From assembly GCF_002019735.1 (NCBI RefSeq), contig NZ_KV917378.1, positions 1,173,869 through 1,237,868 on the forward strand: a stretch of 64,000 nucleotides of DNA, read 5' to 3'. The notes beneath the pieces are model-generated. The model saw nothing but the letters and a program-made list of their open reading frames with translations. It was not told where the DNA came from and ran no database searches. Every line of letters starts with the position of its first letter. Position 1 is the first letter of the stretch. This stretch comes from Salipaludibacillus agaradhaerens. Its GTDB lineage: Bacteria; Bacillota; Bacilli; Bacillales; Salisediminibacteriaceae. This document shows positions 1 through 64,000 of this stretch, in pieces. The position numbers and the translations under genes were made by a program.

Positions 1-100
1 GCCCGAAATAAAGCCAACCAACTGCTGACATTATGACTAAAACAACTGTAGCAGTTAATATAAAAAAAGCGTTTCGCCATTTATTTAGTGATGTCCTCAT
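1..100 (-). CDS. N-terminus of a YpmS-like membrane protein (cut by window edge)
   Basis: Reading leftwards from an ATG at 100-98, the frame stays open to the window edge and gives a short basic segment (NKWRNAFF) followed by a hydrophobic stretch of about 20 residues, that is, a signal anchor. A GGAGG at 106-110 serves this start; the ATG at 103 is only 2 bases from it, so the second ATG is preferred. The pattern 'NKWK-x-x-FF then TM' is how YpmS/DUF2140 proteins of Bacillus begin, but only 33 residues are visible, so the family is a guess. Confidence 0.45.
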   Translation of the reverse strand, partial: MRTSLNKWRNAFFILTATVVLVIMSAVGWLYFG

Positions 101-515
101 CATAACCTCCCTAAGTCAGATCCCTCTTTAATTGGAAAGTGAGATTTCTTGATTCCCGTAAAGGGATATCTTTGTTACAATAGAGATATTATCGGCACTC
201 TCCGTCTTGCTTAATTAGTCTCGTTCCCTTTTTTACTAAAGAAAAACTTAGTCATCACATGGTTAAGTAAAGCTTGTTCCGTTGTGAGCTACTCTCAATG
301 ATAAGAAATGACTACCTTAGTCTATCTATTATTATTAACAGCAGGAGCTTGCTTAGACATCTTTAGACCATTCAGTTGATTTATTTTTTTCCAGGGCCAA
401 GAGATCAACTTTGTAAGACAATACAAAAAAGAATAGCAGGCAATAAAGCTCTTTTACTATCCAATATTCTATTAACTGAGAATTCAGGATAAATTTTAAA
501 ATTGGGGGTTACTGA
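101..515. other. Intergenic region without a convincing gene
   Basis: AT-rich sequence between a leftward gene and a rightward small ORF. I see no ORF with a ribosome binding site, no clear terminator and no RNA motif. It probably holds the divergent promoters of its two neighbours. Confidence 0.4.
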
Positions 516-695
516 ATGTATTTACCATTCCTTTTATTTGCCACCTTCTATTTATTCATCATTAATTCAATGACGAACTCTTTATGCATACAAAAAGAAA
601 TTCCTGAAGAGCGGCAAGCAAAAGTCTTTCGAACGATTAATGTTCTTATAACCATTCTTATAACATCGTCTTTCTTTAGAATTTTCATGACATAA
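516..695 (+). CDS. Small two-helix membrane protein, unknown function
   Basis: A 59-codon ORF with a GGGGG ribosome binding site at 504-508 and ATG at 516. Two hydrophobic segments (about residues 2-18 and 41-56) flank a charged linker rich in Glu, Arg and Lys, so a helical hairpin in the membrane is likely. Similar short two-TM proteins with a conserved central basic/acidic linker are common in Bacillaceae but I do not recognise this one. Its stop codon touches the beginning of the interspersed repeat at 693-786. Confidence 0.5.
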   Translation: MYLPFLLFATFYLFIINSMTNSLCIQKEIPEERQAKVFRTINVLITILITSSFFRIFMT

Positions 696-786
696 AACGA
701 ACCTTTAATCAGGACTTTATGGTCCGTTATCTCTCCTCTCTATTTTGATCTAGGAGTTTTACGGACAAATCTGTGTTAAATAAAAA
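693..786 (+). repeat. Interspersed intergenic repeat, copy A (short form)
   Basis: The segment begins AAAACGAACCTTTAATCAG and contains CCGTTATCTCTCCTCTCTAT followed by GGAGTTTTACGGACAAATCT. Closely related blocks in the same order occur at 28101-28245, 34921-35035 and, on the other strand with a diverged 3' part, near 44560-44650. It lies between unrelated genes and encodes no ORF. Confidence 0.6.
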
Positions 787-831
787 CTTGGCATATTGTT
801 GTATGCCAAGTTTTCTCTTATTGACGTTCTT

Positions 832-918
832 TTAATACCACCAGGAAGCTCCAACTATAACAAGAAGAATAAATAGTACGACTATTAACGCAAAGCCGCT
901 ATGGTAGTGATGTCCCAT
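832..918 (-). CDS. YjcZ-family sporulation peptide
   Basis: A 28-residue peptide with a His/Tyr-rich start followed by the typical core GFALIVVLFILLVIVGASW and a terminal tyrosine. This core is the hallmark of the YjcZ/YczN-type small hydrophobic peptides, expressed in the mother cell in sporulating Bacillus. A GGAGGTG ribosome binding site at 924-930 precedes the ATG. A near-identical copy lies directly upstream (961-1047) and a third at 2369-2467. Function in the spore is not established. Confidence 0.85.
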   Translation of the reverse strand: MGHHYHSGFALIVVLFILLVIVGASWWY

Positions 919-960
919 ATCGTCACCTCCCTTAGCACTTATCCACTGGGTATGCTCAAA

Positions 961-1047
961 TTAATAAGCCCAAGATGCGCCAATGATCACCAACAAAATA
1001 AACAGCACGACTAACAATGCAAAGCCTGAATGATATGAATGTGACAT
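961..1047 (-). CDS. YjcZ-family sporulation peptide (second copy)
   Basis: A 28-residue peptide of the same design as its neighbour: SHSYHS, then GFALLVVLFILLVIIGASWA and Tyr. The AGGAGG at 1054-1059 leaves 6 bases to the ATG at 1047; an in-frame ATG at 1053 touches the ribosome binding site and is rejected. The two tandem genes probably arose by duplication and may be co-transcribed. Confidence 0.85.
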   Translation of the reverse strand: MSHSYHSGFALLVVLFILLVIIGASWAY

Positions 1048-1237
1048 GTACATTCCTCCTTATTTTAACGTTCATTACATCTTATTTCGGTCACGAAATC
1101 ACGTATAGTCATTTGTCACGATTTTTGAAAGAAAACGGAAAATCTGTGTAATCGTTCAGAAGTCGTACCAAAACTAAGCAGTATGTGCTATATTTATACA
1201 GGAAAGAAAAGATAAAAATTGAGTAGGAGTGACCATA

Positions 1238-2122
1238 TTGAAGAAATCTTCATTAGTTATGGCGGTAGCAAGTATTATGGTAATTAGTGCATGCAGTAAT
1301 GATTCAGAGGCTGGGACAGACAATAGTACCGTTATTGTTGAGACAAGTGCCGGAGAGGTAACAGAAGGAGAACTTGTTGCAGCCCTTAAAAATGATTATG
1401 GAAGTCATGCCCTGCAAATGCTCGTAATGGACAAAGCGATTGCTTCTGAAGCTGAGAATTTTGACATTTCAGAAGAAGATATCGATGAGCAAATTGAAGA
1501 GTTTATGGATACGGTCGGTGTATCTTCCGAAGAAGAGCTTTATGAAATGTTACAAATGCAAGGCATTAATGATAAAGACATGCTACGAAAAAACATTTTA
1601 ACACAGCTAGTTCTTGAAAATCGTGTTGGTATGGTTGGCGAACCTACGGATGAAGAGTTACAAGAAGAATACGATAAAGGTGAAACAGTTGAAGCTAGAC
1701 ATATCCTTGTAGAAGATGAAGAAACAGCTCTTGAGCTTATTCAAGAATTAGAAGATGGCGCAGATTTTGCTGAACTGGCTGAGGAAAATTCTCAAGACCC
1801 TGGATCGGCTGTAGAAGGTGGTAATTTAGGTTCATTCACTCGCGGAAGTATGACGCCTCCTTTTGAAGAAGTTGCTTTTTCTCTTGAAGAAGGCGAAATG
1901 AGCGAACCAGTTAAAACATCATTTGGCTATCACATTATCGAAGTGCTGGACCGTACAGCTTTCGAAGACGATTTTGAAGAAGTCAAAGAACAGCTTCTTG
2001 CAACATTTAACCAACGCAAGAATGAGAAAATGAGTGAAGAACAAATGACGCTCATGAAAGAACTTGATATTGAAGTGTTAGATGAACAATTTGAAGATGC
2101 GTTTAATCAATACACTGAATAA
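1238..2122 (+). CDS. prsA: PrsA foldase lipoprotein (parvulin-type peptidyl-prolyl isomerase)
   Basis: Extracytoplasmic, membrane-anchored foldase that helps secreted proteins fold after Sec export. The N-terminus is a lipoprotein signal with lipobox ISAC (Cys near residue 19); then an N-terminal chaperone region, and a parvulin domain from [10 protein letters not shown] to GYHIIEVLD. Length (294 aa) matches B. subtilis PrsA (292). Start choice: AGGAG at 1225-1229 points to TTG at 1238; GTG at 1229 overlaps the ribosome binding site. The protein is strikingly acidic, with many Glu/Asp, fitting an alkaline or salty environment. A CssRS-like system lies 2.3 kb downstream on the opposite strand. 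Confidence 0.95.
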
Positions 2123-2130
2123 TTGATATC

Positions 2131-2158
2131 GCCTGTCCTTGATCGGACAGGCTTTTTT
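2131..2158 (+). terminator. Rho-independent terminator of prsA
   Basis: Perfect 8-bp stem GCCTGTCC/GGACAGGC with a 6-base loop followed by six T residues, 8 bases after the prsA stop. Confidence 0.9.
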
Positions 2159-2368
2159 GTAACTCCCAAATGTTTCTTAGCCATCCTAGACATATCTCCT
2201 CTTTAAAACAGGATTACTTCCCATTCGATCAACTCTAATAGTCTCGTCATATCTCTACTGCGTTTTTAATAAATAATCCATTAGTGCCTATTCACCCGTT
2301 ACTTTAGCTTGACATACATTAAGTATGGGGATGCCCCCAAAAAATCTACTTCAGAAAGGATGAAGATC

Positions 2369-2467
2369 ATGAGCGGTTACACGCCAGCACCTTATTATTC
2401 AGGCTTTACACTCATTGTTGTTTTGTTTATTCTATTAATTATTGTAGGATCAGCTTACGTGTGCTAA
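2369..2467 (+). CDS. YjcZ-family sporulation peptide (third copy)
   Basis: A 32-residue peptide: MSGYTPAPYYS, then the family core GFTLIVVLFILLIIVGSAY and a C-terminal VC. AAAGGA at 2355-2360 is the likely ribosome binding site. The N-terminus is Pro/Tyr-rich rather than His-rich and there is a terminal Cys, unlike the two copies at 832-1047. A hairpin at 2552 may end the transcript. Confidence 0.8.
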   Translation: MSGYTPAPYYSGFTLIVVLFILLIIVGSAYVC

Positions 2468-2551
2468 GTAGCCTGGTTAGCACCTCTTCACTCCCATCCT
2501 TATCAGAGCAGTGTGGCGCTTTTAAGTCGGATAGAATAGTCACTTACATTG

Positions 2552-2580
2552 GACTCCTGTCTTATTGACGGGAGTCTTTC
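2552..2580 (+). terminator. Possible terminator after the YjcZ-type gene
   Basis: GACTCCTGTC and GACGGGAGTC form a 10-bp stem with one G-T pair, followed by a weak T-rich tail. Confidence 0.5.
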
Positions 2581-2816
2581 AAATTTACTATGCTATCATT
2601 GAGGTAATGACAAAGCATACATTGTTAATAATAGCTCACCCTTTGTCTGAAACACGCATATCTCACCTTCTTTTATAGCGCAAAAAATTTTTTCAAAAAA
2701 GTGCTATATTGTGTTGCCTCATTATTACATTTGTATGTCATTTTTTATAATAGGTTTGCTATCTCTAATGAAGGGTAAAGTCAAACTAAACTTATTATTT
2801 TGGAGGTACTGATGAT

Positions 2817-3143
2817 ATGAGATATATTTCATTAAAAGATATGACATGCAGTGAATTTAAAGACGAGCTCGTTAAACTAGTCATGACAAAATTAGAGGAA
2901 CATAAAGAAATTTCTCCATTGATTGCCTTTCCAATTGTTCATGAGCGTGTAGAAGCATTTGTTTTAGCTCATTGGCAAGAAGCTTGGGAACAATGCCATG
3001 ATCTCACATGGAAAGAATGGCTTAAATCACCATGCTATCAGACGTTCAAAGTGGAAGTATTAAACGATATTTTAAGCAAGAACCATTTAGTTGAACTAGT
3101 AGCTCCAGCGGAGGATGCCGCCATGATTGAATACAGTACGTGA
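2817..3143 (+). CDS. Conserved-looking 108-aa protein of unknown function
   Basis: Soluble, mostly helical protein with no signal or TM segment; contains HERVEAFVLAHWQEAWEQCHD and is rich in Trp, Glu and Lys. A GGAGG at 2802-2806 and ATG at 2817 give a convincing start (an earlier ATG at 2812 is out of frame), and the gene ends at a strong terminator. It occupies the place between prsA and yhaM where B. subtilis has the membrane protein YhaL, but it has no TM segment and is not YhaL. I do not recognise it. Confidence 0.7.
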   Translation: MRYISLKDMTCSEFKDELVKLVMTKLEEHKEISPLIAFPIVHERVEAFVLAHWQEAWEQCHDLTWKEWLKSPCYQTFKVEVLNDILSKNHLVELVAPAEDAAMIEYST

Positions 3144-3150
3144 TAGAAAT

Positions 3151-3199
3151 AAAAAACAGAGCGAAGAAAGAAGGGCTCCTCTCTCCGCTCTGTTTTTTA
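3151..3199. terminator. Bidirectional terminator between convergent genes
   Basis: ACAGAGCG (3156-3163) pairs with CGCTCTGT (3186-3193); A-run before and T-run after give tails in both directions, serving the 108-aa gene and yhaM. Confidence 0.85.
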
Positions 3200-3203
3200 A
3201 ATA

Positions 3204-4163
3204 CTATAAATCTATAGGCTTTTCATGGAATGATGGCTTGTAAAAAGAGCGATTCTCCAAAGCAAATACTCGCTCAGAAAATTCTCCAGGTAAGACACGG
3301 TCCAAAGCTCGATCCATCATATTCATTTTAGCATCAATATTATCAATCATATGTAGCATTTCAGCTTCTCTGATCATTGGAGGCTTTGGACTCCCCCACT
3401 CGCCCTTTGAATGGTGCGAGAGCACGAGGTGTTGCAGCATGAGGACTTCCTCTCCCTCAATACCCAATTCTTTAGCCGCTTCTTCAATTTCTGTCACCAT
3501 AATCGTAATATGCCCAATCAATTTCCCTTCAGTTGTATACTGAGTTGCCATAGGGCCTGACAATTCTCTGACTTTAGCCATATCATGTAATATAACACCT
3601 GCATACAACAGATCTGTATCAAGACTTGGATACAAGCCTGCGATACTTTTGGCTAGCTGTAACATAGAAACAACGTGATAAGCGAGCCCAGAAACAAATT
3701 CATGGTGATTTTTAGTCGCTGCTGGCGAAACAGAAAACGCTTGTTGGTGTTTTTTAAATAAATGGCGTGTAATTCGTTGAATTTTGGCATTTTGCATGTC
3801 AAATATATACTGCGTCACTTCTTCCAGCATTTCTTCTCGCCCTCTAGGTGCAGTAGGCAAAAAATCTTCAGGTTTCACCTGATCCATCGATGAAGAAGGT
3901 CGGATTGCTTTTATCTTTAACTGGCGCATACCTCGAAAATCTTGCACATCTCCTTGCGTATGAATAACGGTTCCACCTTGAAACGTCGTTTCATCTTCTG
4001 GAGATATCCCCCAAAGCTTCGCTTCAATTTCACCTGTTTTGTCGGTCAATTGTAATGTTAAGAACGGCTTTCCGTTACTGGCAATGCCTTTTTTCGCTGT
4101 TTTTATTAACAAATAAGTCTCTACTTGTTCCCCAACCTGATAATGATTAATGCCTTTTTTCAT
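3204..4163 (-). CDS. yhaM: 3'-5' exoribonuclease YhaM
   Basis: Mn-dependent 3'-5' exonuclease acting on RNA ends. The N-terminal OB-fold (about residues 10-90) contains [13 protein letters not shown]; the C-terminal HD domain has ILHDMAK (about 194) and the second histidine cluster [12 protein letters not shown]. Length 319 aa versus 314 in B. subtilis, with near-identical blocks such as [20 protein letters not shown]. First gene of the yha block. The gap between the GGAGG and the ATG is a little long (about 12 bases), but homology supports this start. Confidence 0.95.
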
Positions 4164-4350
4164 AACCGTTAGTTACCTCCCCGGCCTTTTCTTCTTTTTT
4201 TCCAATTATACCATAGCTAGCAATGTTCTAGCGAAGGTGAGCTTTGCACCTAACGTTTTCCCAAAATGATTTATAAAACACGGTATACGGTAAGTAACAT
4301 TTTCGATCTTAGCTGATAAACATTTGGAAAGCGTTTCAACCTATAATAAA

Positions 4351-4399
4351 ACCCTCTACTAGTAGACGTTTAAGTTGATACTGTCTTCTAGCAGAGGGT
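4351..4399 (-). terminator. Terminator of the cssRS-like operon
   Basis: On the minus strand ACCCTCT-CTAG pairs with CTAG-AGAGGGT, followed by TTTTATTATAG; it lies just after the histidine kinase gene. Confidence 0.7.
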
Positions 4400-4445
4400 G
4401 ATAATCGAGCTACTATAATAACCTCTTCACTCAATTAAAGATATT

Positions 4446-5819
4446 TCAGAGCTTCCCCTGATTATCTACAAGTTTGTTTCGTGGCAAAACCATTGTAAAA
4501 ATAACCCCTTTATCAGCATTTCTGACTTGAGGATAGCCACCGTGTAGTTCACAAATTCTTTTAACAATCGCGAGACCTAAACCAAATTGGCCTTTATTCC
4601 CTTTACGAAAAGGTGTAAACACATGCTCTACTTCCTCCTCAGGAATAGGGTCACCGTTATTTGCCACATCGATAGCCACATGATAATCGCCTAAATCTCT
4701 CGCATTCAGTTCTATTGTGCTAACTGCATATCTCAAAGCATTTTCCACTAGATTCTCTAAAAGTACACGCAACTGTTCCTTATCTCCATAAATCATCACT
4801 TGGTCACCGTTAACTACTATATCCACATCTTCACGTGCGAGTCGAAATCTTTCACCCACATGATAACCGATTGACCCGAATGGAAACTCTCGCATTTCCA
4901 TCGGCGCTTCTTTCAGAGATTCCAACTTCGTATAATACAGCATATCTTTCACGCGCTTTTCCATCCGGTTAGACTCTTCCAAAATAACATCCATTGTATT
5001 CTCAATATTCTCTTTTGGTAAGATCCCATCCTTAACAGATTGAGCATAACTTTTTACAACCATTATAGGTGTTTTTAATTCATGGGATGCATGCTGAATA
5101 AATGTTTTCTGTGCGGAATCATATTTAATTAAGTTTTGGCGCATTTTCTCAAATTGGTTTGACAGTTTTTCGAAGTCATCATCCCCTTCCCAATGGAAAG
5201 GTTCTTTCCAATTTCTTTCCGCTATTTGTTCAAAATGGTTCCCAAGGCTTGTAAGAGGTGATTTTAAGTAATGTTTCAACCAAAAGGCAGGTACTAGACT
5301 CATTAGGCTGGCAAACAGCATAATATAGCTCAATCGGCCCCACAGTCGATTCACCATTTGATCCCGATAAGTATCCCACATATATGAAATATGGTACATT
5401 TCACCACCAGTGGTATACACTTTATAAACGACATAAAATAGTGCCGCATCGTTATATGTGAGTTCATAACGACCTCTTCGTGTCATTTGACTTTGCGCTC
5501 TGTCTCCCATCTCTTGAAGAACTTCACTTGGCACAGGATCTCCTTCAATCGTGCCAAATTGATTCATTAAAAAAAAGTGGAATACTGATCGTTCCGCATC
5601 CCGTCTTTCGATAAAATCTAATTCAGTCTGAGGAGGCGCAAAATACTCTCCTTCTGGATTAGCGAAACGGTTCTGTTCTTGTTCAATGATTCTATACGTT
5701 TCTTCTGTCAACGTACTCTTCAAAGAGATGGGATAAATGACCCCAATTAAAAGAGCCACCATTAAAAGGATCGAAATAAACGAAAACCAAATCCGCTGTG
5801 TTAAATTCAAACGAATCAT
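4446..5819 (-). CDS. cssS: CssS-like sensor histidine kinase (secretion stress)
   Basis: Membrane histidine kinase of 457 aa: TM1 at about 10-32, an extracytoplasmic sensor domain to about 160, TM2 at about 162-182, HAMP, HisKA with phospho-acceptor box HASHELKTPIMVV (about 243), and an ATPase domain with N box ENLVENALRYA and G boxes QFGLGLAIVKRI. Blocks such as YAQSVKDGILPKENIENTMDV and the preTM2 DTYRDQM resemble B. subtilis CssS, which senses misfolded exported proteins and induces HtrA-type proteases. Translationally coupled to cssR (4-base overlap). The sensor domain is diverged, so the ligand could differ. Confidence 0.8.
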   Translation of the reverse strand: MIRLNLTQRIWFSFISILLMVALLIGVIYPISLKSTLTEETYRIIEQEQNRFANPEGEYFAPPQTELDFIERRDAERSVFHFFLMNQFGTIEGDPVPSEVLQEMGDRAQSQMTRRGRYELTYNDAALFYVVYKVYTTGGEMYHISYMWDTYRDQMVNRLWGRLSYIMLFASLMSLVPAFWLKHYLKSPLTSLGNHFEQIAERNWKEPFHWEGDDDFEKLSNQFEKMRQNLIKYDSAQKTFIQHASHELKTPIMVVKSYAQSVKDGILPKENIENTMDVILEESNRMEKRVKDMLYYTKLESLKEAPMEMREFPFGSIGYHVGERFRLAREDVDIVVNGDQVMIYGDKEQLRVLLENLVENALRYAVSTIELNARDLGDYHVAIDVANNGDPIPEEEVEHVFTPFRKGNKGQFGLGLAIVKRICELHGGYPQVRNADKGVIFTMVLPRNKLVDNQGKL

Positions 5820-6487
5820 GAAGATAAAACCCTGTACCCGTAACCATATAACGTCTCAACATGAATCCGTGGGAGTTTTTTCCTTACACGACGTACAACA
5901 TCGTCTACCGCCCGTTCTGAGCCGAAGTAGTCTGATCCCCAAACATATTCAATAATGGCTTCTCGAGAAAGGGCATTACCAAGGTTTGATGACAACAAGA
6001 TCACAAGATCCATTTCTTTCGTTGTTAATTCAATCAATTCCTCTCCATCATGAACTGTTCGTGATTTCGGATCAATCACATAGCCATTCAATTCGATGGC
6101 ATCTTCTTCCTGAACTTCCGGTGGATAAACACGATTTAATAGCTTTTTAGCTCGGATTAAAAGCTCTTCCGGTAAAAAAGGCTTAGCTAAATAATCGTCA
6201 CTCCCAAGTTCTAAACCAAGCACACGATCTAAATCTTTGTCCCGTGCTGAAATAAAGATTACAGGTGTATCAGCTTCACTTTTTATTGCCTTCAATAATT
6301 GATAGCCATCCATACCTGGAAGCATAATATCTAATATCCACAAATGTGGTGGTTCAGAGATATGATCATACGCCACTTTACCGTCAGTAAAATGCGTCAC
6401 CTGCCACCCTTCTTTTTCCATATATGCTCTAATTACTTCTCCTAGATTTTCTTCATCTTCAACTAAATATACGCGATACTCGCTCAT
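5816..6487 (-). CDS. cssR: CssR-like response regulator (OmpR family)
   Basis: Receiver domain with the acidic pair VEDEE, phospho-acceptor Asp in HLWILDIMLPG, and Lys in DDYLAKPFLPEEL, followed by an OmpR winged-helix domain ending VETLYGYGYRVLSS. Strong resemblance to B. subtilis CssR throughout the receiver (IFISARD-DRVLGLELGS). Start: AAGG at 6497-6500 fits the ATG at 6487; the two ATGs at 6496 and 6493 lie inside the ribosome binding site spacing. Cognate regulator of the overlapping kinase; expected targets are htrA-like proteases elsewhere. Confidence 0.85.
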   Translation of the reverse strand: MSEYRVYLVEDEENLGEVIRAYMEKEGWQVTHFTDGKVAYDHISEPPHLWILDIMLPGMDGYQLLKAIKSEADTPVIFISARDKDLDRVLGLELGSDDYLAKPFLPEELLIRAKKLLNRVYPPEVQEEDAIELNGYVIDPKSRTVHDGEELIELTTKEMDLVILLSSNLGNALSREAIIEYVWGSDYFGSERAVDDVVRRVRKKLPRIHVETLYGYGYRVLSS

Positions 6488-6758
6488 ACTCATCATCCTT
6501 CATTTATTATTTACTCACACACGGCTTTTGATTGAAAAGGAAAGTCGTTTGTCACATCACTTGTTTAGTCACTCAACGTTATACTTTAAGTGATGATTTT
6601 TTTGTTTGTTGTCCTTCATAGCAACAATGATTTGTTACAAAAAATAGGCAATTCGGCCTGTGTACAAAAGAAGGTTATCACGTTTAGTTTAATATAAAAT
6701 CTCTAGAAAATGAAATAGAACGACATTTTTACATATAATTCAGACACAATCCCTCTTT

Positions 6759-9700
6759 TCAGCGATAAAGTGAATGAACTTCAACGTTTTTAAAGGCTCT
6801 TTGCCACTCTTGATTTAAATGCTCATGACATGTGAAGAAAAGAATTTGTCTTTCATTAGATATTTCTTTCAATAACGAGATAAGTTGATACCTTCTTGGT
6901 TTATCCATATTGACAAATGTTTCATCCATAAAAATGGGACTGCAAGTTTCCATAACGTCTTCTAAAGCTAGGGCCAATCTTATAGATAAATAAAGTAATT
7001 CTCCCGTACCTCGACTAAGTTCAGAGGGGTCAAAGCGTTGGCCGTCTTCTCTTTCTACAATGAATCGTTCTTCTCCTAATGGTGCAAATAATTGTGTATA
7101 ACGCCCCTCGGTCAAGCGTTTGAATAGTTCGCAAGCTGTCTGAACAACTTTTGGCTGTCGTTCTGTTTCATAAATATTTTTCACTTTGTGAATCATATAC
7201 TGAGCGGTTTGAATCACGGCCCATTCTTTCACCATATGATTAAATTCACCCTTTAAAGCTATAAATGTTTGCCGTTTATCTTCGTAAGTCCCGCTTTCTT
7301 CTAATTCTTTCAACGTTAATGTAATCGATGATAGTTCGGTCATGATACCTTTTTTCTTCTTTTCAAGTTCCGTTACTTTTTCTTGAAGCTGTCTTTGCTT
7401 CTCATGACTATCGATGTCTTGTTTAATGATATCGTCAAGTAAAATTGCTCTATTTTTTTCATTTGGAACTAGCGTCACAATCTGAAGCCAAAGCTGATTC
7501 TTCCTTGTCAATTGGGCTTTTTGTTGATTATATTGATGTGCTTTCCTTCTAAATGCTTCTTCATTTGTAACATGAGCAAGACCAAAAAGATTTGTTAACG
7601 AGATTGCGATCTGTTCACGTTCTTTTTGTACCTTCGACATTAAATCTTCGTGAACGGAGAGTTTATCACGTACTTGACTTCTATTCTTTTCAGCTTCCTC
7701 TTCCTTTTCTATAAATTCTGTCAACGCTTTGACCTGCTTATCAATAGTCATATCACACTCCTGACTAACATAGTTAGCCACTAACCACTCAGTGGTCGCT
7801 TTATAGTCTGACACTTCGTTATTTAATCGACGCAGATTTTCTTTAACAGTTTCATATTCTTTCGTAATCCTTTGCCATTCCTTTAGTGCTTCAATGAGGT
7901 GAGCATAAAAGAGTAAATCACGATTAGGTGGCATCTTAGTGATTTTACACCACTCGTCCAGCTCTGTATTAAACGCTTCCCATTTTTCCTGTAGCTCTTG
8001 CCAGTCATTTTCACATTGCTGTAATTGGGTATTGAGAAACGTGACGTTTTGATTAATCGTGTTAACATGTCCAGCTTTATCATTATGAAGGGCTAAACGT
8101 TGTTCAGCATAAAGATAAGCTTCTTTTGAAATGTCGCCTTGAGGGTTGTTAAATGTCGCCATTTTTTCATCATGAGCTTTTAAATCTTTGAGCAACTGCT
8201 TTATTTCATCTCGTGATCTCTTCTCGGTAGCCCATGTTAAGCTGCTGCCTATTATAACTAGAAGGGTTAAAGCCAGTGTAATGGACCAATTAGTATTGAC
8301 ATATCCGACTATTGTTCCTACTGCACATAATCCCGTCAAGCCCATAAGTGTTAACTTTTTAATCTGTCCTGTTCTTTTTACTCTGCTCCACTCTTTTTCA
8401 AGCCATTCTCTTTGTTTCAAAAGCATATTATACTCTTGCTTGCGCAGCTTTTTCTCACTTTCTGAAGAAGTTAATCTTTCAAGTTCTTTTACTTCTTCAG
8501 GAGCTAATAGGTGCTTATACTCACTATCTTTTTGTTCTTCTGCAATCTCTTTTTCTCGTTGTACCTTTCGTCTTTCTTCCGTTAAATGGTCTTCTGTCGT
8601 AAGGAGTGTTTGCCATCGGGTCTTCAACATGTTGAATTTATCTAAATGATAATTCGTCACATGTGCTGAGTTAAAAAAAGTTCTTGGGAGCTGCCATTCA
8701 TCTTCAATTTGTTGGCGTTGTTTAAGTAACTCTTGTTCAGTGTATCGAGATGCTTTCAGATCTTCTATTATCTTCTCCTGCAATGGCCACTTATTAATGA
8801 CTGATGTCATCTTACGTTTTAAATCAGCAGATATATTAGCATCTGTTAAGGTATGGAGTTTTTTTGTTAATTCTGCTATTTTCTCATTTTCATAAGACAT
8901 TAACGCTTCTTTTTCTTCTAATTTATCGGAGAGTTGTTCGAGCCTACTAAGCCCATCTTCTGGGAACTTTATTTCCTCTATATCTTCTTGCTGATCAGCC
9001 GTTAGTGCGTTCCATTCTTTTACAATCGGTTCTAAAGTTTTGTAATGATCATAATACCGGATGTCTATATGAAGTTTTTTTTCATCTCGTTCTAAATGAG
9101 CAAGCTCTAATTCTAACTCTTGTTTAGTTGCCTGTAGCTGTTCATAGTTATCTAGTTTTGTTTCCCATTCTTTTATCTCTTGCTGTGTGTTTTTGAGTTT
9201 TTCTGCAAGGATGTTCAAGTCTGTTTTTTGTCCCCTAGGTTTAAAGAGCTTTCCCGATGCTTGCTGTAACGATTTATCTAAATAATTGAGTGACGATGCG
9301 CCTACCATACTTGCATCATATAGATAATGATTCAAGTCATCAGGATTTAAATCTTTCATCCCTTGAAGACCATCTAAATCAAAATGAAAAATTCCTTTAA
9401 ATGTGGCTAAATCCATCCCTTTCAGAAGTTTATGTAAATCCTCTTCATTACCAGTACGCCCATCTGGATAACGAACAGAAAGGCTTCCCTTGTTCGTCCT
9501 TCCTCCGACTCTTTCTATCTTAATTCCGTTATAGGAGGGAGTGTCAATCGTGAGCATGCCACCATATTTATCTGTTTCTCTCGGTCGATAATGGCTTTCA
9601 CGTTTAGAAGGAAAACCGAATAGAATAGCATTTATGAAAGCCATCAATGTTGATTTCCCCGATTCATTATAGCCGAAGAGTATATTAATCCCATCATTAT

Positions 9701-9764
9701 TTAGATCAAATCGTTTATTAACCCACTTCCCGAAGCCATATATATAGATGTGTTTAATCTTCAT
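6759..9764 (-). CDS. yhaN: YhaN, SbcC/Rad50-like AAA+ ATPase
   Basis: Large SMC-like ATPase (1001 aa) that with the YhaO nuclease forms an Mre11/Rad50-type complex acting on DNA ends. Walker A is GYNESGKST (about 35); the C-terminal lobe has the signature ELSRGTGELLYLSIRLALAL and Walker B PIFMDETFVN. Between them are long coiled coils (190-460, 520-860). An unusual hydrophobic hairpin at about 470-512 (two TM-like segments around a VNTNWS turn) sits at the coil apex where SbcC has a zinc hook; YhaN proteins are known to have this, suggesting membrane contact. Overlaps yhaO by 11 bases. Confidence 0.92.
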   Translation of the reverse strand: MKIKHIYIYGFGKWVNKRFDLNNDGINILFGYNESGKSTLMAFINAILFGFPSKRESHYRPRETDKYGGMLTIDTPSYNGIKIERVGGRTNKGSLSVRYPDGRTGNEEDLHKLLKGMDLATFKGIFHFDLDGLQGMKDLNPDDLNHYLYDASMVGASSLNYLDKSLQQASGKLFKPRGQKTDLNILAEKLKNTQQEIKEWETKLDNYEQLQATKQELELELAHLERDEKKLHIDIRYYDHYKTLEPIVKEWNALTADQQEDIEEIKFPEDGLSRLEQLSDKLEEKEALMSYENEKIAELTKKLHTLTDANISADLKRKMTSVINKWPLQEKIIEDLKASRYTEQELLKQRQQIEDEWQLPRTFFNSAHVTNYHLDKFNMLKTRWQTLLTTEDHLTEERRKVQREKEIAEEQKDSEYKHLLAPEEVKELERLTSSESEKKLRKQEYNMLLKQREWLEKEWSRVKRTGQIKKLTLMGLTGLCAVGTIVGYVNTNWSITLALTLLVIIGSSLTWATEKRSRDEIKQLLKDLKAHDEKMATFNNPQGDISKEAYLYAEQRLALHNDKAGHVNTINQNVTFLNTQLQQCENDWQELQEKWEAFNTELDEWCKITKMPPNRDLLFYAHLIEALKEWQRITKEYETVKENLRRLNNEVSDYKATTEWLVANYVSQECDMTIDKQVKALTEFIEKEEEAEKNRSQVRDKLSVHEDLMSKVQKEREQIAISLTNLFGLAHVTNEEAFRRKAHQYNQQKAQLTRKNQLWLQIVTLVPNEKNRAILLDDIIKQDIDSHEKQRQLQEKVTELEKKKKGIMTELSSITLTLKELEESGTYEDKRQTFIALKGEFNHMVKEWAVIQTAQYMIHKVKNIYETERQPKVVQTACELFKRLTEGRYTQLFAPLGEERFIVEREDGQRFDPSELSRGTGELLYLSIRLALALEDVMETCSPIFMDETFVNMDKPRRYQLISLLKEISNERQILFFTCHEHLNQEWQRAFKNVEVHSLYR

Positions 9765-10992
9765 ACGTCTTCCCTTCTTCCAACAAAGCTGTTACGATCA
9801 TTGTTTCTGCTTTAGTGAGTATCTCTTCTTCATCCTCTTCTGTCAACTGTTCAACAAACGGGGCGATTTTTCGGTGATTTATTAAGGAAGATAAGCTTTC
9901 TTTCCATGAGTCGTTATGTGAAAGGTCTTCCCTTACACGGATAACATCTCCAATAATGTGATCTTTGTGTCGCCATTTTTCTCTAATAATTTCTGGAGCG
10001 GTGTTCACAGTAAGTTTATCTATCCAAATAGAGTCATACTCCAGCTCTTCTTGAAGGATGTCCATTAAATCTTCTTGTACTTTCTTTTTAATTAACGTTT
10101 CGTGCAATACACCAGGACCTGTGAAATATAAATGAATCATATACATGTGAGAAGACGATAAATGAGTTATGGTATCTAAAGTATAAGCCATGAGCTCATC
10201 AATCGATTTCATGTCATTAACCTTTACAGTGATGTCCTGCCATTGAACGGGACCTGTCCCAAAGAAAGTAAAAGTGGTGGTTGTTTTCGTCATCTCCACA
10301 TAATAAGCCCCTTTTTCTCCTTGTTCTTTTCGATGACATCCTTGGATATTTCCGGGGTAAATGACAGGTGGATGTGAGTTAATGACTTGCCGTTTATGTA
10401 CATGTCCTAACGCCCAATAATCAAAGCCTACATTTTTCAAATCTACAGTTGAAAAGGGCGCATACGGGTCGTGGTCAACCAGTCCATTTTCCTGACCATG
10501 AAGTAAACCGATATGGTAAGCCTCATCTTCCTTAAGCTTTTTAAATAACGGTACGGGATCATTCATGAAAGCTCGTTCTGGATAACTAAAGCCATAAATA
10601 ATAGCGCGTTCTCCACTTTGGGTAGTGTGAACAGTACGAGACACATGTGTAGGGAAAATATGTACATTCTCAGGCATAGCAATCAGTTGCTCCTTTTGAA
10701 TAAGCGGATCATGATTACCATGGATCACATATAAGGTAATATTGGCCTGGTGAAGCTTTTCAGCCTGTTGTTTAAAGAACCATTGAGCATGAATGGAACG
10801 ATCTTCTTCATGATAGACGTCCCCACTCACTAGAACAAAATCTACTTTTTTTCGAATGGCTTCTTGAACAATCGCGCTAAAGGACTCATAAGTAGCACGA
10901 ATCGCACGATTAACCATAGCTTGATTCATTAGTTTAGTCATTTGAAAAGGTCGCCCAAGGTGTAAATCAGCACAGTGAATAAAACGTATCAT
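9754..10992 (-). CDS. yhaO: YhaO, Mre11/SbcD-like metallophosphoesterase
   Basis: DNA-repair nuclease partner of YhaN. All metallophosphoesterase motifs are visible in order: HCADLHLG (residue 7), SGDVYHEED (about 60), HGNHDP (about 95), LLHGQENG and ALGHVHKR (about 198). Length 412 aa, as in B. subtilis (408). GGAGGAG precedes the ATG at 10992. The order yhaO-yhaN and the overlapping reading frames imply one transcript and stoichiometric expression. Confidence 0.93.
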   Translation of the reverse strand: MIRFIHCADLHLGRPFQMTKLMNQAMVNRAIRATYESFSAIVQEAIRKKVDFVLVSGDVYHEEDRSIHAQWFFKQQAEKLHQANITLYVIHGNHDPLIQKEQLIAMPENVHIFPTHVSRTVHTTQSGERAIIYGFSYPERAFMNDPVPLFKKLKEDEAYHIGLLHGQENGLVDHDPYAPFSTVDLKNVGFDYWALGHVHKRQVINSHPPVIYPGNIQGCHRKEQGEKGAYYVEMTKTTTTFTFFGTGPVQWQDITVKVNDMKSIDELMAYTLDTITHLSSSHMYMIHLYFTGPGVLHETLIKKKVQEDLMDILQEELEYDSIWIDKLTVNTAPEIIREKWRHKDHIIGDVIRVREDLSHNDSWKESLSSLINHRKIAPFVEQLTEEDEEEILTKAETMIVTALLEEGKTYED

Positions 10993-11078
10993 CGTTCTCC
11001 TCCTTTATCCTATTTAAAATTATACCATAAAAGCGAATGAATGTTCGTGTCACTCACGTTTAAAAATATAACACAATT

Positions 11079-11110
11079 AAAAAATCGATCCTAGAGGGAT
11101 CGATTTTTTA
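11079..11110. terminator. Bidirectional terminator
   Basis: AAAAAATCGATCC / GGATCGATTTTTT perfect stem with a 5-base loop, after the gene at 11125-11556 (minus strand) and upstream of yhaO. Confidence 0.9.
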
Positions 11111-11124
11111 ATTTAGTAGATGTT

Positions 11125-11556
11125 TTAAAAATACGGAATGGCTGCTAATGCTGTTAGCGCTGCTAGCGGTAAAATAAGTCGCTGAAATCGTCGCGGTCGG
11201 TATGGGGGAAACGGGCCAGGTCCATATGGAGGGTAAGGGCCATAACCAGGTGGCCCAAATGGCGGTCGCGGTCCATATGGGGGATAGGGGCCGGGCCCGT
11301 AACCTGGTGCGAATTGACGATGCATATTATCTTCGTAGCCAGCTCCAGCACCGTAACCAAATCCTTGTGGCATACCTTCATGGAAAGATGAGCCTTCAGG
11401 CATCATCGATTCACCGCTTGTTGGAACGGCCAGAGAAATATGATCATCATTTACTGATTCAACTATCCCATCATACTGTCTCCCATCGGTTGTCGTAACT
11501 AACACATAGCGATGCAAATGGTTCTCACAGTGTTTTTTAATGTCTTGAATGTTCAT
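11125..11556 (-). CDS. SM-like N-terminus with Pro/Gly/Tyr-rich tail, unknown function
   Basis: The first 60 residues (YVLVTTTDGRQYDGIVESV, then ISLAVP) look like an LSM/SH3-type small beta barrel. The rest is a low-complexity run of GYGPYPPYGPGP-type repeats, ending in a basic RPRRFQR segment and a 17-residue hydrophobic tail. Such composition is typical of Bacillus coat- or exosporium-associated proteins, but that role is inference. AAGGAGG precedes the start. A second Pro/Gly-rich protein with a similar 'TLNDGRRF' beta segment is at 44992-45405. Inserted between yhaO and yhaP, unlike B. subtilis. Confidence 0.75.
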   Translation of the reverse strand: MNIQDIKKHCENHLHRYVLVTTTDGRQYDGIVESVNDDHISLAVPTSGESMMPEGSSFHEGMPQGFGYGAGAGYEDNMHRQFAPGYGPGPYPPYGPRPPFGPPGYGPYPPYGPGPFPPYRPRRFQRLILPLAALTALAAIPYF

Positions 11557-11786
11557 TGTATCGCCTCCTTCTCTGCCCAGTTTATTCAGCGCATGCCTAA
11601 ACGTGACATAAAATTGAGAAGAAGATCATCGTTATTTTATCGCCATCAACGACTGCTATATTCTACATTTTAATGAAGAAGTTGGTACTGGACCTGTATG
11701 ACCGTTCTGCTCATCGCTAAGTTGAAACCATAGTAATTATTACACTCATAGTATCATGTAATAAGATCACTTTATCTCCTTAATGT

Positions 11787-13043
11787 CTATCTGGGCTTAT
11801 TTTTTTTACCCAAAACTAACGCTTGTTTAATGTCTTTTAAAGAAGATGTCTTCCCATAAAGAAGCACACCACCTTTATAAATTCTAGCGCCAATAATGCC
11901 TAAAACACTAATAGAGATCACTAAAAGGCTAATCCCCAAAATCATTTCCCATATAGGAAGATCTAACATCCCAAACCGAAGAAACATGACCATTGGTGTA
12001 AAAAAAGGAATATACGAGGCGATCGTCACAATAGTTGAGTCTGGTGATGTTAAGCCAAACATAGAAATGAGAAAAGCCACGACAATAATGAGTGTAAGTG
12101 GTGTAATTAACTGGTTAACATCTTCAATGCGACTTACTAAGGAACCAAGTACTGCAGAAATTGTAGCGTAAAATAAATAACCTAATACAAAAAAAATAAA
12201 GGCATAAAAAAGTATCGATAAAGGCACTTCTTCAACTGAAAGGAGGTCACTTACAACTCCTCCTGAAACGATATTCTCACGTATTGAAGCAACCCCAACT
12301 ACTAATATAAGTAAAAATTGCACGATACCTAACAGTGCAATCCCTGATATTTTAGCAAATAGTTGAATGACGGGATGGACGCTCGAAATAAGAATTTCCA
12401 TCACGCGTGATGACTTCTCAGTTGCTACTTCAAGGGCAATCATATTACCGTAAGCAATGACAGAAAAATAAATAACCACGACAAGAATATTAACTAAAAA
12501 TCGAGCTGTATTTAGTTCAGTCTCTGTTTTAGCTGTTTCACTTAATGCTTCAATATTGAATGATACAGGGGTATGTAAGATATGTAATTGTGCCTCTTCA
12601 ATCCCTAATTTTTCTGTAGCTCTGGCTACTTTTACAAGTTGCAACGCCTGTTCCAATTGTTGAGCTGTCCCTTGATCTGCCATTGTGAGCGCACGATAAT
12701 TGGCTTCTGGAAGGCCTGCTTCGTTCAACGTTAATAAGAGCAACCCATCCCACTTCCCATCAATCACTTCCTGTTCTGCTTGAGAGATGGTTAATTCTAT
12801 TTTTTCAAGAGTATAGTCATCTGCATATACAGTCGACTCTTCTTCAAGTTCAAAATAAAGCACCTCCTCCTCTGCTATGACAGCAATTTTATCTACTTTT
12901 TCCTCCTCGACAAACGCTATTATACGGTCGATGTTCGTAATACCACCTACAACAAATAAGGTGAGGAGCGTAGAAAAAATAAAAGATTTGGATAACACTT
13001 TGTATCGAAACGTATGTAGCATAATAATGAAAAATTTAGTCAT
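11787..13043 (-). CDS. yhaP: YhaP, ABC-2 type transporter permease
   Basis: Integral membrane subunit, 418 aa: TM1 at about 20-40, a large extracytoplasmic loop (45-170), then five or six TM segments to about 395. The loop-then-TMs pattern is that of NatB/YhaP permeases. Start: GGGAG at 13050-13054 is followed by ATG at 13043, giving an 8-base overlap with yhaQ; a longer upstream extension would run inside yhaQ and is rejected. Pairs with YhaQ as an exporter, in NatAB-type systems for Na+; substrate here unknown. Confidence 0.88.
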   Translation of the reverse strand: MTKFFIIMLHTFRYKVLSKSFIFSTLLTLFVVGGITNIDRIIAFVEEEKVDKIAVIAEEEVLYFELEEESTVYADDYTLEKIELTISQAEQEVIDGKWDGLLLLTLNEAGLPEANYRALTMADQGTAQQLEQALQLVKVARATEKLGIEEAQLHILHTPVSFNIEALSETAKTETELNTARFLVNILVVVIYFSVIAYGNMIALEVATEKSSRVMEILISSVHPVIQLFAKISGIALLGIVQFLLILVVGVASIRENIVSGGVVSDLLSVEEVPLSILFYAFIFFVLGYLFYATISAVLGSLVSRIEDVNQLITPLTLIIVVAFLISMFGLTSPDSTIVTIASYIPFFTPMVMFLRFGMLDLPIWEMILGISLLVISISVLGIIGARIYKGGVLLYGKTSSLKDIKQALVLGKKNKPR

Positions 13044-13935
13044 AAGAAGCTCCCGCCTTCTCAATAAAAATATCATGTAATGACGGTTCTTCCAGATGAA
13101 ATTTCCGAACAAACCCACGTCCTTGTATAAGCTTAAATAGTTGCTGCGACACTTCCTCGCTTGCTACTTGTAATTCTAGTCCACCAGTATGTGCTTTCCA
13201 GTTAATCACACCATCTACTTTTGTGAGAAAAGACAAATCAAAATCTGCTAAAACGCTCACACTTTTCTTACCAAAATCCCGTTTAATATCTAGCAAACGG
13301 CCTGAAACAACAGGTTTTCCATCATGGAGAATACAGAGATTTTCACATAGCTCCTCAACATGTTCCATTCTGTGTGAGGAAAATAAAATCGTTTTACCTT
13401 CTTCTTTTAAATCCTTCACCGCATTTTTTAATAGTTCAACATTCAGGGGATCTAAACCACTAAAAGGCTCATCAAGAATAAGTAATTCGGGAGAATGAAT
13501 AACTGACGTAATAAATTGCACTTTCTGTTGATTACCTTTTGACAGCTCACCGACTTTTTTGTTAATATAATCGCTAATTTTAAACTTTTTGGCCCATTTC
13601 TCAAGCTCTAATAAGATCTCGTGCTTTTTCATCCCTTTCAATCTACCCAAGTATATAAGCTGCTGCTTAACCGTCAGCTTTGGATATAAGCCTCTCTCTT
13701 CCGGCAAGTACCCGATTAAATGACTAGTATGGTAGTTTAAGGCCTGTCCTTTCCATGTTATGTCACCTTCTGTCTGAGCAATTAAACCTAGTATCATCCG
13801 AAACGTCGTTGTTTTACCAGCTCCATTCACCCCTAGTATGCCAAACATCTGATTTTTTTCAATATGCAATGTAAGATTATCAACAGCAACCGTATCATTA
13901 TATATTTTAGAAACGTTTAATAATTTTAATGACAT
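13036..13935 (-). CDS. yhaQ: YhaQ, ABC transporter ATP-binding protein
   Basis: Cytoplasmic ATPase of 299 aa with Walker A GVNGAGKTT (about 35), Q-loop, signature LSKGNQQKV (about 133) and Walker B LLILDEPFSGLD (about 155), H-loop SSHRM. NatA-like C-terminal extension. Precedes and overlaps yhaP. Same order as yhaQ-yhaP in B. subtilis, where the pair flanks yhaO-yhaN. Confidence 0.92.
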   Translation of the reverse strand: MSLKLLNVSKIYNDTVAVDNLTLHIEKNQMFGILGVNGAGKTTTFRMILGLIAQTEGDITWKGQALNYHTSHLIGYLPEERGLYPKLTVKQQLIYLGRLKGMKKHEILLELEKWAKKFKISDYINKKVGELSKGNQQKVQFITSVIHSPELLILDEPFSGLDPLNVELLKNAVKDLKEEGKTILFSSHRMEHVEELCENLCILHDGKPVVSGRLLDIKRDFGKKSVSVLADFDLSFLTKVDGVINWKAHTGGLELQVASEEVSQQLFKLIQGRGFVRKFHLEEPSLHDIFIEKAGASYD

Positions 13936-14133
13936 TCATATTCCTCTCCTTCTCCTTTAACATATCAAAAAAAATGACCTTCTTGCTATATGTTTATTAT
14001 CCGGCAGACCATATTAATGGAAAAGTCATGAGTTTTATATAAACTGCTAGTTATGGCTTTGGAAAAGCGAAGTATCAACTTTAATAACCTCTTCGGCTAA
14101 CAATTATGAAAGGGTAACAACATAATGACGTTG

Positions 14134-14143
14134 CCCCCCCCCC
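14134..14143. repeat. Homopolymeric run of ten C
   Basis: Ten consecutive C residues in an intergenic AT-rich context between yhaQ and the zinc-ribbon gene. Unusual in a low-GC genome and a possible slippage site or assembly-error site; no coding frame crosses it. Confidence 0.6.
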
Positions 14144-14161
14144 TTTGTAGTCACAACAGAC

Positions 14162-14204
14162 AAAAAATCGCCTGTCCTTTCAAAACTCTAAAAGGGCGGC
14201 GATT
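14162..14204 (-). terminator. Terminator of the zinc-ribbon membrane protein gene
   Basis: On the minus strand AATCGCCGCCCTTTT pairs with GAAAGGACAGGCGATT (with small bulges), followed by a T-run. Confidence 0.7.
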
Positions 14205-14237
14205 TGTATGTCACGTTTTGCTTTCATAGACGCATAT

Positions 14238-15056
14238 TTATAAGAAAGGGTTATTTCTCAGAAACATATCAGCGTATAAATCAATTGTGAGTGTTTCAAA
14301 TATAGCATAACCAGCAAACACGATTATCACTGCAAAAATTGGATCAAAGCTTACTTTCGTTTCATCTCGTAATGTAAGTAATGCAACAATCGCCGCCATA
14401 TATAGTCCAATCGTAATAAGCATATCCAAAATCAGGATTAACTGTAACATACCAGTAAAATTAAGGATAAAATAAGCGGCAGTTACTACTATTATGACTG
14501 TATAAAGAGTGCCATAGCGAGCCACCACATCGTGAAAAGAAATCGTTTCTGCTTTCATCACAAATTTTAAAACAGCGAATAATAAAGCAGCTACCACTAA
14601 TGATGATATAATAAGATAGAAAAATGGCTGGATGAAATAGTCAACAAAACTTACATTTGATGATATATATGCGTTAGAACGATTAACCAAATAACTACTT
14701 AATGCGAACAATAATGCATAAACAGCAATATTAATGTAGCCGAAAATGAAATCACTCGGGCGGTTTTCTACACTTCGTGCCAGTGGTGCCTTGAGCGATT
14801 GCAAAAAGAAGTTCCAATAGTTTGCCGCTGTTTCTTTTGTTTTTTCTACATATTCGTTTGCTTGTTTACTACTCGTTGACTCCTCAACCGAAGCTTCAAC
14901 AACATCATCGCTTTCAGCTGTAGTTGCAGCTGTTTCTTCTTTTTCAAAAGCTTCAAGAGAACGATCTACTCCTTCATTCCCCTCAAGTGATTCACCACAA
15001 TTCGTACAAAATTTGTCCTCAGTCTTTACCTCATAGTCACATTTTTGACACGTCAT
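14238..15056 (-). CDS. Zinc-ribbon multi-pass membrane protein
   Basis: The N-terminus has a zinc ribbon with two CxxC pairs (CQKC at 3-6, CTNC at 17-20), followed by an acidic, Ser/Thr-rich linker (25-95) and about five TM segments between 105 and 265. Many Bacillaceae have such 'zinc ribbon + Yip1-like membrane' proteins; function is not known. GGGAGAG precedes the ATG. Single gene with its own terminator. Confidence 0.8.
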   Translation of the reverse strand: MTCQKCDYEVKTEDKFCTNCGESLEGNEGVDRSLEAFEKEETAATTAESDDVVEASVEESTSSKQANEYVEKTKETAANYWNFFLQSLKAPLARSVENRPSDFIFGYINIAVYALLFALSSYLVNRSNAYISSNVSFVDYFIQPFFYLIISSLVVAALLFAVLKFVMKAETISFHDVVARYGTLYTVIIVVTAAYFILNFTGMLQLILILDMLITIGLYMAAIVALLTLRDETKVSFDPIFAVIIVFAGYAIFETLTIDLYADMFLRNNPFL

Positions 15057-15833
15057 CTAATCTCTCCCTATTTTTATATCAATTTATAATTACAACACTC
15101 AATCGCAGTCTCTCCCTATTGACATATCGAATATAAAAAAGTCATTAGCCATTGCTTTTATTGAGTGATTGGAATTAGGTACCTAGCTATTTCTGTATGT
15201 TGAAACACGTTTTATAAGCACAAAGGTTTCAGAAACAACATAAATTATGCAATTCGATCGTTGTATAAGGAAATTATTATGTAGTTAAGTATCATATTCC
15301 CATTTCAACATAACACTTTACAATTATACTATAAGTTTCAGTAATTAAAAGTTCTTTAACTAAAATAGTATTATTTACCTCTAAAACGTTATTTATTATA
15401 AAAATAGGTATTTAAAACTAGACTTAAATGCCTATTCATATAAAAATAGAAACATGCCTTATTCTCACTTATGCGATGCTATCAATTCGTCATATTCTTA
15501 TGTACCCCTTTAACAGAAAATCCTTTTTTTAACTTTTATCTCACACTTAAGGGGCAGTAAAACCCCCACCTGAAAACTTAAGAAGATCGAAAAGTTTAGG
15601 TCGAGGATAAACTGCTCCTAAAGGTCAGATAAGTTAAACTAACAATCAGTGGGGGGTGAAAGAAAACTCCCACGGATTGAAGCTTAGCATTATATCTTTC
15701 TTAAGATCCTAATATGTTATTCATTTCTTCATTTTTTTGAATATTTTTATTTCAAACTTTAACTTAATGGAGTCCATCCCCTTTTGTATAGCAACAAAAT
15801 TCGTACAAAGGGATGAGGGACGCCCTCCTCATT
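15057..15833. other. Long gene-free AT-rich region
   Basis: 777 bases without an ORF that has a ribosome binding site. The left part is plain AT-rich sequence; 15536-15665 holds a repeat-like hairpin element described separately; near 15775-15830 two imperfect inverted repeats could form a weak terminator for the thioesterase gene. Confidence 0.5.
15536..15665 (-). repeat. Hairpin-bounded element related to the interspersed repeats
   Basis: Minus-strand reading contains CCCCCCACTGATTGTTAGTT, identical over about 19 bases to 28136-28156, and ends with GGTGGGGGTTTTACTGCCCC, comparable to the GG-rich GTTTTACGGAC block of the other copies. The two ends (ACCCCCACCTG and CAGTGGGGGGT) can pair, enclosing about 90 bases. 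No ORF. Could be a structured RNA or a miniature mobile element. Confidence 0.5.
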
Positions 15834-16268
15834 TTATGCTTTACCTTGAGAGTAGAAAGTTCCTGTTATTTTATTAAGAAGTTGGGCTTTATCATTATGT
15901 ATTGTGCATTCAACAAATTGAACATGTCCACCTTTCCTAATAAATGACGCTTTTGCAGTGAGGGTACCTGATGTAGCTGTTTTTATAAATTGTGTTTTTA
16001 ACTCAAGAGTGACTGACGGCTCGTTATTAAAAGCGGCGCACAAATGCCCCATAGCTGTATCAGCAATATAGGCCATGATACCTCCGTGTATATAGCCAAG
16101 TTGATTGTACATAACGTCCGTAATAGGGACGACTAATGTAACAGTTTCCTCCTTTTCATCATAAATGAATTCAAAATCCATAAGTGAATATAAAAATAAG
16201 TCGGGGCTCGCATTATTATGAGCTTGAACCGCTTTTTTCGTTTTATTTATCATTATTTTCTCATCCAT
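15834..16268 (-). CDS. PaaI-type hotdog thioesterase
   Basis: A 144-aa hotdog-fold protein. The motif GYIHGGIMAYIADTAMG (about 58-74) is the hotdog helix with the HGG turn of PaaI/YigI-type acyl-CoA thioesterases. Likely hydrolyses acyl-CoA or aryl-CoA esters in the cytoplasm; substrate unknown. Start: AAAGGAGTG lies 7 bases upstream of the ATG at 16268; the longer frame from 16292 begins ahead of this ribosome binding site and is rejected. Confidence 0.85.
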   Translation of the reverse strand: MDEKIMINKTKKAVQAHNNASPDLFLYSLMDFEFIYDEKEETVTLVVPITDVMYNQLGYIHGGIMAYIADTAMGHLCAAFNNEPSVTLELKTQFIKTATSGTLTAKASFIRKGGHVQFVECTIHNDKAQLLNKITGTFYSQGKA

Positions 16269-16357
16269 TTGTTCCACTCCTTTTTTACACATCTTCTTTC
16301 ATTATAACGCGAGAGAATGAAAAAAAGGAAAGCCGTCCTTATAGAATCTACTACAAA

Positions 16358-16398
16358 AACTGAAAAGTCAGTGCTGTCTAGTTTGACAAGCACTGACT
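16358..16398 (-). terminator. Terminator after the HAD hydrolase gene
   Basis: AGTCAGTGCTTGTC / GACAGCACTGACT stem on the minus strand, followed by TTTCAGTTTTT. Confidence 0.75.
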
Positions 16399-16491
16399 GA
16401 ATAAAATTGATTACTAACGGCTATTATTAAAAAAGGAGGCGTGTAAATGTACATGTCCTCCCTGTCAAACATTCGTATATTAAAGGGATGT

Positions 16492-17355
16492 CTATCTCAA
16501 TTCTCTTACATGATTATCTACACGGAGTTGTTTTCTGAACACTTCTTTAACCATATACCCTACACCATTCTGATCATTCGAACGCGTAATCCAATTAGCA
16601 GCATCCTTTACTATCTCTGGGGCATCACCGATGGCTACCCCCAACCCCGCTAACTGTATCATATCCTTATCTCTTATATCCGCTCCTACAGCAACCATTT
16701 CATCTGGTGAGATTCCGAGTTTGCTACCGAGATACTGCAGGGCAAGAGCCTTTGACGCATTTTCATGGGTAATAGATAATGCCCCTTCTTTATTACTTAC
16801 AAGCTTTATCCCTTTAACAGTTTCTTGTAATTCGTCAAAAGCGTCTTCTTTTTCTCGTTTGTTCCAAAAATGTACTTTAATATTTAATACACTTAAGGGC
16901 TGATCAATTAATCGATGACTTGGTGATTCAACATAGTATACTGGGTAAAACAATGGATCAGTCAATTGCATTTGCATTCTGCCGATCAATTGATTTTTTT
17001 GACGAGTTTTATTAGCAATCACATATTTTTCATGGAATAACCGGAAATGACAATGATAATTTTCAAGAATATCAACAATTTGATAAACAGTATCAGCACT
17101 TATTCTCCGCTCAAATATAGGCTCTTTCACATCGGCTGCTAAAAATGCCCCCTCGTGTGTGATCAAGAAAGGTGCAGGTAATTTTAATGTTTTGGCTATC
17201 TTTCTTGCTGATAAGAAAGCTCTTCCTGTTGCAAGGGTTATATAAACACCCTTTTCTTTGACATAATCAATAGCTTCCTTTGTCTCCTTTGTTAATCGAA
17301 AATTCGATTTTAAAAGGGTGTCATCGATGTCTAACGCAAGTAAGCGATATGCCAT
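16492..17355 (-). CDS. Cof-type HAD-IIB family phosphatase
   Basis: 287 aa with HAD motif I LDIDDTLL (residues 8-15), motif II TGR, a C2b cap in the middle and motif IV GADIRDKDMIQLAGLGVAIGDA near 230. Members (YkrA, YwpJ, YitU and others in B. subtilis) dephosphorylate sugar phosphates, FMN precursors or other small metabolites; substrate cannot be told from sequence. GGGGG ribosome binding site upstream and its own terminator: monocistronic. Confidence 0.9.
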   Translation of the reverse strand: MAYRLLALDIDDTLLKSNFRLTKETKEAIDYVKEKGVYITLATGRAFLSARKIAKTLKLPAPFLITHEGAFLAADVKEPIFERRISADTVYQIVDILENYHCHFRLFHEKYVIANKTRQKNQLIGRMQMQLTDPLFYPVYYVESPSHRLIDQPLSVLNIKVHFWNKREKEDAFDELQETVKGIKLVSNKEGALSITHENASKALALQYLGSKLGISPDEMVAVGADIRDKDMIQLAGLGVAIGDAPEIVKDAANWITRSNDQNGVGYMVKEVFRKQLRVDNHVRELR

Positions 17356-17416
17356 GGTTGTATCCCCCTTAATTCAGTGTTGATACTATATATGAGCGGC
17401 AACGAATGATTAGAAC

Positions 17417-17449
17417 AAAAGGCACCCCGTATTTGACGGGATGCCTTTA
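17417..17449. terminator. Terminator between yheA and the HAD gene
   Basis: AAAGGCACCCCGT / ACGGGATGCCTTT stem with a 5-base loop; serves yheA on the minus strand. Confidence 0.75.
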
Positions 17450-17473
17450 TGAAACAGTTTTATTTTTTGCTGA

Positions 17474-17827
17474 TTAGCCTTCTTGGTCCACACCATATAG
17501 TTCTTCTAATGGCTCAGTAATAATTTTATTTAATTCACCAACCATTTGACTCATCCGCTGTTCTTCTTCCATTAACTTTGAGATAACATCATGTTGCTGA
17601 ACGAGTTCAAATTGCTTCTGAGCACTTTGAATTTCTTCTTCAGAGATTTGTTCACCTTGCATTTGTTTTTGTTGAAGTTCCATTTGAACTTGGCGGAAAT
17701 TATCGAGCATGCGCTTAGCAACCTCATCATTGTTTACTTCATTGTGTAAGTTGCGGAGCTTTGTGAACTCCTCGCTCTCTTTTAATTCGCGTGCCAACTC
17801 ATTTGCTTTGTCGTAAGGGTTTCCCAT
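17474..17827 (-). CDS. yheA: YheA, YlbF/YmcA-family protein
   Basis: 117-aa helical protein closely resembling B. subtilis YheA (LQQKQMxGE, VQQHD, EEQRMSQMVGELNKII, PLEELYG). YlbF, YmcA and YaaT form a complex that stimulates RNase Y-dependent maturation and sporulation entry; YheA is a paralogue of unknown role. AAGGAGG lies 10 bases upstream of the ATG at 17827; an upstream extension has no ribosome binding site. Followed by yheB in the reading direction's upstream side, as in B. subtilis. Confidence 0.92.
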   Translation of the reverse strand: MGNPYDKANELARELKESEEFTKLRNLHNEVNNDEVAKRMLDNFRQVQMELQQKQMQGEQISEEEIQSAQKQFELVQQHDVISKLMEEEQRMSQMVGELNKIITEPLEELYGVDQEG

Positions 17828-17959
17828 TTCAATTGTCCTCCTTAAAGTTATATGTATGTGTTCATACATCACAGTCCATCTAGCTTAAATTTCAACATAC
17901 CTTGGACTCTTAAACGACTATAACATGAATGAACTACAATTTCATACCGTGACGGATAT

Positions 17960-19099
17960 TCAGATGAAAAAAAGCACGATAATCCCTTGAAAAAAACCAA
18001 CTATACCACCAATAACAGCACCAAGAATAGCAATCATCTTTAACTCCCGTTTCGCTATCATAAGAAGCATGTCCTCTAACCTCGCTATTGGAAAAGCATT
18101 TACTTCAGCGGTTACAATATCTTTAATCCCAATTTTTTTTATAAACGCTTTTAAATAGCGAGATAAGATAAGCGAAACCGTTGTCATGACGGAGGGAAGT
18201 ATGATATCTATCATAATAGGTTGATATTTGTGGCCCCACGTATTCAACGGCTCTTCCCACTCTCCTACTATCGGTGTATGTCCAACAATACCTTTACTAA
18301 ATGCTTTTATATTTTCTTCAATTTTCTCACTGGCTATAAACGCAGAAGGGGGTTTAGCTAACGCAACTTTCCATTCATTTTCTAATAATTCCGTTAAAAG
18401 CCTCTCCGTCTCATCCTTTTGCAAGAAAAAAATAAGTTCTTTCGTAATAATTGAAGAGAGAGAAAAACGATGGGCCATTTTCCCCATTAAACCAGTGAAA
18501 CTCCCTTTAGATTCAAAAAAGCCCCCTACCATTTTTTCGATTTGCTCGGTTCCTTCATCCGACCTTAAATATTCTTCAGCCTTTTTTAAAATTTTATTAG
18601 ACAAACCTGGAATTCTTCTAGTCAAGTCGTGCTGCCATGACTGGGGCACCCACTCATTAAAAGGGCGATGTTCATACTCATAAATCCAAGAAAGAATACG
18701 TGTTTCCAGACCATTCTCTACTGCTTGCCTAACCCTTTTCATCTGATCTTTTTTGTCTACATGCATTTCGAGCCATTCATCCAGCGTTCCTTCATTCTTA
18801 AGAAACTCTTCTATTGCGTTAGTTAAACGTTCTTCAAACTCACTTAATAAGAGACCTTCTTTCACCTGCTTTTGAATGCCTTCTGGTGTGAGAAGGTGTT
18901 CTTCCACTGTCTTCCCTAATTTATCCGCAATTTCTTCCCGGCGTTTAGGTATAAGGCCAGGTGTAAATGGTACACGTAATGTCCCTACATTTATGGCATT
19001 ATAAGGTCGAAACAGCATCCGTATAGCAATAATGTTTGTCCCGCCCCCTACAATAGCGCCAATGAGTATTAATAATCCGAGTAACAACACGTTCGACAT
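17960..19099 (-). CDS. yheB: YheB, DUF445 membrane protein
   Basis: 379 aa: TM at the extreme N-terminus (residues 3-24) with the conserved GGGTNIIAIRMLFRPY motif and PFTPGLIPKRREEIA, a long soluble helical middle, and a C-terminal TM hairpin (about 355-379). This is the DUF445 architecture; length equals B. subtilis YheB (377). The molecular role is unknown. Gene order yheB-yheA is conserved with B. subtilis. Confidence 0.92.
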   Translation of the reverse strand: MSNVLLLGLLILIGAIVGGGTNIIAIRMLFRPYNAINVGTLRVPFTPGLIPKRREEIADKLGKTVEEHLLTPEGIQKQVKEGLLLSEFEERLTNAIEEFLKNEGTLDEWLEMHVDKKDQMKRVRQAVENGLETRILSWIYEYEHRPFNEWVPQSWQHDLTRRIPGLSNKILKKAEEYLRSDEGTEQIEKMVGGFFESKGSFTGLMGKMAHRFSLSSIITKELIFFLQKDETERLLTELLENEWKVALAKPPSAFIASEKIEENIKAFSKGIVGHTPIVGEWEEPLNTWGHKYQPIMIDIILPSVMTTVSLILSRYLKAFIKKIGIKDIVTAEVNAFPIARLEDMLLMIAKRELKMIAILGAVIGGIVGFFQGIIVLFFI

Positions 19100-19436
19100 G
19101 ATGATCCCTCTCTATTCCCCATGTATGTGGTGTTTTGTCGTTTTTATGGAATCGCATTTTGCTACATTTATTCCCTAAATACTCTTTTTTTAATCTAACT
19201 ATAAACACGCCTCTGTCTTTCATGGTTATGCCGAACATGTTACGATAGATTAAAACGCATACAGTCCCTTTAGGGTGATAATGGTTTGTTTACTCATTTT
19301 TAAAATAAAAAGCAGTTCTTTTATTTTAACAAAAACTTACTCGTGAAACTATTCATTACTAGCATGATAATTGCTACAGATGACTAATCCCACCCTAATG
19401 TAGACCGTTCATGAAGAAAAGAAAGGATTAACTGCT
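19100..19436. other. Divergent intergenic region yheB / yxkF-like gene
   Basis: 337 bases holding the promoters of two divergent genes. AGAAAGGATTAAC just before 19437 is the ribosome binding site of the rightward gene. Nothing else recognised. Confidence 0.4.
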
Positions 19437-20342
19437 ATGTATGACCGACTCCATCATTTTTATCAACATGCTCTTGCACTTGACAATACACCGGCTCCCG
19501 ATAAGTTAACGCTACATTTCCAAAATGATAGGCCAAGACAACTCGTGCTTGATAAATCTAAACTTTCACAAGCAGAAATAGCTCTTTTAAACACGTTATT
19601 CCATACAAATGTTGCTGTACACCACCAGGTAACTCAAGAAAACGAGTGGCTATACGAGTGGTTAATAAATGGTCATAGCCCTCCTAAACATAAGCTGGAA
19701 AGGTTAACCCCTCCCCCCTTACGTTGCATTCATTTTTCTATTAAAGGGGAGATAAATGAAACTGATGCATTTATAGAAGCCATTAAAAATGTGTTTCCTT
19801 CCGTGACGAATTTGTTATGGAAATCCCGTACTGAAGGGGTTTTACTTCAACATTTACCTGAGGACACTGTTGAGGAAGAATTATCAGTGGAATCAATTAT
19901 TGACACACTTGCTACTGATTTTCTCATCCAAACCTCTTTCTTTATTGGGTCTCCAATTGATTCGCCCCATTTATTGTATGAACGTTTTAAATGGGAGACG
20001 ACACTTTATGACGCAGTAAAAATGACTTTCCGTAAAAAGTCCTTTTTTTACGAACAGGAAATTGTCACTTATTATTTGCTTCATCACATACCTGAAAGCA
20101 CGTTAAAGCTTGTGTCTACAATGCTTGACTCAGTGATGAATGACAGAGAATTGATGCATTCTATCAAAACATATTTAGAGTGCAACATGAATACATCCTT
20201 GGCCGCAAAAAAAATGTATATTCACCGTAACACGTTACAGTACAGAGTTGACAAATTTATTGAAAAAACGGCAATCGATATTAAGCAATTTGCCAATGCT
20301 GCCGCAGTTTACCTTCTAATACTCCGCTTAGAAGCAAAATAA
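19437..20342 (+). CDS. yxkF: PucR-type HTH protein (YxkF-like)
   Basis: 301 aa. The C-terminal 55 residues (LECNMNTSLAAKKMYIHRNTLQYRVDK) form the Fis-like HTH of the PucR/CdaR family; the N-terminal two thirds have no recognised sensor domain. It stands directly upstream of msmX in the same orientation, as yxkF does in B. subtilis, supporting the name. Probably a regulator of carbohydrate uptake, but its operator and signal are unknown. Confidence 0.75.
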   Translation: MYDRLHHFYQHALALDNTPAPDKLTLHFQNDRPRQLVLDKSKLSQAEIALLNTLFHTNVAVHHQVTQENEWLYEWLINGHSPPKHKLERLTPPPLRCIHFSIKGEINETDAFIEAIKNVFPSVTNLLWKSRTEGVLLQHLPEDTVEEELSVESIIDTLATDFLIQTSFFIGSPIDSPHLLYERFKWETTLYDAVKMTFRKKSFFYEQEIVTYYLLHHIPESTLKLVSTMLDSVMNDRELMHSIKTYLECNMNTSLAAKKMYIHRNTLQYRVDKFIEKTAIDIKQFANAAAVYLLILRLEAK

Positions 20343-20394
20343 TTAACTCGTTTATATTCAACAGCAAATGACAGTTAAAATAATGCCCTAAAAC

Positions 20395-20408
20395 TGTAAA
20401 CGTTTGCA
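20395..20408 (+). promoter_or_regulatory. Candidate cre (CcpA-binding) site upstream of msmX
   Basis: TGTAAACGTTTGCA differs at one position from the cre consensus TGWAANCGNTNWCA and lies 120 bases ahead of msmX. Carbon catabolite control of a sugar-importer ATPase is plausible. A single imperfect match; not proven. Confidence 0.5.
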
Positions 20409-20527
20409 ACATGCACAAAAATAGCCTCTTATTTTGTGCACATCGTCAATAGATATGTAACCCCTTTCAGGCTATACTTTAGTTAGTTATTTAAACAAAC
20501 ATAATTAGCTTCGGGAGGGAATTTTCA

Positions 20528-21619
20528 ATGGCAGATATTAAATTTGATAGTCTTTACAAGATTTATGATGGTGATGTCCAAGCTGTTACTGATTTTAACC
20601 TAGATATTGAAGACAAAGAATTTATCGTATTCGTCGGTCCATCAGGTTGTGGTAAATCTACCACGTTAAGGATGGTGGCTGGTCTAGAAGATATTTCTAA
20701 AGGTTCTCTTTACATAGGAGAGGACAAAGTGAATGATGTAGCTCCTAAAGACCGAGATATTGCAATGGTTTTCCAAAACTATGCCCTCTATCCTCATATG
20801 AATGTTTATGAAAATATGGCGTTCGGTCTAAAATTACGTAAGTTTAAAAAAGAAGATATTGATCAACGTGTTAAGGAAGCTGCACGCATTCTTGGCCTGA
20901 CAGAAATGCTCGATCGAAAACCAAAAGCAATGTCAGGTGGTCAGCGTCAACGTGTAGCACTAGGCCGTGCCATTGTTCGTAATCCTAAAGTATTCTTAAT
21001 GGATGAGCCATTATCTAACCTTGATGCTAAGCTGCGTGTGCAAATGCGCTCAGAGATCATTAAACTTCACCATCGTCTACAAACCACAACGATTTACGTA
21101 ACACATGACCAAACAGAAGCGATGACAATGGCTTCAAGAATTGTTGTTATGAAAGATGGGTTTATTCAACAAGTTGGAGCACCAAAAGACATTTACGACT
21201 ACCCTGAAAATGTGTTTGTTGGTGGCTTTATTGGGTCTCCGGCTATGAACTTCTTAAATGGGTCGTTAAAAGACGGCAACTTCTATGTTGGTGAATTTCC
21301 TGTGAAAGTACCTGAAGGGAAACTAAGAGCTTTGACTAAATACAATAATAAAGAATTAATCTTAGGTATTCGTCCAGAGGATATCCATGATGAGCCAGTA
21401 TTCCTTGACGCCTCTGAGAATTCTAAATTTGAAGCTACTATTGATGTAGCAGAATTAATGGGAGCGGAGTCTTACCTCTATTCAAAAGTGAGTGATCAGG
21501 ACTTCATTGCTCGTGTGGATTCCAGAACGGATGTACAGAGTGGTAATAAAATCCAGTTAGCTTTCGATATGAATAAAGCGCATTTCTTCGACCCTGAATC
21601 TGAGCTGCGAATTCGATAA
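20528..21619 (+). CDS. msmX: MsmX, shared ATPase of sugar ABC importers
   Basis: Cytoplasmic ATPase of the MalK/UgpC family (363 aa, B. subtilis MsmX 365). Walker A GPSGCGKST (about 39), signature MSGGQRQRVALGRAIV (about 136), Walker B VFLMDEPLSNLDAKL, and a C-terminal TOBE regulatory region (GIRPEDIHDEP). MsmX energises several oligosaccharide importers encoded elsewhere, which explains the absence of permease genes here. GGGAGGG ribosome binding site; terminator follows. Confidence 0.93.
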   Translation: MADIKFDSLYKIYDGDVQAVTDFNLDIEDKEFIVFVGPSGCGKSTTLRMVAGLEDISKGSLYIGEDKVNDVAPKDRDIAMVFQNYALYPHMNVYENMAFGLKLRKFKKEDIDQRVKEAARILGLTEMLDRKPKAMSGGQRQRVALGRAIVRNPKVFLMDEPLSNLDAKLRVQMRSEIIKLHHRLQTTTIYVTHDQTEAMTMASRIVVMKDGFIQQVGAPKDIYDYPENVFVGGFIGSPAMNFLNGSLKDGNFYVGEFPVKVPEGKLRALTKYNNKELILGIRPEDIHDEPVFLDASENSKFEATIDVAELMGAESYLYSKVSDQDFIARVDSRTDVQSGNKIQLAFDMNKAHFFDPESELRIR

Positions 21620-21629
21620 TTATATTTAG

Positions 21630-21660
21630 CCCTCTCATCTATTCCATGAGAGGGTTTCTA
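21630..21660 (+). terminator. msmX terminator
   Basis: CCCTCTCAT / ATGAGAGGG perfect 9-bp stem, 7-base loop, TTTCTACTTT tail. Confidence 0.85.
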
Positions 21661-21679
21661 CTTTAAATAGACAATTAGA

Positions 21680-21710
21680 ACAGCACCCATTCGTATAAAA
21701 TGGGTGCTGT
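21680..21710 (-). terminator. Probable terminator of the SASP gene
   Basis: ACAGCACCCAT / ATGGGTGCTGT perfect 11-bp stem with a 9-base loop; the minus-strand tail (TCTAATTGT) is only moderately T-rich. Confidence 0.6.
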
Positions 21711-21733
21711 ATACAGCCATGTTTTCAGTTAAA

Positions 21734-21934
21734 TTATTGTTGTCCGCCAAATTGTTGTTCTGCCATCTGTACTAATCGCTTAGTGATTTCCCCACCTACA
21801 GAACCGTTTGAACGGGAAGTTGCATCAGGACCTAATTGAACACCAAATTCCTGAGCAATTTCATATTTCATTTGATCTAATGCTTGTTGTACCCCTGGAA
21901 CAACAAGTTGGTTTGAACTATTGTTATTAGCCAT
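21734..21934 (-). CDS. Small acid-soluble spore protein, alpha/beta type
   Basis: 66-aa DNA-binding protein that coats and protects spore DNA. Family motifs visible: [20 protein letters not shown] (containing the germination-protease cleavage region EIAQEFG) and [11 protein letters not shown]. The AGGAGGTG lies 7 bases upstream of ATG 21934; the 20-residue longer frame contains this ribosome binding site and is not translated. Typical forespore gene under SigG; the sigma promoter itself was not resolved. Confidence 0.95.
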
Positions 21935-22114
21935 GTTTCTCACCTCCTGTCGTAAACATAGTTTGTAACAATTGCAGTAAGCTATGTACGACAATTGATA
22001 ACAATATTTAGAAAGACAAAAGGCAAAAAAATGACGTTGTTTTCGTTTATCTTTTATAAAATAGGGAAGCTTTATAGAGCATAGTCAGTGACAGCTCATA
22101 CTTCAGTAAGTAAC

Positions 22115-23215
22115 TTATAAGTGCAGCATTCTTTCGATAGCAAGCGTTGCCTCATCTGCAATATTTTTATCTACCTTAATTTCGTTCATAATGTTACCTT
22201 TATAAAGCTCATCTAAGACCCAGACTAAATGAGGCAAATCAATACGATTCATAGTTAAACAAGGGCACATATCACTATTTAAAGAAATAATTGATTGTTC
22301 TGGAAACTGTTTCATGAGACGTTTAACTAAATTCATTTCTGTTCCGATTGCCCATTTAGTGCCTTTTGGTGCCCTTCCAATTTGGTCAATAATAAAAGAA
22401 GTAGACCCAGCTAAATCGGCAGCCTGTGTGACCTCCCAAGAGCATTCAGGGTGGACGATAATCTGACGTTCCGGGTCCATTTTTCGATAATAGTTGACAT
22501 GGGAGAGTGTGAAATTTTGATGTACTGAACAATGTCCTTTCCATAATAGCATCGTGAAATCCCGTGATGTGTCGCCTTCTAAACAGGCCATAGTTGGATC
22601 CCATACTGCCATATCTTCTAAAGCAATTCCTAAATCGTAGGCCGTATTGCGGCCAAGATGCTGGTCGGGTAAGAAAAGAACTCGCTGTTTCTGCTTTAAT
22701 GCCCAGCGCAGCATTTTTTTTGCATTTGAGGACGTCACTGTGGCTCCCCCGTGCCTTCCTACAAAAGCCTTGACCTCTGCTGAAGAGTTAACGTACGTTA
22801 AAGGGATGATTGTATGGCCAAACTTGTCTGTTAAATACTCCCAAGCGGTATCTGCTTCTTTTCGAGTAGCCATATCAGCCATTGAACAACCAGCCCTCAA
22901 ATCAGGAAGAATCACTTTTTGGCTAGAGTCTGTCAGCATATCAGCTGTTTCAGCCATAAAATGAACACCGCAAAATACAATGTATTCAGCTTGTTTATTT
23001 TCCGCCGATATTTTTGCTAATTGAAGTGAATCTCCTGTTTTATCAGCTAATTTGATGATTGTATCTTTTTGATAATGGTGACCAGGCATGAACAACCTAT
23101 CAGCCAATTGTTGTTTTCGTATTTTGGCTTGAAATAAAAGGTCCGCATCCTCCGCTTCTTTATAGGATGGAGGAAGTATTGATTGCACTTGACTGAGAAC
23201 ATTATTGATATACAT
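22115..23215 (-). CDS. nadA: Quinolinate synthase NadA
   Basis: [4Fe-4S] enzyme that condenses iminoaspartate with dihydroxyacetone phosphate to quinolinate, second step of de novo NAD synthesis. 366 aa; candidate cluster cysteines are in CGVHFMAE, HPECSW and MCPCLTMN. It starts 2 bases after nadC with AGGGGGT as ribosome binding site, so nadB-nadC-nadA is one operon. The B. subtilis order is the same. An Fe-S enzyme, it probably depends on the divergent nifS cysteine desulfurase. Confidence 0.95.
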   Translation of the reverse strand: MYINNVLSQVQSILPPSYKEAEDADLLFQAKIRKQQLADRLFMPGHHYQKDTIIKLADKTGDSLQLAKISAENKQAEYIVFCGVHFMAETADMLTDSSQKVILPDLRAGCSMADMATRKEADTAWEYLTDKFGHTIIPLTYVNSSAEVKAFVGRHGGATVTSSNAKKMLRWALKQKQRVLFLPDQHLGRNTAYDLGIALEDMAVWDPTMACLEGDTSRDFTMLLWKGHCSVHQNFTLSHVNYYRKMDPERQIIVHPECSWEVTQAADLAGSTSFIIDQIGRAPKGTKWAIGTEMNLVKRLMKQFPEQSIISLNSDMCPCLTMNRIDLPHLVWVLDELYKGNIMNEIKVDKNIADEATLAIERMLHL

Positions 23216-23217
23216 TG

Positions 23218-24063
23218 TTACCCCCTACCTTTCATCACGATGTTAAAACTAATATCTAGAGATGGAGCTGAGTGTGTAATGTAGCCCAGTGAAATCACAT
23301 CAACTCCTACAGTTGCATACTTGGATATCATGTTAAGTGAAATGTTACCTGATACTTCTACCATCATGTTATTTGGAATAAGTTTCACCCACTCTGCCAC
23401 GTCCTCAGGAAGGCAATTATCGAGCATAATGACATCCACTTCCGCTGCAATAGCTTCCTTTAGCTGTTCTAATGTTTCGACTTCAACTTCTATTTTCACC
23501 ATGTGACCGTGTGTTTCTCTTACTAAATTGACAGCCTTTGTTAGCGAGCCGGCTCCAGCAAGGTGGTTATCCTTAATCATGACAGCATCATCCAAGGCAA
23601 ATCGATGATTTCGGCCTCCGCCACAACGTACAGCATATTTCTCTAACATTCTTAATCCTGGTGTGGTTTTGCGTGTGTCACAAATACGGGCTTTCGTTCC
23701 ATTAGTTTGATTCACTGCTTCTCGAGTTAGCGTTGTAATACCAGATAACCGTTGGATAAGGTTTAAAATAACTCTTTCAGAGGCTAACAAGTCTGTCATT
23801 TTCCCAGACACTTCCGCTATCTTTTCACCACTTAATACATTTTGACCATCTTTTTTAAACATTTTTATTTGAATGTTAGGGTTAATCGTAGAATAAGCCT
23901 CTTCAATAATGGCCTCTCCACAAAAGTAACCAGAACTCTTCGCCATAAATACGCCTGTTCCAGTATCGTTGACAGTAAAAATAGCGTCGGACGTTTTATC
24001 GCCAAACCCCACATCTTCTTGAAAAAATTGTAATAATTTCTCCCTTAAAGCTAACTTATTCAC
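23218..24063 (-). CDS. nadC: Nicotinate-nucleotide pyrophosphorylase NadC
   Basis: Quinolinate phosphoribosyltransferase, third step of de novo NAD synthesis, 281 aa. Conserved ICDTRKTTPGLR, KYAVRCGGGRNHRFALDD, and KIEVEVETLEQ / IMLDN blocks are present. Starts with GTG overlapping the nadB stop by 4 bases (GTGA), implying translational coupling. Ribosome binding site GAGGGAG within the end of nadB. Confidence 0.95.
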   Translation of the reverse strand: MNKLALREKLLQFFQEDVGFGDKTSDAIFTVNDTGTGVFMAKSSGYFCGEAIIEEAYSTINPNIQIKMFKKDGQNVLSGEKIAEVSGKMTDLLASERVILNLIQRLSGITTLTREAVNQTNGTKARICDTRKTTPGLRMLEKYAVRCGGGRNHRFALDDAVMIKDNHLAGAGSLTKAVNLVRETHGHMVKIEVEVETLEQLKEAIAAEVDVIMLDNCLPEDVAEWVKLIPNNMMVEVSGNISLNMISKYATVGVDVISLGYITHSAPSLDISFNIVMKGRG

Positions 24064-25562
24064 GAACCGATCACTCCCTCAATGTCTTCTCTAAAGTGTG
24101 CACCACAGCTGACGTCATTTCTTAATGCGGCCTCTGCAACTAGTTTTGCAGCTAAAAGCATATGTGCTACTTCAACTTGTTCTTTTGACATAAAAGCACT
24201 TGTCTGACTAAAATTATTTGGTAAGACATGGTGCACCCAGTCAATGAATGATCGAAGTGCGCTTTCATTTCTTACAATTCCCAACGCTTCATCAACACGT
24301 TTTTGAATCTTCTTTTTTGCTGGTGCTTCCCAAAATGCCTTATAAAAAGAGCTTATGACACTTTCATCTGAAGAAGGGTAATGAGACGGTTGTTCACTTG
24401 ATGCTTGAAGAATTGCTTCACCTGTACGTTCTCCAAAGACCAGTGATTCCAGTAGTGAATTACTTGCTAGACGATTAGCCCCGTGTACACCTGTACAAGC
24501 CACTTCTCCTACAGCATATAATTGGGCAAGGGATGTTCTGCCATTTTCATCAGTTTCCACTCCTCCCATATGAAAGTGGGGGCCTGGAAGAACTGGAATG
24601 CTCCCTTTAGTCCAATCAATGTTTGCTAATTCACAAAGCTGCACGACTTGAGGAAATTTAGTATGAAAAGAATGAATGCAAGATATATCTAAAAAAAGAC
24701 TATTTCCTTTGCTTATTTGCTCATGCATTACACGGGCAACAATATCTCTAGGAGCTAAATCACTCAATGAATGGCCTTTTGACATGATGGGTTCTCCTAA
24801 CTGATTAACAAGCGATCCTCCCTCTCCTCGTATCGCCTCGGAGGCAAGACCGCAAAAAGAGACGTCTCCCTTTATAAGCGTCGGATGAAATTGAATAAAC
24901 TCTAGATCTGTTAAAGTCGCTCCTGCTCGAGCGGCAACAGCTAATCCATCCCCACATAAATGAGTATCATTGCTCGTATGTGTAAACAAACCACCTATTC
25001 CTCCTGTAGCAAGGACTGTATGAGTCGCTTTTACAATCGTCAGCTTTCCCTTCTCATTTAAAAACAAAGCTCCACAACATTTTTCACCCTCTACAATTAA
25101 CTGAACAACTGTCCAATGAGTATGAAAAGACACTCTACCTTTTAATCTGTCTATAAAGTAACGCATCATTTCTTTACCGGTACGATCTCCTCCCACATGT
25201 GCAATCCGGCGACAGCTATGTGCTCCCTCTCTCCCCAAATCAAGTGTGCCTTGTTCAGTTACATCAAATTGAAGCCCTTCATTCATCCACTTCTGTAAAC
25301 GGCTTTTACCTTCATGAGCTAAAATATGTACCATTTCAGAGTCATTTTTATTACCACCTGCCTTCCTCGTGTCTTCTATATGACGATTTGGTGAATCATC
25401 ATCTCCAAGCGCCGCTGCAATCCCCCCTTGTGCTTTCCATGAATTACCTTCTTTCTGCGAACGCTTCGTCACTATCATCACCTTTTTGCTATCTGCAATC
25501 GTCAAAGCTGTCATGACACCTGCAAGCCCTCCACCAATGATTAATACGTCCGTTTGTTCCAT
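24060..25562 (-). CDS. nadB: L-aspartate oxidase NadB
   Basis: FAD enzyme converting L-aspartate to iminoaspartate, first step of de novo NAD synthesis. 500 aa: N-terminal FAD-binding IIGGGLAGVMTALTIA, KAQGGIAAAL, GGIGGLFTHTSN, and the active-site region FHPTL and HGANRLASNSLLE; C-terminal helical domain. First gene of nadBCA, divergent from nifS with a 92-base shared control region containing a candidate NadR operator. Confidence 0.95.
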   Translation of the reverse strand: MEQTDVLIIGGGLAGVMTALTIADSKKVMIVTKRSQKEGNSWKAQGGIAAALGDDDSPNRHIEDTRKAGGNKNDSEMVHILAHEGKSRLQKWMNEGLQFDVTEQGTLDLGREGAHSCRRIAHVGGDRTGKEMMRYFIDRLKGRVSFHTHWTVVQLIVEGEKCCGALFLNEKGKLTIVKATHTVLATGGIGGLFTHTSNDTHLCGDGLAVAARAGATLTDLEFIQFHPTLIKGDVSFCGLASEAIRGEGGSLVNQLGEPIMSKGHSLSDLAPRDIVARVMHEQISKGNSLFLDISCIHSFHTKFPQVVQLCELANIDWTKGSIPVLPGPHFHMGGVETDENGRTSLAQLYAVGEVACTGVHGANRLASNSLLESLVFGERTGEAILQASSEQPSHYPSSDESVISSFYKAFWEAPAKKKIQKRVDEALGIVRNESALRSFIDWVHHVLPNNFSQTSAFMSKEQVEVAHMLLAAKLVAEAALRNDVSCGAHFREDIEGVIGS

Positions 25563-25585
25563 ATTTTAACCTCAATCCTGTTTTT

Positions 25586-25633
25586 ATGTCTTGACATCTA
25601 TCTTTACACAAACTTAAACTGATGACAAGACAT
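25586..25633. promoter_or_regulatory. Divergent promoter region with inverted repeat, candidate NadR operator
   Basis: ATGTCTTG (25586-25593) and CAAGACAT (25626-25633) form a perfect 8-bp inverted repeat with 32 bases between. TTGACA at 25591-25596 with a 17-base spacer to TTAAAC could be the nifS promoter, so one arm overlaps its -35 box; on the other strand TTGTCA lies in the second arm. NadR represses both operons with nicotinate as co-repressor in B. subtilis; the operator assignment here is inference. Confidence 0.6.
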
Positions 25634-25654
25634 TTGTAAAGGCAGTGATAGATA

Positions 25655-26782
25655 ATGATCTATTTAGACCATGCAGCAACAACCCCAATGTCCGATCAGG
25701 CAAAAAAAACGTGGCTTGAAGCAAATGATGTTTTTTATGCTAATACAAGTAGTTTACATGAGGCCGGCACTCACTCTGCTAAACTCCTCATGACATGTCA
25801 ATATCAATTAGCGACTTTAGTAGATACAAAAGAAGACGGGATATTTTTTACGAGCGGAGGCTCGGAAGCTAATATTCTCGCTCTAGAAAGCTTATTTTCG
25901 GCTAACCGTAAAAACGGCAACCACGTCATTACATCCGACATCGAGCATCCTTCTGTGTTATCGTTCTTCAAGCGTTTAGAAGCTTTAGGAGTGGAAGTTA
26001 GTTATGTTAAAGCAAAACAAAATGGACGAGTCTGTGTCACCAGTGTTATTAAGGCCCTTCGTTCCGATACGTGCCTCGTCTCTATTCAACACGTCAATTC
26101 AGAAACCGGGATTATCCAACCTGTAGCTAAAATAGGTGAATACCTGAAAGAGCGATCGACTGTCTTTCATTGTGATTGTGTCCAATCATTTGGTAAAATT
26201 TCTGTAACGTTAAATAACCTTCATGCAGATGCCATCTCGATTTCTTCACATAAAATATACGGTCCAAAAGGAGTTGGTGCTGTTTGTTTTGCACCCAATA
26301 CGCTATGGAATAGTATCCATCCTTTAACAACTCATCAACGTGGTTTTCGACCAGGGACACTTGATATGCCAGGTATAGCTGCTTTTATTAATTCTGCTCT
26401 TGATCTTCATTCACATTTAGAGGAGAATTTAACTGACAGTTGGGAGAAGCGTCAACATTTTTTGAATGCATTATTCCCCCTTAAAGATAGGCTTTCAATT
26501 ATTTGTGCATCTGAAGAACACCAGCTCCCCACAATTATTGGCCTTTCAATTGAGGGAGTTCAAGGAGACTATATGTTAGCGAGTCTCGATCGCTATCATA
26601 TCTGCATCTCAACTGGGAGTGCCTGCCAGTCAATGAAAGCAACACCACCTGCTATTATGGATTCTTTTTTTAAAACAGAGGTAGAGCAGCTACGCTTTTT
26701 TAGAGTATCGTTAGGTATCTCGACAACATTCGAAGAATTAGAATTTACTGCCAAAAAAATCATACAGATAGCGGAAAATTAA
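25655..26782 (+). CDS. nifS: NifS-like cysteine desulfurase of the NAD locus
   Basis: PLP enzyme removing sulfur from cysteine for Fe-S cluster assembly, here most likely for NadA. 375 aa: pyridoxal-binding motif around HCDCVQSFGK, the Schiff-base lysine in SSHKIYGPKGVGA (about 205) and the catalytic Cys loop STGSACQS (about 324). Divergent from nadBCA and followed by nadR at 14 bases, the same arrangement as in B. subtilis. Confidence 0.93.
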   Translation: MIYLDHAATTPMSDQAKKTWLEANDVFYANTSSLHEAGTHSAKLLMTCQYQLATLVDTKEDGIFFTSGGSEANILALESLFSANRKNGNHVITSDIEHPSVLSFFKRLEALGVEVSYVKAKQNGRVCVTSVIKALRSDTCLVSIQHVNSETGIIQPVAKIGEYLKERSTVFHCDCVQSFGKISVTLNNLHADAISISSHKIYGPKGVGAVCFAPNTLWNSIHPLTTHQRGFRPGTLDMPGIAAFINSALDLHSHLEENLTDSWEKRQHFLNALFPLKDRLSIICASEEHQLPTIIGLSIEGVQGDYMLASLDRYHICISTGSACQSMKATPPAIMDSFFKTEVEQLRFFRVSLGISTTFEELEFTAKKIIQIAEN

Positions 26783-26796
26783 AAGGAGAGAGCGAC

Positions 26797-27345
26797 ATGT
26801 TAAGTAAAAAGAAGTGGCTTGGTGAGGAAAGACGCACTGAAATCATGATGGTGCTAAAAAAAAGAAATCGCCCAATAAAAGGCGGAGAATTAGCTGATCA
26901 GTTAAATGTAAGTCGGCAAGTAATTGTTCAAGATATTTCCCTTTTGAAGGCTAAAAACATGCCAATACTTGCAACCAGTCAAGGATACATACTTGATAAT
27001 ACGATCCTTTCCCATCAGGCACATACTCAATTGGTTGCCTGTTACCATCCTCCAGAGCGTGCCGAAGAAGAGCTCCTTCTATTAGTGGACCAGGGCGTTC
27101 GTGTTAATGATGTAAAAGTAGAGCATCCTATTTACGGGGACATTACAGCTAATATTATGGTAAGTAATCGTAAAGAAGTGTATCAGTTCCTTGAAAAAAT
27201 GAAACAAACGAAAGCAAGCTACTTATCGGAGCTCACTAACGGTGTTCATTTACATACTTTAGAAGCAAATCAAGAGAGTGATTTATACGATGCGATAGAA
27301 GCCCTTCGCCAAGAAGGTTTTTTGCTTACAGGAGAAACAAAATAA
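26797..27345 (+). CDS. nadR: NadR (YrxA) repressor of NAD biosynthesis
   Basis: 182 aa: N-terminal HTH_11 winged helix (RRTEIMMVLKKRNRPIKGGELADQLNVSRQVIVQDI) followed by the 3H domain, with its conserved His residues at LVACYHPPE, VEHPIYGDI and GVHLHTL, the nicotinate/metal-binding site. Represses nadBCA and nifS-nadR when nicotinic acid is available. AAAGGAGAG ribosome binding site. Confidence 0.93.
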   Translation: MLSKKKWLGEERRTEIMMVLKKRNRPIKGGELADQLNVSRQVIVQDISLLKAKNMPILATSQGYILDNTILSHQAHTQLVACYHPPERAEEELLLLVDQGVRVNDVKVEHPIYGDITANIMVSNRKEVYQFLEKMKQTKASYLSELTNGVHLHTLEANQESDLYDAIEALRQEGFLLTGETK

Positions 27346-27355
27346 TGAGATGTTA

Positions 27356-28084
27356 CTACCAGAACGTTAACACATCCATTATGCCAATTAAAATAATCAA
27401 GATGCCAGCCGTTCGCTGAACATACAGTCCGAGCCGGCGACCTTTTTTAAGTATCATGCCTCCAAACCCTAAATACCAAATAATGAAGATAACAATTAGT
27501 AAGGGAATTGATGTTCCCAATGCAAACAAAGGAGGGAGGAAAACACCGTAGGCTGTCGTCAACGTAAGCGGAATAAGTAAAGAGAAATAAAGTATCGCCA
27601 TTGTTGGACAGAAACCGAGTGAGAAACTGAATCCAAGCATAAAGGCGCCCCAGTGGCCCTTTCCTTTAGTCTTTTCTACGGGCTTCCACAATCTTAAATG
27701 CCAAGTCATTTTAAATAAACCTAGCATATACACACCAATAAAGATTAATAAGGGGCCAATCAATTTTCGCATAGGTTCAAATAGTAACGGTAATTGTTGT
27801 TGAAATTCCTGTCCTAGTAAATAAATGACAAGTCCTAAGCCTGAAAAAGCAGTGATTTTTCCAAGTATGAAAAACAACGTCTCTCGCCACGCAATTCCCT
27901 GCTTGAGAGAATTCGTTCCATATAATGTAATAGCACTGACATTTCCTGAAAATTGGCAAGGTGCAAGGGCCCCGACTAAACCTAGAAGAAGGGCAAATAA
28001 GATGGGAATGGATTCTACACGCGTCGCTACATTCATAAAAGGATCACGTAAAAAATGACTAATGCTTTCTACTATCTCAAACAT
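27356..28084 (-). CDS. CcdA/DsbD-like thiol-disulfide transmembrane protein
   Basis: 242 aa, about six TM segments. Two conserved cysteines sit in the family positions: APCQF (about 32) in TM1 and GFCPT (about 160) in TM4, as in CcdA, which moves reducing power from cytoplasmic thioredoxin to the outside. Might support cytochrome maturation or a periplasm-side thioredoxin, or be a TauE/UreH-like transporter with the same fold. Stands alone between nadR and a regulator; convergent with nadR with only 10 bases between. Confidence 0.75.
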   Translation of the reverse strand: MFEIVESISHFLRDPFMNVATRVESIPILFALLLGLVGALAPCQFSGNVSAITLYGTNSLKQGIAWRETLFFILGKITAFSGLGLVIYLLGQEFQQQLPLLFEPMRKLIGPLLIFIGVYMLGLFKMTWHLRLWKPVEKTKGKGHWGAFMLGFSFSLGFCPTMAILYFSLLIPLTLTTAYGVFLPPLFALGTSIPLLIVIFIIWYLGFGGMILKKGRRLGLYVQRTAGILIILIGIMDVLTFW

Positions 28085-28100
28085 CTCTTAACCTCATTTC

Positions 28101-28245
28101 ATAAAAAGAACCTTCAATCAGTCGGTGTTTTCGTTCATCCCCCACTGATTGTTAGTTGAGTGAATCAGAACATTAACGTCTGTTATCTCTTCCTCTCAAT
28201 TTTTAGGCGGAAGTTTTACGGACAATGATCTGTGATAAAACAACG
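28101..28245 (+). repeat. Interspersed intergenic repeat, copy B (long form)
   Basis: Starts AAAAAGAACCTTCAATCAG and ends GGAAGTTTTACGGACAATGA then CTGTGATAAAAC. Compared with copy C (34921) it carries an extra block of about 47 bases containing CATCCCCCACTGATTGTTAG, bounded by AATCAG on both sides. The extra block is shared with the element at 15536-15665. Confidence 0.65.
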
Positions 28246-28310
28246 TACTCTAGCATCATTTTAGCATAACTAATGCCTGATCAACTTCGTATGATTTGAA
28301 GAAAACAGCC

Positions 28311-28922
28311 CTATAAAGAGCCCAATCGTTTAGCCCACTCAATCCACTCATGGTTTTTATCGATATTTAATTTCTTTTTAATATTCCTCCGGTGGTTCTC
28401 TACTGTTTTCACAGAAATATTCAGCAATTTCCCAGTGTCACTGACAGAATATCCCCGAACTTTCAAGTTAAAAATTTCTTCTTCTCTCTTTGTTAGCACT
28501 GTACTAACTGACCCTACCTTTTTCGCCTCATGGCCATACATGCGTAGTACCACACGCTCTCCTCGGATCACTTGCTGAAAGAACATCATTAATTCATCTA
28601 ATGAGGCGTATTCATAAAAAATACCTTGTATATCATTATCTTTAAATGTCAGCTCTAACTCCCCCGAATTCCCTGGACACATAAAGATTTTTTTGGCTTG
28701 TATCGGTTGGCCTTTCAAGACTGATAGCACGCTTCTTAAACCTCCTGTACCAGGTAGCCTCTCGTCAATCACAATAAGATCAAAAGAGTATTTTTTTAGC
28801 GATTGAATCAGCTCAGATGGTGAATCAGCTACCACCATAGATGTCACAGAATGGACATCTTTAATTAATTGAATTAAACCATATCTTAAAAGCTGATGCT
28901 CGATACCTATAAGTAGTTTCAT
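28311..28922 (-). CDS. Orphan LuxR/NarL-type response regulator
   Basis: 203 aa: degenerate receiver domain with the likely phospho-acceptor Asp in LIVIDERLPGTGG (about 54) and a C-terminal LuxR HTH (LTKREEEIFNLKVRGYSVSDTGKLLNISVKTVENHR; no kinase gene nearby). Start: AGGGAGA lies upstream of ATG 28922; the 47-residue extension in the same frame lacks a ribosome binding site. Divergent from cydABS with a 359-base interval, so it may control that operon; this is inference. The receiver lacks an obvious acidic pair near its start, so it may work without phosphorylation. Confidence 0.75.
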   Translation of the reverse strand: MKLLIGIEHQLLRYGLIQLIKDVHSVTSMVVADSPSELIQSLKKYSFDLIVIDERLPGTGGLRSVLSVLKGQPIQAKKIFMCPGNSGELELTFKDNDIQGIFYEYASLDELMMFFQQVIRGERVVLRMYGHEAKKVGSVSTVLTKREEEIFNLKVRGYSVSDTGKLLNISVKTVENHRRNIKKKLNIDKNHEWIEWAKRLGSL

Positions 28923-29281
28923 GAGATTCATTCTCCCTAATTGTATGTTTCGTTTAAGTTGAAACAATTGTAGTATATGGTGTAAATGTATCAACTTCAG
29001 CATACAAGTGCAAGGCGATACCCTTTCAATGATAAAGCACGTAAAATTGCACAACTTGTTCAAAAAACGCTCACAAATTCACAATAATATAAGGGTAAAC
29101 ACCTATCAACGAAACTCTGAATATTTATTACTATTTACACAGTGCAAAACAAATGATAGAGCTACTGAAAATGAATGGCCTTTTTCTGAAGTGGGTAAAG
29201 GAAAAAACAAATCCTTTGTCTCTTTTATGCTTTTTTCCACTAATTAGGTTGCAGATAAATGGTTAGGAAAGGGTGTTACGT
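28923..29281. other. Divergent control region of cydABS and the LuxR-type gene
   Basis: 359 bases of AT-rich sequence. TTGTGAATTTGTGAG (read on the minus strand, about 29069-29084) resembles half of a Rex redox-repressor site, but the full palindrome is absent. No ORF with a ribosome binding site besides the flanking genes. Confidence 0.35.
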
Positions 29282-30631
29282 ATGTTTTTTGAGTATGATC
29301 CGGTGATTTACAGTCGTATATTGACTTATGTCACACTAGGATTTCATGTTATTTTTGCCACAATAGGGGTAGGAGTTCCTCTACTGATAGCTATTGCTGA
29401 GTGGATGGGTATTAAACGAAATGACCCACACTATACATTACTTGCAAGACGATGGGCTCGTGGTTTTGTCGTGACAGTTGCTGTTGGCGTTGTAACTGGT
29501 ACAGCCATCGGTCTTCAACTGAGTCTATTATGGCCAAACTTTATGCAGGCCGCTGGCCATACAATCGGCTTACCAATGTTTATGGAAGTATTTGCTTTCT
29601 TTTTTGAAGCAATATTTTTAGGTATTTATTTATATACATGGGATCGCTTTAAGAGTAAGATGAAGCACTTTTTATTAATAATTCCAGTGGCGATCGGTGC
29701 AACAGCCAGTGCATTTTTTATCACGACAGTCAATTCATTTATGAATGCACCGCAAGGGTTTGAAATAGTTGATGGCGTTCTTCAAGATGTTAGTCCACTC
29801 GCAGCTATGTTCAATCCAGCAACACCGACGAAGATTTCACATGTTATTTTAACCTGTTATTTAACCAGTGCATTTATTCTTGGGACCATTGCCGCCATTC
29901 ATATTTTAAGAGGGAACAAACATGTTTATCATAAAAAAGCACTTCATTTGACGATGGTAACAGGAGTCATTTTTGCAATGGGGTCATTTCTTGTAGGAGA
30001 TTTATCTGGAAAATACCTTCATGAATATCAGCCTGAAAAATTAGCTGCAGCAGAATGGCATTTTGAGACTGAAACTGAAGCACCATTAATTATCGGAGGT
30101 ATATTAACCGATGATAACGAAGTAAAATATGCTCTAGAGATCCCATATGCACTCAGTATATTAGCTGGGGGAACACCAGATACAGAAGTTATCGGATTAA
30201 ATGATTTCTCTGAAGATGTTCTGCCGCCATTATTTGTTCATTACTTCTTTGATTTGATGGTGTTCATAGGTATGTTTCTCGCCGGAGTTTCACTATTATT
30301 TATTATAATGAGCATGAAAAAAGGTTGGAATCCCTTCAATAAGCTCGTTACATGGCTCATTATTATCGGTGGCCCGTTATCTATGGTAGCTATCCAATCA
30401 GGCTGGATCTATGCAGAAGTAGGACGTCAGCCATGGATTATTAACGGTGTTATGACCGTTGAAGAAGGTGCTACGACATCACCTCATGTCGATCTTATGC
30501 TTTGGTTATTTATACTTCTCTATGCCGTTTTAGGTGTCACGTGTGCCGGTGTATTAAGAAAAATGTTTAAAAATAACCCAGTAGAACATGAGTTAGAAGA
30601 ACGTGGTCTCAGCCATAAAACTGCCCAATAA
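29282..30631 (+). CDS. cydA: Cytochrome bd quinol oxidase subunit I (CydA)
   Basis: Membrane subunit that oxidises quinol and carries hemes b558, b595 and d. 449 aa, nine TM segments; His near the N-terminus in TLGFHVIFA, GLPMFMEVFAFFFEAIFLG with the conserved Glu residues, and GRQPWIINGVM near the C-terminus. The Q-loop (about 245-325) is of the short Bacillus type. Start: AGGAAAGGG at 29265-29273 fits ATG 29282; GTG at 29273 overlaps it. First gene of cydA-cydB-cydS. Confidence 0.95.
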   Translation: MFFEYDPVIYSRILTYVTLGFHVIFATIGVGVPLLIAIAEWMGIKRNDPHYTLLARRWARGFVVTVAVGVVTGTAIGLQLSLLWPNFMQAAGHTIGLPMFMEVFAFFFEAIFLGIYLYTWDRFKSKMKHFLLIIPVAIGATASAFFITTVNSFMNAPQGFEIVDGVLQDVSPLAAMFNPATPTKISHVILTCYLTSAFILGTIAAIHILRGNKHVYHKKALHLTMVTGVIFAMGSFLVGDLSGKYLHEYQPEKLAAAEWHFETETEAPLIIGGILTDDNEVKYALEIPYALSILAGGTPDTEVIGLNDFSEDVLPPLFVHYFFDLMVFIGMFLAGVSLLFIIMSMKKGWNPFNKLVTWLIIIGGPLSMVAIQSGWIYAEVGRQPWIINGVMTVEEGATTSPHVDLMLWLFILLYAVLGVTCAGVLRKMFKNNPVEHELEERGLSHKTAQ

Positions 30632-30682
30632 TACTAAATTTGAGTGTCATTAAAATGAGTCATTTGCATGAAAATTACGTTG

Positions 30683-30720
30683 CTTGTCTGATGCGATCAC
30701 CGGATCATCCATCAGACAAG
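30683..30720 (+). other. Hairpin between cydA and cydB
   Basis: CTTGTCTGATG and CATCAGACAAG form a perfect 11-bp stem with a 16-base loop in the 128-base interval between the two subunit genes. There is no T-run after it, so it may be an mRNA processing or stability element rather than a terminator. Confidence 0.65.
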
Positions 30721-30759
30721 TCATAAAATTGTTTTAGTTAAAACAAGTGAGGTGGAAGA

Positions 30760-31773
30760 ATGGATTATGAAATGATAGGCATTACTGTGCTATGGTTCTT
30801 TTTATACGGTTATTTAATCGTGGCATCGGTAGACTTTGGAGCCGGATTTTATAGTTATTATACAAAACAGACAAATAAAAACCATATTACACACAATATT
30901 ATTCAACGCTATTTATCCCCAGTTTGGGAAGTAACAAATGTCTTTCTTGTCTTTTTCTTTATTGGAATTGTGGGTTTTTTCCCTGATACCGCTTATTATT
31001 ATGGGACAGCCCTCCTGCTTCCAGGAAGTGTAGCTATTATTCTTTTAGCATTACGAGGTTCTTATTATGCTTTTGCAACTTATGGCGCTGAAGAAAGTAA
31101 ATTTTATTCTTTCCTTTACGGCGCTACAGGACTCCTTATTCCAGCTTCCCTCTCTACAGTATTAACCATTTCTGAAGGTGGATATATTAGTACTGAAAAT
31201 GACGGGGTTCAGCTGCTTTACGGTGAATTGTTTGGCAGTCTTTATTCATGGGGAGTTGTGCTACTAGCCATTGTTAGCGTATTATTTATCTCGGCTTCGT
31301 TTTTAACTTTTTATGCTTCAAGAGCAAAAGATAGTCAAGCAATGTCATTGTTGAGGAAATACGCATTAACATGGTCTTTTCCCTCTATCGGAATGGGGAT
31401 AATCGTATTTTTCCTTCTTAATAAACGTAACCCTGAGCATTTCCAAAGTATGCTTGATATTTGGTGGGTATTCGGGTTATCATTAGTGGCATTTGCTTTA
31501 GCAACGTATTTTATTTGGCAAAAGAAGCACTTAGGGATCGCCTTTATTCTTGTGATGATCCAGTATTTTCTCGCATTCTTTGGCTATGGTGCCGCCCATT
31601 TACCTTATCTATTGTATCCCTATTTAACTATTTATGATGGCTTCACAAATGAAACGATGGCGATTTCACTCATTGTTGCCTTTATTGGGGGATTATTAAT
31701 GCTGATTCCTTCACTCTATCTTTTAATGAGACTGTTTCTTTTTGATGCAGATTACATTGAAGGAAAAAAATAG
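30760..31773 (+). CDS. cydB: Cytochrome bd quinol oxidase subunit II (CydB)
   Basis: 337 aa, eight or nine TM segments, structural partner of CydA; begins YEMIGITVLWFFLYGYL and continues VDFGAGFYSYYT, with the conserved Trp-Glu WEVTNVF (about 51). GAGGTGG ribosome binding site. No cydC/cydD (the ABC exporter needed for bd assembly) follows, so these must lie elsewhere. Confidence 0.95.
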   Translation: MDYEMIGITVLWFFLYGYLIVASVDFGAGFYSYYTKQTNKNHITHNIIQRYLSPVWEVTNVFLVFFFIGIVGFFPDTAYYYGTALLLPGSVAIILLALRGSYYAFATYGAEESKFYSFLYGATGLLIPASLSTVLTISEGGYISTENDGVQLLYGELFGSLYSWGVVLLAIVSVLFISASFLTFYASRAKDSQAMSLLRKYALTWSFPSIGMGIIVFFLLNKRNPEHFQSMLDIWWVFGLSLVAFALATYFIWQKKHLGIAFILVMIQYFLAFFGYGAAHLPYLLYPYLTIYDGFTNETMAISLIVAFIGGLLMLIPSLYLLMRLFLFDADYIEGKK

Positions 31774-31788
31774 ACAGGAGGTTATCCT

Positions 31789-31947
31789 ATGAACTTAACG
31801 ACATTTTTGATCATGGTCGCTCCCCCATTAGTTGTGGTTTTCACACTATTCATTGTATTTTTCTGGGGTGCAAAAGGAAAGCCACCTTCCTTTATCCAAG
31901 AAAATGAAAATAATGAGGGAGATCATTCTCCAAAACAAAATAACTAA
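31789..31947 (+). CDS. cydS: CydS-like small subunit of cytochrome bd
   Basis: 52 aa with AGGAGG 8 bases upstream, starting 15 bases after cydB. One TM helix: NLTTFLIMVAPPLVVVFTLF, then a polar Glu/Asn-rich tail. The TFLIM-x-AP-x-VVV pattern recalls the single-helix CydS subunit seen in the Geobacillus thermodenitrificans bd oxidase structure (33 aa), although the polar tail is longer here. Followed by a strong terminator, so it is the last gene of the operon. Confidence 0.8.
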   Translation: MNLTTFLIMVAPPLVVVFTLFIVFFWGAKGKPPSFIQENENNEGDHSPKQNN

Positions 31948-31958
31948 CTCTTATATAA

Positions 31959-31999
31959 AGCCGTTTCCAAAATAACACTTTTTGGGGCGGCTCTTTTTT
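31959..31999 (+). terminator. Terminator of cydABS
   Basis: AGCCGTTTCCAAAA pairs with TTTTTGGGGCGGCT (several G-U pairs), followed by CTTTTTTT. Confidence 0.85.
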
Positions 32000-32448
32000 T
32001 CATATTAATTTCAAACACTTTACTTTAACCATGAGATGTTTACGAGGCTTCCTAAAATCACCATCTCCTTCTTCCTTGCCTAAAAAACTTTTATGAGGGC
32101 ACTTCTAATTTCGTCACTCACTTTTCATATACTACTTACAATTTGAAGCCGCACAAATCATCCATAGCTATTAAACATTTATGTTATATTTTATTTCATT
32201 AACAGTCGAATTGATTTCATCAATCATGGTCATATCGTTATTTCCAAACGTATGACTCTTTCCACTACAGATGGACGCTTTCCGTGTGGCTCGTCTTCCC
32301 AGAGCAGTCGCCATATTCGTTCCAACTCTTCGTTTCTAATGACGAACATTTTGTTATTTACCCCCATATTATCCGTTATATTTAGCGTGACATTGCATTA
32401 TGAAATTGATTCAGTCATTGACATATTTAGGCTATTAGCTTAAACTTG
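32000..32448. other. Gene-free region before the GntR/ABC operon
   Basis: About 450 AT-rich bases. An ORF of 63 codons at 32252-32443 has no ribosome binding site and an unremarkable translation, so it is not called. No repeat or RNA motif recognised. Confidence 0.4.
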
Positions 32449-32490
32449 TTTTAGTGTATTATTCGAACTAGTACACTTAGTGCACTAAAA
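32449..32490. promoter_or_regulatory. Candidate operator of the GntR/YtrA-type repressor
   Basis: Contains the inverted repeat AGTGTA...TACACT, the perfect palindrome TTAGTGCACTAA and outer arms TTTTAGTG...CACTAAAA, directly ahead of the repressor gene. YtrA-type regulators bind AGTGTA-like dyads and repress their own ABC operon; the assignment is inference. Confidence 0.55.
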
Positions 32491-32527
32491 TATGACAGGC
32501 AAGCTATTTTAAAAAGGTGGTGAGTTC

Positions 32528-32923
32528 ATGCTGTTTCAAATTGACCCTAAGCAACCTATACCTCTATATGAACAGATCATTCAACAGGTGAAAGAAATGT
32601 ATGCAAAAGGCCTCCTTAAACCTAATGAAAAACTCCCTTCAGTTCGAGAATTAGCCTCTCACATGGTCATTAATCCTAATACCGTCAGTAAGGCTTATCA
32701 AGAACTTGAGAGACAAGGGATTATTGCAACCATTAGAGGACGTGGTACTTTCATAGTTAAACAAGACATTAAGCCTGCCCCTCCTACTGATATAACACGT
32801 TTGAAAGATACTTTAAAGCAAGTGGTGATTAACTGCTACTATGCGGGTTATTTCAAAAACGATTTAATTGAATGGTTAGAAGACATTTATACGGAAATGG
32901 AGGAGATTGCAGATGAAGATTAA
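32528..32923 (+). CDS. GntR-family repressor, YtrA subfamily
   Basis: 131 aa: winged HTH at residues 10-75 (PIPLYEQIIQQVKEMYA, LPSVRELASHMVINPNTVSKAYQELERQG, IRGRGTFIV) and a short helical C-terminal dimerisation part, typical of YtrA. Such proteins control the ABC transporter encoded next to them, often in response to cell-wall antibiotics. AAAGGTGG ribosome binding site. First of three overlapping genes. Confidence 0.88.
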   Translation: MLFQIDPKQPIPLYEQIIQQVKEMYAKGLLKPNEKLPSVRELASHMVINPNTVSKAYQELERQGIIATIRGRGTFIVKQDIKPAPPTDITRLKDTLKQVVINCYYAGYFKNDLIEWLEDIYTEMEEIADED

Positions 32924-33788
32924 CCATCTATCTAAAAATATTCAGGGAGTTCAAGTTTTAGAAGATATCGATTTTTCAATAGGAAAAGGTAGTATTATAG
33001 GGGTTATCGGTCGAAACGGGGCTGGAAAAACCACTTTACTACGAACGATGGTAGGAATAATTGATCCTACTCACGGCAATGTCACCATAGATGGAGAAAG
33101 TATCTTTGAAAACCCCTTGTTAAAAGCGCAGATTGTTTTCGTACCTGATTCTTCGGAAGCCCTTAAAAATTATAGTACTCAGGAAATTTTGACGATGTAT
33201 AGTACAATTTACCCCGCTTTTGATAGAGACTACTTTCATGAGTTAATGACACGTTTTTCCTTACCAGCAGTGAAAAAAATAAGTACATACTCAAAAGGGA
33301 TGAAGGCACTTTTTTCGCTCGTCATAGCCTTTGCAACGAATGCAAGCTATATTTTACTCGATGAACCGACTGACGGACTTGATGTCATCGTAAAAAAAAG
33401 AGTTCTGAAAGTTCTTATAGAAGAGGTAGCTGTTAAAGACGTTTCTGTGATCATTTCCTCTCATAGACTTGACGAATTAGAATATATCGCCAATGCCATC
33501 ATTATGCTAAAAGATGGGAAAGTTCATAGTCATTACGAACTTGATGATCTGAAGTTGATGTATCAAAAGATCCAAGTTGTTTTCCCTAGTAAAATGCCTG
33601 ACACATTAACTAATAAATTGACTATTATTAATCAAACTGGCCGAGTATACACTATTATCTTAAACAAAGAAGATGAAGCTCTTATCAAGCTCATAAAAGA
33701 AAATAATCCGTTATTATTCGAAGAACTTCCTTTATCATTAGAAGATTTATTTATTGCAAAGTTAGGAGGGAAAAATGATGTTTCATAA
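32913..33788 (+). CDS. ABC transporter ATP-binding protein
   Basis: 291 aa: Walker A GRNGAGKTT, an atypical signature YSKGMKALFSLVIAFA (SKGM instead of SGGQ), Walker B YILLDEPTDGLD and SSHRLDELE. GGAGG at 32898-32903 selects ATG 32913; it overlaps the repressor gene by 11 bases. Resembles the YtrB/YhcG ATPases that work with GntR regulators. Substrate unknown. Confidence 0.88.
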   Translation: MKINHLSKNIQGVQVLEDIDFSIGKGSIIGVIGRNGAGKTTLLRTMVGIIDPTHGNVTIDGESIFENPLLKAQIVFVPDSSEALKNYSTQEILTMYSTIYPAFDRDYFHELMTRFSLPAVKKISTYSKGMKALFSLVIAFATNASYILLDEPTDGLDVIVKKRVLKVLIEEVAVKDVSVIISSHRLDELEYIANAIIMLKDGKVHSHYELDDLKLMYQKIQVVFPSKMPDTLTNKLTIINQTGRVYTIILNKEDEALIKLIKENNPLLFEELPLSLEDLFIAKLGGKNDVS

Positions 33789-34785
33789 AGCCTTATGGTA
33801 CCAAAATTACAAACAAACCCGCCTCGTCATATGGATGATTCTCGCGTTATTTGTTATTCACATGCCATTACAAGCTATCCTTGCTATTGAACGTTGGAAA
33901 GAAGAAGAACAGATGTATTTTTCGGAAGGCTATACCTTTCAAGTTGACAAGTGGGACGTTCTCATGATCTTTTCTGAAGGGGCTCTGTCGATTTTTTTAA
34001 CAGCAGCTATTATTGCTCTTGCTTGCATGCTCATTGGATTAGAACGAAACACGCGCAAACAAGATTTTACATTTTCTCTCCCCTTTTATAGAAAAGATAT
34101 TTTTCTATCTAAATGGTTATATGGGACATTCACTATCGCTGTCCTACATATCATACATTTTTTAATCGCCTACATGATCATTTATCAATCAGAATACGCT
34201 GATGTACTAAAGCTCGTCACAGGGACAGAAATATTTTGGAGCCCGTTTCTCGGATTTCTTTTATTTTTTACATTCGCTTTATTCATCGGCACGTTTACCG
34301 GTGAAATGATGTCCCAAATTGCTCTGACAGTCATATTCGGCGTATTACCATTGGGAATATATGCTCTCTTACAAAATTTTATTAGCCTTCACTTCAACTA
34401 TTATATTGATTTTCCAGAGTGGATTCATTACATCACACCCTTTACGTATGTATACGATCATACATCACATTGGACCACGTGGCTTTTTCCTATTGTGTTT
34501 ATCTTCCTTCTTCTTTGGGTAAGTGTTGTACTATATACCCGTAATAAAATAGAACATAATGGTGAATTCCTTATTTTTAAGCAGCTTAATCCACTTTTCT
34601 TTATTGGCATTACAATCTGTTTTTCCTTATTAGGAGGTATGATTGTGAGCTCTTTAGCTCCAGGAACCGCGAAATTATCAAGTATCATTGCCTACTGGAT
34701 AGGCTTTGTGACCTTTCTACTTTTTTCATTGCTTATAACGAAGCGTCTTATGACAATGAATTTGACATTTCGTGCTAAATCTTAA
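33775..34785 (+). CDS. ABC-2 type permease of the GntR-controlled transporter
   Basis: 336 aa, six or more TM segments, beginning FHKALWYQNYKQTRLVIW, as in YtrC/D-type permeases, where an N-terminal amphipathic stretch precedes TM1. A large loop separates TM1 from TM2. Overlaps the ATPase gene by 14 bases and has AGGAGGG before its start. Completes a repressor-ATPase-permease operon; likely an efflux or envelope-stress transporter, substrate not deducible. Confidence 0.85.
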   Translation: MMFHKALWYQNYKQTRLVIWMILALFVIHMPLQAILAIERWKEEEQMYFSEGYTFQVDKWDVLMIFSEGALSIFLTAAIIALACMLIGLERNTRKQDFTFSLPFYRKDIFLSKWLYGTFTIAVLHIIHFLIAYMIIYQSEYADVLKLVTGTEIFWSPFLGFLLFFTFALFIGTFTGEMMSQIALTVIFGVLPLGIYALLQNFISLHFNYYIDFPEWIHYITPFTYVYDHTSHWTTWLFPIVFIFLLLWVSVVLYTRNKIEHNGEFLIFKQLNPLFFIGITICFSLLGGMIVSSLAPGTAKLSSIIAYWIGFVTFLLFSLLITKRLMTMNLTFRAKS

Positions 34786-34792
34786 ATTGATT

Positions 34793-34828
34793 AAAATCGG
34801 TTGTTGGTAAGATCAACAGCCGATTTTT
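34793..34828 (+). terminator. Terminator of the GntR/ABC operon
   Basis: AAATCGGTTGTTG / CAACAGCCGATTT stem, 7-base loop, T-run. Confidence 0.85.
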
Positions 34829-34920
34829 ACAACCTACACGCTCTTACACTTGTCCTCTTTTTTATTCATCCTTACATGATAGCTCCCATTATCAAAAGCT
34901 AATAAAAGACATACCACTTC

Positions 34921-35035
34921 AATAAAACGAACCTTCAATCAGAACATTATCATCCGTTATATTCCACCTCTAGAAATTTATCTCTCCTCTCTATTTTATG
35001 ACAGGAGCTTTACTGCGGGTATCTGCGATAAAACG
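34921..35035 (+). repeat. Interspersed intergenic repeat, copy C
   Basis: AAAACGAACCTTCAATCAG, CCGTTAT, ATCTCTCCTCTCTATTTTAT, GGAGCTTTACTGCGGG and ATCTGCGATAAAACG follow in the same order as in copies A and B. It ends 10 bases before the first TreR-type operator. Confidence 0.65.
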
Positions 35036-35045
35036 CTTGCAAAAC

Positions 35046-35057
35046 TTGTATATACAA
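35046..35057. promoter_or_regulatory. TreR-type operator 1
   Basis: TTGTATATACAA, a perfect 12-bp palindrome identical to the core of the trehalose repressor operator in B. subtilis, 83 bases upstream of treP. Confidence 0.8.
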
Positions 35058-35084
35058 ATTACAATAGATTTACCGGTATTATAT

Positions 35085-35096
35085 TTGTATATACAT
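35085..35096. promoter_or_regulatory. TreR-type operator 2
   Basis: TTGTATATACAT, one mismatch from the same palindrome, 39 bases after the first. Two operators one face apart on either side of the promoter would allow cooperative repression. Confidence 0.75.
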
Positions 35097-35139
35097 GTTT
35101 GTTTTGTTGTGAAATGATTGATTCAGGGAGGTTAGTACG

Positions 35140-36558
35140 ATGCAAAAATATGAGCAGCAAGTTCGTGATATTCTTGACGCTTTAGGGGGCGAAAGCAATA
35201 TTGAACAAGCAACCCATTGTGTCACAAGGCTTAGACTAGCTTTAAAAGACGAGTCAAAAGTTGATTCAGACAAATTAGAAGCGATCGATATTGTCAAAGG
35301 CTCTTTTTCGGCAAATGGTCAATTTCAAGTGGTTATTGGTCAAGGAACCGTCGATCAAGTTTATCGTGAAATGGTAGCCATGACTAATATAGGTGAATCT
35401 TCTAAAGAAGATGTTAAAGAGGCAAGCTCAAAAAAAATGAACCCGCTGCAAAGAGCAGTAAAAACATTAGCTGATATTTTTATTCCTATCTTACCAGCCA
35501 TTGTTACAGCTGGACTCTTACTAGGTATAAATAACATTTTAACAGGACCAGATATTTTTTTTGACGGACAATCGCTAATTGACGTTTATCCACAATGGGC
35601 TGATTTAGCAGAGATGATCAATATTATTGCAAGTGCTGCCTTTGCATTTCTACCTGCCCTAATTGGATGGTCTGCTGTCAGACGCTTTGGAGGTAGCGAT
35701 CTTCTCGGGATTGTACTCGGCTTAATACTCGTTCATCCTGATTTACTTAATGCATGGGCTTATGCTGATGCACAAGAAGCAGGAGAAGTCCCAATTTGGA
35801 ACTTACTAGGGTTAGAAATAGAAGCGATCGGTTATCAAGGTCAAGTATTACCTGTCTTATTCGCTTCCTATATATTATGTAAAATAGAACTAGCCTTAAG
35901 AAAGCGCGTTCCAGATGCTATTCAATTATTAGTGGTAGCCCCTGTCGCTTTATTACTGACAGGTTTCATTACGTTCATTGCTATCGGGCCTTTAACATTT
36001 GCTCTTGGTAATGGGATTACTAGCATGTTTGTTTGGTTATTTGATGTATTACCAGCAGTCGGAGGATTCGTTTACGGCATACTTTATGCCCCACTAGTAG
36101 TGACAGGCATGCACCATGCATTTCTTGCTGTTGACCTTCAACTGACTGGGACAGGTGATGGGACGTTTTTGTGGCCAATCCTTGCCCTTTCAAATATTGC
36201 CCAAGGATCAGCTGCTTTAGCAATGATGTTTGTTAGTCACAATGAAAAAGTTAAAGGACTTTCCGGTACATCTGCCGTATCAGCCTATCTCGGTGTTACT
36301 GAGCCAGCGATGTTTGGCGTCAATATTCGTTTTAAATACCCATTCATTTGCGCTATTATTGGTGCAGCTATTGCTGGAACGTTTATTTCCTTAAATAGCG
36401 TGCTTGCTTCAGCTGTTGGTGTGGGCGGTATTCCAGGATTCCTCTCTATCTTCCCACAAGATTGGATACCATTCTTCATTGGGATGGGGATCGTGATTAT
36501 CGTGCCATTTACACTCACATTCCTTTATGGGAAACTCGTTGTAAAAGAACACAGCTAA
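35140..36558 (+). CDS. treP: Trehalose-specific PTS EIIBC component
   Basis: 472 aa (B. subtilis TreP 470). EIIB domain at 1-85 with the phosphorylated Cys in THCVTRLR, then EIIC with about ten TM segments; NPLQRAVKTLADIFIPILPA and GMHHAFLAVDLQL are characteristic. Imports trehalose as trehalose-6-phosphate. Regulated by the two TreR-type operators. Unlike in B. subtilis, treA and treR do not follow; the next genes concern pseudouridine, so the hydrolase and repressor must be elsewhere. Confidence 0.93.
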   Translation: MQKYEQQVRDILDALGGESNIEQATHCVTRLRLALKDESKVDSDKLEAIDIVKGSFSANGQFQVVIGQGTVDQVYREMVAMTNIGESSKEDVKEASSKKMNPLQRAVKTLADIFIPILPAIVTAGLLLGINNILTGPDIFFDGQSLIDVYPQWADLAEMINIIASAAFAFLPALIGWSAVRRFGGSDLLGIVLGLILVHPDLLNAWAYADAQEAGEVPIWNLLGLEIEAIGYQGQVLPVLFASYILCKIELALRKRVPDAIQLLVVAPVALLLTGFITFIAIGPLTFALGNGITSMFVWLFDVLPAVGGFVYGILYAPLVVTGMHHAFLAVDLQLTGTGDGTFLWPILALSNIAQGSAALAMMFVSHNEKVKGLSGTSAVSAYLGVTEPAMFGVNIRFKYPFICAIIGAAIAGTFISLNSVLASAVGVGGIPGFLSIFPQDWIPFFIGMGIVIIVPFTLTFLYGKLVVKEHS

Positions 36559-36621
36559 TTTGAAACAGCCGTTTTATACTGTTCTCATTAAGTTGTTGCA
36601 CTAGGAAAAAACCGCTTAAAA

Positions 36622-36656
36622 AAGAGCTGGGCTCGTATGAAAACATCCCAGCTCTT
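36622..36656. terminator. Bidirectional terminator between treP and psuG
   Basis: AAGAGCTGGG / CCCAGCTCTT perfect stem. On the minus strand it is followed by TTTTTT; on the plus strand by AAAATTTT. Confidence 0.8.
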
Positions 36657-36684
36657 AAAATTTTGAATATCGAGCTCTTCTATC

Positions 36685-37617
36685 TTAGTTACTAGTCGTT
36701 TTCAAAGCATTTAAGGCTAAAGCAATGTCTGCTCCTGTCACTGCATTATTTTCAACAAGGGCTATATTTGTTGTTAAAGTGGCTCCTTGACTTATTTCTT
36801 TTAAGCGATTTAATAAAAACGGCGTTGTCTCTTTTCCAGTAATTCCTTCATCATTGGCCGCTTTTACAGCATCATGTATAATGTTATTCACCTCATTTGG
36901 GTCCATCTCATGTTCCCTTGGTACAGGGTTTCCAATGACTGCTCCTCCCTCCAAATTCAATTCCCATTTTACATGTAGCATATGGGCAATATCCTCAGCG
37001 GATTGAGCATGCACATCTACACCGTAGCCACTTTGGCGTGTATAAAAGGCAGGAAAGTCAGACGTTTGATAGCCAATAACTGGTACTCCTTGGGTTTCCA
37101 GATACTCTAGTGTTAAGCCGATATCTAAAATAGATTTAGCCCCGGCGCATACAACCGCCACATCCGTCTTTGCCAATTCTTGTAAATCAGCTGAGATATC
37201 CATCGTTTCTTGTGCCCCACGGTGCACCCCACCAATTCCACCGGTGACAAATACCCGAATTCCAGCTAAATCTGCACATATCATTGTGGCCGCTACTGTT
37301 GTAGCACCTGTTTTTTTAGCTGCTAGTACGGCTGGTAGATCGCGGCGGCTTACTTTTTCTACATCTTTTTCTTTCCCAAGCTGGACCAGTTCACTATCCG
37401 ATAAACCAATTTTTATTTTCCCATCCATAATGGCTATTGTAGCTGGAACTGCCCCTTTATCACGTATAATTTTTTCAACATTTCTTGCTGTCTCAATATT
37501 TTGTGGGTAAGGCATCCCATGAGAAATAATTGTGGATTCTAAAGCAACAACTGGTTTGTTAGTCCGTTTTGCTTGAGCTACCTCTTCTGATAATTGGATA
37601 TAATATGATAACGACAT
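36685..37617 (-). CDS. psuG: Pseudouridine-5'-phosphate glycosidase
   Basis: Splits pseudouridine 5'-phosphate into uracil and ribose 5-phosphate. 310 aa with VVALESTIISHGMPYPQN at the start, GGIGGVHRGA (about 127), and GYQTSDFPAFYTRQSG; these are PsuG/IndA motifs. AGGAGG at 37624-37629 leaves 6 bases to ATG 37617; the ATG at 37623 touches the ribosome binding site. 11 bases after psuK: kinase and glycosidase form one pathway and operon. Confidence 0.93.
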   Translation of the reverse strand: MSLSYYIQLSEEVAQAKRTNKPVVALESTIISHGMPYPQNIETARNVEKIIRDKGAVPATIAIMDGKIKIGLSDSELVQLGKEKDVEKVSRRDLPAVLAAKKTGATTVAATMICADLAGIRVFVTGGIGGVHRGAQETMDISADLQELAKTDVAVVCAGAKSILDIGLTLEYLETQGVPVIGYQTSDFPAFYTRQSGYGVDVHAQSAEDIAHMLHVKWELNLEGGAVIGNPVPREHEMDPNEVNNIIHDAVKAANDEGITGKETTPFLLNRLKEISQGATLTTNIALVENNAVTGADIALALNALKTTSN

Positions 37618-37628
37618 CGTCATCCTCC

Positions 37629-38717
37629 TTAATTATTAATAAAGCGCTGTAACATGTCAGTATCTCTTGTTTTTACAACACTTTCATCAGTTTCTAATGT
37701 TTGTCTTGCTAACTGAAGCCCACACTCACAAGCATGCTTTAACGTGGCCCCTTCATTAAGTGCATATATAACGCCAGCTGCAAAGGCATCTCCTGCTCCA
37801 GTTACATCTTTAATGTCAGCTGGTAAAGCTTGAAGCTCACCGTATTCTCCTTCTTCGTTTAAATAACAAGCACCGTCCTGTCCCATTGTGACAACAATAT
37901 TTTTGACCCCTGCTTCTTGCACCTTAGCAATTTTTCCTTGAAGGCCTTTCCAATCAGGTGATAAAGACATTTTTTCAAGCAAAGTGGCCAATTCGGCGCG
38001 ATTCATGATTAAGTAGTCAAGATTTGATAAGTCATCCGGAAGACGACTTACTTTTTTGGCTGACACAGTTACTAGGACGAAGCGTTGTTTATCCGATTTT
38101 TTTTGTAAAAGATAAGCTAACACATCTTTTGGAAAGTTTGTATCTAAAACAACTAAATTTGCTGACATAATATGTTTAGTTAATCGCTTTATATCGTCAA
38201 TTGTCACCATATCGTAAATTTCCATATCTGCTAAAGCAAACATGAGATCATTTGTATCATTTAATACGGCTGTATAGGAACCCGTTCTTTCACCTTTTTT
38301 TACTTGAGATATTGTAAAGTCTACGCCTTCAGTGTTTTCCCGGATTTTTGCTGCCTCTGAGTCATCACCAGTAAAGGTTAAAAGCGAAACTGGCATTTTT
38401 AGACTACCTAGATTTTCAGCAATGTTACGTGCTACACCACCCACAGATTCAGATACTTTAACAGGATTAGAATCATGCACTTTAAACTCGCTGTACAGTC
38501 GCGCTTTAATGTCCATATTAGCCCCGCCAATACAGAGAACTCTATTAAAATCATTGAGTACATACGCCCGCCCTGTAATAACACCATTTTTCATCAATGA
38601 AGACACATAGCCAGCTACTGCCGAGCGAGAAATATTCACACGCTCTGCTAACTCCTGTTGTGTTATATAAGGATTTTGCCGAATAAGATCAATAATCTGA
38701 CGCTCTTTTTCATTCAA
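37629..38717 (-). CDS. psuK: PfkB-family kinase with N-terminal HTH (pseudouridine kinase)
   Basis: 362 aa. An N-terminal winged HTH (residues 1-55; NPYITQQELAERVNISRSAVAGYVSSL) is fused to a ribokinase-like domain with GGxxxDI (CIGGANMDIKA), GGVARNIAENL and the catalytic DVTGAGDAFAAGV. Phosphorylates pseudouridine for PsuG. The HTH suggests it may also regulate its own operon, inference. Start: AGGAGGG at 38724-38730 then 6 bases to TTG 38717; the longer frame from 38747 contains the ribosome binding site itself. Confidence 0.88.
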   Translation of the reverse strand: MNEKERQIIDLIRQNPYITQQELAERVNISRSAVAGYVSSLMKNGVITGRAYVLNDFNRVLCIGGANMDIKARLYSEFKVHDSNPVKVSESVGGVARNIAENLGSLKMPVSLLTFTGDDSEAAKIRENTEGVDFTISQVKKGERTGSYTAVLNDTNDLMFALADMEIYDMVTIDDIKRLTKHIMSANLVVLDTNFPKDVLAYLLQKKSDKQRFVLVTVSAKKVSRLPDDLSNLDYLIMNRAELATLLEKMSLSPDWKGLQGKIAKVQEAGVKNIVVTMGQDGACYLNEEGEYGELQALPADIKDVTGAGDAFAAGVIYALNEGATLKHACECGLQLARQTLETDESVVKTRDTDMLQRFINN

Positions 38718-38891
38718 AATTATCCCTCCTCTCAGTTCTCTTTGCATCTTTATTGTAAACTAATGTTTGTCTTTCAGTCAAATGTTTGTTTAAAATAAAT
38801 TAACATACATTTTCCTTCTTGGGGGTATATAATCTTTAAAGACTTATGATATAACTAACTACAAGTCATATAATTGAAACGAGGTGTCAAT

Positions 38892-40541
38892 TTGAAGAAC
38901 TTCCCTCTCTATCGCATCACTGTGATCGTCACAATGTTTCTTAAATTTGTGTTACAACTTTATTTTTTCCACAAAAAACATAAAACATGGACAACAACTA
39001 CATATGAGAGATGGCAAGCTTTATTAAAAAAACAAGCTGTGGAATATCGTGAGAATGCAATAAAATTAGAAGGATTAATGATTAAGGTAGGACAATTTCT
39101 CAGCACCCGTGCTGATATAATGCCAGACGTTTTTTTAAATGAATTAGCTGATCTCATTGATAAGGTCCCCCCAGTTCCATCAGACATATCCAAAAAAATT
39201 CTTGAAGCAGAATGGGGACAAACTCTTGACAGCCATTTGTCATATATAAGTGACAAACCAGTAGCTTCCGCCTCTATCGGAGAGGTATTTAAAGGCACGT
39301 TACTGAACGGACAAGATGTGGCCATTAAAATCCAACGGCATAATATTTATAAAATAATTCATACAGACTTTAAGGCTTTAAGAATTGTATTATGGATCAC
39401 TAAGAGATTCACAAATATAGGAAGAGAAATAGATACAGAAGCATTATATCAAGAAGTTGTTTCCATCATAGGAGATGAGCTCAATTACTATAAAGAATTA
39501 AAGAACGGTCAATATTTCCAAAGGCGTTTCCACGATAGTACCGATTATTATATCCCTCAATTTTACGAAGAATATAGTACAGGGAAAGTACTTGTGATGG
39601 AATGGATTGAAGGAAGAAAAGTGACTGATATCCCTTTCCTACATAAACATAAAATTGATAGAAAAGTAGCTGCACGAAAGTTATTTCAATTTTTTGTTGA
39701 TCAGCTGTTTGATTATGGTATGTTTCATGCAGACCCTCATCAAGGTAACATTCTCATTACGCAAGATGGCACGATTGTGATTCTTGATTTTGGGATGGTA
39801 GGAGAAATTTCTAAAGAGGATGCCCAACATATTCGCCAAATGATTCAAGGTTTTGTATTGGATGATTATAATCTCGTTATTAATCAACTAAAGGAGCTTG
39901 GTTTCTTATTACCTCATGCTAATAAACATAAGCTTCAAACATTGTTGAAAACGTATATTGATATGTATATTGAAAAAGATATTCATCACCTTGACGAAAA
40001 GCTAGTAGAAGGCATTTTTCAAGATTTAAAGCAAATTGTGCGCGAACAGCCTATTCAATTACCTGCTGAGTTTGCATTTTTAGGAAGAGCTACCTCAATA
40101 GGATTAGGTGTGTTAACGATTATCGATCCTCACATCGACTTCATGGCTCTTGGAAAACCGGTGGTACGTGAATGGTTAGATAAGGATGAGGAGCGTTCCG
40201 GAAATATAAAATGGCATTTTATTAAGGAGTCTGTGAAACCTTTATTATCCTTGCCACGTAACTTAAATGAATGGCTTCATGCACCAGAATCTAAACGACG
40301 TTCTGAAGAAACCCGCCAATTCCAACGCTTTGATCATCATCGTTACTTATTAATGATGTCGCTATCTTATGTGTCTTTATTACTGACACTTGCTTTTTAT
40401 TTTATTTCGATTATTATAGGGAACAACCAACTACAGTTTATAACACTCTCATTCACCGGACTTACCTTTAGCTTAAGCCTTATGACCACTTTCCTTCACA
40501 GACGGTGGATCAATAAAGCGAAACAATCACATTATTTCTAG
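38892..40541 (+). CDS. ABC1/UbiB-family atypical kinase (AarF-like)
   Basis: 549 aa. Conserved KxGQ motif (LMIKVGQFLSTRADIMP), A-rich loop VASASIGEVFKGTL, ATP-binding VAIKIQR, catalytic GMFHADPHQGNILI and DFGMVGE; two C-terminal TM segments at about 490-545. UbiB proteins bind the membrane and assist isoprenoid-quinone or lipid metabolism through ATPase activity. Start: GAGGTG at 38881-38886 selects TTG 38892 over TTG 38874. Followed at 33 bases by a phasin-like protein gene. Confidence 0.9.
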   Translation: MKNFPLYRITVIVTMFLKFVLQLYFFHKKHKTWTTTTYERWQALLKKQAVEYRENAIKLEGLMIKVGQFLSTRADIMPDVFLNELADLIDKVPPVPSDISKKILEAEWGQTLDSHLSYISDKPVASASIGEVFKGTLLNGQDVAIKIQRHNIYKIIHTDFKALRIVLWITKRFTNIGREIDTEALYQEVVSIIGDELNYYKELKNGQYFQRRFHDSTDYYIPQFYEEYSTGKVLVMEWIEGRKVTDIPFLHKHKIDRKVAARKLFQFFVDQLFDYGMFHADPHQGNILITQDGTIVILDFGMVGEISKEDAQHIRQMIQGFVLDDYNLVINQLKELGFLLPHANKHKLQTLLKTYIDMYIEKDIHHLDEKLVEGIFQDLKQIVREQPIQLPAEFAFLGRATSIGLGVLTIIDPHIDFMALGKPVVREWLDKDEERSGNIKWHFIKESVKPLLSLPRNLNEWLHAPESKRRSEETRQFQRFDHHRYLLMMSLSYVSLLLTLAFYFISIIIGNNQLQFITLSFTGLTFSLSLMTTFLHRRWINKAKQSHYF

Positions 40542-40574
40542 TTTAATTAAATTATATTTTAGGAGGAGTTTAAC

Positions 40575-40907
40575 ATGAATAATTTACTTAAAACAGGATT
40601 TCTCTTAGGTTTAGGTGCAGCAGTGTCAAGTAAGGAAAAAGTGGAAAAGTATATTGATCAACTTCTCGTCAAAGGAAAAGTAACACCACAAGAAGCCGAT
40701 GATTTATATCAATCACTATTGAAAAAGGGAGAAGAAACAGAAGAACAATGGAGCAATAGAACGAAAGATAAGATGCGGTCAGTTATGGAAGACTTGAACA
40801 TTGTTTCCCGCGATGATTTTGAGAAGCTGCGTCATCAAGTGAATGATTTAGAGTTAAAGCTAGCAGCATTAGAAAACCAAAAAAATACTGAAGATGATGA
40901 AACTTAA
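40575..40907 (+). CDS. Phasin-like small coiled-coil protein
   Basis: 110 aa: short hydrophobic start (KTGFLLGLGAAVSS), helical middle with the segment LVKGKVTPQEADDLYQSLLK and a C-terminal heptad pattern (FEKLRHQVNDLELKLAALE). This is the pattern annotated as 'phasin-related' in Bacillaceae; binding to polyester granules is not implied without PHA genes. Co-transcribed with the UbiB-like gene, hinting at a common membrane or lipid role. Confidence 0.75.
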   Translation: MNNLLKTGFLLGLGAAVSSKEKVEKYIDQLLVKGKVTPQEADDLYQSLLKKGEETEEQWSNRTKDKMRSVMEDLNIVSRDDFEKLRHQVNDLELKLAALENQKNTEDDET

Positions 40908-40925
40908 TCCTATATAATTATAATG

Positions 40926-40958
40926 AGCCCCTTCTATCCTTGATAGAGGGCTTTTTCT
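40926..40958 (+). terminator. Terminator after the UbiB/phasin operon
   Basis: AGCCCCTTCTATC / GATAGAGGGCT stem followed by TTTTTCTTTT. Confidence 0.85.
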
Positions 40959-41107
40959 TTTAAATCAATTTTCTCCTTTTCACGTTATTGCCAAGCAAAC
41001 TTATTAACACTATTATCTTGAGTTTTATTTTTGCTATGAATAGAAGAAGAGTAGAGGCAGCAACCTAATATCTATAAGTACTTTAAAATAATGAGGAGGA
41101 GACACAT

Positions 41108-41383
41108 ATGAACATCAGTGAGTTACATTCTGGTGATAACGTGTTCGTCATTCAACGAAACCCACATACACAATCTGTCGCTCATATCCAAGAAGCACAC
41201 ATTGTAGACAATCCCTATTCTCCTGGGCAGTTAGCTCTTTTTTTCCGTGAGGAATATTACCCACTGTCAGATGAATTTGCTATGTATGCAAGTTATGAAG
41301 AGGCAGAACAAGCCTATGATGCCTTTTTCAACTCCAATTATTCTCATACCAGTGAAGACCCAATTCAGGAGGCTTACGAATAA
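41108..41383 (+). CDS. splA: SplA, regulator of spore photoproduct lyase
   Basis: 91 aa; LHSGDNVFVIQRNPHTQSVAHIQEAHIV resembles B. subtilis SplA (79 aa), a TRAP-like protein that negatively controls splB. The C-terminus is acidic and longer. GAGGAG ribosome binding site before ATG 41108. Its stop overlaps the splB start (TAATG), so the two are coupled. Confidence 0.88.
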   Translation: MNISELHSGDNVFVIQRNPHTQSVAHIQEAHIVDNPYSPGQLALFFREEYYPLSDEFAMYASYEEAEQAYDAFFNSNYSHTSEDPIQEAYE

Positions 41384-42411
41384 TGATAAAGCCTTTCGTT
41401 CCTCAGCTTGTCTATATTGAACCACGGGCTCTTGAGTATCCATTAGGGGTAGAATTAAAACGAAAATTTACTAATATGGGTATTGAAATACGCACAACAA
41501 CTTCACATAACCAAGTTCGTAATATTCCAGGGGAGACTCACCTGCAAAAATACCGCAATGCAAAATCAACTCTTGTTGTGGGGGTACGAAAAACGTTAAA
41601 ATTTGATACTTCGAAGCCATCGGCAGAATATGCTATTCCTCTTGCTACTGGCTGTATGGGGCATTGTCAATATTGTTATTTACAAACGACAATGGGAAGC
41701 AAACCATACATCCGTACCTATGTTAATACAGAAGAAATCTTTGAAGCGGCGGATGCTTATATCAATGAGCGAGCCCCTGAAGAAACGAGGTTTGAAGCAG
41801 CATGTACATCAGATATTGTCGGCATCGATCATTTAACCCACTCATTAAAAAATGCTATTGAATTTTTCGCAAAAACAAAGCATGGAAAGCTGAGATTTGT
41901 CACAAAGTTTCATCATGTTGATCATTTATTAGACGCTGATCACCAAGGAAAAACGCGTTTTCGGTTTAGCATTAATGCTGACTATGTGATCAAACATTTT
42001 GAACAAGGTACTTCTCCATTAAATGAACGTATTAACGCCGCTGTTAAAGTTGCTGAAGCTGGCTATCCATTAGGCTTCATCATTGCCCCCATCTATTTGC
42101 ACGACGGATGGAAAGAAGGTTATTTAAATATGTTCGAAAAATTAGATAGTCAATTACCTGATAACATTCGCGACGACATCACATTTGAACTGATACAACA
42201 TCGTTTCACAAAACCAGCTAAACGAGTAATTCAAAAAAATTACCCAATGACAAAACTTGAATTAGATGAAGAAAAACGTAAATATAAATGGGGGAAATAT
42301 GGAATTGGAAAGTATGTTTATCAACAAGAGGAACAAGAGGATATCAAGAAAACACTTCATGACTATCAAGAACGTTTTTTCCCAGAGGCTCACGTAGACT
42401 ATTTTACGTAA
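41383..42411 (+). CDS. splB: Spore photoproduct lyase SplB
   Basis: Radical-SAM enzyme that repairs the UV-induced thymine dimer of spores (spore photoproduct) on germination. 342 aa, same length as B. subtilis. The cluster motif CMGHCQYC (CxxxCxxC) lies at about 89-96, and the further conserved catalytic Cys in EAACTSDIVG (about 140). Expressed in the forespore in B. subtilis; SASP binding makes the lesion it repairs, linking it to the SASP gene at 21.8 kb. Confidence 0.96.
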   Translation: MIKPFVPQLVYIEPRALEYPLGVELKRKFTNMGIEIRTTTSHNQVRNIPGETHLQKYRNAKSTLVVGVRKTLKFDTSKPSAEYAIPLATGCMGHCQYCYLQTTMGSKPYIRTYVNTEEIFEAADAYINERAPEETRFEAACTSDIVGIDHLTHSLKNAIEFFAKTKHGKLRFVTKFHHVDHLLDADHQGKTRFRFSINADYVIKHFEQGTSPLNERINAAVKVAEAGYPLGFIIAPIYLHDGWKEGYLNMFEKLDSQLPDNIRDDITFELIQHRFTKPAKRVIQKNYPMTKLELDEEKRKYKWGKYGIGKYVYQQEEQEDIKKTLHDYQERFFPEAHVDYFT

Positions 42412-42718
42412 ATCGTAGTGTATAACGCTTCTTTATTCATCCTCTTTACGATGTCACCAACTCTTTACACTGAGGTGTCCTGACAGGACTACCCCTTACT
42501 TTGTATAACCAAGGCAATATTTTTAAATTATGAAGAAATGTAACTTTAAAGTACCTTTCCAAAACAACCAAAATGGGGGCACATTAGTATTATCCATCCC
42601 TTTTAAAGTGGAATATCCATAAAAGAATCAAAAAAGGGAAAAAGAAAAGTAGCTAAATAAAGAGAGGCGCCCCAAAAGTCATTAGTGATGACATTTTGGA
42701 ACAGCCTCTTAATTCTAA
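42412..42718. other. Convergent intergenic region with a hairpin
   Basis: 307 bases. The part 42661-42710 can fold into a long stem (GAGGC...AAAAGTCAT / ATGACATTTT...GCCTC) and probably terminates the LysM-CAP gene on the minus strand; the tail is CTCTTTATTT. Nothing recognised in the left part. Confidence 0.6.
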
Positions 42719-43375
42719 TTATTGACTGATAAACATTTGTGTCCAGTAGTGACGATAAGAGCCGCCCTCAGCATAACCGACACCAATATGAGTGAAATCA
42801 CTATTAAGAATATTCGCTCGGTGCCCTGGTGAATTCATCCAAGAATTTACTACCTGCTCTGGAGTAGCTTGTCCAGCTGCAATGTTCTCTCCAGCACTTC
42901 TATAGGAAATATCGAAGCTCCTCAGCATATCAAAAGGACTGCCATAAGTTGGACTAGTGTGTGAAAAGTAATCGTCATCCCTCATATCCTCAGATTTGAC
43001 TCTAGCAACCTCTGAAACATCTTCTGCTATGTCAAATGAGTCTAGGCCTCTGCTTTCTCTTTCTTCATTCGTGAGACGTATGACTTCTTGTTCAAATTCA
43101 GACAAGCTGCTATCAGTTTCCTGTTTTACTTGATTGCTAGTGAGTTCAGGGCTACTAGTAGGAATTGAGAGCTCCTGACCAGTCTGAATAGTGAACGGTT
43201 TAAACAGGTCATTTTCTTCTACCAATTCAGAGAGAGAAACATCATAGCTTTGGGAAATACTCCAAAGCGTATCACCCGATTCTACACTGTGTACAGACTG
43301 GGCTTCAGTCACAGAACCGAATAGTGGCAACACTAATCCTAAAGCTAGTAATGATGGAATAATTTTTTTCATCAT
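42719..43375 (-). CDS. Secreted LysM + CAP-domain protein
   Basis: 218 aa: signal peptide (1-26, cut after TEAQS-like region), one LysM domain at about 28-72 (HSVESGDTLWSISQSYDVSL) for peptidoglycan binding, a linker, and a CAP/SCP domain at about 92-218 with the conserved His/Glu sites FSHTSP, SAGENIA and SPGHRANILNSDFTHIGVGY. Same architecture as YkwD-like and the spore coat protein SafA-associated CAP proteins; function is not known. AGGAGGTG ribosome binding site. Confidence 0.9.
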   Translation of the reverse strand: MMKKIIPSLLALGLVLPLFGSVTEAQSVHSVESGDTLWSISQSYDVSLSELVEENDLFKPFTIQTGQELSIPTSSPELTSNQVKQETDSSLSEFEQEVIRLTNEERESRGLDSFDIAEDVSEVARVKSEDMRDDDYFSHTSPTYGSPFDMLRSFDISYRSAGENIAAGQATPEQVVNSWMNSPGHRANILNSDFTHIGVGYAEGGSYRHYWTQMFISQ

Positions 43376-43475
43376 TTTTCAACACCTCCTGAGGGCAATT
43401 ATCCCATAGATATCTAACTTTGAGGAGAAGATAAAGGATTAACACTAAAGGACTAATTTTTATAGTAAAATAATA

Positions 43476-44336
43476 TTATAACTTTAATACCTGGCTATTT
43501 TCTTTAATTTTAAGACCCGTGAGTTGCAAGGCTTGCTCGAGGTTGCTCACGACTTGCATATGTTTAAATGAAATACCTAGATTAACAATTGTTTGTACAA
43601 GTTCAGGTCTAAGTCCCGAAATAACGGCAGTCACTCCGATAATCTTCAAAGCATCATTCAATTGAAATAAATTATGGGCGATTGCTGTATCAATCACATG
43701 TACACCGGAAAGGTCCACAATTAAGTAAGATAACTCTAGCTCTCTCCCTCTATTTAATGATTTTTCTAACAACTCTTTTGATCGATATGTGTCGATCGTA
43801 CCTATAATCGGTAAAATAGCGACCTCTTTTGTAAGCGGTACTACTGGGACTGAGAGCTCCATTAACTCTTCCTGTGCCTGTTTAAATGTTTGTTCGTTGT
43901 ATTCGACGTATGTTTGTGTAAATGAGTATACCACTTGATCAAACATCGGATTTATAACATCTGCTACATAAAAATAATCTTCCAATGGCATATTCATCTG
44001 TTTAAAATCTTTCCTAATAAAATTATATATTTCTTTACGAAGGAATGGGAGGACAAGCATCGCCCTATCAACGGATACTCCTGACTCCACAGCTAGTCTA
44101 CCAAATCTTTTTGCCCACTCTTCAATATAAACTTTTTCTCCCGATTCATTCATCTCTATCAGTGTCTGCCCAATTCTATGTAAAAGTTCAACTAGATAAT
44201 CTTTAGATTCCACTTTAGATAATTCCTGACTGGCTTTTTCATGTTTTTGATAAAATGCCTCTCTCACGTCTTTAACAAGACGCTCTTTTTCTTCTACTAG
44301 TCTTTCTCCGGCTTTCTGCATAAATTTTGATGGCAT
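43476..44336 (-). CDS. RsbR paralogue with C-terminal STAS domain
   Basis: 286 aa: N-terminal helical RsbRD-type/globin-like sensor region (1-150) and STAS domain (about 165-275) with PIIGTIDTYRSKELLE and the segment DLSGVHVIDTAIAHNLF. RsbR proteins form the stressosome with RsbS and RsbT upstream of SigB. No rsbS/rsbT nearby, so it is a solitary paralogue. The usual phosphorylatable Thr positions look partly altered (DTAIAHN). GGGGG before ATG 44336 decides the start; the longer frame is rejected. Confidence 0.85.
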   Translation of the reverse strand: MPSKFMQKAGERLVEEKERLVKDVREAFYQKHEKASQELSKVESKDYLVELLHRIGQTLIEMNESGEKVYIEEWAKRFGRLAVESGVSVDRAMLVLPFLRKEIYNFIRKDFKQMNMPLEDYFYVADVINPMFDQVVYSFTQTYVEYNEQTFKQAQEELMELSVPVVPLTKEVAILPIIGTIDTYRSKELLEKSLNRGRELELSYLIVDLSGVHVIDTAIAHNLFQLNDALKIIGVTAVISGLRPELVQTIVNLGISFKHMQVVSNLEQALQLTGLKIKENSQVLKL

Positions 44337-44559
44337 AAGCTCTATCCCCCATAACAAATTTAAGTTCATCATAACTACTTACCACAAACGAAAGACTATT
44401 AAACATCTTTTTTCCTAAATCCATTATATTGGTATTGATATATCATTTTCTCAGTGATCTATCAAACATAACTTCTTTCGTAATAATAATTTGTCGTAAC
44501 TGACAACCATCACACATATACTCGTAAAAGGCAACAGTCATCCTTCCAAAGCTAAGTGA

Positions 44560-44650
44560 AATTAGCTCGTCCACCTATCTACTTTAGGTTCACAATTGAG
44601 AAGAGAGGTAAAGAACGGACGCTAATGTCATGATTGAAGGTTCGTTTTGT
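44560..44650 (-). repeat. Interspersed intergenic repeat, copy E (diverged)
   Basis: Minus-strand reading starts AAAACGAACCTTCAATCATG, then CGTCCGTT and ACCTCTCTTCTCAATT, aligning with the first half of copies A and C. The second half (GTTTTACGGAC block) has decayed. It is in the 478-base gap between the RsbR paralogue and the next small gene; the rest of the gap (44337-44814) shows nothing else. Confidence 0.55.
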
Positions 44651-44814
44651 CATCCGTATATTATAAGAAATTTATTGCATATTAGTGTGTTATTGCTTTA
44701 AAAGCATCGTTATGAAATCATCCAGTTGTTAAATCAATACTGTCATTCACTAGTTTTAAAACTTATTAAAAGAGGTATTTAGAGTCCAACTTCCATTTGA
44801 AAGGAGCCCAAACA

Positions 44815-44958
44815 ATGTATGGTCACTTTCGCATCGAAAAAGCTCCCTCAAGACGACGCTCATACCGATATAAATGGCTAGTCTTTATTACCATTTTAAT
44901 TTTAGCTATTGCAGGCTATCTTCTATTTAATTACGGACCACATCTTCTCTCCCTATAA
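44815..44958 (+). CDS. Small single-TM basic membrane protein
   Basis: 47 aa: basic N-terminus (PSRRRSYRYKW) followed by one TM helix (LVFITILILAIAGYLLF) and a short tail. AAAGGAG at 44800-44806 and ATG 44815. A 'positive-inside' membrane anchor of unknown function; not recognised by name. Confidence 0.65.
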   Translation: MYGHFRIEKAPSRRRSYRYKWLVFITILILAIAGYLLFNYGPHLLSL

Positions 44959-44985
44959 AAATCCCCCTGATAATAATCGGGGGGA
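44957..44985 (-). terminator. Terminator of the Pro/Gly-rich protein gene
   Basis: On the minus strand TCCCCCCGAT / ATCAGGGGGA stem with TTTTTA after it. Confidence 0.7.
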
Positions 44986-44991
44986 GTAAAA

Positions 44992-45405
44992 CTATGAACA
45001 TTGAAAAAATCTAATTTGATTAGTATCAATCCCCATATATACCCATCGAAACTGACGGGGACGCCAACGGTAACCCGCTACGGACGTACGACCGATAAAT
45101 ACGGGCCAAAACCAAAATCGCCTTCCATCATTCAACGTCACATACGTATAACGATTTAAGCATCTCCGAAAAGCTCCTGGATCAACAGCAAAAGTTCCTG
45201 GCGCTCCTACTCCTGTAGCAGAAGGTGGTGGCACAGCTGGTGGCGGGCCTGGAGGAGGTCCCTCTGTCGGTGCACCTCCTGTCCATGGGTCAGGCTGCCA
45301 TGGTGGGCGCGGTGGCGGGCCAAACCCTGGAAACATCGGTCCCCATCCTCCTGGGTATCCAGGAAAACTCGGTAATAACCAATCAAGCAATTGTCGGTTA
45401 TGCAC
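44992..45405 (-). CDS. Pro/Gly-rich protein with C-terminal beta domain, probably coat-associated
   Basis: 137 aa. Residues 1-75 are Pro/Gly-rich (PGYPGGWGPMFPGFGPPPRP); residues 78-137 form a compact domain with CLNRYTYVTLNDGRRFWFWP, VGRTSVAGYRW and a final FFQCS. The pattern is familiar from hypothetical Bacillaceae proteins but no function is assigned; a spore coat or exosporium role is inference from composition. A gene with the opposite domain order is at 11125-11556. Confidence 0.7.
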   Translation of the reverse strand: MHNRQLLDWLLPSFPGYPGGWGPMFPGFGPPPRPPWQPDPWTGGAPTEGPPPGPPPAVPPPSATGVGAPGTFAVDPGAFRRCLNRYTYVTLNDGRRFWFWPVFIGRTSVAGYRWRPRQFRWVYMGIDTNQIRFFQCS

Positions 45406-45494
45406 GTTTGTCTCTCCTTTCCTCTCGTTTCTTTATAGCCTATGTTCAGAGAGAAAACGTGGTGCTTGCCTATTTCAATCGTGTTTAGTCCGTT

Positions 45495-46265
45495 TTAAAG
45501 CTCAAAGAGGCCGTCTTGTGCCTGGTCAGTTGTAATAATTGGCTTCCCATCTGTAATCACAAGGGTGTGTTCGTATTGGCTTGACAGTGAGCCATCACGT
45601 GTACGAGCAGTCCAACCATTATCATCCATTTTAGACTGCCATCCCCCTGCATTAATCATAGGCTCAATGGTTATAACCATCCCTTCTTTCAATCGTTTCC
45701 CCTTACCAGACAAGCCAAAATGCGGGATGTTAGGCTCTTCATGAATCGTTGGACCGATACCATGTCCGGCAAAATCACGAACGATCCCGTAACCAAAAGG
45801 CTCTACATAAGCTTGGATCGCTGCACCAATATCCCCCACTCTATTCCCGGCAACCGCTGCTTCAATTCCTTTATATAACGCTGCCTCTGTCACGCTATTT
45901 AATTGTTTAATTTCCTCCGTCACCTCTCCTACCGTATATGTCCAAGCAGAATCAGCGAGACCACCGTTTAAATCGACAACAAAATCCATTGTCACGACAT
46001 CACCTTCTTTTAAAGGGGTTTTTCTTGGAAAGCCATGGCATATCTCATCATTGATCGAGGCGCACGTAGCAAATTTATAGCCTTGATAGCCTTTTTGAGC
46101 CGGTTTGGCTTCAAATTGTGTTAAGGTTTTTTCTACATATGCGTCTAATTCAAGTGTTGTAATACCTGGTTCTATCAGTGTTGCTAATTTACGGTGGATA
46201 CTTGCCACTAGCTTTCCTGCCTCTTTCATCATTTCAATCTCGCGTGCCGATTTTCTTTGAATCAT
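45495..46265 (-). CDS. mapB: Type I methionine aminopeptidase MapB
   Basis: Removes the N-terminal methionine from new proteins. 256 aa (B. subtilis YflG/MapB 249). Metal ligands in order: Asp in TMDFVVDLNGGLADSAW (two Asp), His in FAGHGIGPTIHEEPNIPH, Glu in TIEPMI and Glu in SQYEHTLVIT. This is the 'b' paralogue because it stands outside the ribosomal-protein cluster that holds the essential map gene. AGGAGACG ribosome binding site; 61 bases before it the Pro/Gly-rich gene. Confidence 0.93.
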   Translation of the reverse strand: MIQRKSAREIEMMKEAGKLVASIHRKLATLIEPGITTLELDAYVEKTLTQFEAKPAQKGYQGYKFATCASINDEICHGFPRKTPLKEGDVVTMDFVVDLNGGLADSAWTYTVGEVTEEIKQLNSVTEAALYKGIEAAVAGNRVGDIGAAIQAYVEPFGYGIVRDFAGHGIGPTIHEEPNIPHFGLSGKGKRLKEGMVITIEPMINAGGWQSKMDDNGWTARTRDGSLSSQYEHTLVITDGKPIITTDQAQDGLFEL

Positions 46266-46824
46266 CTCTCTCGTCTCCTTTAGCCATTTATTACATAACC
46301 AATTAATTAGTTCACTATATGTTATAAACTATATCATGTAACTTACTGCATCAATTCGTCCTCTGTATGATATCTCATCACATATGTAAGCGTACATTAC
46401 ATGTGCAGAACATCCTTTTCTAATTTCCACTTTTAGTGGCGAAGAGTACACTCCTAGGTGGAATACATAAACCCTTTAGAATCTAACATTTTACTCTGAT
46501 TTTACCTTTAGTAAAATTCTTTTCCTTCACCTTCAGATTATTGTTTCATTTTTTTAAAGTTTTTTTATTACAAAACCGTGAGATAATACTCACACACGAC
46601 ATCAGCCCCTATTATATCAAGGTCTATCATACCAATAATTTCCCTTCTCAATCAACTAAACACGATCATGTTTAAAACTAGGAAAAGGGCCTTTCATATT
46701 CACATTGTCGTTTTAGATCACATTATCCTTTATAATTTGACTTTATGAAACACTCTATAAATGATAAGCTTCCTCTCAGTTGGACATACAATCATAATAT
46801 TAATTCAAACAAGGAGTGATTAAT
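46266..46824. other. Divergent gene-free region
   Basis: 559 AT-rich bases between mapB and the acetyltransferase gene, holding their promoters. No ORF with a ribosome binding site, repeat or RNA motif was recognised. Confidence 0.45.
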
Positions 46825-47370
46825 ATGATTAAGCTTGTGCCATACACTGACGAACATTCGATCTATTTAAAACAATGGGTGAAGAATTTTTCTCCAGCAC
46901 AATTAATGGAATGGGGAGGCCCATCATTTCACTACCCTTTAACAGATAGGCAATTAACTAACTATATAACTGCGTCTTATGAAGTGCCTCAGAAAGTCCA
47001 CATTTTTACCGTTTTCTCTCAAACTACTGATTCCCCTATCGGTCATATATCATTAGGAAAACTGAATTTACAGCATCAATCTGCCCGTATTGGAAAAGTA
47101 TTGTTAGCTCCTGAAGCACGTAAAAATGGATATACACCTTTATTATTAAAAAGAATACTCTCCTATGCGTTTAACACGTTACAACTACATAAAGTCTCAT
47201 TAGGCGTTTTTGATACAAACATACGAGCCAGACATATTTACGAAAAATTTGGGTTTATTCAAGAAGGCTATTTTCGTGATCACGTGAATGTGGATAATGC
47301 CTATTGGGGAATGTATGAAATGAGTATTCTTGAACATGAGTGGCGAGCAATGTCGTTAAACCATGAGTAA
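46825..47370 (+). CDS. GNAT-family N-acetyltransferase
   Basis: 181 aa RimJ/RimL-like: IGHISLGKLNLQ, acetyl-CoA loop KVLLAPEARKNGYTPLLLK, and KVSLGVFDTNIRARHIYEKFGFIQEGYFRDH. It would acetylate an amine on a protein or small molecule; the substrate is unknown. AAGGAGTG then 7 bases to ATG 46825; the GTG at 46816 lies in the ribosome binding site. Confidence 0.88.
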   Translation: MIKLVPYTDEHSIYLKQWVKNFSPAQLMEWGGPSFHYPLTDRQLTNYITASYEVPQKVHIFTVFSQTTDSPIGHISLGKLNLQHQSARIGKVLLAPEARKNGYTPLLLKRILSYAFNTLQLHKVSLGVFDTNIRARHIYEKFGFIQEGYFRDHVNVDNAYWGMYEMSILEHEWRAMSLNHE

Positions 47371-47527
47371 CTTTGAAACATTCTCTTATAAATGACAGGG
47401 ACATTTCAGACCTTGACAATCCCTTTTCAAATCATTAAATCATAGCCGAAACCATTGATCCTTTATCCAGGGGTTGATACGATAAGCATCGTTGAAAGAG
47501 GAAACACATGAAGGAGGTTTTCAATTT

Positions 47528-48484
47528 ATGAAACCAAATACTAAAATCCGATCTTTTCAACGATTGGGCATTTCAGCAGTGGCAGCCGGCGCCATTTTCT
47601 TCACAGGCACAGACGCTCAAGCAGCTGATGGAGAAGAAGAGTTAGGTGAAAAGTTACTATATAAAGGAAAATCCCACGAGCATGTCGTGGAACTTAAAGA
47701 ACTCCTTGAAGAAAACGAGCTTCTCGAAAAAGCAGAGAACAGTGACGAATGGAGTTCTGAATTTGATGATGCCACGAAGGAAGCTATAAAAGATTATCAA
47801 GAAGAATATGATCTGCTAGTCGATGGGCTAGCAGGTGTCCAAACAGTAGGAGCACTTCTTGGACTTGAACAAGGAGACGAAAATGACCTCGTTCTCGCAT
47901 TGCAGGAAGACTTAGCTGAATTAGGCTATTATGATAGTGATCTGGACGGTAAGTTTGGCCAACTTACTGAAGAAGCTCTCATTCACTTTCAACAGGAAGA
48001 GGATGTTGAAGATGAGGAAGGCATAGCAGGTCCGCATACTTACGCAGCCTTACATGACCTAACTAGTAGATACAACAACAATATAGACGCAAGCCAAGAG
48101 GAAACAGTTGACACAACATCTCAGGCTAATGATGAATCAGCTGAAGCTGAATCTAACAATGAAGAAACGAGTTCTAATACTGAAGCAGAAGGCACAATGA
48201 CGATGGAAGCAACAGCATACACAGCTTATTGTGAGGGCTGCTCAGGCATTACAGCAACAGGGATTGACCTAAGAAATAATCCAGATGAGAAAGTTGTTGC
48301 TGTAGATCCTTCCGTTATACCATTAGGCTCAATTGTAGAAGTAGAAGGTTATGGGCGAGCAATTGCCGGTGATGTAGGTGGCGCTATTACAGGAAACCGC
48401 ATCGACTTACATGTCCCTTCTCAGGAAGAAGCAATCGCCTTTGGACGACAAGACATTCAAGTCACTATTATTGAAACACCATAA
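47528..48484 (+). CDS. Secreted 3D-domain protein with two peptidoglycan-binding domains
   Basis: 318 aa: signal peptide ending TDAQA (about 33), two PG_binding_1 domains (about 45-110 and 116-175), an acidic Glu/Ser/Thr/Asn linker (180-222) and a C-terminal 3D domain (about 223-318) with MEATAYTAYCEG, DPSVIPLGS and RIDLHVPSQEEA, named for its three Asp. The 3D domain is the MltA/RpfB-type wall lytic fold, as in YocH and YuiC. Very acidic, fitting an alkaliphile. AAGGAGG selects ATG 47528. Confidence 0.9.
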   Translation: MKPNTKIRSFQRLGISAVAAGAIFFTGTDAQAADGEEELGEKLLYKGKSHEHVVELKELLEENELLEKAENSDEWSSEFDDATKEAIKDYQEEYDLLVDGLAGVQTVGALLGLEQGDENDLVLALQEDLAELGYYDSDLDGKFGQLTEEALIHFQQEEDVEDEEGIAGPHTYAALHDLTSRYNNNIDASQEETVDTTSQANDESAEAESNNEETSSNTEAEGTMTMEATAYTAYCEGCSGITATGIDLRNNPDEKVVAVDPSVIPLGSIVEVEGYGRAIAGDVGGAITGNRIDLHVPSQEEAIAFGRQDIQVTIIETP

Positions 48485-48494
48485 GCATAATGCT

Positions 48495-48523
48495 GAGGAG
48501 GTTGTCATCTAGACAACCTCCTC
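48495..48523 (+). terminator. Hairpin after the 3D-domain gene
   Basis: GAGGAGGTTGTC / GACAACCTCCTC perfect 12-bp stem with a 5-base loop, 10 bases after the stop; the tail (GCTTCTTG) is poor in T. A second stem CTTGATTAAA / TTTTAATCAAG follows at 48528-48553 over the end of the panE-like gene. Confidence 0.7.
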
Positions 48524-48544
48524 GCTTCTTGATTAAACCACTTT

Positions 48545-49462
48545 TTAATCAAGATTCTTTTCATATACTTTTAAATGCTGGTAAACCAGCCTTAATAGTG
48601 GTGTTTCAACCCCTAACCGCTCTGCTAACAATAGCAAATAACCTTGTAAATGATCTGCCTCAATAGGTTGTTGCTTTTCAATATCTCTCAGCATCGATGA
48701 TTTCATGGAGAAATCAGCATTATCAATTAACCTCATTTGCTTTTCAACTATACCATTAGCTAATGGTGCCCCTTCCTCCGTCATCGTAATCCTCACTTCT
48801 TCAAATAGTTGCTGAATATAGGTCCTTCCTTCAAGTGTATCTCGAATAGGCCCTATTGCTGATCGCATTAAGGATGTTATGCCCGAAAGGACTGTAATGA
48901 ACAAATACTTATGCCACATATCTTGTTCAATCTGATCACTTAAACGAAAAGATGCTTTCGTTCCAGAAAAAATCGCCGCTAATTCCTTCGTCCGAGGAGA
49001 CCTTTTCCCTGACCACTCCCCGTAAGTTAATTCATGCACGCTACTTGATTGAATAATATGTCCTCTTTCGTTTAAAGTAGACTCTATAAAACAAAGGCCG
49101 CCCATCACTTGATTTTTTGAATAATAAGCGGTTAACTCGTCCACATGTTCTATACCATTAAGTAGCGGAATAATGGTTGTATATTCTCTGACGAACGGTG
49201 CCACTGTTTGTAAAGCTTCATGAAGATGATATGATTTTGTAGCAATGATGACCACATCAAACGGCTCATCACCACTTCCTGTAAGAAGTGTCCGTGGCTT
49301 TAATGTCACATCCCCATGCACACTTTTTATGACTAATCCTTCTTCTTTTAGTTGATTATGACGTTTTTCTCTTACAAGAAATGTTACATCTTCCCCTTTT
49401 TCAAGAAGTCGACCACCGAAATACCCACCTGTTGCACCAGCACCTAAAACTAATATTTTCAT
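48545..49462 (-). CDS. 2-dehydropantoate 2-reductase (PanE/ApbA family)
   Basis: NADPH-dependent reductase making pantoate for coenzyme A. 305 aa: Rossmann motif LGAGATGGYFGGRL at the N-terminus, ATKSYHL (about 74) and PLLNGIEH (about 98) with the catalytic Lys in the helical C-terminal domain (WHKYLFITVLSGITSLMR). Several paralogues exist in Bacillaceae, so the substrate could be another 2-oxo acid. GAGGAGG ribosome binding site. Confidence 0.85.
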   Translation of the reverse strand: MKILVLGAGATGGYFGGRLLEKGEDVTFLVREKRHNQLKEEGLVIKSVHGDVTLKPRTLLTGSGDEPFDVVIIATKSYHLHEALQTVAPFVREYTTIIPLLNGIEHVDELTAYYSKNQVMGGLCFIESTLNERGHIIQSSSVHELTYGEWSGKRSPRTKELAAIFSGTKASFRLSDQIEQDMWHKYLFITVLSGITSLMRSAIGPIRDTLEGRTYIQQLFEEVRITMTEEGAPLANGIVEKQMRLIDNADFSMKSSMLRDIEKQQPIEADHLQGYLLLLAERLGVETPLLRLVYQHLKVYEKNLD

Positions 49463-49725
49463 GTTTTTTTCATCCTCCTCATTTTCACGTCATTATCTTT
49501 TTCCACATCCAAATGATGATTTCCTTTTAGCTTTCAATCACTTTTAATTTTACATTTATAGCTATCCCGTTTGCATTTACCTTCTAGTACACGTAAAAGG
49601 TCTCGAAACGACTTATTCGCATTGACGCTTTCTTTTATAGGTTTATTTAATATTTCTTTAGACGTTTATCATGATCTATATTATCCTTGTAGAAAGGAGC
49701 ACTAAAAATTTAAGGAGGACGAAAC

Positions 49726-51426
49726 ATGGCTAACTTTTATGAGGAAAAAATTGATTTCCAGAGGCCTAAAGCCATTGAAACTGTGTTTAAAAAACTGCTT
49801 GATACACCTATTGATTCAGTCAAAAGCCTAGAAAATTGGCTCATTCAACAATCAATATTTTTTGATGAAATAGAAGAGGGGTTAACAGGTCATTACATAG
49901 ATTTCCAATGCTATAGCCAATCCGAAGAGAAAAAAAAGCAATTTGAATACGATCAGCAAACAATTGAACCTTTAGTTAAAAAATATAGTGCTCTCTTGGA
50001 TGAGAAATTTCTTGCTTCTCCTTATAAAATAGAGCTTGATTCAAGCCATTATACGCAATTTATTAAAAGTAAAGAGAATGCTAAGGCACTATTTAGAGAG
50101 GAAAATATCGCTTTTGAAGTCGAAGAGGACCTATTAGCCACTCATTATTTCGAACATACAAGTCGTTTAACAGTGGATTGGCACGGAGAAGAGAAAACTT
50201 TGAGTGAGCTCTCTATTTATTTGGAAAATGATGAAAGGGCTGTTCGAAAAGAGGCTTTCTCTCACATCGCAGAAGCTTTTACAATAATTGAAACTCCCTT
50301 ACAGAAAATTATGGATGACCTCATTCAGATTAGACAAAAAAAAGCGAGAAATGCAGGGTTATCTAATTATCGGGACTATATGTTTAAAAAATACGAACGG
50401 TTTGACTATACGCCAGAAGACTGCAACACATTGGCTGAAGCGGTACGTAAACACGTCACTCCCCTTAAAGAAAAGCTTCAAGCGGCTCATAAAAGTGAAT
50501 TAGGTGTTGACCTTTACCGTCCATGGGACACGAATGGTGTGGCGAAAGGCGAGCATCCATTGAAACCCTTTAATACGAGAGATGAGCTCGTTCAACGTAC
50601 CACTAACATTCTTTCTAAAATGGATAGCCGATTTGCTGATCTACTAACAACAATGGATGAACGTTATATGCTTGATTTGACAACACGAAAAGGAAAGTCC
50701 CCTGGAGGCTTTTGTTCACCACTACCAGTTTCAAAGCTTTCATTTATATTTATGAATGCATCACAAACACACGATGATATCATTACACTTCTTCATGAAA
50801 TGGGCCATTGTATTCATAATGATTTAAAAAAAGAATTGAAGTTAAGTAAATATCGTGACACACCAATGGAGTCAAGTGAATTAGCTAGTATGAGTATGGA
50901 GCTATTTTCAATGGACCATTGGCATGAGTTTTACGAGAATAAAACCGACCTCATTCGTGCCAAAAAAGAGCTATTAAAAGGGATTATTAATTTTCTACCT
51001 ATGGGAGTTGTGGTCGATCAATTCCAACATTGGCTTTATGAAAATCCAACACATTCAATCGCAGAAAGAAATGCTAAATTTTTCGAGTTACAAAAATATT
51101 ACAATTCCTCGGTTGTTGATTGGAGTGGCTACGAAACATGGGCTGAAAATTCTTGGATGCGTATCCTTCACATTTATGAAGTCCCATTTTATTTTATTGA
51201 GTATGTGATTGCCCAGCTAGGTGCACTGCAAATGTATAAACAATATCGCGAGAATCGAGAAAGAACGTTGGAAAATTACAAAAAGGCTCTTAAGCTTGGT
51301 GCCTCCTGTTCTCTACCAGAAGTTTATGCTGTTGCAGGAATTTCCTTTGACTTTTCAGAAACTATGATTAAAAATTTGATGGATTTTCTAGAAGATGAGC
51401 TGGCGGCAGTGACTGACTTAAACTAA
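49726..51426 (+). CDS. M3-family oligoendopeptidase
   Basis: 566 aa cytoplasmic zinc peptidase of the M3B (PepF/YjbG-type) family. The zinc motif LLHEMGHCIHN (HExxH) is at about 352, with the third ligand Glu in TPMESSELASMSMELF. N-terminal helical region as usual. Degrades short peptides. AAGGAGG ribosome binding site. A weak hairpin at 51468-51498 may end the transcript. Confidence 0.93.
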   Translation: MANFYEEKIDFQRPKAIETVFKKLLDTPIDSVKSLENWLIQQSIFFDEIEEGLTGHYIDFQCYSQSEEKKKQFEYDQQTIEPLVKKYSALLDEKFLASPYKIELDSSHYTQFIKSKENAKALFREENIAFEVEEDLLATHYFEHTSRLTVDWHGEEKTLSELSIYLENDERAVRKEAFSHIAEAFTIIETPLQKIMDDLIQIRQKKARNAGLSNYRDYMFKKYERFDYTPEDCNTLAEAVRKHVTPLKEKLQAAHKSELGVDLYRPWDTNGVAKGEHPLKPFNTRDELVQRTTNILSKMDSRFADLLTTMDERYMLDLTTRKGKSPGGFCSPLPVSKLSFIFMNASQTHDDIITLLHEMGHCIHNDLKKELKLSKYRDTPMESSELASMSMELFSMDHWHEFYENKTDLIRAKKELLKGIINFLPMGVVVDQFQHWLYENPTHSIAERNAKFFELQKYYNSSVVDWSGYETWAENSWMRILHIYEVPFYFIEYVIAQLGALQMYKQYRENRERTLENYKKALKLGASCSLPEVYAVAGISFDFSETMIKNLMDFLEDELAAVTDLN

Positions 51427-51538
51427 CGTCATCATCGTATAACCGCTTTTTGTGTGTTTTAAAGTAAGAAGGGGGGAAGTAGGAGTGTTTCCCCTCTTAA
51501 CCCTCCACTCCTAATTAGGCTTGTTTCAAAACTCCTTA

Positions 51539-52522
51539 TTAATAGGGTCCTCGTATATAATCATGTACATCATGTTTGTAGAATTCTGCAAGCCTCGTCA
51601 TCTCTCTCTGAGAAAATTTCTTTTCGTGAACAGCTTTTAAGTTCCTTTCAACTTGATCAGCTGTTTTAAAGCCTGGAATGACAGTGGAAACAGCGTGGTG
51701 CTCTAATATCCACTTCAATGCAGCAGTTGCCATACTCTCCCTCTCATGAGCGATCCACGCTAACTCTTTGCTTAATTTTACCCCTTTATCAAAGGGAATG
51801 CCTGCAAATGTTTCTCCTACGTTAAATTGATCCCCATCTTTATTAAAATGACGATGATCATCCTCTGAAAATTGATGTCCTTCAGAGAACTTCCCAGTTA
51901 ATAGCCCGCTAGCTAAAGGTACTCTTGCCAAGATGCCTACCCCTTTATCAATTGCTTTCGGGAACAAATTCACTACTGGTTTTTGCCTAAAAATATTAAA
52001 AATAACTTGCAAAGCTCTTACATTTTGCTGATCTAGACAAAGTAATCCCTCTTCCACTGTTTCAACACTTACACCGTAATAGCGAATTTTCCCTTCCTTT
52101 TGTAGCTTATCAAGCACATCAAACACATTACCTTCCTGCAAAATCTTAATTGGTGGACAATGAATCTGATATAAATCAATGTACTCTCGGTTAAGGCGTT
52201 TAAGGGAGTTTTCAAGGTACTTTCGAACGGAAGGCTCTGAATAAGTTAGAGGATCATGGATATCTCCTGAACGACAAAATTTGCTTGCAATATAGATGTC
52301 ATACTTTTTTCCTTTTGTAGCTTTAGCTAATAATTTTTCACTACGTCCCTCCCCATAAACATCGGCTGTATCAAAAAAATTAACACCATGCTCAATCGCC
52401 TTATTTAATCCTTCCAGGGCCTCTCTATCACTCGTCTTCCCCCACGCCCCACCGATGGCCCACGTGCCGAAACTTAATTCACTAAGCTTTAAATCTGTAC
52501 TTCCCAAACGGCGATAGTTCAT
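51539..52522 (-). CDS. Aldo/keto reductase
   Basis: 327 aa AKR barrel: FFDTADVYGEGRSEKLLAKA contains the catalytic Asp and Tyr, Lys in IYIASKF, and His in DLYQIHCPP; C-terminal NADPH region STVIPGFKTADQVERNL. Substrate unknown (YhdN/YccK-like general stress reductases are the nearest in kind). AAAGGAGG then 7 bases to ATG 52522; the 15-residue longer frame is upstream of it. Separated by 53 bases from the preceding small gene, so the two may form an operon. Confidence 0.9.
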   Translation of the reverse strand: MNYRRLGSTDLKLSELSFGTWAIGGAWGKTSDREALEGLNKAIEHGVNFFDTADVYGEGRSEKLLAKATKGKKYDIYIASKFCRSGDIHDPLTYSEPSVRKYLENSLKRLNREYIDLYQIHCPPIKILQEGNVFDVLDKLQKEGKIRYYGVSVETVEEGLLCLDQQNVRALQVIFNIFRQKPVVNLFPKAIDKGVGILARVPLASGLLTGKFSEGHQFSEDDHRHFNKDGDQFNVGETFAGIPFDKGVKLSKELAWIAHERESMATAALKWILEHHAVSTVIPGFKTADQVERNLKAVHEKKFSQREMTRLAEFYKHDVHDYIRGPY

Positions 52523-52575
52523 TATATCCTCCTTTTTGGCTCCCATGAACAACCTTGCCCTTCTCACCTGCTGAA

Positions 52576-52887
52576 TTAGTCCTCTTTCTTTAACTCATCC
52601 AAAATCTCTTTCTCTCGTTTTTTAAATGTTTGGATAAAAGGGAATGGATCTGACTTTACCGTGTAAGAGAATACCCCTTGACTCGTATGAATATAAAGTA
52701 GCCCTTCACCTCCCGGAAGTTCCCTATATGACATGTCAAAGATCTTCTCAGCAGGAAATTCCCGTCGCTTCGTCACAAGCTTATCTTTATACAAATACAT
52801 CATTCTTTCATATTCTACATTCTTTTGTTCGATACTGTTTACTTCTCTTTCAACCTTATAATAAGGCTGCGTGGCAAGCAGAGTCAT
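52576..52887 (-). CDS. Conserved-looking 103-aa soluble protein
   Basis: Sequence elements such as KLVTKRREFPAEKIFDMSYR, PGGEGLLYIHTSQGVFSYTVK, then FIQTFKKREKEI suggest a small PH-like beta domain, similar to short Bacillus proteins of unknown function. AAGGAGGAAG upstream of ATG 52887. Lies just upstream of the aldo/keto reductase in the same direction. Confidence 0.75.
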   Translation of the reverse strand: MTLLATQPYYKVEREVNSIEQKNVEYERMMYLYKDKLVTKRREFPAEKIFDMSYRELPGGEGLLYIHTSQGVFSYTVKSDPFPFIQTFKKREKEILDELKKED

Positions 52888-53150
52888 CAACTTCCTCCTT
52901 TTTGTCGTTCGTTTGACAATAATGTATCACACATGCATCGTGACCTTCTAAATAAACCACATAAAAATATGTCGATATTTTTCTCAAGAAAATAATTAAA
53001 AACCTCTTCACATACAGCGATATATATATTAAAATGCCGATATAATGAGTTATAGAGTGATGAAATCATTTAATTTCTATTTAGGATGTTATATACACAT
53101 TTAAGGCTGATTTTGAGCTTAAAACACTTTTTTTAAAGGAGGGAGCTGCA

Positions 53151-53219
53151 TTGAAAAAAACTTTTTTAGGGTTTAGTATTGTCTTCTTCTTTGCTATTAT
53201 GGGTCATTTCTTTGCTTAG
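53151..53219 (+). CDS. Possible 22-residue membrane peptide with TTG start
   Basis: AAAGGAGGGAG at 53136-53146 precedes TTG at 53151; the frame reads KKTFLGFSIVFFFAIMGHFF then Ala and stop: two Lys followed by a TM helix. The ribosome binding site is excellent but the ORF is tiny. It is followed 100 bases later by a strong terminator. It could be a short bioactive membrane peptide, or the remnant head of a larger decayed gene. Confidence 0.4.
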   Translation: MKKTFLGFSIVFFFAIMGHFFA

Positions 53220-53320
53220 CTTGTTAAATGAGCTTATACATGCAAGGAAGCCCCCTGTTTAATGGAAAGTAACGTATTTCTTGTTTCAAACAGCTGGATC
53301 GCACGTATGAAACCCCTTTC

Positions 53321-53348
53321 AAAAACACCTATCCGTTAGGTGTTTTTT
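53321..53348 (+). terminator. Rho-independent terminator
   Basis: AAAAACACCTA / TAGGTGTTTTT perfect 11-bp stem with a 5-base loop and a T-run; ends whatever is transcribed from the 53.1 kb region. Confidence 0.85.
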
Positions 53349-53429
53349 CGTTTGTCTAAATCCTATTATTTCAAGGTTGTGATGCAAATACATGGCCTAT
53401 TTTCTCCTTAAAGCTTAACATGAAAGGAT

Positions 53430-54657
53430 ATGACTACGATAGATAAACAACCAGAAAATCAGCTCCGTCCCTCATTTTCTATGGCTGGTACATCGTATTT
53501 ATAGGTGTAATGAGCCTATTTTTTCCATATCTAATCAAACTTACTCTAACGCGATCTTTATTGATTTTTATATTTTGAACTTCAATTGGGATCCCTCTCT
53601 CGTTTCCGAGCTTTATTCAGCAGGCTGGATTCCTGCTGTTTCTTCTAGGAAATTCAATAGACAGATTTGGAGAAAGGCGCATGTCACTTACCGTCAGTGT
53701 TCTTCTCGTTTGTAGTTTGTATTTGGAATAGCTTCGTTATAAGCCCATGGATACTCTTCATTGGCTTTTTCCTAATTAGGTTGCTAGGACAAGGATCTAT
53801 GACTCTAGTCCCAATCCCCTAATGGTTTATTGAAAAACGTGGGCGTGCTTTCAGCTTAATAATGATCGGTGGCTTTCTCCGTTTCTACACTATTCTCTCC
53901 CTTTAATTCTTAGTTAATTAATGAATACAGATAGGAAAATGCGTAGAGAATTTTAAGAGCATTGATTTTAGTTATCTTTGCTCCAGCCGTTTACTTTATG
54001 ATGGGAAATAAACCCGAAGATATGGGGGGACTGCTGGATAACAAATATAGTAAGCACACTAAAACAGCAACTAGTTCGTGATGGCGTGAAGAGACATGTC
54101 GCGGACACTTAAAGAGGCCATGGCAACGCTACAATTTTGGCTAATTCTTCTTTGCATCGATATTCCTTCAATGATAAATAAAGGTTTAACATTTCATCTA
54201 GTATCTATTCTTAACCTCAGAGGGGTGTCTCCAGCAGGCGCCGCTTTTGTATTAAGCCTAATGGCTATTGCCGTTTTCCCAATCACCATGCAGGATTTGC
54301 AATGGAATGTATGAAAGTAAATCAGATGTTTGCTTTTGTTTTTGTAGGACAAATTGGGTTTATTCTTTTGCTTTATTTTACCCATTTTTAAATGTGGGGC
54401 CTGGCCTCCGATGTTATTGGGGACTGATCGGGGGGAATTGAAAGGATTTCCATCTCCGTGATCCTGCCAGATTATTTCGGGAGAAAACATATCGGAAGTA
54501 TTAAAGGATTTGCCACCGCCGTCACTGTTATGGCTTCAGCATTCGATCCCCTTGCTTCGGGCTTGTTTTTGATCTTTTGGATGGTTATCAGGAAATACTT
54601 TTAGCTATTTTCATCTTCCCAGTATTAGGAGTGATCGCCTGTGTATTAAGCCCTTAA
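53430..54657 (+). pseudogene. Decayed MFS transporter (oxalate/formate antiporter-like)
   Basis: Fragments of one protein appear in order in changing frames: FYGWYIVFIGVMSLFF, TYSNAIFIDFYI with NWDPSLVSELYSAG, LIRLLGQGSMTLVPIP then an in-frame stop, WFIEKRGRAFSLIMIGGF, MMGNKPEDMGGLLD, TLKEAMATLQFWLILL and GLTFHLVSILNLRG, and finally GLFFDLLDGYQEILL. This is the order of an OFA-type major facilitator with about 12 TM. At least five frame changes or stops destroy it. An apparently intact start (ATG 53430 with GAAAGGA) shifts frame after about 16 codons. Confidence 0.85.
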
Positions 54658-54755
54658 CCCCTAAAAGATAACGTGAACTCGTTAAAAAAGGAAAAAATCC
54701 GCTAAACTTGTTATAATAAATTTAATAAAGATTTTTAGAAAGGGGGGCGTTTGAT

Positions 54756-54941
54756 ATGGATATTTTCACTGTGCCAGACCCTTCTGACAGTGGTATGGGA
54801 TACGCTTATATTGCAATGATAATCGTATTTGCTGCCGCTTCATTTACTGTTTATAAATTAAAACAATCAACTAAAAAAACTGCTCGGAAAAACACGCAAA
54901 AAGCTTATGATATGTATGGTGCTAATGAGAAAAAAAAGTAA
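54756..54941 (+). CDS. Small single-TM protein with basic tail
   Basis: 61 aa: one TM segment (MGYAYIAMIIVFAAASFTVY, residues 14-33) followed by a strongly basic C-terminus (KLKQSTKKTARKNTQKAYDM, then NEKKK). GAAAGGGGGG ribosome binding site before ATG 54756. N-out/C-in orientation is expected. Similar small proteins exist in Bacillaceae; no function assigned. Confidence 0.65.
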   Translation: MDIFTVPDPSDSGMGYAYIAMIIVFAAASFTVYKLKQSTKKTARKNTQKAYDMYGANEKKK

Positions 54942-55096
54942 TGTTCCCTCTATGATTTGTTAGAAAAACATAGAAAGGACAGTTCTCCACTCTTTTCATT
55001 GTTCACACTTTTTGGCTAGCCCAAGCATACACTAAATTGACTATTAACGGTTGATCCTTCTTCACATAATATAGATGTTATTTTTAAGGAGAGTAT

Positions 55097-55936
55097 ATGG
55101 GCATGATAAAAGAACCATTTCAAATGCAAACAGATGCAATAACTTTTTTGCAAGACTGGAACAACCTCTCACCGAATATATTAGCTGGATTTACAACAAA
55201 ACGGGGTGGTACAAGCAGCGGCGCTTTCACCTCAAATAATCTTGGTCTGCACGTTAATGATACGAATCTTAATGTAAGAGAAAATCGTAGACTCCTAGCT
55301 GATTTACTCCAATTTCCATTAGAAAACTGGGCATGTGCTGAGCAAGTACACGAAGATCATATTGTCAAAATATCAAAAGACCTTACAGGATACGGGACAC
55401 TCAATTATCAGGACAGTATTAAAGGAACAGACGGTTTTTACACGACAGAAACGAATACCCTCCTTGCCCTTTGCTATGCAGATTGCGTCCCAATTTATTA
55501 TATGGCTCCTGAACATCATACAATCGGCATCGCTCATGCTGGCTGGAAAGGATCGGTTAAAAACATCGCTGGGAAGATGGTGGAACTTTGGAAAATTAAC
55601 GAATCTATCCCTCCCACTGAAATTTACGCCGCTATAGGGCCGTCAATCGGCCCTTGTTGCTATATGGTAGATGACAGAGTCATTAAGGAAGTTAATGACA
55701 TACTCTCTTCTAGCCAAATTTCGAATTCACCTTATGAAAAAGTAAGTCATGATCAATACAGTCTTGATTTAAAAAAACTAAATTTGTTGTTACTACTGAA
55801 TGCTGGTATTGATAGAGCTAACATTCTCGTCTCACAGTACTGTACCAGTTGTGAAAAGAGTTTATTTTTTTCCCATCGAAGGGATAACGGAAAAACTGGT
55901 AGAATGCTTAGTTTCATCGGTTTTAAAAATACCTGA
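55097..55936 (+). CDS. pgeF: PgeF/YfiH-type multicopper oxidase-fold protein
   Basis: 279 aa of the DUF152 family (bacterial YfiH/YlmD, human LACC1). Conserved metal-site motifs: GLHVNDTN, AEQVHED, GTDGFYT, LCYADCVPI and IAHAGWKGSVKNI, then GPSIGPCCYMV and DLKKLNLLLLLNAGI, CTSCEKSLFFSHRRD. Members act as polyphenol oxidase, purine nucleosidase or as peptidoglycan-editing factor. AAGGAG precedes ATG 55097 (55103 is also possible). Confidence 0.92.
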   Translation: MGMIKEPFQMQTDAITFLQDWNNLSPNILAGFTTKRGGTSSGAFTSNNLGLHVNDTNLNVRENRRLLADLLQFPLENWACAEQVHEDHIVKISKDLTGYGTLNYQDSIKGTDGFYTTETNTLLALCYADCVPIYYMAPEHHTIGIAHAGWKGSVKNIAGKMVELWKINESIPPTEIYAAIGPSIGPCCYMVDDRVIKEVNDILSSSQISNSPYEKVSHDQYSLDLKKLNLLLLLNAGIDRANILVSQYCTSCEKSLFFSHRRDNGKTGRMLSFIGFKNT

Positions 55937-56147
55937 ATTCGCGATATAGCATATTAATATGTTATCCAGCAGCTTCCTTTCCATGAACGAACCGTAAAGC
56001 ATACACGTAACAAAAGCGAGACATTCGTTTCTTTTAGGTAAGGTGCGATAGATACATTTTTCATCAAAAATTCAGAAAACAAATAATATCGCATTGAATT
56101 TCCTGGGAAGTCATGGTAAAGTAAACGTATAATTTCATAGACAAAAT

Positions 56148-56234
56148 CCACTAGGGGTGCCTTTTTGGGCTGAGATAGGTAGTAATCCTAATCCCTTTGA
56201 ACCTGATCTAGTTCATACTAGCGTAGGAAAGTGG
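56148..56234 (+). ncRNA. TPP riboswitch (THI box)
   Basis: The aptamer starts CCACTAGGGGTGCC, contains CTGAGAT and the strongly conserved CCTTTGAACCTGATCTAGTT, and closes with AGCGTAGGAAAGTGG pairing with the start. Binds thiamine pyrophosphate. A terminator 50 bases further on indicates transcriptional attenuation of tenA when thiamine is plentiful. Confidence 0.95.
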
Positions 56235-56283
56235 CGTAGCGATAACTCAGTTTATTTTAGCGAGACTTGGATAGTTATTGATC

Positions 56284-56318
56284 ACGTCATTCCTTTTGAA
56301 GGAATGACGTTTTGTTTT
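56284..56318 (+). terminator. Riboswitch expression-platform terminator
   Basis: ACGTCATTCCTT / AAGGAATGACGT perfect 12-bp stem, 3-base loop, TTTGTTTT tail, between the TPP aptamer and tenA. Confidence 0.9.
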
Positions 56319-56472
56319 ACACCTCGTCCGTTAATAATATTGGTGTCTTAAAATACAATATTTTGTGACGCCTAGTATTCTATTCGTCTATTTCACCTCT
56401 CCTAATCTTCATTAAGCCTAGCTGAATGACCTTCTCTAGTTGGATTTTGTCTCATTTTAAAGGAGGCAAATA

Positions 56473-57138
56473 ATGAGTTTTACAACCACACTTCGGAAAG
56501 AAACGAATCACTTATTTGATGCTTGCTATAATCACCCTTTCGTACAAGGGATCGGCAAGGGAGAATTGTCAAAGGGCCAGCTTATTCACTACGTTAAACA
56601 AGATTTCGAGTATTTGAACGCCATGATACAAACGAGAGCATATACGATGGCTAAGTGCACGGATAGAGAAAAAATGGCTTTACTAAATGAAGGCATTTCA
56701 TTCATTTTAGCCGATGAAACCCACCCACATCATAATTTTTGTCATGTAGCAGGTGTAGACTATGAGGCGCTCCAAGGCGAAAATCTTGCACCAAATGCCC
56801 ACCATTATAGTCGTTACATGCTACAAGTAGCCCAAAGCGGCACCTTAGGAGAAGCGCTGGCTGTGGCACTCCCTTGTCCATGGATCTACTTGGACATCGG
56901 AGAACGACTTATGAACGACGTAAAACCTGATGAAAGTCACCCTTTCTATCCTTGGATCTCTTTCTACGGCAATCTAGAAATGCCAAGCATTACTAAAACA
57001 TTGAGATGGCTAGATGAGCTTGCTGAAGATGCTGGTGAAGCTGAATGTGAAAGAATGCGCCAGCATTTTATAAACGGCTGCAAAATGGAATATATGTTCT
57101 TTGACATGGCTTATACAGAACAAGCTTGGCCTGTTTAA
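56473..57138 (+). CDS. tenA: Aminopyrimidine aminohydrolase (thiaminase II) TenA
   Basis: 221 aa helical-bundle enzyme that hydrolyses aminomethyl-pyrimidine from degraded thiamine for salvage. Conserved DFEYLNAM, EGISFILADE, the catalytic Cys in VALPCPWIYLDIGERL (about 136), and the C-terminal YMFFDMAYTEQ with the catalytic Glu. Preceded by a TPP riboswitch; the other thi genes that normally follow (tenI-thiO-thiS-thiG) are absent. AAAGGAGG ribosome binding site. Confidence 0.94.
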   Translation: MSFTTTLRKETNHLFDACYNHPFVQGIGKGELSKGQLIHYVKQDFEYLNAMIQTRAYTMAKCTDREKMALLNEGISFILADETHPHHNFCHVAGVDYEALQGENLAPNAHHYSRYMLQVAQSGTLGEALAVALPCPWIYLDIGERLMNDVKPDESHPFYPWISFYGNLEMPSITKTLRWLDELAEDAGEAECERMRQHFINGCKMEYMFFDMAYTEQAWPV

Positions 57139-57187
57139 ATCATACAAAAAATTCCGGGGCGTGCTTTTTCTCCCCGGAACTCTTCTC

Positions 57188-58459
57188 TCATGTTACGTAT
57201 CGTTTATTAATTTTTTTACCATCACAACAAAACACGATAGCTCTATCAGCTAAAACTGTTTCTAAATGCACAGGTCTTCCCCAAAGTTGATAAATATAAG
57301 GTAGCGTTTTTTCCAAGTATGTCGTATCCAACTCTACTCCTTCATACTCATGAGATAAATAAAGCTCACCCGCCTTAAGATAGTCACCATTTACGACATT
57401 AATAAAGGGAAACCCTCCATTAACTCTGCTTGAAATTAACTGGTCACGTATATGCTCCCATTCTTTATCAATGATTTTGTACTCTTTACCTTCTTTTTGA
57501 AATAAATACATATCTTCTTCGGCTGCCAATTCTTTCGTTAAATAATTGCGGATAAAGGAAATATCTGATTCAATTTCTCTTACTTCAAAAATCTTTTCCC
57601 GCCCACTTCCTCGTTTAATTCTTTGTTTTTCAATCATATGTTTCGTTGGGTTATCATAACGCTTTTCAATATCCTCAAAAATCTTCAATCCAAGGTAGTA
57701 AGGATTAATCTGTGTGGTTGACGGCTGTACCACGCCAGCATTTAACTTTGCAAACTCCACTGCCTCCTCAGACGTCAATGCCATTTCTCTTAAAATCCTT
57801 TGATGCCAATAAGTTGCCCATCCTTCATTCATAATTTTCGTCTCTAATTGTGGCCAAAAATAGAGCATCTCTTCACGCATCATGGTTAAAATATCTCGCT
57901 GCCAATCTTCAAGCTCCTTACTGTAATGTTCAATAAATAATAAAAGATCTTTTTCTCGTTCTGGTGGAAACTGTTTTTTCTTTTTAGGTTTCTTAACCGT
58001 TTGAACATCCTTTTTAGCTTTATCTAACTGCCATAAATCATCATAAGGAGTCTCTACTCCCTTATCATTCTCATTTTCTAATTCTACCCAAACATCTTCC
58101 ATCGTCCAATTTAATTTTGAACGCTGGATACTCGGATCAATATGCTCCTGTATAGCCAATACCGCATCAAGAAAAACTTCGACTTCTTTTTTACCATGCA
58201 CCATTTCGTAATGATGAATTCGTTCCGCAGTGGCAGTCATACTTTCAACCATATCTCGCCTCGTATGAGCAAAGCGAGCATTGTTTTTAAAAAAATCGCA
58301 ATGTGCCAACACATGGGCAATGATCAACTTATTCTGAATAAGTGAGTTCGTATCAAGTAAAAAAGCGTAGCAAGGATCTGAATTGATCACTAATTCATAT
58401 ATTTTACTCAGCCCTAAATCATATTGCAATTTCATTTTATGGAATTGTTTAGCAAAGAA
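57188..58459 (-). pseudogene. spoVR: spoVR, 3' part, cut by prophage insertion
   Basis: SpoVR is needed for spore cortex formation. Here 415 codons remain from a Met at 58435 and carry the family's conserved blocks: [63 protein letters not shown] and [17 protein letters not shown]. Full-length proteins are about 465 aa. Upstream of the Met the frame still reads FFAKQFHK, matching the family's WTFGKxFH, then meets TGA at 58460-58462. No ribosome binding site precedes the Met, so this is not a natural start. The missing 5' part (about 55-65 codons) should lie across the prophage, outside the window. Confidence 0.85.
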
Positions 58460-58462
58460 TCA
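58436..58462. other. Probable attachment-site junction in spoVR
   Basis: SpoVR homology breaks between about 58451 (Ala in place of the expected Gly, FxKQFH) and the TGA at 58460-58462. The recombination core must lie at or just inside this point. The matching copy at the other prophage end is outside the window, so the core cannot be delimited. Confidence 0.6.
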
Positions 58463-58547
58463 TACTAATGAAACCACAAACTTGTACGGGAACTTATGTT
58501 CTTGTCTTTGTCGCTCAATCTGAGTAAAATAATGATGAGGTGATAAC

Positions 58548-58754
58548 ATGACAGACGCAGAACGTAAAGTGTACCGTATTGTATTTAATCACAAGCATAT
58601 AAAAGATCAGAACACCAAATATAGCAATTTACTTAAATTCACAGGTAAAACGCCCAGAGACTTAGACGAGGTACTTGATGCCCTTGTGGAAAAGAAACTC
58701 ATCTGGTGGGATAAGGATAAGACAAAAGATGTGGCGTTGAGGAAAATTGAATGA
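58548..58754 (+). CDS. Small winged-helix-like phage protein next to the att site
   Basis: 68 aa, charged, with a predicted winged-helix pattern (AERKVYRIVFNHKHIKD, YSNLLKFTGKTPRDLDEVLDALVEKKLIWW). AGGTGA just before the ATG. It is the first gene inside the prophage, less than 100 bases from the att junction. A small basic DNA-binding protein there could be a recombination directionality factor, but I do not recognise the family. Confidence 0.6.
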   Translation: MTDAERKVYRIVFNHKHIKDQNTKYSNLLKFTGKTPRDLDEVLDALVEKKLIWWDKDKTKDVALRKIE

Positions 58755-58780
58755 GCTAGCCGAGAGGCTGGCTTTTTTAT
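58755..58780 (+). terminator. Terminator after the first prophage gene
   Basis: GCTAGCC / GGCTGGC stem (one G-T pair) with loop GAGA and a T-run. Confidence 0.85.
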
Positions 58781-58809
58781 TTTTCAAAAAACTTTTCAAA
58801 TTTACTTTA

Positions 58810-58839
58810 CATATAATTAATTGCATGTTATGTTATATA
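58810..58839 (+). promoter_or_regulatory. Prophage promoter-like motif, copy 1
   Basis: CATATAATTAATTGCATGTT followed by ATGTTATATA, 30 bases ahead of the 58869 gene. Nearly the same sequence recurs at 59986-60013 before the 60076 gene, suggesting a shared promoter or operator. TTGCAT...TATATA could serve as -35/-10 boxes at a short spacing. Confidence 0.5.
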
Positions 58840-58868
58840 TAACAGCAAATTAAACGGAGGCGGTTAAA

Positions 58869-59264
58869 GTGAAAAGAATTATGAATATTGCATGGAGACT
58901 TGCTAATAAAGGCGCTAAAAAATTCGGCGGTAGCTCAAAAGATTATATGTCAGAGTCACTTAAAATTGCTTGGTACATTGCAGGTAAAAATGTAAAGCGT
59001 AAATCTAAAAAAGTTAAAATTATCACATCATCGGGTAGCCGTAAACATAAATCTTGGGTTGCTAAAATCAACGGTACTCACCCTACTTATAACTTCTCTC
59101 GTCAGTTTGTAGAGGCATATGACGAGAATTGGACAGAAAAACATTTTGAATTAGTAGCAGGTATTTATGATGTTTGCGATGGCGGAGAGCGTTATTTTAT
59201 TAGAGTGTCTGGTGGCAAAGTAAGCAAAATTAGCATCGACGCTGTTAAAGGCGCTGTCGCTTAA
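58869..59264 (+). CDS. Phage protein of unknown function
   Basis: 131 aa, basic. The N-terminal helical segment (IMNIAWRLANKGAKKFGG ... MSESLKIAWYIAGKN) resembles a short helical motif I recall from many Firmicutes phage and ICE proteins; the C-terminal half is beta-rich (KSWVAKINGTHPTYNFSRQF). ACGGAGGCGG ribosome binding site. Its stop overlaps the next ATG (TAATG), so the two are coupled. Confidence 0.65.
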   Translation: MKRIMNIAWRLANKGAKKFGGSSKDYMSESLKIAWYIAGKNVKRKSKKVKIITSSGSRKHKSWVAKINGTHPTYNFSRQFVEAYDENWTEKHFELVAGIYDVCDGGERYFIRVSGGKVSKISIDAVKGAVA

Positions 59265-59779
59265 TGGATAACCCAAATAAGAGAGTCCCCAAAAACGCTC
59301 TCGATCTAAAAAATAAAAAGTTTGGCAAGCTAACAGCATTAGAACGCTGTGGCAGAACTAAAAACGGGAGTGCTCTTTGGCATTGTAAGTGCGAGTGTGG
59401 CAATACCTTTAAAGCCAACGCTACCTCTTTAAGGCGCGGAGAAACAATTTCATGCGGTTGCGCCAGACAATCGCAAGCAGAAAACGCCAGAAATAAACTA
59501 TGGATAAATAAATCTATAGAGGGTATACACGTCCCATTACTCACTAAAAAAGTGCGCTCTGATAGTGAAACAGGGCATAAAGGTGTATCTAAGAGGATTA
59601 GACGTGGAAAGGTGCGTTATGAAGCTTATATATCTGTTAATGGTAAACGAAAGTATTTAGGTAGCTCTACAGATATAAACGATGCTATCAAACTGCGTAA
59701 AGATGCGGAGTTAAAATATTACGACCCGTATATTAAAAAATTGGAGGGAAAAGAAAATGGACAAGATGACAACAGATGA
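59264..59779 (+). CDS. AP2-domain DNA-binding phage protein
   Basis: 171 aa. N-terminal part has four Cys in CKCECG and CGC after KFGKLTALERCG, a pattern of zinc-ribbon-like phage endonuclease tails; the C-terminal part (about 105-155) is an AP2 DNA-binding domain: GHKGVSKRIRRGKVRYEAYI, KYLGSSTDINDAIKLRKDAE. These modules usually accompany HNH homing endonucleases, but no HNH motif is visible here, so it may be a DNA-binding remnant or a regulator. Overlaps both neighbours. Confidence 0.8.
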   Translation: MDNPNKRVPKNALDLKNKKFGKLTALERCGRTKNGSALWHCKCECGNTFKANATSLRRGETISCGCARQSQAENARNKLWINKSIEGIHVPLLTKKVRSDSETGHKGVSKRIRRGKVRYEAYISVNGKRKYLGSSTDINDAIKLRKDAELKYYDPYIKKLEGKENGQDDNR

Positions 59780-59975
59780 AATAAAAAAATGGATTGAAGA
59801 AAATTTGTGCTTGCAAGATGAAGCGCGAAAAATCACAGATCAATCAGTGACAGGCTTTAACCAGTCTGTAGCAACACGAAAAGTTGTCCCTTTTGTTGAG
59901 TTTGGCGAAACACGAAAAACAAGGCTTTATTTAAAGTCTGACCTTGAGCATTATAGAGCGAATAAAAGAAAATAA
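59757..59975 (+). CDS. Small excisionase-like DNA-binding phage protein
   Basis: 72 aa. ARKITDQSVTGFNQSVATRK then VVPFVEFGETRKTRLYLKSDLEHY looks like a winged-helix protein of the excisionase/MerR-like kind ('...LYLKSDLExY' closing strand and helix). Overlaps the AP2 gene by 23 bases. GGAGGG at 59743-59748 lies upstream of ATG 59757. A candidate regulator or excision factor of the prophage. Confidence 0.6.
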   Translation: MDKMTTDEIKKWIEENLCLQDEARKITDQSVTGFNQSVATRKVVPFVEFGETRKTRLYLKSDLEHYRANKRK

Positions 59976-59985
59976 AAATAAATTG

Positions 59986-60013
59986 CATATAATTATTTAC
60001 ATGTTATTATATA
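59986..60013 (+). promoter_or_regulatory. Prophage promoter-like motif, copy 2
   Basis: CATATAATTATTTACATGTT followed by ATTATATA, matching copy 1 at 58810 with one gap and two or three substitutions; it lies about 60 bases ahead of the 60076 gene. Confidence 0.5.
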
Positions 60014-60075
60014 CGTGTTACAATGTAATTAACAACAAGAGATAACGTAATAAAAAAACTAAAGGAGTGATTGAA

Positions 60076-60285
60076 ATGAGAGAATGGAAACGAGAAGGTT
60101 ATGAGGTTGTAGAAAAGGAATTTGATGGAGATTTACACGAGTTTGATGTTATCGCAGGTGGAGAGATAATTGCTACGATCACGCCTAATGACATCGAGGA
60201 CATGGAAGAAATAATAAAAGACCTAGACAACGGAGAAGATGTGAACGGTTGGGAAGACGGCATGGGTAATACAATCAGCATATAA
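60076..60285 (+). CDS. Small acidic phage protein
   Basis: 69 aa, strongly acidic (Glu/Asp near 35 percent), no Cys; REWKREGYEVVEKEF, LDNGEDVNGWEDG. AAAGGAGTG lies 7 bases before ATG 60076. Acidic small proteins of phages are sometimes DNA mimics or anti-defence factors, but nothing here proves that. Confidence 0.6.
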   Translation: MREWKREGYEVVEKEFDGDLHEFDVIAGGEIIATITPNDIEDMEEIIKDLDNGEDVNGWEDGMGNTISI

Positions 60286-60336
60286 AAATAACGCCACCCG
60301 TCGGGCGTATACGGCGGGATCGAAAGGGGAATGGAA

Positions 60337-60759
60337 ATGTACATTGAACACAAAAATTATGAAACATTAGGACACGAGCCAAACTTAGTTAATTACTTCT
60401 TGGATAAATTCTTGTACGGGACCCGAAGTTATGACGAATTCGGGGAGGGGTATTCTATAGAAGAAACCTTCGAACAAGTAATTGCCGAAGGCGCATTTAG
60501 AGAAGATGTTTCATCAGAATTAATCAAAGTAAATAAAAGAAAACTATTTTACAACTTAATAGCAAAGAACTTTAATTATTGGCTAGGAAGTAAGCCGCAA
60601 CCGATAGAACTAGACCCTGACACAAAGGAATATGTCAGAGAACAAATAGAGGATGCGAGCAAAAAAGAATATTTGACGTACGCAGATTTAGACAATGCCA
60701 ACTTGGCAATTAATGAGAGTGTTGTTATCCCTGTACTAAATCAAGGTTACGAGATATAA
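60337..60759 (+). CDS. Phage protein of unknown function
   Basis: 140 aa, soluble, acidic; YIEHKNYETLGHEPNLVNYF, LDNANLAINESVVIPVLNQG. AAAGGGGA precedes two in-frame ATGs (60331 and 60337); the second has normal spacing. The leader (AAAGGGGAATGGAAATG) is repeated before the next gene, and both are preceded by a GC-rich hairpin. Not recognised. Confidence 0.6.
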   Translation: MYIEHKNYETLGHEPNLVNYFLDKFLYGTRSYDEFGEGYSIEETFEQVIAEGAFREDVSSELIKVNKRKLFYNLIAKNFNYWLGSKPQPIELDPDTKEYVREQIEDASKKEYLTYADLDNANLAINESVVIPVLNQGYEI

Positions 60760-60809
60760 GACAAAACCGCCGCAGTCACGCAAAGGTGACGGGCAGAAGG
60801 GGAATGGAA

Positions 60810-61268
60810 ATGGAAAACTTTGAAATCAAAGGATTTGACTCAGTTTCAGATATTATAGAGATGTTCGGAGAAAGCTTCAACTTCCCGAAGTTGATCGGAT
60901 TGTCCTATCTGGTCTTCCCGTCAGCCCCAACCTCAAACGTAAATGTAACTTTATACGATGACCAAGACGGTCCATCAGAGTCTAGGGTAACTCTAATAGT
61001 TAATAGAGTTAGATGTCACCCAAATGGGGGGGCTGATCACGTAGGCATGTTACGCTTTATGTGGACTACTGGCAGTGGACATGTCGTCCACATAGACGGA
61101 GATTGGCGAGAAGAAGACTATTTCTACTCGTTTGAAAAGGGCGAAGAGCCTACGTTCACGATTTGGCTTGGGGAAGATGAAAGCGAGAGGTTTTACCCTA
61201 GAGTTAAAGAATTGATACAGGAGGTCTCGGCATCCAACGAAAACACAGACAAAACCCCCACTCAATGA
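60810..61268 (+). CDS. Phage protein of unknown function
   Basis: 152 aa, acidic, beta-rich: LIGLSYLVFPSAP, VTLYDDQDGPSESRVTLIV, VGMLRFMWTTGSGHVVHIDG. No family recognised. AAGGGGA at 60798-60804 supports ATG 60810 rather than 60804. Last gene of the plus-strand set, before a shared terminator. Confidence 0.6.
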   Translation: MENFEIKGFDSVSDIIEMFGESFNFPKLIGLSYLVFPSAPTSNVNVTLYDDQDGPSESRVTLIVNRVRCHPNGGADHVGMLRFMWTTGSGHVVHIDGDWREEDYFYSFEKGEEPTFTIWLGEDESERFYPRVKELIQEVSASNENTDKTPTQ

Positions 61269-61368
61269 GCAGGGGCCAGTCTAAATACTAGTAAAAGCAT
61301 TTCAATCCACGCGCCCTCTAGGAGCGCGACCATGTCTAAAAGATAGCACGTATTTAATAAAAAAGTCA

Positions 61369-61399
61369 AGAGCTCCACCAAGTGTGAGGGCTCTTTTTC
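61369..61399. terminator. Terminator between convergent phage modules
   Basis: AGAGCTCC and the segment GAGGGCTCT form a stem with a T-run after it on the plus strand and TTGACTTTTTT on the minus strand, stopping both the plus-strand set and the lysis module. Confidence 0.7.
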
Positions 61400-61401
61400 T
61401 A

Positions 61402-62409
61402 TCACTTAAACAACATCTGAAACGTCTGAGGGCCTGCAATCCCATCAACTTGTAAATTATTTTGTCGTTGGAAAGTACGGACGGCGCTTCTTGTTTTGGA
61501 TCCAAAGATCCCGTCTATCGCTCCTAGGCTCGTTCCTTTACAATGTAGGATAGCTTGAAGAATCCATGTGATGTTTCCTCTTGCCCCTTGCCGGACTGTC
61601 ACACATGCTCTACGTGTTTTAGGCCCAAAAATACCGTCAACTGTAAGTCCACGGTTAAACTGTCTATTAAGTTCTGTTTGAAGTCCTTTGACTAGCGCCC
61701 CTTTTGTTTGAGGCCCAAACAAGTTATCGACCGATATACTCAATCTATATCGGCTATTAAGCGTCCTCTGGATAGTGGCGATCGTGCCTGATGCTTTGTT
61801 TGTTGATCTGTTTGAGTTGTTAGGTTTGGATGTTTTAGGTTTACTTGGTTTACTAGGAGCGCTAGAACTGCCCCCAGACAAATTAAATATTTTCGCGATA
61901 CCGTTAGCGTGACCCTGTGCGATTTTATCCAAAAACGCACTATCTTTCAGCTTGTTAGCGTCGCTTGAATTGTCGATGAATCCATTCTCAGTCAAGATAG
62001 CTGGCATGTTAGTTTGTCTTAGTACGGCGAAGTTAGCTCGTTTTTTCCCTCGGTTAAACCATTCTGTGATCTTGACTATTTCTGTATTCATCGCGTCTTG
62101 ATTATCCTTCGTGGCGTCAGATACATTGCCGTTAAAGATATAACACTCATATCCTTCGCCACCGCCAGCGTTAATGTGAACGGAAATAAAATAATCGGCG
62201 CCCCACTCGTTGGCCATTCTAGCACGTTCTGATAACGATAAAAACCTATCATCTGTACGACTGAGAAGAACTTCCACACCGTCCAATCGTTCTAATATTT
62301 CAGCCAGTCTTTTAGCTATTTTTAATACTAGTTCTTTTTCTTGTAGCCCATTTCCTACAGCTCCCGGATCGGAGCCGCCATGCCCTGGATCAATAAAAAT
62401 CTTAGTCAT
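61402..62409 (-). CDS. Endolysin: N-acetylmuramoyl-L-alanine amidase with peptidoglycan-binding domains
   Basis: 335 aa. Amidase_3 domain (1-175) with zinc ligands in FIDPGHGGSDPGA (His 10), the Glu in LQEKELVLKIA, His in FISVHINAG and catalytic Glu in ILTENGFIDN. A Lys/Ser/Pro/Asn-rich linker (180-205) leads to C-terminal PG_binding_1 repeats ('VDGIFGPKTRRA', 'IDGIFGSKTRSA', 'VDGIAGPQT'). Cleaves the amide between muramic acid and the stem peptide for lysis. Overlaps the holin stop by one base (TAATG). Confidence 0.93.
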   Translation of the reverse strand: MTKIFIDPGHGGSDPGAVGNGLQEKELVLKIAKRLAEILERLDGVEVLLSRTDDRFLSLSERARMANEWGADYFISVHINAGGGEGYECYIFNGNVSDATKDNQDAMNTEIVKITEWFNRGKKRANFAVLRQTNMPAILTENGFIDNSSDANKLKDSAFLDKIAQGHANGIAKIFNLSGGSSSAPSKPSKPKTSKPNNSNRSTNKASGTIATIQRTLNSRYRLSISVDNLFGPQTKGALVKGLQTELNRQFNRGLTVDGIFGPKTRRACVTVRQGARGNITWILQAILHCKGTSLGAIDGIFGSKTRSAVRTFQRQNNLQVDGIAGPQTFQMLFK

Positions 62410-62876
62410 TATACCTCATCCTTTTCAACTTTGATTTTGACTTGCTTATCTTGATTGATCGTAAACTCTTCCTGCACTTCTTCGCCTATTGATTGCTTTT
62501 CTTTAATCACGTGCAGCTTGTCTGCTATGCCTGGTGGCACTAAAACCCCCATCTCACTCATGTTTTCAACGATCGATAATCCTTCGCTCGCCATATAAAA
62601 AAGAACGGTGGCATAAGTAACAGCCCCGTTTAATCCTAAAATCTGATCTATGACATTTGCGACAATGATCACACCAAAGATTAATAGCTTTCGAGCGTAA
62701 CCAAAGAGAGACTTACGGCTCCATAAATTTTGATTTTTGATGGCCTTACTTACCCCCGTGACAATATCAACCGCCATCAATAACATAAGTAAATCTAAAA
62801 ACTTTACTTCCCCGAATAAATACAACCTTGCAACTTCTAAATGTTCCAAATCAATTCCTCCTATCAATGTTTTCAT
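62409..62876 (-). CDS. Phage holin (toxin secretion/lysis family)
   Basis: 155 aa: four hydrophobic segments (about 25-42, 63-81, 88-102 and less clear) with the family signature LMLLMAVDIVTGVSKAIKNQ and GYARKLLIFGVIIVANVID, then a charged C-terminus (EEVQEEFTINQDKQVKIKVE). It makes the membrane lesion that lets the downstream endolysin through. AAAAGGAG before the ATG. Confidence 0.9.
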   Translation of the reverse strand: MKTLIGGIDLEHLEVARLYLFGEVKFLDLLMLLMAVDIVTGVSKAIKNQNLWSRKSLFGYARKLLIFGVIIVANVIDQILGLNGAVTYATVLFYMASEGLSIVENMSEMGVLVPPGIADKLHVIKEKQSIGEEVQEEFTINQDKQVKIKVEKDEV

Positions 62877-62939
62877 CTCCTTTTTTAGTTAGAGTACGAT
62901 CCCCCTTTTTCTCTCTGTGGGCATAAAAAATAACCCTAC

Positions 62940-63161
62940 CTACTCGGCAGCGTCTTCCTCTTGTAACGACTCAATTAACATTTCTTTAACCTTTACCATG
63001 AGCTTGTCAATCGGCTCATTTCCTGCATATTCTTCTGGTGTCATCTCAATTCTTGTATTTGAGTCCACACGACCATTAAAACCTCTAAAGTTAAATCTTA
63101 CGTCAACGCTTGATATTTGACCGTCTCTAAACCGTGTATTAATGCTAGTAATTTGGATCAT
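62940..63161 (-). CDS. Small phage late protein
   Basis: 73 aa: MIQITSINTRFRDGQISSVD, VRFNFRGFNGRVDSN, EEYAGNEPIDKLMVKVKEMLIES. Proteins of this kind lie between tail-fibre and lysis genes in Bacillus phages; function is unknown. GGGAGTGG upstream. Its ATG overlaps the stop of the next gene upstream (ATGA). Confidence 0.75.
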   Translation of the reverse strand: MIQITSINTRFRDGQISSVDVRFNFRGFNGRVDSNTRIEMTPEEYAGNEPIDKLMVKVKEMLIESLQEEDAAE

Positions 63162-63298
63162 TCCTCTCCACTCCCCTTCGCTGAGCTCAATCTCTCAGTA
63201 AGTTGTTTATTTTGTACTCGCAAGATGGCATTTTCTTTTTCCAGTTTTGCTATCTTTAAAGATAGCTCATCAATCACTTGATTTACATCAATGTCCAA
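63158..63298 (-). CDS. Small coiled-coil phage peptide
   Basis: 46 aa starting with TTG: NQVIDELSLKIAKLEKENAI then LRVQNKQLTERL is a clear heptad coiled coil. GGAGGTGATAA precedes the TTG at 63298. It overlaps both neighbouring genes (11 bases with the tail-fibre gene and 4 with the 62940 gene), so translation is coupled. It may be a small tail-associated accessory protein. Confidence 0.65.
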   Translation of the reverse strand: MDIDVNQVIDELSLKIAKLEKENAILRVQNKQLTERLSSAKGSGEE

Positions 63299-64000
63299 TA
63301 TTATCACCTCCATATACTGCTATTTCTAAGTTTGCAACTTTACGCTCAAGCTCTATTATTTGATCTTGTTGTCGTTTGACGATTCCTAACAAATAAACAC
63401 CGATCCTGTCATATTGCACGCCGTCCGGCTCTGGAGTCTCTAGTTTAACGGACTCGCCGTCCTCTGTTAATTTTGTAGTCTTATAGTGTACAAGACGAGG
63501 CTCTATCTCGTGCACTTCTTCGGCTATCAAGCCCGCATATGACCAGTCAAAATCATGACATTCCGGCGTTTCTTTTGGACGATACCAGACCGGGCGCAAT
63601 TGTAGCACTTTATCGCAAATGTCTGGGTCTAAGTCCTCAATATTTTTTTTATATTTACGTGATGAGGTAGATCGTGCTAGTGTACCATTGCTGTTAATTT
63701 GCACGTTAGGGCTTGATGCTGTTGTATTGGTGTAAGCGTTTGGACATTGGATATTACCTAATGAGGTAACAATGAGATCGTTTCTAAACGATTCCCCGTT
63801 TGCATGCGATCGGATGTGGAAAGGGATACCAGCTGACCGATTGCCGTAAAAAGTCCAATTATCATTATTTTGATAACCGATTTTATGGCCATTAGCAAAT
63901 GTTATACCGTTATCACTATTACCGTAGATGCCAAGTCCGTCGACCTCAATCCCACCCCTTATCCGTAGGATATCCACTCCGGCATCAATACGATTGGCAT
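63288..64000 (-). CDS. Tail fibre / tail spike C-terminal part with S74 chaperone domain (partial)
   Basis: The frame is open to the window edge, so the N-terminus is missing. The visible ~237 residues end in an intramolecular chaperone of peptidase family S74: SSRKYKKNIEDL holds the conserved Ser and Lys of self-cleavage, then LRPVWYRP, WSYAGLIAEEVHE, GVQYDRIGVYLLGIVKRQ and a terminal Leu-zipper (IIELERKVANLE). The domain drives trimerisation and is then cut off. Host-receptor recognition is expected in the upstream part. Confidence 0.9.
   Translation of the reverse strand, partial: ANRIDAGVDILRIRGGIEVDGLGIYGNSDNGITFANGHKIGYQNNDNWTFYGNRSAGIPFHIRSHANGESFRNDLIVTSLGNIQCPNAYTNTTASSPNVQINSNGTLARSTSSRKYKKNIEDLDPDICDKVLQLRPVWYRPKETPECHDFDWSYAGLIAEEVHEIEPRLVHYKTTKLTEDGESVKLETPEPDGVQYDRIGVYLLGIVKRQQDQIIELERKVANLEIAVYGGDNIGH

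Follow-up and report, generated by a model that had tools for sequence, protein, structure and literature searches.

The prophage that interrupts spoVR in Salipaludibacillus agaradhaerens is, by its sequence organisation, structurally an excisable intervening element of that gene. The window, i.e. the whole stretch of DNA analysed (64,000 nt), was described in an initial annotation that saw in the prophage a possibly regulated, excisable element, and the missing 5′ part of spoVR and an integrase were sought in the rest of the genome, a single contig that is 99.97% complete. Excisability is supported by the far 5′ fragment, the restored reading frame and an adjoining serine integrase, whereas regulation by sporulation gained nothing from the promoter scans (see below). 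The element would belong with the known sporulation-gene intervening elements, as a mother-cell gene is split, precise removal restores its frame and the element's own recombinase lies at a junction. The phenomenon is known and the example new, vrin in the spoVR gene of Geobacillus being, as described in the literature consulted, a published precedent.

A spoVR gene in two parts

The 3′ part of spoVR (57188..58447, minus strand) comprises codons 58–476 and the stop codon, that is, 419 codons past the crossover core, as delimited by Pfam and by an alignment with seven congeners. Its longest ATG-started frame, at 57188–58435 (minus strand, 415 codons), matches the Pfam SpoVR profile with 412 bits (profile positions 64–405), as well as SpoVR_C. 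The break looks as first described: on the phage side, a TGA four codons upstream of the core closes the frame, no ribosome-binding site precedes the first ATG, and phage genes start promptly, the first phage ORF (68 aa) being found 98 bp from the core. The 5′ fragment sought at the far prophage end is present, also on the minus strand, 41.46 kb rightward of the 3′ part and outside the window (G000:C1:1273731-1273946).

Each part is flanked by the crossover core AAA, located at 58448..58450 (minus strand; C1:1232316-1232318 in the genome) beside the 3′ part and at C1:1273776-1273778, outside the window, beside the 5′ part. Joining the halves at this 3-bp core restores the frame as anticipated, yielding an in-frame spoVR of 57 + 419 = 476 codons with G-K-Q at the join, the same length as in the closest congener (G007) of the seven aligned. 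This congener has an empty site, across which its genome aligns collinearly with the host flanks. The direct repeat predicted for the junctions is limited to the AAA common to both, with no exact word of 12 or more bases shared by the two junction regions; a 3-bp core without a longer direct repeat is ordinary for large serine recombinases (LSRs). The junction (attL) region at 58408..58490, to which no strand is assigned, contains the core and 40 bases per side, its phage-side arm forming half of attP. The whole genome contains only two SpoVR places, the 5′ and the 3′ parts, and there is thus no spare copy of the gene.

The good preservation of the 3′ part had been taken as a sign of continuing selection, an argument that turned out to be weak. 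Synonymous and non-synonymous substitutions number 38/9 in this lineage and 39/11 in the intact sister, and because a recent insertion would give like counts, preservation was set aside as proof of selection. The insertion may indeed be recent, since it is present in only one of the eight genomes of the genus. The gene can also be lost, given that 11 of 35 genomes in the family and 18 of 397 in the order lack a spoVR match, and that one genome (G344) carries a decayed copy. A second site within spoVR, at the NEGWA motif, is occupied in genomes of seven families, at least 12 of the 397 sampled from the order; the three elements examined there encode distantly related serine recombinases, with no phage genes recognised by eye. 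No earlier report of the spoVR prophage or of the NEGWA-site elements was found in the open-access literature searched (one library).

The prophage, its integrase and its regulatory signals

A siphovirus-like prophage with the usual virion and lysis genes fills the space between the spoVR halves. Adjoining the junction is the 68-aa ORF (58548..58754, plus strand), which matches phrog_3502 (function unknown; E 3.5e-7), has no relative among phage records at E 0.1, and is bounded on its 3′ side by a terminator-like hairpin (58753..58774, plus strand). On the same strand lie a Phage_Gp111-family gene (58869..59264; Pfam, 84 bits), an HNH endonuclease-like gene (59264..59779; PHROGs) and a gene for a 72-aa excisionase-like protein (59757..59975), assigned to the excisionase family phrog_4691 (E 2e-5), with no Pfam or NCBIfam match. 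The minus strand encodes the endolysin (61402..62409) and the holin (62409..62876), both from PHROGs, followed by the start of the structural genes, represented by the terminal portion of a gene for an 898-aa minor tail protein (63288..64000; PHROGs and ORF list) that runs past the window. The DNA of positions 58500–64000 matched 22 phage records, with a query coverage of at most 6% for each of the 20 listed.

At the far end, where a recombinase gene had been predicted, a 474-aa serine integrase is encoded beside the spoVR 5′ part (C1:1272329-1273753, plus strand, outside the window), its gene stopping 22 bp short of the junction. The Resolvase, Recombinase and zinc-ribbon domains all score above the Pfam cut-offs, and it is the one LSR in the prophage ORF list. 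Its start is overlapped by a 58-aa ORF with a ribosome-binding site and no PHROGs or Pfam match; a 53-aa reading of this upstream ORF, without phage-record relatives at E 0.1, was dropped in favour of the 58-aa form, which has that site. The inner prophage ends, when joined, form a partly palindromic attP with 15 of 25 symmetrical positions about AA (2-bp core), a symmetry equalled in 6 of 20,000 random centres. Centred on the other AA within the core, the symmetry is lost (3/25).

A single-sequence scan of the genome contigs found no relatives of the integrase, and a two-sequence profile recovered eight loci, three of them at 44–59% identity (one in Salibacterium, two in Alicyclobacillus) and five at 25–28%; the viral contigs gave one partial match, at 50%. 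In a 16-row tree, the Salibacterium LSR groups with that of the spoVR prophage (support 96/96). More distant LSRs are often located in competence or other genes, e.g. ComGA-type and transporter genes. The target at three LSR loci (L017, L018 and L024) resembles comFA by eye, an identification that neither Pfam nor NCBIfam confirmed.

Directly before the 68-aa gene at the junction stand a LexA-like box, GAACTTATGTTC (58490..58501, plus strand), the sole match in the window against 0.83 expected, and a sigma-A-type promoter-like site, TTGTCT-17-TAAAAT (58502..58530, plus strand; 9/12 matches). Sigma-A-type sites number 11 in the scanned 3 kb, the shuffle mean being 8.0 (sd 2.5). When SigE and SigK consensus sequences were scanned upstream of 12 phage starts, one of 24 tests reached p 0.03, which is at chance level and adds nothing to the sporulation control suggested in the initial annotation. 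The consensus used is weak, with spoVR's own promoter region scoring only p 0.155; at this sensitivity, neither the integrase nor any of the candidate directionality genes showed a promoter of sporulation type. The region upstream of spoVR is conserved within the genus and resembles a SigE promoter. The LexA-like box beside the junction is the one regulatory hint.

Proposed excision and its alternatives

We consider it probable that this complete-looking siphovirus-like prophage is excised from spoVR in the sporulating mother cell, so as to rebuild the gene; that excision is timed to sporulation we infer by analogy. A temperate siphovirus-like phage would have been inserted by its own LSR between codons 57 and 58 of the sole spoVR, and in the integrated state full SpoVR presumably cannot be made. 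Recombination of one junction with the other at AAA would free the prophage as a circle of 41.46 kb and leave spoVR whole, with no base gained or lost. By analogy with skin, SPbeta, vfbin, vrin and gin, a phage-encoded directionality factor would trigger excision in the sporulating mother cell, the candidates being the 72-aa excisionase-like protein, the 68-aa junction protein and the 58-aa ORF. The gene would be whole by the time its own mother-cell-type promoter fires, and the spore would retain the prophage. A second trigger may come from DNA damage by way of the LexA-like box.

The placement of that box and of the promoter-like site also suits a less likely explanation, in which spoVR merely offers a conserved stretch as attB to an ordinary temperate phage under SOS induction. 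Excision would then occur on damage or at random rather than on a sporulation cue, leaving lysogens to sporulate with no SpoVR, or with spoVR rebuilt in a minority. The virion genes, close to those of BCJA1c, which is recorded as a phage genome, the LSR relatives lodged in ComGA-type and transporter genes, and the relatives without spoVR all agree with it. However, chance would give 0.83 such boxes per window, the position had not been foretold, and the nearest LSR likewise sits in a mother-cell gene. Since both triggers coexist in SPbeta, as described in PMC4191935, control by SOS is compatible with control by sporulation.

It is improbable that spoVR is a dead gene heading for decay, with the prophage trapped inside it. 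Regulated excision rests on analogy and the preserved halves fit a recent insertion, but the integrase frame and both junctions are intact, the frame is restored exactly, and the usual virion and lysis genes are there. A misassembly, with the spoVR parts never apart in the chromosome, is hardly conceivable, as no point in its support was found and the nearly complete single-contig genome (99.97%), the one frame-exact core at both junctions and the flanks collinear with the closest congener all speak against it.

Relation to known intervening elements

The closest LSR found (59%) belongs to a vfbin-like prophage of Salibacterium halotolerans S7 that splits spoVFB, another mother-cell gene, with an in-frame join. 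Both prophages have the same layout beside the 5′ part and a common attP motif, with spacing that differs by 3 bp by eye, and the attP symmetry in Salibacterium is 21/25. Its core, in contrast, is GT, its length is about 46.2 kb, and it is a largely different prophage, with a match for 9 of 67 ORFs at E 1e-4. A possibility, less likely than not, is that LSR modules of one lineage have become specialists for mother-cell sporulation genes and pass between phages that are otherwise unrelated, spoVR being a recurrent dock. If so, the lineage would include a BCJA1c-like siphovirus in spoVR and the largely different prophage in Salibacterium spoVFB, the spore programme of the host would depend in each case on phage excision, and the docks in spoVR would be codon 57, for the phage LSR, and the NEGWA motif site.

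Several sporulation-gene intervening elements have been described, in the sources consulted (PMC4191935, PMC6957869, PMC5595907, PMC10747680 and PMC5025042), as decayed phages, and their beginnings are thus hard to see. The spoVR prophage, with its usual virion and lysis genes, its kinship to a sequenced phage and its integrase kin in another mother-cell gene, could illustrate how such an element starts out, as a working phage hidden in a gene needed only by a doomed cell. The system is compact, with two junctions, one integrase and three candidate directionality factors.

As a phage, it is close to Bacillus phage BCJA1c (Jarrellvirus), which matches 16 of the 67 prophage ORFs at E 1e-5; 9 of the 67 listed ORFs are 61–81% identical over most of their length. 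The portal (71%), the minor head protein (73%) and most head–tail joining and tail genes (61–81%) are shared, whereas the major head, scaffold and large terminase genes have no match in BCJA1c at E 1e-5, and its integrase frame, judged by eye, looks like that of a tyrosine recombinase instead of an LSR.

Excision in sporulation has been published for skin, SPbeta and gin, with vfbin and vrin described likewise in the sources above. The gin element in gerE of Bacillus cereus ATCC10987 is also described as a serine recombinase element within a mother-cell gene, but with three recombinases and no phage genes, compared with one recombinase and phage genes throughout in the spoVR prophage. SPbeta, in spsM of Bacillus subtilis, is by its descriptions likewise a prophage whose excision restores the frame; a large serine integrase gene flanks one of its junctions, and at the other lies a small gene, SprB, where the spoVR prophage has the 68-aa ORF. 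Gene and phage differ, and excision and SprB function have been demonstrated for SPbeta, while for the spoVR prophage they are inferred. The precedent in the same gene is vrin, which interrupts spoVR in Geobacillus thermoglucosidasius C56-YS93 (Abe et al. 2013, 10.1111/mmi.12375, via PMC4191935), known here by description. According to PMC4191935, spoVR is a mother-cell-expressed gene and vrin a regulated rearrangement of it; vrin is in another host and is described there as particle-defective, in contrast to the spoVR prophage, which carries the usual virion and lysis genes.

Halves, junctions and integrase of the spoVR prophage

The prophage that splits spoVR is almost certainly integrated site-specifically by a large serine recombinase (LSR), its excision rebuilding the gene. 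The open reading frame at window positions 57188-58435 (-) is identified as SpoVR by a Pfam match of 412 bits over profile positions 64-405, together with SpoVR_C. The window is G000:C1:1173869-1237868, and the source genome (G000) is one contig (C1) of 4,319,439 bases. A profile search of the whole genome found SpoVR at two places: the ORF just named, which is the 3′ part, and C1:1273767-1273937 (-), where a 5′ part matches profile positions 4-61. The 5′ part is held by a 71-aa ORF at C1:1273731-1273946 (-), preceded by AAGGAGGT, in which codons 1-57 are spoVR and the final 14 are phage sequence; past it lie ilvE, ilvB and ilvN (named by eye). On the other side, window 54000-57140 holds the host genes left of spoVR, with a TenA-like gene (56473-57138, +; named by eye) directly past the spoVR 3′ end, as in the closest congener, G007, where the site is empty.

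According to a comparison with intact congeners, the break falls within codons 56-58, GGG-AAA-CAA (Gly-Lys-Gln); the sequence there is GGGAAAACAAAAC on the 5′ side and GCTAAACAATTCC on the 3′ side. In the frame-keeping register AAA is common to both junction sides, the cores (crossover bases) are 41,460 bp apart, and the rejoined gene has 57 + 419 = 476 codons, the same as in G007. Both the 5′ fragment at the far end and the restored frame, on which the initial annotation had made its reading depend, are thus present. BLAST of both host flanks shows them to be collinear with the G007 locus, and the break-adjacent matches (G007 positions 6480-5169 and 5172-452, 92%) overlap by 4 bases. The attP assembled from the inner ends is symmetrical about the first AA at 15 of 25 positions, a score equalled or exceeded by 6 of 20,000 centres drawn at random within the prophage; the rejoined host site, attB, is without comparable symmetry (7/25). 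The second AA register of the core, with an attP symmetry of just 3/25, was rejected.

The recombinase gene that had been anticipated at the far end is also there: a 474-aa LSR (C1:1272329-1273753, +) ends 22 bp from the core and matches Resolvase (140 bits), Recombinase (51 bits) and zinc-ribbon (31 bits) in Pfam, the domain set of large serine integrases; its NCBIfam resemblances to Ccr and XisF recombinases are both below cut-off. It comes last in a lysogeny-type cluster, after an HTH repressor-like gene, a 289-aa gene, an IrrE-like peptidase and a 58-aa ORF, which has its own ribosome-binding site and overlaps the integrase start.

Gene content and relatives of the prophage

Judged by its genes, which do not imply infectivity, the prophage is complete-looking, the usual virion and lysis genes being there: PHROGs matches cover small and large terminase, portal, the minor and major head proteins and the major, distal and minor tail proteins, as well as endolysin and holin. 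In its portal protein the prophage shares 71% identity with the Bacillus phage BCJA1c (Jarrellvirus), the only record above 60% among 176. In a mechanical list of 67 ORFs of at least 50 aa, 16 match BCJA1c (tblastn, E 1e-5), nine of which, from portal to tail, share 61-81% identity across most of their length; no BCJA1c match came up in the same search for major head, scaffold or large terminase. The integrase frame of BCJA1c looks by eye like a tyrosine recombinase, whereas the spoVR prophage carries an LSR.

LSR matches at E 1e-60 or better occur in 12 of 397 genomes of the order, the source genome included. By a wide margin the closest of the others, at 59%, belongs to Salibacterium halotolerans S7 (G215), where the gene is directed at a truncated spoVFB behind spoVFA (named by eye). 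That contig also carries the spoVFB 3′ part, located by profile search and followed by asd and dapG (by eye), and the halves of this dipicolinate synthase B gene, joined at a GT core, read GSHCTLEEVEAIPYMRDL in frame. The cores are ~46.2 kb apart, and the attP around GT has 21 symmetrical positions out of 25, a score that none of 20,000 random centres reaches. By eye, the attP arms of the two prophages have the motif ACTTCATA.T.ATGAA in common, with a 3 bp difference in motif-to-core spacing. They share 9 of the 67 ORFs (E 1e-4): besides the integrase (59%) there are weaker matches, some of them to genes for repressor, peptidase, HNH and endolysin. One ORF of the G215 prophage looks by eye like a tail sheath.

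A 16-recombinase tree pairs the LSRs of these two prophages (96/96) and puts two from Alicyclobacillus beside them (99/97); its remaining clades track neighbouring genes. One goes with ComGA-type ATPases, assigned by NCBIfam ComGA at loci L019, L023 (slightly below cut-off) and L025 and by Pfam T2SSE at L021, and also takes in L020, which has no assigned target gene; another goes with transporter genes (L016 by Pfam, L022 by eye). At L019, L021, L023 and L025, in four genomes, the LSRs stand beside truncated ATPase genes, as phages in a competence gene. Three further loci look comFA-like by eye, without support from Pfam and NCBIfam.

Selection on spoVR and control of excision

The initial annotation had taken the preservation of spoVR as a sign of selection. 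Against G007, dN/dS is 0.029 for the 5′ part and 0.045 for the 3′ part, and with G006 as outgroup the counts of synonymous and non-synonymous changes are 38 and 9 for the source lineage, compared with 39 and 11 for G007. These values exclude long neutral decay of the halves, but a recent insertion would fit them too. Each of the 7 other genus genomes has one whole spoVR. Loss of the gene is tolerated elsewhere: no spoVR match turned up in 11 of the 35 genomes of the family and in 18 of the 397 of the order. An internal deletion has left the decayed copy of G344 (L051) with about 57 codons at its start and 90 at its end.

By analogy, we somewhat favour excision being timed in the mother cell. 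Upstream of spoVR, TCATCATTT and CATAA.TT are kept in 7 of 8 genus genomes, G004 deviating in both, and this pair resembles a SigE promoter. Scans 5′ of 12 phage starts with SigE and SigK consensus sequences reached p 0.03 in 1 of 24 tests; spoVR's own SigE-like region scored only p 0.155 in the same scan, a sign of how weak the consensus is. The junction-adjacent 68-aa gene is preceded by a GAACTTATGTTC box (58490-58501) and a promoter-like site, TTGTCT-17-TAAAAT (58502-58530), and followed by a terminator-like hairpin; box and site weakly suggest an SOS-responsive unit. The box is the only GAACNNNNGTTC in the window, against 0.83 expected (0.0013 per given 110 bp, the spot not being preselected), and the promoter-like site is one of 11 in the 3 kb scanned, where shuffled sequence has 8.0 on average. 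An excisionase-like gene (phrog_4691, E 2e-5) lies 1.2 kb further inward.

A second break site and published elements

The NEGWA site, near SpoVR profile position 271, is a second, commoner break in spoVR. Fourteen genomes with unusual SpoVR rows in the order table were re-examined together with G016, and of the 15 in all, 12 are broken there and represent 7 families (G016, G062, G103, G183, G184, G188, G207, G260, G275, G338, G342 and G411; loci L038-L048, L052 and L054-L064). The re-examination passed over genomes in which further matches accompanied a strong best one and genomes whose matches were very weak, which makes 12 of 397 order genomes a lower bound. Only the 5′ part was seen in G275, and G016 has a whole spoVR copy too. 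Ten of the 11 two-part cases have an exact AACGAAGGCTGGGC at each side of the break; G342 has 2 mismatches on the 5′ side. Among the 12 elements, those of G016, G183 and G188 were read; they contain three, three and one serine-recombinase-like genes, respectively, and no phage genes were recognised in them by eye. The recombinase common to them is 56-67% identical mutually and ~30% identical to the spoVR-prophage integrase. The three elements resemble gin, their serine recombinases being gin-like. In G016:C1:168000-203500 (L071, L072) two further stretches of spoVR lie between the broken parts, a whole second gene (186589-188049) and another C-terminal fragment (193972-194274), next to the three serine-recombinase-like genes; this looks like an island with a spoVR copy of its own.

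PMC4191935 describes two intervening elements of mother-cell genes, vfbin, which splits spoVFB in B. weihenstephanensis, and vrin, which splits spoVR in Geobacillus thermoglucosidasius, both defective for particles with excision retained. PMC6957869 assigns the split spoVR to B. weihenstephanensis, unlike PMC4191935. For SPbeta, timing is set by SprB, via sporulation and mitomycin C alike (PMC4191935). Structurally, the spoVR prophage is of the vfbin/vrin/SPbeta kind; what is new is its host and the full virion gene set inside spoVR, and perhaps also the integration site within that gene.
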